Below, one piece after another: positions 1 through 20,066 of a stretch of DNA of 20,066 nt. The notes under the pieces were generated by a model. It searched no databases. It had not been told where the DNA came from and saw nothing but the letters and a program-made list of their open reading frames with translations. Source of the DNA: a virus; the IMG/VR virus record IMGVR_UViG_3300037264_002883, positions 1-20,066 of that record. One strand, 5' to 3'. The position numbers and the translations under genes were made by a program. Positions within the stretch are counted from its first letter, which is position 1. Every line of letters begins with the position of its first letter.

Positions 1-327
1 CGTTTGAACCGACGCGGCATAAGTTCCATTTGACGAAGTAAAATCGGTCAAACCAGTTCTTAGGTTAAGAAACACTGTAGCTCCAGATTGAGTAATTTGA
101 GATGTTTGACCACTGATGCTATTTGGTCTTGTTCCATTGCCCGCGATGGCATACAAAGTCAAGTTAGCTATGTATTGGGAATACAAAGCATCCATTCCTT
201 GATTCAAAATCAAATTCTTGTTCCAATCACTTTCCCACGTTACCTCCTTGGTAATGGGATTTATAACCTTTGCTTTATAGAATCCTTGAAAGGATTGATT
301 GATTCCTGTGTATGTTTCGTTATTCAT
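1..327 (-). CDS. Phage tail or fibre protein, N-terminal part (cut by left window edge)
   Basis: An open frame starts with ATG at 327-325 and runs off the left edge after 109 codons, so only the N-terminus is visible. The protein begins MNNETYTGINQSF and contains KVINPITKEVTWESDWNKN followed by LILNQGMDAL. A short beta-rich opening leading into a 'W..NLI.N.GMDAL' motif is typical of minor tail and fibre proteins of tailed phages, from my knowledge of such proteins. The start lies 27 bases after the stop of the preceding virion gene. A GGA about 10 bases upstream of the ATG could be a weak ribosome binding site; an earlier in-frame ATG in another frame stops after seven codons. A forward-strand ORF over the same bases has no family features and is a shadow. 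The virion role is moderately sure; the exact function is unknown. Confidence 0.7.
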   Translation of the reverse strand, partial: MNNETYTGINQSFQGFYKAKVINPITKEVTWESDWNKNLILNQGMDALYSQYIANLTLYAIAGNGTRPNSISGQTSQITQSGATVFLNLRTGLTDFTSSNGTYAASVQT

Positions 328-354
328 ATTTCGTTCATCCAATACATATTGTTG

Positions 355-1440
355 TTAACCCAAACTTCCTGACAAAAGACCTACATTTATTGACGTAGGT
401 TCGGATAGCTCATCAGCTATTTCTACAACTGTAACAATTGAACCGTTGTAAAAACTCAAAGCAGACGAACCAGAATCAAAACTACTCGTGGTAAGGATAA
501 CCGTAATTAGTGAGCCGGTGTAAAAACTCAAAGCAGACGAACCAGAATCAAAACTACTCGTGGTAAGGATAACCGTAATTAGTGAGCCGGTGTAAAAACT
601 CAAAGCAGACGAACCAGAATCACTTCCACTTGTTGTAAGAATTGTTTGAATTATAGACCCTGTTAATATTCCTGTATGAATGTCGGTTAGGGTATCAGTA
701 AATGGGTCAGCAGAACTCAAATTACCGAAACGTAGTGTAGTATTAATATCGGAAATTGTATCGGTTATAGAAGCTTCTACTATGATATCGGTATTAGGCC
801 ATCCAAAATAAGCATCACAATAACTAGATATTCCTGATACAAAATCATTTGTAAAATCTCCCAATTCCTGTACTCGGGAAAATAAATTAGACACTGCAAA
901 TAGGTTTCCTTTTCCGTCGTCAACAATGGAATAATCATTGTCTAAAGTTTGATTTCTAATGATTACAGTGTTCGGTACAATTTTTTCACCGAATATAGAA
1001 GTTGGCACATTATACAAATTGAATTCGTCGGACAAAAACCGTTTGGTTTGAGAGTTTTCAAAATCAAGATATTCCAACCCCCAAATCTTGGTCGGGTCAC
1101 GGAAACTGTTGTAGAACATGTTTTGAACTTGGGAATACACCATCCGCTTGTAAGTCCCATCGATGTTCACGTTTTCGTCATCGGGATAAAACACCCCCGT
1201 AGCTTTTTGACCTTTTCGGAAAAGAACTCTGTCACTACCTTGTTGTTCCAGAGCAATGTTACATGAACTGTTTACGGAAGCGGTAGTTGTGAGATATTCT
1301 TCATACTCCAAAGCGACCGATAAACCACCACTATGCTCCGTCAAAACCACCCAATCATTGAAAGTATTGGACAAGTTCCAGTCTTTGGTAACAACGAATG
1401 GTGAAGTTTGTGTGTCTCTCTTATGTAATGACTTTAACAT
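355..1440 (-). CDS. Virion structural protein with exact tandem repeats near the C-terminus (361 aa)
   Basis: The protein starts MLKSLHKRDTQTSPFVVTKDW. Residues 1-215 are a mixed globular region, with KDWNLSNTFNDWVVL near the start, a style I associate with structural proteins of uncultured myoviruses. From about residue 225 it becomes Thr/Ser/Ile/Leu-rich and repetitive (for example ITDTISDINTTL, DTLTDIHTGILTGSI). It then carries nearly identical 24-residue units with the core SSFDSGSSALSFYTGSLITV, encoded by an exact 72-bp DNA repeat. It ends in INVGLLSGSLG. The pattern suggests a beta-solenoid or fibre-like tail region. The gene follows a hairpin terminator and has no clear Shine-Dalgarno sequence; a small inverted repeat (ATGGT-N5-ACCAT, 1454-1468) sits just before the start. 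A virion role is inferred from context and style; no named family is recognised. Confidence 0.75.
   Translation of the reverse strand: MLKSLHKRDTQTSPFVVTKDWNLSNTFNDWVVLTEHSGGLSVALEYEEYLTTTASVNSSCNIALEQQGSDRVLFRKGQKATGVFYPDDENVNIDGTYKRMVYSQVQNMFYNSFRDPTKIWGLEYLDFENSQTKRFLSDEFNLYNVPTSIFGEKIVPNTVIIRNQTLDNDYSIVDDGKGNLFAVSNLFSRVQELGDFTNDFVSGISSYCDAYFGWPNTDIIVEASITDTISDINTTLRFGNLSSADPFTDTLTDIHTGILTGSIIQTILTTSGSDSGSSALSFYTGSLITVILTTSSFDSGSSALSFYTGSLITVILTTSSFDSGSSALSFYNGSIVTVVEIADELSEPTSINVGLLSGSLG
448..622. repeat. Exact 72-bp tandem repeat, 2.4 copies, in frame
   Basis: The unit beginning GTAAAAACTCAAAGCAGACG on the plus strand starts at 448, 520 and 592. The first two copies (448-519 and 520-591) are identical by eye and the third matches for 31 bases to 622. 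A more diverged copy follows to about 665. The period is a multiple of three, so each unit adds 24 residues to the minus-strand virion protein. Absence of synonymous differences between the copies implies recent duplication or continuing homogenisation. Confidence 0.93.
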
Positions 1441-1477
1441 CTCAAGTATAAATATGGTCTTCTACCATTCCTTCACG

Positions 1478-1517
1478 AAACAAAACGTCGTTCGTATGGA
1501 CAATCCACACGAACGAC
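1478..1517 (-). terminator. Probable Rho-independent terminator
   Basis: On the minus strand the arm GTCGTTCGTGTGGA (1517-1504) pairs with TCCATACGAACGAC (1500-1487) across a 3-base loop. This gives a 14-bp stem whose only departure from Watson-Crick is one G-U pair. It is followed by GTTTTGTTT (1486-1478), an interrupted U-tract. It lies in the 103-bp gap after the 386-residue virion gene and before the 361-residue one. The T-rich tail is on the minus-strand side only, so it should act on the gene transcription direction. It could instead be an RNA-processing hairpin. Confidence 0.65.
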
Positions 1518-1543
1518 ATTCTTAGAAATTCTGTTAACTATTC

Positions 1544-2704
1544 TTAAAAGTCAAGACGAATTTTAATCAAAAGCTCATTGTCAAAGGATTTCAACGCCGG
1601 ACGACTCAACTTGGCTACAGCTACTAACTCATTGTTGTCATTATACAAACCTACCGTGGTAATGTAGGTTCTTGGGTCGGAAATGAAGTCCTCGTTACGA
1701 ATGGTGCCTCGGGAATGAATATTGTCTTCCGTTCCGTCATACACATACGTTGGATTGTTGGAGTAGTTAAAATCACGATTTTTGACGCGGACGAAGTAAT
1801 GCCTTGCTGGCACGTATTCGCTTTTGCGTAACTTAATTATACCACCAGAGTTTTGAATAGACCAGAACATAACCTTGTGGTTAACCGTAGTTTCAATGCT
1901 TTGATTATTCCAAGCAATGGATGAAATGCTAGAAGAAGTGTAATTGGCAGGACAAACATTACCTGTAACCCCCACCGATGCGGAAATGTTAGACAATCCA
2001 ATTCGGGCATCAAGCTTTTGAGCATTTAAAATTACGATTCCATCTTGTGGATAAAGCAATCCCAAACCTTCATAAGCGGGAAGCGCGGATGTTTGATCGT
2101 TGATTGAACCAGTAACGAGGTTGTAAACTGCCGATGCCTGTGTCAGGAATGGCGAGTCATCACGCAAAGTAACAGAACCAAGTGAACCTGTTAAAGTAAT
2201 TTCAAAAATGCCTTCATCAATTCTATCCTTCATTTTATAGGAAGAAAAATTCAATACAAAAACGTCATCCGCGTCAACACTATCCGAACTTCCATCCTTG
2301 AAACTAAATTTACCATCAACATCAGACGTTCCTAAAAGTAGGTTCTTGTATTGGGTGTAAATGGTTTTGGTTGGAAACGCCTTGATACTTCCTGTATCGG
2401 TATTGAATGAACCGCTACCTAACTGTCCTTCAAAATGTCCGTAAGCTACTGAGAAGTATGGGTCGTTGTTACTACGATAAGTTTCATTTGGAAAAACATC
2501 CAAATAATACATCGTCCTACGAATATCATAAATGGATGCTCCATAGGAAGGAGATGGTGTGGCTGCGGATTGAGTCAGGTCAAAGAAATTGTCAATCAGC
2601 GAACTTGCACTCCAGAACGTTTCTGTTTCTGGCCAAAAGCCGCTCGCCACCCGGCTTGTGCGACCGGAAACGATGTCTGTGTCTTGAAATTGACTGAATA
2701 TCAT
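1544..2704 (-). CDS. Virion structural protein, probable baseplate or tail component (386 aa)
   Basis: The protein starts MIFSQFQDTDIVSGRTSRVA and is rich in Ser, Asp, Tyr and Thr, as expected of an extracellular beta-rich phage protein. It has no signal peptide, membrane segment or catalytic motif I can see. The C-terminus has a block I associate with structural proteins of large myoviruses: residues reading DPRTYITTVGLYNDNNELVA followed by VAKLSRPALKSF, ending in KIRLDF. The start ATG lies 3 bases after the stop of the 213-residue gene, without an obvious Shine-Dalgarno sequence, so translational coupling is likely. It is followed by a hairpin terminator. In gene order it lies distal to the gp25-gp6 block, where T4-like phages carry peripheral wedge and fibre-attachment proteins. 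A virion role is likely; the exact position in the particle is not known. Confidence 0.75.
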   Translation of the reverse strand: MIFSQFQDTDIVSGRTSRVASGFWPETETFWSASSLIDNFFDLTQSAATPSPSYGASIYDIRRTMYYLDVFPNETYRSNNDPYFSVAYGHFEGQLGSGSFNTDTGSIKAFPTKTIYTQYKNLLLGTSDVDGKFSFKDGSSDSVDADDVFVLNFSSYKMKDRIDEGIFEITLTGSLGSVTLRDDSPFLTQASAVYNLVTGSINDQTSALPAYEGLGLLYPQDGIVILNAQKLDARIGLSNISASVGVTGNVCPANYTSSSISSIAWNNQSIETTVNHKVMFWSIQNSGGIIKLRKSEYVPARHYFVRVKNRDFNYSNNPTYVYDGTEDNIHSRGTIRNEDFISDPRTYITTVGLYNDNNELVAVAKLSRPALKSFDNELLIKIRLDF

Positions 2705-2707
2705 ATG

Positions 2708-3349
2708 TTATTGTGTGGAAGGAACGGTTACTGTGACCTCAATTGACAAACTGCCGCCGGACTCGTTACCGATGATGGTTAGAGTTGTGCTCGTCGTCTT
2801 ACCCAAATTACTATTTGGAAGGAAACGGAATTTCTTACCAACAACCACCTGAGCACTCGTAGTATTGACATCGCCAGCGAAGGTTGGAATGGTGCTAGAA
2901 ACGGAGTTGATGGAATTTGATTCTTCGACTACCAATGCTCCTACATTCTTGTTTCCAAGAATAGCGGTGTAACCAAGCGAGAGATTGTAAGTTGGGTTTG
3001 TGCTCGGAGAAACGATAATGTCACCTGTGTAATCTCGTGAAACGGAAATCTTGTCTTGGGCGATACTAATGACTGGAATGGATGATACACCTTGATTCAA
3101 ACTTACCAGTTTGTATTTCATTGTTTGAGTTTCATCGGAAACGGGTTCAAACACGGGAGTATTTCTAATAGCAATGTCGTAAAACGCACTACCATTCGGG
3201 TGGTTCGGTTGATACAGTGTGTAGTCAATTTCATCATCTGCCAAAGCGAACGATGTAATGTTCAGGTTGCCGGCTTGAGCCAGAAGTTCACGCCCCTTCT
3301 TGGTCAAAATAGCATCTACGGTGATAGTTTGGTTGTCGATGTATGCCAT
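2708..3349 (-). CDS. Virion structural protein, LADDEIDYTLY family (213 aa)
   Basis: Residues about 7-45 contain ITVDAILTKKGRELLAQ and then FALADDEIDYTLYQP. I recognise this N-terminal module from many tailed-phage virion proteins of marine and uncultured myoviruses. Residues about 110-213 look like a beta-sandwich (Ig-like): alternating hydrophobic strands such as VVVGKKFRFLP, TTLTIIG and a final SIEVTVTVP. There is no catalytic signature. The start is well supported by an AGGAGA ribosome binding site 11 bases upstream of the ATG, in the 59-bp gap after the giant gene. That gap also holds a 4-bp GC stem followed by a T-run on the plus strand. The next gene starts 3 bases after this stop. Family membership is fairly sure; its place in the baseplate or tail is not. 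Confidence 0.8.
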   Translation of the reverse strand: MAYIDNQTITVDAILTKKGRELLAQAGNLNITSFALADDEIDYTLYQPNHPNGSAFYDIAIRNTPVFEPVSDETQTMKYKLVSLNQGVSSIPVISIAQDKISVSRDYTGDIIVSPSTNPTYNLSLGYTAILGNKNVGALVVEESNSINSVSSTIPTFAGDVNTTSAQVVVGKKFRFLPNSNLGKTTSTTLTIIGNESGGSLSIEVTVTVPSTQ

Positions 3350-3408
3350 AAAATTTGTCTTCTCCTATAAGTATTCCCCTAAAAGGGTTTTTCTTTATCT
3401 TTTTGTAG

Positions 3409-6400
3409 TTAGTATTTCTGAATTGGATTATGAACCACAATTCCTTCTGCTACATACAAGTGCAGTCCATCCACTACGAAGTTAAAGGTTGGTGTTTCAT
3501 TTTCTACAATAACGACAGTATCCAATCTTTCGGTCGTTCCGTCGTATTTGAGCATCATATCCCCAATTTTCAAATGTTCAGTGTTGACGAGTCTATAATT
3601 GCCATTTTCAACGATTAGAACTGGATGTTCATAGGTGATCTTCAATTTTCCATTCAAAACATAGTGTTCATGGAAACGGTTTGGTTTCAGTTCCATAACT
3701 GTCACAAGTGTTCCATTCATACTCTTCAAAACATCTCCAACGACGATATGTTCTACGTTTCTGGTTGAACCATTCGACATCATGATTTGAGTTCCAGCCA
3801 ACAAACAACCACCGGCGCCAGCTCCCGATGATGGGGCTGGTGCGGTTGCCACTCCCGGAATAGTCGGAGTTGGTGAAATACCGGAACCACCACCCGTGGA
3901 AGTAGAAGATACTGTACCCGCTCCACCACCCAAACCAACAGGAATTACTGAGCCTGCTTTGTTGGATGGAATGTATTGAATGACATTACTTGAATTTTTG
4001 ACGTTGACGTTACTAACATTAAACGATTCTACAGGGAACGTGCCGTCGCTGATACCACCCGTGTTAATTGTAGTATCAATGGTTTGACGGCTCTTTACAT
4101 AAATGATGTTGTAAAGCTGGTTAATATATCGAGCATATTTATTTTTGGAAAATTGTGTAGCTTTATGTGTAAAGTGGTTTCTTGGAAAACCACGAATCAA
4201 TTCAAAATACTGAGTTGCTGGCGTATTAACAATAGTAAAAGAGGTTGGGAAAACAAGCGGTGGATATCCCGGAATGAATGACGCCACAGTATTGCTAAAA
4301 ATCTGATTTGGAGTATTCTTAAACGTATTGGCGTGATGTTTGTAATAGGTATCCGAGCCAATAATTGTTATTACTTGAGATGGATTATTTGGAATAACCG
4401 AAGTCGTAATTTCATTGTAGAAATGCACGTATTGATTCATGAATCGTTCATCGACCACAATGTATTTGTAAAGATATGTGGATGCCGTATCATATGAATC
4501 GGCACCGGGATTGTTCGACCTGACATACTCTCCTGACTTGGCGTTGTATTCAAATTTATCCCACGTTTTCATCAAATAATAAAGAATTTGATGCTTGGAA
4601 CCTGAGGCATTGCCGGTTTCATCGAGTCCATTTGGAATATGATGTTCTGAAATGTTTGTCAAATCATTCTGTTTTTGACGGCTCACTGAACCATAAATCC
4701 AATTTTCACAATTAACATCCGGCTCCCAACCTCTCGCTAAACGTTCGTAATCTCCATACATTCCATGTTGAATGTCATCCATGTAATCAGTGACATAACC
4801 ACAGAATAGGTTGCTCGGTCTGATTTTTATGGGTTCATTGATATACGTCAAATCAATGGTGTTAGTATAACTTGGAGGCAAACTGGAAGTCATGATTGCC
4901 TGAGATTGTGAAGTCATACCACGCCAGTCGTCATTGAAATTAGCCCACAAAACAGTTTCGGTAAGCGTGTAAATATCATCAATAATAGTAGGATTCAAAA
5001 ACGTAATTTCGGCGCTTGAAGTCATCGGCCGGTTTTGATATTTTGGTCGTTCCAGAATCGTTGGTTCGATGACCACACCCGTAAAACTGTTGGCTCTGGC
5101 TGGTAGGACGTTCTTAATGACTTGGAAAATAGATTTGTCAAAGTAGAACTTAAAAATAGTCAACATTTCATTGAAGTATGTTTGTTTGTTTCCAGACGAA
5201 TTATATTCAACGTTCTTGTTTCTCAAATCATTGTAACGACTACTATAAAGATTGGCCGGATCGCCAATCAAATCCATAATGCCGGTTTTACCGACATAAC
5301 GAATAATGTCTTTGTTTTTGGAATCTTGTGGGTCAATAAAAAACCCAAGTTGGTTTGACTCTCCCGAAATGGTTTCTAGTTGACTCGTAGAACGGTCATC
5401 GGAATCAAATCGAGCCTCAACCGTATAATCCACCTTACGAATTTTCTTATTCTTGTATTTGTTTGGTCCATACTTTGACGCATCAATATCTTGTTGATAC
5501 GTCAATTCTTCATAATGATATGGATAAATTGATGCTGAATTCCATGCACACGTCGCAGTATTAAATGATGCTGACCAGCTTTGACCAATCGCCACCGGGA
5601 AATTACGAGCAATGATTTCTACCGAACCCGTTGGGTGTTGAGACAACCAACGACCATCGATGATGGACACCGAAGAACTCCATAAAGTCGAATCAATCGA
5701 ACTACTCAAATTAAGTGAGTCGTTATAATAGTTTGGAATGGCATAGTAAGATGAACCATTATCCACCCACACCGATGAAGAACCACTTATGTTGTAATAC
5801 AAAGATTTTGGATAATCAAGAGACAATCGCACCCACAAATTCTTATAGGCCGTTGAACCACTATAACCATATGAGTTTAAGTCATTTACATGTTCTTCAA
5901 AATCAAGATCGTTGATAGGAATATCCCAAATTGAAAGTTTGTCTAATGTGCCTTGAAATATTCCATCGCTCAAACGGAATGTTCCGAATTGACTAAATAC
6001 GGTGTTATCTAACGATTGCAAATATACACTAGCCGATGAACAGAATAATTGGCGTCCATTTTCATTTCTTTGAACTATCAACTCGTATTGTGTCGGATAA
6101 TCATTAACACTTACACTTGAAGTCGCTTCAAATTCTTCGCTAACTTCATAACGCCTCAACATGACACTGAAAATGTCTCCGTTAAAAATAGGCAACGTGT
6201 TACTTACAATCGTTGCACCCGTTGACCCCGACCCCATTTGGAAAACCACTTCTCCCAAATGTTGGCCCGCCATTTTATGAATACCCACCGACCACGCGGC
6301 ATTATTTACACTGGTGTATGGATATGGAATGACCGTAAATAGGTTAATGTGTTGATAGTCAGTATAAGTTACACTATTATCAACCGAAAATTTGAATTCT

Positions 6401-8703
6401 ACTGTCTGTGTTGAAGATGGATATGGTCCTTCGATATAATCATTCACGCCGGAGAATGTTGCCATGTATATCTTTTCATCTAACTTGTATGTTGGTTCGG
6501 AATCCTCAGAGTAATCTGTTCCACCATATTCACGAATACTAATTAAAGAAGATGGCAATCCATAACAAGCCATCAAATAACGAACACACTCTTCTGTTCC
6601 TTTAGTCTTGTAAATGCCCGGCAATGTAACAAGGATTCGGTTCCAAATTGTTTGTAGTCTTTGTTCGCCGGACATCACGTTGTATGAACCAGCATTCAAA
6701 CTGTTAAGATATACATCATTCAAATCCAGATTTCCGATGATGTCATCAACGTTCCAACCAAACGAATATAACATTTCCTTCAGCGTATTAGTTGGAATGC
6801 TAGAACTTAACTCGTTTTGAATCTGCCGCTCAATTGGAAGAGCAGAAATGTAAGTGTAAATGTTGTCAAAATGATGACCTACCATTGACAAGAAGGTTAG
6901 GTACTCTTCGTTATTGGTGTCATTTAGAATGTATTCTGGAGTGTTAGATACTAAATAATCTCGATTGCTTTGGTCATACAACGAAGCCGAAACATCTTGG
7001 GCAGTTACATAACTGGCACTCGTAAACGCATTGGTAGCCAAGGAATAAGCATAGTTTCCACTGTTAAACAGATAGGATTCATAAGCATCAAACGAATTTA
7101 TCAAATCCGTTATTTGCGTATTGATAGCTTCACTTTCCTGTGAGTAATACGAATAGGTGGTCGAAGCAGAAATTGCAGTATTATAACGGTCGGTCAAGGA
7201 TGATAACGACGCACTCAACCCGGTCCACGTTTTTATCTTATTTTTGAAGATGTTCAAACGTGTAACGGCGGAAGAGAATACTACGAAATTTGAGAAATCC
7301 GAGAAGTCAGTATTCAGTGTGGCTATGGATTTATTGATGAAACTGCTATTGGTGACATCATCACTAAGAGCCAAATCATCAGAAGAATATAGTTTGTTGA
7401 CATTATCTTTGGAAACGAAGGCAGTAGTAGAACCAAAATTAGCGGCTGAAATCTGTATGGTCTTGTATTTGGCTGGATTTCTTAATATGGTCGTTACAAT
7501 GAACGGCGCCATACCAAAGTTGGATACCCAACACAAACTTTTCTGTGTTATATCCACTGGTAAATCGGTGGAAAGTTTGACCACCAACGTCAATGGATCG
7601 GTTGGAGATTGCCTCTCATCAATGAAATCGTGAGTAAGAATCTGGAAATATTTATTGTTTCCAAAATTCAATACATTCTTTAAATATCCGAAATACTTCT
7701 GTTGATGACTGCGTTGTAATGGATGGACCACGTTTTCATAATAGTAAGTGAAGAAAAAGTCATACACGAACTTCTTGGCGCCAACATAATCAACGCCTTT
7801 TTGTGTGAGATATTGTATAAACTGTTGATTTATACGAAGAATAACAAACTCACCAAACTTCTGTTCCAGAGAGTCAAAATCCGAAATCGCATCATAATTT
7901 TGAAGCAAATAGTTACTAAAGTATGTACGAATACCCTGTGTTCTTGAAATCCGAGTCGGCTCATTTCCTTCCGTAATTTGGTCTTCGGTAAGAAGTGTGT
8001 ATTTGATTAAATCTTCATACAGATTTCTCAGGAAAGTCAACACCGAACCATCATCTTTCAGGAAAAACATCGTTTTCAAAAATTCGATGTCTGCTTGGTA
8101 TGATGGATACATGGTACGATAAATCGAATCGTATGGGCATTTCTGTGTCACCGATAGTAATACGGGAGCAACATCTCGATTAGGAAACTTCTTCAAACAG
8201 AAGGATGCGTAGGAAACATCTGAATTTCCTTGTGGTACCAGTTTGATTTCAGTTCTGGACGGAGAAATTTCTTTGATGGAAAGTGGTTGCTTCGGATTGC
8301 CCGCCAAGTTTCGGATGAAGTTGTATGATACCTTGAAACTTCCATCGGTGACGCCAATAGCGTTTAGGTCTGAAATTGGGTCAATAAGAATCTTGTCATT
8401 CTTGTATTGAATAAACCCACGTATCAATTCTCGGTAGGTGTAATCATGTGGAACGTTACGAGCGTCCAAATACGTTGAAGTTACCGTCTTGTATTGTTTT
8501 TCCTGATTGACTATACCCCATTTTACTAACGTATCATCATCAACGTTGTATGTTGAAATTTCAATCGCGTCATTTGGAGAAAACCCAAACCAAGCATCTG
8601 CACTCTGCGACACGTAGAATAAACTATTATCCTGCTCGCTCAGGATTGACCCTGAGTTAATGCTTCCTGTAAAATTACCTATTACTGGATATGGCAATGA
8701 CAT
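3409..8703 (-). CDS. Giant baseplate/tail protein with tail-protein-I-like and LamG-like segments and a C-terminal Hint domain (1764 aa)
   Basis: This is the largest protein here. Residues 1-680 are a mixed region without a clear family, including Ser/Tyr/Asn-rich helices around 480-580. Residues about 685-730 contain WNRILVTLPGIYKTKGTEEC and ISIREYGG, resembling the P2 tail protein I-like segment found in large phage baseplate proteins. Residues about 745-935 look like a LamG/concanavalin-type sandwich (YMATFSGVNDYIEGP ... GTLDKLSIWDIPI). Around 1196-1230 comes VLPARANSFTGVVIEPTILE, a motif common in myovirus structural proteins. Residues 1590-1632 are a Gly/Ser/Pro/Ala linker, and 1633-1759 form a Hint domain described separately. 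The start lies 2 bases after the preceding stop, with no clear Shine-Dalgarno sequence. By position after gp6 it could take the place of T4 gp7, but that is inference. Confidence 0.85.
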   Translation of the reverse strand: MSLPYPVIGNFTGSINSGSILSEQDNSLFYVSQSADAWFGFSPNDAIEISTYNVDDDTLVKWGIVNQEKQYKTVTSTYLDARNVPHDYTYRELIRGFIQYKNDKILIDPISDLNAIGVTDGSFKVSYNFIRNLAGNPKQPLSIKEISPSRTEIKLVPQGNSDVSYASFCLKKFPNRDVAPVLLSVTQKCPYDSIYRTMYPSYQADIEFLKTMFFLKDDGSVLTFLRNLYEDLIKYTLLTEDQITEGNEPTRISRTQGIRTYFSNYLLQNYDAISDFDSLEQKFGEFVILRINQQFIQYLTQKGVDYVGAKKFVYDFFFTYYYENVVHPLQRSHQQKYFGYLKNVLNFGNNKYFQILTHDFIDERQSPTDPLTLVVKLSTDLPVDITQKSLCWVSNFGMAPFIVTTILRNPAKYKTIQISAANFGSTTAFVSKDNVNKLYSSDDLALSDDVTNSSFINKSIATLNTDFSDFSNFVVFSSAVTRLNIFKNKIKTWTGLSASLSSLTDRYNTAISASTTYSYYSQESEAINTQITDLINSFDAYESYLFNSGNYAYSLATNAFTSASYVTAQDVSASLYDQSNRDYLVSNTPEYILNDTNNEEYLTFLSMVGHHFDNIYTYISALPIERQIQNELSSSIPTNTLKEMLYSFGWNVDDIIGNLDLNDVYLNSLNAGSYNVMSGEQRLQTIWNRILVTLPGIYKTKGTEECVRYLMACYGLPSSLISIREYGGTDYSEDSEPTYKLDEKIYMATFSGVNDYIEGPYPSSTQTVEFKFSVDNSVTYTDYQHINLFTVIPYPYTSVNNAAWSVGIHKMAGQHLGEVVFQMGSGSTGATIVSNTLPIFNGDIFSVMLRRYEVSEEFEATSSVSVNDYPTQYELIVQRNENGRQLFCSSASVYLQSLDNTVFSQFGTFRLSDGIFQGTLDKLSIWDIPINDLDFEEHVNDLNSYGYSGSTAYKNLWVRLSLDYPKSLYYNISGSSSVWVDNGSSYYAIPNYYNDSLNLSSSIDSTLWSSSVSIIDGRWLSQHPTGSVEIIARNFPVAIGQSWSASFNTATCAWNSASIYPYHYEELTYQQDIDASKYGPNKYKNKKIRKVDYTVEARFDSDDRSTSQLETISGESNQLGFFIDPQDSKNKDIIRYVGKTGIMDLIGDPANLYSSRYNDLRNKNVEYNSSGNKQTYFNEMLTIFKFYFDKSIFQVIKNVLPARANSFTGVVIEPTILERPKYQNRPMTSSAEITFLNPTIIDDIYTLTETVLWANFNDDWRGMTSQSQAIMTSSLPPSYTNTIDLTYINEPIKIRPSNLFCGYVTDYMDDIQHGMYGDYERLARGWEPDVNCENWIYGSVSRQKQNDLTNISEHHIPNGLDETGNASGSKHQILYYLMKTWDKFEYNAKSGEYVRSNNPGADSYDTASTYLYKYIVVDERFMNQYVHFYNEITTSVIPNNPSQVITIIGSDTYYKHHANTFKNTPNQIFSNTVASFIPGYPPLVFPTSFTIVNTPATQYFELIRGFPRNHFTHKATQFSKNKYARYINQLYNIIYVKSRQTIDTTINTGGISDGTFPVESFNVSNVNVKNSSNVIQYIPSNKAGSVIPVGLGGGAGTVSSTSTGGGSGISPTPTIPGVATAPAPSSGAGAGGCLLAGTQIMMSNGSTRNVEHIVVGDVLKSMNGTLVTVMELKPNRFHEHYVLNGKLKITYEHPVLIVENGNYRLVNTEHLKIGDMMLKYDGTTERLDTVVIVENETPTFNFVVDGLHLYVAEGIVVHNPIQKY
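3427..3807 (-). other. Hint (intein-like) autoprocessing domain at the C-terminus of the giant protein
   Basis: Residues 1633-1759 carry the intein blocks in order. Block A begins at Cys1633 (CLLAGTQIMMSNGS) and includes a conserved VGDVL. Block B is ITYEHPVLI, with the T-x-x-H pair at Thr1690 and His1693. Blocks F/G are FNFVVDGLHLYVAEG followed by VVHN, with His1758-Asn1759. The domain is about 127 residues, with no endonuclease insert. Only five residues (PIQKY) follow Asn1759, and the +1 residue is Pro rather than Cys, Ser or Thr. Known chemistry therefore allows N-S acyl shift and cleavage at Gly1632-Cys1633, but not ordinary splicing. This looks like a bacterial-intein-like or Hedgehog-type Hint domain rather than a functional intein. 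Confidence 0.88.
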
Positions 8704-8705
8704 GA

Positions 8706-9182
8706 TTACAATAGTGTGGTGTCGCGTTGGTCAATTGGTATTGGCAAATATGGAAAATCGTTATAGAAATCAAGTGTGGATGCACCCTGACCCAACTGAA
8801 TTCTCAACGTCATGATGATATCCTTAACTAATTGAGTATCTGCATCTGCGGAAGTCAATTCGCTCTTGGCAATCATTTCATCCAATTGATTACTCAACAC
8901 TTGATTTTTTTGTGTTACTTCATTAATTTGGTCAATGATTTCTTGTGGCAATAATGATTGATTGTTGGTTACTGGTAGTGGTATGAATTCGGTCAAAGTC
9001 GGATTGTAAAACGATTGGATCTTTGAATTATCATAATCCATATTGACCGTTGGAAACGCGATGAAGTGTTGTTGAAAGACAGACGAAGACGGATTCAGAA
9101 TCTCATTACCTGCTTCATCAAACACGTAATTGTAAGTTCCGTAATTCTGAAAATTCGTTATTGGTACTGAAAAATCAGTCAT
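8706..9182 (-). CDS. Small virion-cluster protein with a central helix (158 aa)
   Basis: The protein starts MTDFSVPITNFQNYGTYNYV. Residues about 80-120 (QEIIDQINEVTQKNQVLSNQ and following) form a predicted amphipathic helix or short coiled coil; the flanks are Pro/Tyr/Phe-rich and extended, ending in PIPIDQRDTTLL. No family is recognised. It lies between the DNRLRE-like protein and the 1764-residue protein, with gaps of 5 and 2 bases, so it is part of the same transcript. The ATG at 9182 is preceded by GATAAGGCAT, an AAGG ribosome binding site at short spacing. A role as a small connector or trimerising component of the baseplate periphery is possible but only inferred from position. Confidence 0.7.
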   Translation of the reverse strand: MTDFSVPITNFQNYGTYNYVFDEAGNEILNPSSSVFQQHFIAFPTVNMDYDNSKIQSFYNPTLTEFIPLPVTNNQSLLPQEIIDQINEVTQKNQVLSNQLDEMIAKSELTSADADTQLVKDIIMTLRIQLGQGASTLDFYNDFPYLPIPIDQRDTTLL

Positions 9183-9187
9183 ATGCC

Positions 9188-11227
9188 TTATCTCACTATC
9201 TTAAAGATGTTACCCTTGTCAAAGGTAACAACCGAACCACTTTGTTCTGTTTTAATCAAAATCTTGAAATACCTTTCTTGTGGTAAGCCGGTAGTGTCAA
9301 GTAGGAAGTAATTTCCATTAACATCACAGCTCATTCGCGTATAATTATCAAAATTAACAACAATTTGGTCGGTTTCGTTATCTTTTATTGCGTAGTAAGA
9401 GGCGGAAGGCAAATATTGCGGGGTGAGATACTGCGTAAACTGAGTGCGTCTCTGGAAGTTTTTGAATGGAAATTCTGGACGGGCAAAAACATTGATTCTC
9501 ACGATGTTGCCGGCCTGAACGGTTGGAAGTAAATTTTGAATGACTGTGACAAACGGATGATTAAATTCCACGGGTTCAAGACTCGAAGAAACAATCATAA
9601 CGCTGCTAGTCCACAAATAACTGCTGGTAAGGAATGTACCACTAATTTGGGCATTAAGTGACGCACCATTAAACAATCCCTCGGTGAATATTCCGTTAAA
9701 GCTAGCACTACCCACCGAAGCAGAAATGTTAAACGTTCCAAAGGTAGTTCCGTTAACATATGGCCCCGAAACCGTAGCGTAAATGTTTGGATAAATAGCA
9801 AATGGAAAACTAGCGTTGAGGTTACTGCCGACGATACTTTGAGAATTCCACGATCCTGTCAAATAACCCGCTCCCAATTGATAACCACTAAGACTAGAAG
9901 TAAATGTGCTACCACTAAAAATTCCGGTGGACAAAGTTCCAATTAAAAAGGAACTCGTTACCAAATTAACAGAATGACTGATAGAACCCGTGAAATTTCC
10001 AAAAACCACTGCGTTAAGAATCGTTCCAGAAGTTCCGGTTACGCTAATAACACCACTTGCTGAATAAGTTGTACTACTTGAGTAATTTGTAATGCCGGTG
10101 AAATTTCCTGCCACAGAAGCATTCGTAATGGTAGCATTTGTAATGATGCCACGATATCCCGGTTCTATTGTAGAAAGGGTAACACTTCCGGTTTGAACAC
10201 TGCCCGTTACCCAAACAGCATCATTCCAACCTGCATCCAAACGTGGTTGATAAATCGTATTGGTGTCACGACTAAAAAAATACAGCGACATGGCGGAACC
10301 CGTGTCTTGAGTTTCGTCACTCGACAAAAGAATTAAACCTTCATTCGGAATGCTACCACTCAACCAAGCATGAACGACATTGGTAACATTCATGTTAATA
10401 TCACCAACTTCGTAATCGAATGACTGACTAGCAATCGAACTTGTGTACCATGTTCCACCACCCCTTGCCCAAACCAACGGAGTCAACGCCGGATTGGTGA
10501 TAAAATCTATTGGAGTCAAACCATTTGGATCGGTAATTGTTTTCCATACACTACCAGAATAGAAGTCACGATAGTTCCAGCTAGTTCCCTTGGTTGAACC
10601 ACCATCGGAAAGATAACCATTGCCCATTACCCAACTCTGACTGATTGGAAAAGCGTAAATAGAATAAGAAATAGGAAGATTTTCTTCCCTTGCCACATTC
10701 ATGCGAAGCACAAAATCCGGCATAGAAATATCACCCAAAGCAACAGAAGCGGATATCGCATTCAAATTAAACTTCACCAAAGCACGGTTAACATACTTCT
10801 TGGTGGTTTCGGTTTGATTTGATTGGGATACACTATAATGACCAGTAATGGTACCCGTAATCGCACCTGCAAAACCCGTAATGGTGCCGTTGAAATTACC
10901 TATACTACCTGAAAAATTGATGCCCGCCAACACAGACGAGCCGGAGAACGCCGAGCCGCTAACACTACCTGTGCCTGAAGCAATTGTTCCTGATATGTAA
11001 GAGGCAAAACCTCGCAACGAACTTGATATAACAGTTCCGGTAAATGCTTCAATACACAAAGTCACACTCGCACTGGCATATGAGAATGTTTTGGTGTCCA
11101 AGGTAAATCGAGCCGTTGTATTTGCCGTGCCCACACGCAACACTTCATCCAAGCCGAAATTGACATCAGCATAGTTTATCGTATTGGTTACGAAAGTATC
11201 TTGAGCTGGATAAATGAAATGGTGCAT
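9188..11227 (-). CDS. DNRLRE-like baseplate/fibre protein with Gly/Ser/Thr-rich insertions (679 aa)
   Basis: The start ATG at 11227 (MHHFIYPAQDTFVTNT) is chosen because it follows the gp6 stop by one base; a longer version would need a TTG start inside gp6. Residues 1-50 and 145-340 together resemble a DNRLRE-type beta-sandwich: PAQDTFVTNTINYADVNFG, DEVLRVG, then RALVKFNL, ISYSIYAFPISQSW and VHAWLSGSIPNEGLILLSSD. Between the two parts, residues about 57-132 are a low-complexity Gly/Ser/Thr region (SGSIGNFNGTITGFAGAITG). Residues about 341-540 are a second region of the same kind with recurring G-N-F-T/N-G elements. The C-terminal 135 residues are again ordinary (VEFNHPFVTVIQNLLPTVQA and following). 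An exposed virion protein is likely. The DNRLRE assignment is by eye; the insertions look like beta-solenoid repeats. Confidence 0.8.
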   Translation of the reverse strand: MHHFIYPAQDTFVTNTINYADVNFGLDEVLRVGTANTTARFTLDTKTFSYASASVTLCIEAFTGTVISSSLRGFASYISGTIASGTGSVSGSAFSGSSVLAGINFSGSIGNFNGTITGFAGAITGTITGHYSVSQSNQTETTKKYVNRALVKFNLNAISASVALGDISMPDFVLRMNVAREENLPISYSIYAFPISQSWVMGNGYLSDGGSTKGTSWNYRDFYSGSVWKTITDPNGLTPIDFITNPALTPLVWARGGGTWYTSSIASQSFDYEVGDINMNVTNVVHAWLSGSIPNEGLILLSSDETQDTGSAMSLYFFSRDTNTIYQPRLDAGWNDAVWVTGSVQTGSVTLSTIEPGYRGIITNATITNASVAGNFTGITNYSSSTTYSASGVISVTGTSGTILNAVVFGNFTGSISHSVNLVTSSFLIGTLSTGIFSGSTFTSSLSGYQLGAGYLTGSWNSQSIVGSNLNASFPFAIYPNIYATVSGPYVNGTTFGTFNISASVGSASFNGIFTEGLFNGASLNAQISGTFLTSSYLWTSSVMIVSSSLEPVEFNHPFVTVIQNLLPTVQAGNIVRINVFARPEFPFKNFQRRTQFTQYLTPQYLPSASYYAIKDNETDQIVVNFDNYTRMSCDVNGNYFLLDTTGLPQERYFKILIKTEQSGSVVTFDKGNIFKIVR

Positions 11228-11228
11228 G

Positions 11229-13217
11229 TTAAATAGTTGTTCCCTTGATATCATTATCAGGATATTTGACTTCAAAAATAGATGGGTCTAACGATGGATA
11301 AACCATATCATTTTGAGTCGCTGCATCAATATCGTATTCCACCACCGAATAGTTGTCGCCATTCGTTGTTAGTGGCGTGAGGTTCTTAATCTTCAACGAA
11401 ACAACGCTTTGGACACCTTCCACCTTGGCAATTTCCAAACGGAGATTGCTGAGATTGATGGATTGTGAGAATTCCCACTTATCAATGTCAAAGAATTCCT
11501 TGACTGTATCAATAGCGTTCTGTAACACTTCCTTCTTGTTGTAACCACGGAAAACGGTGATGACAAATTCCACGCCAATGTTAATAACATAACCATCGAC
11601 CACGTTAACACCATCCGTCAACATACGATACTTCCTAAGATGTGTCATAAGATTGGTCACTAAAGCCTCGTTAGGAACAGTAAGATTTTTGTTTTCATCA
11701 TACGACAAAACATACAAGTTGACGGCAAACGGATTACTGCGGTCATAAGCAATTTTTCGGAAGTAATTCTGAGTATTGTTGTTTATCACCGTAGCAACGT
11801 TTTCTGGATCCACCGTTCCAACCAAAATTTGATTCTGATTGACATCCAAACTATTGTAAGTAATGATTTGAACCTTGCCAATTGAACCATACTTTGGTGG
11901 CATAGAATACACTCGGGTCAAATAATCTGATTGGGTGACAACACGTTGTTGAGCCGCAAACGCCGCGATAGCATTTTGGCGAATGTCTTCGTTGGATTCC
12001 GGTCCTGCTCCGCCAACAGTCGGGTCTTCATTGTTGACTCTCAACGAAGTCTTGACTGTGTTTAACAACGTGGCTTCTTCGGGCGGCATACCATCCGCAG
12101 TATTATCAATGTTAGAAGAATAGACGTTGACTACAGAATTTGCTGATGAATTGGAATCAAATCCACCACCAATCGTATAAGTTACCGTTAGTGTGGTATT
12201 GGTTGGAGAAAGACCATAGGTATCATTCTTCAAAAAATTAGATGGGTCGAGTGACAGATTTAGGTTGTTCATGTTTGACAACCCAACCCCAATTTGTTGT
12301 GAACTCAAATTGATAATTTCATCGGCAAAGCCATTTGTGCCTGAACCAAACTCCAAATATGTTTTGCTATTTTCGTCAACCGTTACCGTAAATCTACGCG
12401 ATGTTTTTAGATACTTCAAAATGTAAGGAACGGTACCTTTGTATTGGGCTAAAATTCCTTCAAACACATCGCTATTTGGAACATCATACAAAACGGTTTC
12501 TTGAGCTAAAAATTCAACTTCATACCATTTGTTGTTGTCGGAATCTCGAACATCAATAATTTCCAGAACGTTATCTTCATCCAAATACAGTTTCAAAAAC
12601 GTTTGGATTTCGTTGATGGTAAAACTTTTCGTAACCAATTTACCAGAACGAATGTTAACCGTTTTTTGAAGTAGAAAAAAGGTTGGGACACCCGTAGAGT
12701 CTCGTTGATAAACCGTGACGGTTCTCGGAGAGAGGTCTGTATCAACTCCAAAATTGATGGGTTCAGATGTAAGAAACGCCGCACCGGAATTGTTGGAAAC
12801 CTGCATGTTCTCTCTGATGCTTAGAGAGAATTTTTCATCGGGTACATACTCACCATCATCATCAACCGTTGCTGGACAAATTTGGAAAACATCTATTTTG
12901 CCTGTGGCTCCACGCGTTGGCTTCGGTCGATAACCCAAATATCTTGAAAGAGCAATAATGTTTTTTCGTTCTTGAGTGTTATACAGTAAACCTTCTTTGA
13001 AGATATAATCGGTGTAGTAAGAAAGGACATCGCCAACGTAGGATGCCATTTCAATGAACATCATGCCCGGAGAAGCATCGTTGAAGTCCTTGTAGGTATT
13101 TGGGAAGTAATACTTTGCGAAATTGATTAGACCTTCACGAAACTGAGAGAAGTCCCGATTGACATAACGGACTTCTTTGCTCTTCGGTTGAAATGATTTG
13201 TTAGTTGTAGTAGCCAT
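11229..13217 (-). CDS. 6: Baseplate wedge protein gp6-like (baseplate J family)
   Basis: In T4, gp6 forms the ring that joins the baseplate wedges around the hub. The N-terminus reads EVRYVNRDFSQFREGLINFA, then YFPNTYKDF at about 37-45 and SPGMMFIEMASYVGDV at 49-64, close to gp6 homologues of marine T4-like phages. Around residue 402 is GGAGPESNEDIRQNA and at 425-432 RVVTQSDY, the baseplate J-type core shared with P2 gpJ. The length of 662 residues matches T4 gp6 (about 660). The ATG follows the gp25 stop by one base, so translation is probably coupled; no clear Shine-Dalgarno sequence is seen. The gene order gp25-gp6 is that of T4. This is one of the two surest calls in the window. Confidence 0.94.
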   Translation of the reverse strand: MATTTNKSFQPKSKEVRYVNRDFSQFREGLINFAKYYFPNTYKDFNDASPGMMFIEMASYVGDVLSYYTDYIFKEGLLYNTQERKNIIALSRYLGYRPKPTRGATGKIDVFQICPATVDDDGEYVPDEKFSLSIRENMQVSNNSGAAFLTSEPINFGVDTDLSPRTVTVYQRDSTGVPTFFLLQKTVNIRSGKLVTKSFTINEIQTFLKLYLDEDNVLEIIDVRDSDNNKWYEVEFLAQETVLYDVPNSDVFEGILAQYKGTVPYILKYLKTSRRFTVTVDENSKTYLEFGSGTNGFADEIINLSSQQIGVGLSNMNNLNLSLDPSNFLKNDTYGLSPTNTTLTVTYTIGGGFDSNSSANSVVNVYSSNIDNTADGMPPEEATLLNTVKTSLRVNNEDPTVGGAGPESNEDIRQNAIAAFAAQQRVVTQSDYLTRVYSMPPKYGSIGKVQIITYNSLDVNQNQILVGTVDPENVATVINNNTQNYFRKIAYDRSNPFAVNLYVLSYDENKNLTVPNEALVTNLMTHLRKYRMLTDGVNVVDGYVINIGVEFVITVFRGYNKKEVLQNAIDTVKEFFDIDKWEFSQSINLSNLRLEIAKVEGVQSVVSLKIKNLTPLTTNGDNYSVVEYDIDAATQNDMVYPSLDPSIFEVKYPDNDIKGTTI

Positions 13218-13218
13218 A

Positions 13219-13644
13219 TTATGCCGTCACGTTGTCAATCGTAATTGTTACTGTGTCCTGTTGCTTTGTCATATTCAACATGAATATCACAGCGACTTGT
13301 AATCTATAAATATCACGGTCGGCGCTTGTTTGGTCACTTTTGTATAGATTTGCTGTAACATCAACGACGGTGATGTTGGGAATCCACATGGAGATGTCTT
13401 CTTTGACAACATTTGCCGCAATATCAGGCAAAGTATCCACATTTTGTTCAAACAACAGATTCCAAAGACGAGAACCGAACGTTGGTTGCATTCTACGTTC
13501 TCCCGGTCGGGTATTCAACAGATTGATGATGTTTGACTTGGTTTGGGTCAAAGTATCGTAGGACTGCTCAAAGTACCCGCTATTACTATCACGGAGCGGT
13601 AGAGTAATACCTATGGGGGTCTGTATTGGTTGTGACGTTGCCAT
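13219..13644 (-). CDS. 25: Baseplate wedge protein gp25-like (GPW/gp25 family)
   Basis: This 141-residue protein matches the small GPW/gp25 family, a conserved sheath-initiating component of contractile-tail baseplates (T4 gp25, P2 gpW). The family signature is at about residues 45-66: TRPGERRMQPTFGSRLWNLL, containing the RPGER stretch and the F-G-x-x-L-W pattern. It is preceded by SYDTLTQTKSNIINLL, the helix before this motif. The C-terminal half (WIPNITVVDVTANL, IYRLQVAVIFML) gives the expected beta strands. T4 gp25 is 132 residues. The start ATG lies 3 bases after the upstream stop within TAATTTATGGC. In older literature the family is called lysozyme-like, but its established role is structural. 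gp6 follows at once, as in T4. Confidence 0.94.
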   Translation of the reverse strand: MATSQPIQTPIGITLPLRDSNSGYFEQSYDTLTQTKSNIINLLNTRPGERRMQPTFGSRLWNLLFEQNVDTLPDIAANVVKEDISMWIPNITVVDVTANLYKSDQTSADRDIYRLQVAVIFMLNMTKQQDTVTITIDNVTA

Positions 13645-13647
13645 AAA

Positions 13648-14163
13648 TTAGCCATCCATTGAGACATTTGGGGAATAACCGCCTCGTTTAGACTTGCTCA
13701 AATTCAAAATAGCCTTGAAATCTTTCTTGAAGATATTCTGTAGGCCGGCAGGCAATTCTTCGGGAGCCACATCCAAAACCGATTCTGCATGAGGTTGAAC
13801 CGATTCATTAACCATCTGTTTCAAAAACTCCATTTTGGTTTTTGGTTGACCGGCTTCCACCTTTTCGTGTTTACCAATCTTTTCAAACCCACCTTCCATC
13901 AAATCAACAAGGGATGTATTTTCCCTTGGTAGTGGTTTGTAGTTACGAGCCGTTTCCGCAAGGACAGAATTTAACCGTGGATTGTTGGTCTTCAAAACAG
14001 GAACGTCAGGAGTTTCTTCTTCGGTTATGGTTTGGGCAGTCGGTGAGTTTTTAATTTCTCTTACCATTTCAACCAATACCTTACCCATCGCTTTGCTTAC
14101 TTCAGCAGCGACTTCCTCTTTTATCATCCGGCGAATTAGTTGTTGTAGTTCGGTTGCTTTCAT
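13648..14163 (-). CDS. Small conserved phage protein, helical (171 aa)
   Basis: The protein begins MKATELQQLIRRMIKEEVAA, a charged amphipathic helix, and continues as a coil-prone region to about residue 45. A Thr/Pro-rich spacer (NSPTAQTITEEETPDVPVL) follows, then a polar region with LVDLMEGGFEKIGKHE and a basic end (LNLSKSKRGGYSPN). I have no named family; short proteins with this opening occur among late genes of T4-like marine phages. It lies between the proline-rich gene and gp25. A 57-bp gap precedes it, containing the perfect inverted repeat TCTATT-T-AATAGA (minus strand) but no convincing promoter, and the ribosome binding site is weak (GACGAAGACC). It could be a chaperone or internal assembly factor rather than a particle component; function unknown. 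Confidence 0.65.
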   Translation of the reverse strand: MKATELQQLIRRMIKEEVAAEVSKAMGKVLVEMVREIKNSPTAQTITEEETPDVPVLKTNNPRLNSVLAETARNYKPLPRENTSLVDLMEGGFEKIGKHEKVEAGQPKTKMEFLKQMVNESVQPHAESVLDVAPEELPAGLQNIFKKDFKAILNLSKSKRGGYSPNVSMDG

Positions 14164-14220
14164 GGTCTTCGTCTTTCTGTCTGTGTTTTAGGTCTATCTA
14201 TTAAATAGAATCAATTCGGT

Positions 14221-14994
14221 TCACAATTTCGGTAAACTTGGAGCATTCGGTAAACTTGGAGCATTCGGTAAACTTGGAGCATTCGGTAAACTTGGAGCAT
14301 TCGGTAAACTTGGAACCGCCGGCAATTTAGGAATATCAGGGATGCCTAAACTCTTAAAATCTGGTACAGTCGGTAATCTAGGAGGGGCCGGCAGCTTAAG
14401 CGACTTTGAAAAATCCGGAGCTTTAGCAGAAACTTTCAGTTTATTTGTGTATTTTGACTTCAATCCAGCTAACTTTTTTAAAGCATCCATAATGCCCGGT
14501 ATTGACGGCATCAATCCTAAATTTATAGCTGCTATAGCAGAAGAAACACTTCCCTCCATAGTTGATATGGATGATAACGAATTTCCTACCTTTGCAGTTT
14601 CGGCTTCTGGTGGTTTTACACTTGAAGCATCAAACCCTCCGGGAACTCCTTGTCCTGTTACCGTGTCTATTTTTACGGGTGGTGCTGCTGGTGGCGTCGG
14701 CTTAACTATGGGTTTAACTGGAATAGGGATTGGTGCAGGTGTTGTAACCGTGGATACTTTTGATGTCGTATTACTAAACCCCGTATTTGTATCCGTTGTT
14801 GTTGTGTAAACAGTTGTGGTAGTAGTAACCGACCCATCTTCATTCGTTGTTTTTTGAACACTAACGTCTTCACGAGGAAGTCCCTGTGCTTCTTGCAAAT
14901 CCCCCTTAGAATATCCAGCACGTTCCAACTGTTCGGGACTCTCGGTTTTCAATCGACTACGAATAGTCATTGATTCTTGTGGTGACAGTGCCAT
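14221..14994 (-). CDS. Proline-rich protein with C-terminal PSLPNA hexapeptide repeats (257 aa)
   Basis: Residues 1-50 are an ordinary charged region (MALSPQESMTIRSRLKTESP) with an ERAGYSKGDL stretch resembling a small helical domain. Residues 50-85 are Thr/Ser-rich (SVTTTTTVYTTTT). A Pro/Val/Lys-rich stretch follows (PAPIPIPVKPIVKPTPPAAP), then a helical part around 140-185 (NLGLMPSIPGIMDALKKLAG). The C-terminus is proline-rich and ends in four copies of PSLPNA plus PSLPKL, encoded by an exact 18-bp repeat. It begins 4 bases after the spike-gene stop, with AGGAT in a good ribosome-binding position. The extended, repetitive end suggests a flexible tether or tape-like segment. No family is recognised; the neighbours imply a baseplate or tail role. 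A forward-strand ORF over 14342-14809 is an antisense shadow. Confidence 0.7.
   Translation of the reverse strand: MALSPQESMTIRSRLKTESPEQLERAGYSKGDLQEAQGLPREDVSVQKTTNEDGSVTTTTTVYTTTTDTNTGFSNTTSKVSTVTTPAPIPIPVKPIVKPTPPAAPPVKIDTVTGQGVPGGFDASSVKPPEAETAKVGNSLSSISTMEGSVSSAIAAINLGLMPSIPGIMDALKKLAGLKSKYTNKLKVSAKAPDFSKSLKLPAPPRLPTVPDFKSLGIPDIPKLPAVPSLPNAPSLPNAPSLPNAPSLPNAPSLPKL
14231..14314. repeat. Exact 18-bp tandem repeat, 4.7 copies, in frame
   Basis: The plus-strand unit GGTAAACTTGGAGCATTC starts at 14231, 14249, 14267 and 14285. A fifth copy begins at 14303 and matches for 12 bases. Each unit encodes one PSLPNA hexapeptide on the minus strand. The copies are identical at the DNA level, including third codon positions, which points to recent slippage or unequal recombination. 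Degenerate P-x-L/x-P relatives continue upstream in the coding sequence (PKLPAVPSLP, KLPAPPRLPTVPDF). Confidence 0.95.
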
Positions 14995-14998
14995 ATAA

Positions 14999-16537
14999 TT
15001 ATCCTAAATTCTCTCCGTTTTGTCCCGGAGCATATCCCCCACCCGTTAAAAACACTCTTCGACTCAATATGGATTGAAGGTTATCTCTCAAAATTTTCAA
15101 CCGCTCAACTTGTACCGGGAGTTGTGTTTTGTCAGGATTGGCTTGACCAGCATCCGGATGCGTATGTTTGTACCAATGTGTATGTTCCAACAACCAATTA
15201 CATAATTCATACAACCAATTAACAGTAGTTTGTCCTAACACTGCTGGTTCGGCTGTTTGGTCATATTCTCCTAAATAAATAGCCGGGGAATTGAATACTG
15301 TTTTATTGTTGGTTGTGAAAACCATTTGATTATGAGCGTCAACCGTGTATTCGTCATCGGTTACAACCGCGTAACGTTTCTTGGAATAATGGAAAGTTTC
15401 TGCGGTTTTGGATGACAAAACCAGCCGGTCACTATTGATTACAATTTGGTCGCCCATTAGTTTTGGATACTTAAACTGAGTTGTTCCATCAAACCCTGAC
15501 TGTTCTTCACCATTTCCCCACATCTTCTTCAAACAGGTAGTTTTGAATTCACTTGTAGTCAATCCTGATGTCATGTGAATGGATGAACCGTCTTTATTGA
15601 TGTCTTCAACGATGTAACCACCAACATTCTTTTCTTCCAATACGTTTGTGGGTTGCCGTTGACGATTACGAATGAGAATCATTGGATTGCCCGGACCCGG
15701 TACATACGATTTTTCCGCCCCTGATAATGTTCCACCTATTCCGATATCCACACTAGCATCAACTTTGTATGGACTGTTTACGATGTTGGTATCAGTAGTC
15801 CCTTTATCATTATCACGGTTATTGTCGTAGGCAGCGAAACGAATTGACTGACCAAACCGACTTTCAATAACGTGGTCGCCCTCGTAACGTTTCAAGGAAC
15901 GAATTTTTGGGTTGAAGAAAAAGTAACGGCCCAACGCCCCCTGATAACTTGTACCGCCTGCTCGACGAAGTTTGGATTGTGGTCCCTGAAAAGGTATAAA
16001 CGGAGAAGTGTTAGTCGCTCGTAACTCACGATTTCCCTCTACGGGCGAGTTTTCCGTTTGATGAAATCCGCCGTTGGTTAACTCCAAGTTGAAATCAGCA
16101 TTGACATTGGGCCAATTGGAAGTGTTTATCCGGCGTGTGTAGTAATATTGACCCAAGTAAGAAACCACACCAACTACTTCATTTAGGACGGGATATTCTG
16201 CCGGGTTTGCGTCTAACGGAATGGCCCAAATCAAATCATCCTTTTCAATGTTTCGTTGGGAAAAAAGTAAACGGATGGATGCTCGGCCTACCCAAGTATA
16301 ATCCGGGTCAGTTTTCTTAGCGTCCACGCCGCTGATATCCACCGGCCATCTATCAGGGTTAATCGTGAATGGATTCTTCTTGAGGTAGGGATGGTTTTTA
16401 TCCAGAATGATATCAAGCACCACAGCCGGTTCTATTTCGTAGAACGCATCTTGTGTACCACCGCCACGGTTCTTGGTAAGTGAAACCGAGTCAATTGAAG
16501 GCGTTGAAGTGCTGGTTGGTCTATCCCAATACGCCAT
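14999..16537 (-). CDS. Probable baseplate central spike / hub protein, gp5/gpV-like (512 aa)
   Basis: In contractile tails the gp5/gpV protein forms the trimeric membrane-piercing spike. Here residues about 32-135 resemble the OB-fold part (YEIEPAVVLDIILD, then EYPVLNEVVGVVSYLGQYYY). Residues 215-235 read KRYEGDHVIESRFGQSIRF and 285-294 PMILIRNRQR, then VEDINKDGSSIHMTS, a run I know from gp5-like proteins of marine T4-like phages. Residues 360-425 (GDQIVINSDRLVLSSK and following) look like the repeating strands of a beta-helix. Near 452-461 is HTHWYKHTHPD, a His-rich element resembling the HTH/HxH segments near spike ends. No lysozyme domain is visible, unlike T4 gp5. The AAGGA ribosome binding site lies in the end of the preceding gene. 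The spike call is by motif style, not alignment. Confidence 0.75.
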   Translation of the reverse strand: MAYWDRPTSTSTPSIDSVSLTKNRGGGTQDAFYEIEPAVVLDIILDKNHPYLKKNPFTINPDRWPVDISGVDAKKTDPDYTWVGRASIRLLFSQRNIEKDDLIWAIPLDANPAEYPVLNEVVGVVSYLGQYYYTRRINTSNWPNVNADFNLELTNGGFHQTENSPVEGNRELRATNTSPFIPFQGPQSKLRRAGGTSYQGALGRYFFFNPKIRSLKRYEGDHVIESRFGQSIRFAAYDNNRDNDKGTTDTNIVNSPYKVDASVDIGIGGTLSGAEKSYVPGPGNPMILIRNRQRQPTNVLEEKNVGGYIVEDINKDGSSIHMTSGLTTSEFKTTCLKKMWGNGEEQSGFDGTTQFKYPKLMGDQIVINSDRLVLSSKTAETFHYSKKRYAVVTDDEYTVDAHNQMVFTTNNKTVFNSPAIYLGEYDQTAEPAVLGQTTVNWLYELCNWLLEHTHWYKHTHPDAGQANPDKTQLPVQVERLKILRDNLQSILSRRVFLTGGGYAPGQNGENLG

Positions 16538-16540
16538 AAA

Positions 16541-16951
16541 TTACGTCTTTTCCTTATCCGAATCTTCTTTGGAAAGTTTCTTGATGACCACCAAATCGGA
16601 TTTTTTGATAGCTTCCATTTCAGATTCAATCTGAGCCATCAAAACTTTTTTCTCTTCATCGGTCATACCAAGGTTGCCACTTTCATCAGATTGTGATTTA
16701 GCCGTCATGATTTTTTGGATGATTGCAGCCAAACGAACCAAGTGGTCATCGTTGGTATTGCCCGTGTCAAGATACCCCTTAATCAACGGAACGACAATCA
16801 TTGCGTCGTTGACATTCTTGATTAGGGGTCGCAAGTCATCAATGAAAGTTTCAATCTGCTCTTTTCGGTTCTCCTGATTAGAGTAGATGTCCTTGCACAA
16901 ATCTTTGAAAGACTTGCCTTTGTAGAGTTCAAAATCGGTATCCATACCCAT
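16541..16951 (-). CDS. Conserved T4-like phage protein of unknown function (136 aa)
   Basis: I take the ATG at 16951 (MGMDTDFELYKGKSFKDLC), with the next ATG at 16945 as an equal alternative; a longer reading to 16978 would need TTG. The protein is helical and charged: residues about 20-60 (YSNQENRKEQIETFIDDLRP) and 60-95 (NDAMIVVPLIKGYLDTGNTN) look like a helical bundle, and the C-terminus is Lys/Glu-rich (EDSDKEKT). Short proteins of this style (YKGKSFKDL, IVVPLIK-YLD) occur next to baseplate genes in several large myoviruses, from memory. The gene follows the homing endonuclease closely and its end supplies the AAGGA ribosome binding site for the spike gene, 3 bases before that ATG. No enzymatic motif is seen. 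Confidence 0.75.
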   Translation of the reverse strand: MGMDTDFELYKGKSFKDLCKDIYSNQENRKEQIETFIDDLRPLIKNVNDAMIVVPLIKGYLDTGNTNDDHLVRLAAIIQKIMTAKSQSDESGNLGMTDEEKKVLMAQIESEMEAIKKSDLVVIKKLSKEDSDKEKT

Positions 16952-16982
16952 AAATATAGGTATAGAACGATTCTTCAAACCT

Positions 16983-17804
16983 TTATGTGGATATAAGAAT
17001 GCCCAAATCCAAATTGGTTAAAGCATCATATAGACGACTGTTCTTTTCATCATAACGAATGAACCGTAACGGTTGTGTTTTTTCTACAATACATCGTTGT
17101 TTGTATTCATCTTTTTCTTTTCTCTTTTTGTAATGATGGTATGACTCATCATATTCAAACACAACATTTTTTTCTTTGTCGTATCCATCAACAGGAAAAC
17201 CAGATAATAACACTTCTCCACCATTTAAGGCATGTTGAAAAGTGTATCCGTTTTTATTTCCGAAATCGTCGATAAACTTACAGGCATTAGGATTGAAAGC
17301 AACCATTATTCCTTGTTCTTTCAATCGCTTTAGAGCAGCTACTCTCATTCTTTCTCTGTGTTTTTCCGACGGAATTTTACCATACATAGGATTATTTTTA
17401 CCTATTTTTTGTTTCGACAATTTTTGTTTGGTTTGTTTAGATAATTTTACTCCAACATGAGAACTAGACATTTTTTGTTTAGTAGATGTGGAATGTGTTT
17501 TACCATACCAAAAAGCTTTATTTCCCATTTGAAAACAACTTTTACATAAAGAATTTTTATGGTGTCTTACAAGGCATATTTGTCTGTTTTTGTATGATAA
17601 TTCATTTTTACATTTAGGACATTGACGACACCATTTTCTGTTAATGTTCTTATAGATTCCGGTAAACGTTTTCAATTTGCTACACTTTATACATTTAGAA
17701 TTTTTACTCTCTTGTAAATCAGCACTTCTTTTGTATTTATATTCTAACTCTGCATCGCATTTAGAACATTTTCTAACCCACGATTTTCCATTATATTTAA
17801 TCAT
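16983..17804 (-). CDS. Free-standing homing endonuclease: zinc ribbons, NUMOD3 repeats and a Vsr-like PD-(D/E)XK domain (273 aa)
   Basis: Homing endonucleases of this kind cut an allele lacking them and are copied in by repair. Residues 13-16 and 38-41 give two CxxC pairs (CSKC, CIKC), and 62-65 with 87-90 another set (CPKC, CKSC), consistent with two zinc ribbons. Residues about 100-155 are NUMOD3-like DNA-binding repeats (YGKTHSTSTKQKMSSSHVG, then LSKQTKQKLSKQKIGKNNP, MYGK). Residues about 185-260 carry FPVDGYDKEKNVVFEYDES, then YHHYKKRKEKDEY and LRFIRYDE, matching the VDGYD...EYDE catalytic core of Vsr-like endonucleases. The start overlaps the sigma-factor stop as ATGA. The gene looks more AT- and Lys-rich than its neighbours, a common sign of a mobile insertion. 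It could in principle have lost activity, but the core residues look intact. Confidence 0.9.
   Translation of the reverse strand: MIKYNGKSWVRKCSKCDAELEYKYKRSADLQESKNSKCIKCSKLKTFTGIYKNINRKWCRQCPKCKNELSYKNRQICLVRHHKNSLCKSCFQMGNKAFWYGKTHSTSTKQKMSSSHVGVKLSKQTKQKLSKQKIGKNNPMYGKIPSEKHRERMRVAALKRLKEQGIMVAFNPNACKFIDDFGNKNGYTFQHALNGGEVLLSGFPVDGYDKEKNVVFEYDESYHHYKKRKEKDEYKQRCIVEKTQPLRFIRYDEKNSRLYDALTNLDLGILIST
17734..17741 (-). promoter_or_regulatory. Exact TATAAATA, possible gp55-type late promoter inside the endonuclease gene
   Basis: The minus strand reads TATAAATA, the T4 late-promoter consensus recognised by gp55-containing polymerase. It is 60-70 bases inside the homing endonuclease coding region and about 780 bases upstream of the next gene. 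Late promoters need no -35 box. An 8-base AT-only word can easily arise by chance in an AT-rich Lys codon run (EYKYK here), so this is weak. Confidence 0.25.
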
Positions 17805-18706
17805 ACCTTTGATTTAATTGAGTGAAAATAATTATTCACATCAACAGACCCTTTATCTCTATATGATACATATATGTTAGTTTGATATTGCTTCATTTTA
17901 TTAATAACTTTTGTTATCTGTTGAGTACGACAATTACCAATTTCCCGAATCATTAAATAAAGAGCCTTTTTATTAAACGCTTCCAATCTACCTGAATTCC
18001 GGAACAGTTCAATTACTGCGTTGGCGATGTCCAAATCACGTTGTTTATTGAAAATCTTTCCGACGTTGTTCTCCCAAAACAGAATCATTAAACGCAGGAA
18101 TTCTTTCATTTCTGCTTGCTTATGATGTTTGTCTTCGCTTTGAAGTTGAACGGTATGTTCGTCATGTTCTTCACCAATTTCCACATGTTGGTTACGACGT
18201 TTATAGGTTGAGTTGTTCAACGCTATGAGATAGTGTTTAGCGACTACCGAGAAGTATCCGAATGCTTTACCTTTGTCGGCTTCAAACTTGTGAATGTTGG
18301 CTACAAGGTGAGATACACATTCTTTCTGAACATCCAACGGGCTCGTTTCAAAATAGGAAAATTTGAACGTGTTGAAAATGTTCTCTACTAGCTTGTTAAA
18401 GGCGTAAGCGATGTGATTGTTGTAAATCTCGTTTCGCTTCTGCAAGTCGGTTTCTGCATTATACATGATGATGTAACGTTCCGTTTCCGGAGTAAAATAC
18501 ATCTTGTCGGATGGAGTTTTTGGTCGTCTTGGTTTACGAGTTTTCTTAACGACTGCAACGGGAGGCGCTGGTAAAGGTTTAACCTTTTTCAGAAACTTCT
18601 TCGTTTTCTTTAACGGTTTGGTTTTAACTGACTTTGCTGGCTTGCGGGTTACTTTTTTCTTGGATGTGAGGACACGACGGGACTTTAGAGCTTTTCTCTT
18701 TTTCAT
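17801..18706 (-). CDS. 55: gp55-like late-transcription sigma factor with a basic N-terminal extension (301 aa)
   Basis: T4 gp55 is the small sigma factor that directs host RNA polymerase to late promoters with the sliding clamp. The match is the segment from about residue 69: MYFTPETERYIIMYNAETD, RNEIYNNHIAYAFNKLVENI, FNTFKFSYF, then KFEADKGKAFGYFSVVAKHY, followed by a Y-K-R-R stretch. These are the gp55 hallmarks in T4-like and cyanophage homologues. T4 gp55 is 185 residues, so this protein is longer at both ends. Residues 1-65 are dominated by Lys and Arg (KKRKALKSRRVLTSKKK), and the C-terminal 100 residues end in a helix-turn-helix-like stretch (KKALYLMIREIGNCRTQQIT). A GAAGGAG ribosome binding site lies 14 bases upstream, within the end of the preceding gene. 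The endonuclease start overlaps its stop. Confidence 0.88.
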   Translation of the reverse strand: MKKRKALKSRRVLTSKKKVTRKPAKSVKTKPLKKTKKFLKKVKPLPAPPVAVVKKTRKPRRPKTPSDKMYFTPETERYIIMYNAETDLQKRNEIYNNHIAYAFNKLVENIFNTFKFSYFETSPLDVQKECVSHLVANIHKFEADKGKAFGYFSVVAKHYLIALNNSTYKRRNQHVEIGEEHDEHTVQLQSEDKHHKQAEMKEFLRLMILFWENNVGKIFNKQRDLDIANAVIELFRNSGRLEAFNKKALYLMIREIGNCRTQQITKVINKMKQYQTNIYVSYRDKGSVDVNNYFHSIKSKV

Positions 18707-18715
18707 AGAAACGAA

Positions 18716-19021
18716 TTATTCTCCTTCGGTTTCTTGAGTTCTCTCATTCAACGCGTGAATGAGTTCCATCATATCACGAAAGACGACGCCTACTTCGTCA
18801 TCCTTTTCGAACATTTGTTTATCGTCAAGAAGTTTCATGTGGGCAGAAGTCTTTAACACGTCAACTCGAAATTCCGAAATCCACTCTTTCAGAAGTTGGC
18901 TATCTTCTTCAAGAATTTCGTTTACGGATAGTTGACGCACACCAGCCTTATACAACAGAATGTTGACGACGATGGATGCTATTAAGCAGATACTCAGCAA
19001 TATTGTAACAAATAACAACAT
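18716..19021 (-). CDS. Small membrane-anchored protein (101 aa)
   Basis: Residues 1-24 (MLLFVTILLSICLIASIVVN and following) form one strong transmembrane helix; the rest is charged and helical (NEILEEDSQLLKEWISEFRV, and LIHALNERTQETEGE at the end). The layout is an N-terminal anchor with a soluble coiled-coil-prone tail on one side. There is no lipobox and no Cys. It lies just upstream of the gp55 gene and its stop is 9 bases before that start; its last codons provide the GAAGGAG ribosome binding site. Its own start is 3 bases after the stop of the 45-residue ORF. Similar anchor-plus-coil proteins include inner-membrane spanins, but nothing specific supports that. Function unknown. Confidence 0.75.
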   Translation of the reverse strand: MLLFVTILLSICLIASIVVNILLYKAGVRQLSVNEILEEDSQLLKEWISEFRVDVLKTSAHMKLLDDKQMFEKDDEVGVVFRDMMELIHALNERTQETEGE

Positions 19022-19024
19022 AAG

Positions 19025-19162
19025 TTATTCTTCTTCAAAGACGGGGGATTCTTGAAACTCTTGAACGTATTCTTGAATTTCAGTAATAACTTCCCAGTCT
19101 CGATTTCTTATGGCAGTATTCAGCAATGTTGCTATGTATTCGATGTCATTTTGATTCATCAT
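19025..19162 (-). CDS. Small acidic ORF, first gene after the promoter (45 aa)
   Basis: This short frame starts with two ATG codons (19162 and 19159) and ends with TAA, 3 bases before the next ATG. The product (MMNQNDIEYIATLLNTAIRN, then RDWEVITEIQEYVQEFQESP, ending VFEEE) is acidic and looks like two amphipathic helices. It fits between the promoter and the membrane-protein gene and leaves no gap, so I think it is real. No strong Shine-Dalgarno sequence is visible. It resembles no family I know; small acidic phage proteins of this kind may be transcription modulators, which is speculation. Confidence 0.65.
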   Translation of the reverse strand: MMNQNDIEYIATLLNTAIRNRDWEVITEIQEYVQEFQESPVFEEE

Positions 19163-19241
19163 ATCGGTGGTTTACCATTTTGGTAGTCAGCGACATACAT
19201 AGTAGAGCAATTTCTGAAATGCCAATTTTAAGTGCGGTAAG

Positions 19242-19249
19242 TATTTATT
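19242..19249 (-). promoter_or_regulatory. AATAAATA, near-consensus gp55-type late promoter candidate
   Basis: The minus strand reads AATAAATACTTACC, one base from the T4 late consensus TATAAATA, in the intergenic region before the 45-residue ORF and about 9 bases downstream of the sigma70-type -10 box. Since a gp55 homologue is encoded in this operon, a tandem host-type plus late promoter arrangement is possible. An AT-rich 8-mer is weak evidence alone. Confidence 0.3.
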
Positions 19250-19257
19250 CTACTACC

Positions 19258-19286
19258 AGTTTAGTACTTTTATCGTACTATGTCAA
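19258..19286 (-). promoter_or_regulatory. Sigma70-type promoter ahead of the gp55 operon
   Basis: On the minus strand TTGACA (19286-19281) is an exact -35 hexamer. A 17-base spacer follows, then TAAACT (19263-19258), matching 4 of 6 bases of the -10 consensus. Transcription would start near 19251 and read the 45-residue ORF, membrane protein, gp55 and following genes. It begins just after the stop of the upstream gene at 19290, so it lies in a true intergenic region. The exact -35 with ideal spacing makes it a good candidate for early or middle expression of the sigma factor. Confidence 0.65.
19262..19280. promoter_or_regulatory. Perfect inverted repeat (6-7-6) in the promoter spacer, possible operator
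   Basis: The plus strand reads TAGTAC, seven bases (TTTTATC), GTACTA. The two 6-base arms are perfect inverted repeats and lie exactly between the -35 and -10 boxes, sharing two bases with the -10 box. A protein dimer bound there would block polymerase. It has no U-tract, so it is not a terminator of the upstream gene. No second copy was noticed in the window. Confidence 0.5.
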
Positions 19287-19289
19287 GCT

Positions 19290-20066
19290 TTATCTCTTGA
19301 AATATTGCTTAAAAAATCTATCCATAACGCCGGGGTCTTCCTCGGGTATTACAGACGATGATGTTGGAAGAGACGTAGAAGCATCGGTCAAAATCTGTTT
19401 TTCTTCAACCTTTGGTGGGTCTGCATCCCGCAATACTTCCTTGGTTTCATTGGGTTGTACCGGTAGTTCACCATACACTCGTTCGTCTTCACGTCTAAAG
19501 ACCGCTACGTTATAAGCTAGGATAAGACAAATGGCCAATGGGTCAAAAACAAAGATGATAGATATAATAAACCATCTAGCCACGGTGTCAAGTGGGAGCC
19601 CTAAAGCGTCGGCCACAAACTTAAAGGTCTGTATGTCTTTCTTTTCAGCCGAACCAAGTTTCAATTGGTTTACTTGTTCATCAATTTTTCGAACGTCTTC
19701 AATACTGGTTTGTATCTTGTCGTTTTGTTCCTTCATGTCCTTATCCGTTTGCGAAATCAAATCCACGGTTTGTTGTTGGAGTTGTTTCAACTGAATGGGG
19801 TTTCTTGATAGGAACTCGTTGGTCAACACTTCGCTCATTCGAGCTTCTTGGGAAGACCTAAGTTTGGCAAGGTCGTCTGATCGTTTCTTGGCGGCAACAA
19901 TCTTGTCTTGGTAAAACACCTTTTGACTTTCCACAGTTTTTATTTTGTCTTGGCCGACTGCAAATTCAATGGATGATTTTTGATATGCTGCAGACAAATA
20001 CCCAAAGATACCAAGAGAAGTTATGACCAACAAAACCAAAACTGACAGTACCAAATAAATCTTGAG
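19290..20066 (-). CDS. Phage membrane protein with a coiled-coil domain, 5' end cut by right edge
   Basis: The frame is open to the window edge (reading LKIYLVLSVLVLLV), so the true start is outside; any internal start such as the TTG at 20054 would be arbitrary. From that TTG, residues 1-20 are a transmembrane helix. Residues about 25-135 are a long charged coiled coil (IELKQLQQ-like heptads, such as NPIQLKQLQQQTVDLISQ). A conserved-looking LGLPLDTVARWF leads into a second transmembrane helix at 161-186 (IIFVFDPLAICLILAYN). The remaining 70 residues are an acidic, Pro-rich tail ending DRFFKQYFKR. I have seen the VADALGLPLDTVARW...FDPLA pattern in large phage membrane proteins with no assigned function. 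The sigma-operon promoter starts right behind its stop. Confidence 0.78.
   Translation of the reverse strand, partial: LKIYLVLSVLVLLVITSLGIFGYLSAAYQKSSIEFAVGQDKIKTVESQKVFYQDKIVAAKKRSDDLAKLRSSQEARMSEVLTNEFLSRNPIQLKQLQQQTVDLISQTDKDMKEQNDKIQTSIEDVRKIDEQVNQLKLGSAEKKDIQTFKFVADALGLPLDTVARWFIISIIFVFDPLAICLILAYNVAVFRREDERVYGELPVQPNETKEVLRDADPPKVEEKQILTDASTSLPTSSSVIPEEDPGVMDRFFKQYFKR

Follow-up and report, generated by a model that had tools for sequence, protein, structure and literature searches.

Genes of the window

The window analysed here is a 20,066-base fragment of a virus. On its minus strand, an open reading frame (3409..8703), supported by orthologs and distant homologs, encodes a baseplate-associated protein of 1764 amino acids with a Hint domain at its C-terminus. 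Upstream on the same strand are a gp6-like baseplate wedge gene (11229..13217; phrog_219, baseplate wedge subunit, E 6.2e-17) and a gp25-like baseplate wedge gene (13219..13644; Pfam GPW_gp25, E 1e-13; phrog_261), and it is because of these two genes that we consider the term baseplate-associated sound. A preliminary description of this DNA had spoken of a giant baseplate protein. Gene order upholds that wording, and so does a homolog in a Flavobacterium phage, whose gene lies 3' of genes annotated as baseplate genes, whereas no baseplate family matched the 1764-amino acid protein itself. Profile searches of its central region (about residues 542-791) found nothing, and a model of that region was too poor for use (pLDDT 47.5).

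Elsewhere in the window, a 361-amino acid ORF (355-1440) ends in near-identical repeats (SLITVILTTSSFDSGSSALSFYTG), with a diverged version in the closest relative, L002, which lies on a 279-kb contig. A 695-amino acid protein (9188-11275), rich in Gly/Ser/Thr repeats and fibre-like, gave weak matches to DNRLRE and CBM96. Free-standing genes resembling NUMOD-type homing endonucleases are found among the tail genes (16983-17804; L002:6796-7521; L030:692-1408), at different sites in the window and in its relatives.

Layout of the C-terminus

Alignment of the orthologs revealed a conserved anchor (residues 1537-1576; 3976..4095, minus strand) that ends in NVIQ and is common to the window, L002, L006 and L026-L028; beyond it these proteins diverge. 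In the window the anchor is followed by a Gly/Ser/Pro-rich linker (residues 1577-1632; 3808..3975, minus), whose Gly-Gly end adjoins Cys1633, and then by the Hint domain, which profiles and predicted fold place from Cys1633 to Asn1759 (3427..3807, minus). Together with the five residues that follow, the domain makes up the last 132 residues of the protein.

Within the domain, all on the minus strand, block A supplies Cys1633 (3805..3807), the expected thioester former, block B the TxxH motif Thr1690-Tyr-Glu-His1693 (3625..3636), and block G His1758-Asn1759 (3427..3432; the Asn1759 codon is 3429-3427). Cys1633, the Thr and His of block B and the His-Asn pair are invariant in alignment A4, which consists of ten phage relatives 25-80% identical to the window Hint. 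The block F residue, Asn1741 (3481..3483), was located from the sequence and by alignment to the bacterial intein-like (BIL) domain 2lwy, which also has Asn there; counted by eye, it corresponds to Asp422 of Mtu RecA. After Asn1759 comes the tail Pro-Ile-Gln-Lys-Tyr (PIQKY, residues 1760-1764; 3412..3426) and the stop codon, so that the +1 residue is Pro1760 (Val in L002). The tail includes Lys1763 (3415..3417), a candidate acyl acceptor in view of the conservation of a tail lysine in phage C-terminal Hints; L002, with the tail VIQKN, has lysine at the same position. The preliminary description had placed the domain exactly to the base, and its reading of Cys1633, Thr1690/His1693, His1758-Asn1759, Pro1760 and PIQKY agrees with the sequence.

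Domain class

Several methods that agree with one another make the Hint assignment more than a chance match. TIGR01443 (intein_Cterm) scored above its curated cut-off of 15.6 both with the isolated C-terminus (18.1 bits) and with the full protein (16.0), Pfam PT-HINT (PF07591) matched at its cut-off (27.7 bits, E 3.7e-6) and also matches eight of ten phage relatives, and Hom_end_hint fell slightly under its cut-off. When A4 was used as a profile, the solved BIL domain 2lwy came first (E 1.3e-13) and Tetrahymena BIL2 second (E 2.3e-10), with inteins behind both. An AlphaFold2 model of the Hint was confident (pLDDT 88.5, pTM 0.82), and Foldseek searches with it returned 2lwy at rank 1 (E 1.3e-9, TM 0.78), four BIL2 chains at ranks 2-5, canonical inteins next, and Hedgehog 1at0 at rank 37. 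The profile and fold searches proposed in the preliminary description thus both bore out its call. The Hint is real and, judged from sequence, probably active as a processing domain; profile and modelled fold both put it closest to BIL domains, and the two sets of ranks set it apart, as a BIL-type Hint, from canonical inteins and Hog domains.

The traits of an A-type BIL are present: Cys1, TxxH and His-Asn, closest sequence and fold among BILs, no obligatory Cys/Ser/Thr at +1, and a site in a variable region of a non-conserved protein, here the C-termini that differ past NVIQ. Lys1763 further provides a downstream lysine that could serve as acceptor, as in a BIL2-type domain. Four other classes were considered and rejected. 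A canonical (class 1) intein does not fit Pro at +1 and a C-extein of five residues, as the preliminary description had recognised. The B-type BIL lacks the C-terminal His-Asn found here; a Hedgehog Hog domain is not compatible with only five residues after the Hint and no sterol-recognition region; and a pretoxin release domain (the PT-HINT of polymorphic toxins) would precede a toxin domain, where the window has only PIQKY. The preliminary description was also right that the +1 nucleophile is missing, but this is no unique oddity, since in A-type BILs it is not obligatory and cleavage predominates (PMC7664689, PMC7765530, PMC9185962).

Conservation and selection

Comparison with L002, 83% identical over the whole protein, indicates that the Hint is under purifying selection with its catalytic residues retained (dN 0.13, dS 0.99, dN/dS 0.13; whole protein, dN/dS 0.07). 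A degenerate relic is unlikely given this ratio and the invariant catalytic residues. The anchor shows no amino-acid changes and 8 synonymous ones, and residues 1537-1611, which add the first part of the linker, none and 19; the first 35 linker residues are thus invariant, and the 21 that precede Cys1633 are fast-evolving. Over residues 1537-1611 (3865-4095) dS against L002 is 0.4-0.5, compared with 1.4 overall, so recent exchange or extra constraint is possible there.

The Hint as a module among orthologs

Identity to the window protein is 55-56% in L026-L028, 51% in L006 and 39% in L030 (N-terminal part), and distant homologs occur in phages Mel-JY01 and immuto. Judged by their sequences, these orthologous baseplate proteins carry the Hint as a module that is C-terminal, placed inside a loop with a split ORF, or absent. 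Past NVIQ, the window and L002 have linker, Hint and a short tail. In place of the Hint, L027 and L028 end in an unrelated module some 65 residues long (L027:9052-9411), and the L027 module gave only a weak DUF3945 match; L026 has a Ser/Thr-rich end instead, and the L006 protein stops at NVIQQ. The homologous protein of the isolates immuto and Mel-JY01 lacks a Hint, and a search for a second Hint in the 279-kb relative found none. The L002 end, NVIQKN, resembles the upstream NVIQY over four residues, and insertion with target-site duplication was considered.

In L030 a Hint of the same subfamily (47% identical) follows the equivalent of window residue 1317, the ORF that bears it ends 18 residues past His-Asn, and the remainder (window residues 1375-1575) forms a separate ORF that starts 5 nt past the stop in a different frame. 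This arrangement (L030:1879-7115) may be a real split, or one gene broken by a frameshift or sequencing error. L141 has yet another, distantly related version of this gene, the third lineage, which ends with linker, Hint and VEDAGNEKQLT; its protein is 45% identical to gp109 of Flavobacterium phage immuto and homologous to that of the window (E 5e-25).

The same Hint lineage on other tail proteins

Sequence comparison places Hints of this lineage at the C-terminus of several unrelated tail proteins from phages, in most cases past a Gly/Pro-rich linker that itself ends in Gly. Collagen-like virion proteins of Alexandravirus, Rivsvirus, Sasquatchvirus and Yoloswagvirus end in Gly-Cys-Hint-His-Asn followed by TDIVAKAEKK or a near variant, phage NCTB has three neighbouring genes of this type annotated 'intein domain', and L034 and other contigs encode collagen-like or BACON-like proteins with a C-terminal Hint of the same kind. 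A tree of 80 domains placed all 13 phage rows together, apart from the cellular BIL-like Hints (99/96 support), and 100% of its bootstrap trees needed a single change for the phage/cellular split. With 140 columns it is a short tree, and its sampling began from phage sequences. Hint matches in helicase, RecA-like and terminase genes of Vibrio, Salmonella and Corynebacterium phages were set aside as resembling ordinary inteins.

Two further proteins were noted. Phage NCTB encodes, next to two Hint-ending tail proteins, a 153-amino acid Hint-like protein (L053:723-1184) that is nearly stand-alone, ends HN-KVD and has no TxxH. A tail-region protein of Achromobacter phage 2-1 (L016:3077-4519) has a different Hint-like end after CNCDCNCSC, with no terminal His-Asn.

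A search of open-licence papers turned up none that deals with C-terminal Hints in phage tail proteins or with lysine as the acceptor in a phage Hint. Should the lysine turn out to be silent, the proteins above would still reveal a mobile self-processing module on several unrelated phage tail proteins, poorly annotated as 'intein domain' or 'hypothetical'.

A lysine in the tail

The preliminary description had treated PIQKY as an empty remnant; what is conserved in this tail is its lysine. All 42 phage C-terminal Hints that are distinct at 90% have a lysine in the 2-22 residues past His-Asn, and so do all 53 distinct ones found with a model that stops at His-Asn, in which the tail cannot affect detection. 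After clustering at 45% identity, lysine was present in 16 of 16 clusters, against 7.0 expected from C-termini of matched length taken from the other ORFs of those contigs (log10 P -6.3 if the clusters are independent), and 14 of the 16 had exactly one; arginine was not enriched (3 against 5.6 expected). Yet lysine is no rarity at C-termini, with 36% of control ORFs having it among their last 5 residues. In the Alexandra-type family the lysine at +9 is kept in all 23 members, while that at +6 is Gln in 7. The residue before the Hint is Gly in 29 of the 42, and +1 varies among relatives (P/V/I/L/A/K/T/F).

Among all distinct domains, lysine falls within +1..+8 in 123 of the 136 without Cys/Ser/Thr at +1, compared with 9 of the 22 with Cys or Ser there (Fisher 6e-7; background 0.32). 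The P values for lysine assume independence and kinship makes them optimistic, with the direction clear. In the sequence record, then, lysine stands in for the missing nucleophile, being present where Cys/Ser/Thr at +1 is absent. Its distance from the Asn ranges from +1 to +17; such a spread suits an acceptor that is flexible, but not a fixed catalytic site. In a separate scan of cellular relatives (L058-L137), +1 was itself lysine in 76 of 108 distinct domains, and a few of these relatives, with no lysine, end in HN-Tyr or HN-Glu-Glu-Arg. Many exported cellular BIL-like Hint proteins were seen to end HN-K, HN-KQ or HN-Y. The tail lysine could have another role, for instance in Asn cyclisation or solubility.

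Proposed chemistry and its alternatives

We tentatively propose, as a reading that may well prove wrong, that the Hint processes itself through a thioester at Gly1632-Cys1633 which is resolved by Lys1763, in cis or on a neighbouring subunit, to give an isopeptide. Cys1633 would attack the carbonyl of Gly1632, assisted by Thr1690 and His1693, to form the thioester, the intermediate already expected in the preliminary description and supported here by analogy. With no Cys/Ser/Thr at +1, the thioester would be passed to Lys1763 of the same chain or of a neighbouring copy, and an isopeptide bond would then hold the Gly-rich linker to the side chain of that lysine, in the manner of Tetrahymena BIL2; water would compete as acceptor. 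Cyclisation of Asn1759 would then release the Hint, and C-side cleavage would free only five residues. BIL2 is reported to link the ubiquitin-like domain upstream of it to a lysine through an isopeptide, with no need for ATP (PMC8616854). By analogy with such systems we infer all of this chemistry, and a virion protein that is joined or cross-linked rather than merely trimmed.

The preliminary description had left the thioester to water or to a nucleophile on another molecule; water stays as the main rival, while an acceptor elsewhere appears less likely than the tail lysine in cis or on a neighbour. Hydrolysis accounts for everything except the lysine. In that case the thioester would be hydrolysed, Asn1759 would cyclise, and the Hint and pentapeptide would be trimmed off; the Hint would be a detachable C-terminal part that might, for instance, assist assembly or folding, and the lysine would have no chemical role. 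Such BIL-type cleavage needs no partner, every catalytic residue required to cut on the N- and the C-side is retained, and BILs have been reported mainly as cleaved products (PMC7664689). We nevertheless hold it to be somewhat unlikely, as it leaves unexplained both a lysine in every phage tail and the replacement of the +1 nucleophile by lysine.

Transfer in the manner of Hedgehog, with the thioester resolved by a sugar, a lipid, a host surface amine or another virion protein, is improbable. A C-terminal Hint does recall the Hedgehog architecture, with the fold match to 1at0, and BIL2 can conjugate substrates in trans (PMC8616854). The His-Asn is kept, however, the sterol-recognition region is absent, the Hedgehog match is weaker than those to BILs, and the carriers showed no partner gene shared by all of them. 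The conjugation to a sugar, a lipid or an unrelated protein raised in the preliminary description gained no specific support, and lysine is the likelier acceptor because it is conserved in the tail and present where Cys/Ser/Thr at +1 is absent.

A similarly low probability is given to a purely structural use, in which the Hint fold is a C-terminal binding or capping domain without chemistry. A recognisable TxxH is missing in 4 of 53 phage members, and orthologs have other C-terminal modules at the same place, so the position tolerates domain exchange; yet Cys1, Thr/His and His-Asn remain invariant while the rest of the domain diverges to 25% identity. Less probable again is a degenerate selfish intein, one that no longer splices, has lost its endonuclease and now decays at the gene's end. 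It would account for the absence of the Hint from L006, L026-L028, Mel-JY01 and immuto, its different site in L030 and the homing-endonuclease genes nearby, but not for the low dN/dS, for a location at chain ends past low-complexity linkers rather than in conserved active sites, or for membership of a phage tail-Hint group apart from the cellular BILs. Ordinary splicing through Pro1760 is highly improbable with Pro at +1, a C-extein of five residues and a variable +1 among relatives, even though the titles of Dassa 2004 and Aranko 2013 refer to BIL splicing without a C-flanking nucleophile, and the former is said, by its title, to cover auto-cleavage without one as well.

For transfer to Lys1763, the wider form of the proposal is more doubtful than the form for this protein alone: BIL-like Hints of phage tails and baseplates would be a widespread family that splices to a conserved tail lysine and covalently joins virion tail proteins by isopeptide bonds, with neither a separate enzyme nor ATP, and cellular BIL proteins, as a large class, would obey this lysine rule too, in most cases at +1. 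Were the tail lysine the acceptor, BIL-type Hints would be natural lysine-directed ligases with which phages weld tail parts, and a compact tool for ATP-free isopeptide ligation. The tail lysine makes the question of what replaces the missing +1 nucleophile in BILs directly testable. Some phage capsids have covalent cross-links that are comparable in kind, with a different chemistry.

Comparison with known systems

The A-type BIL 2lwy of Clostridium thermocellum, the best profile and fold match, shares with the window Cys1, TxxH, His-Asn, the block F Asn and the lack of a +1 nucleophile, and A-type BILs too are embedded in non-conserved regions. The window Hint differs in that it terminates a phage baseplate-associated protein, with Pro at +1 and a five-residue tail with one lysine. 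The PT-HINT model of polymorphic toxins matches most relatives, but the window has no toxin or other domain past the Hint. Hedgehog Hog (1at0) likewise has a Hint fold at the C-terminus and an expected N-side thioester, whereas the window keeps His-Asn, lacks a sterol-recognition region and matches that fold less well.

The jumbo phages Alexandra, Y3, Yoloswag, pEa_SNUABM and NCTB have Hints of the same tree group in the same post-linker position, with tails that, as in the window, contain lysine (TDIVAKAEKK, AVMVAKK, APVDQKH). Theirs differ in their carriers, which are fibre proteins of collagen-like type and one large repeat protein, and the +1 residue is Thr in the Alexandra type and Ala in the NCTB counterpart. 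Tetrahymena BIL2 (BUBL1 locus; PDB 6y75, 6tmm), the second-best profile and fold match, resembles the window in an upstream partner that ends in Gly and in the lack of ordinary splicing, and its reported acceptor is a lysine (PMC8616854); unlike BIL2, the window has no ubiquitin-like domains, the two are 18% identical over the model, and the phage isopeptide is a proposal made by analogy.
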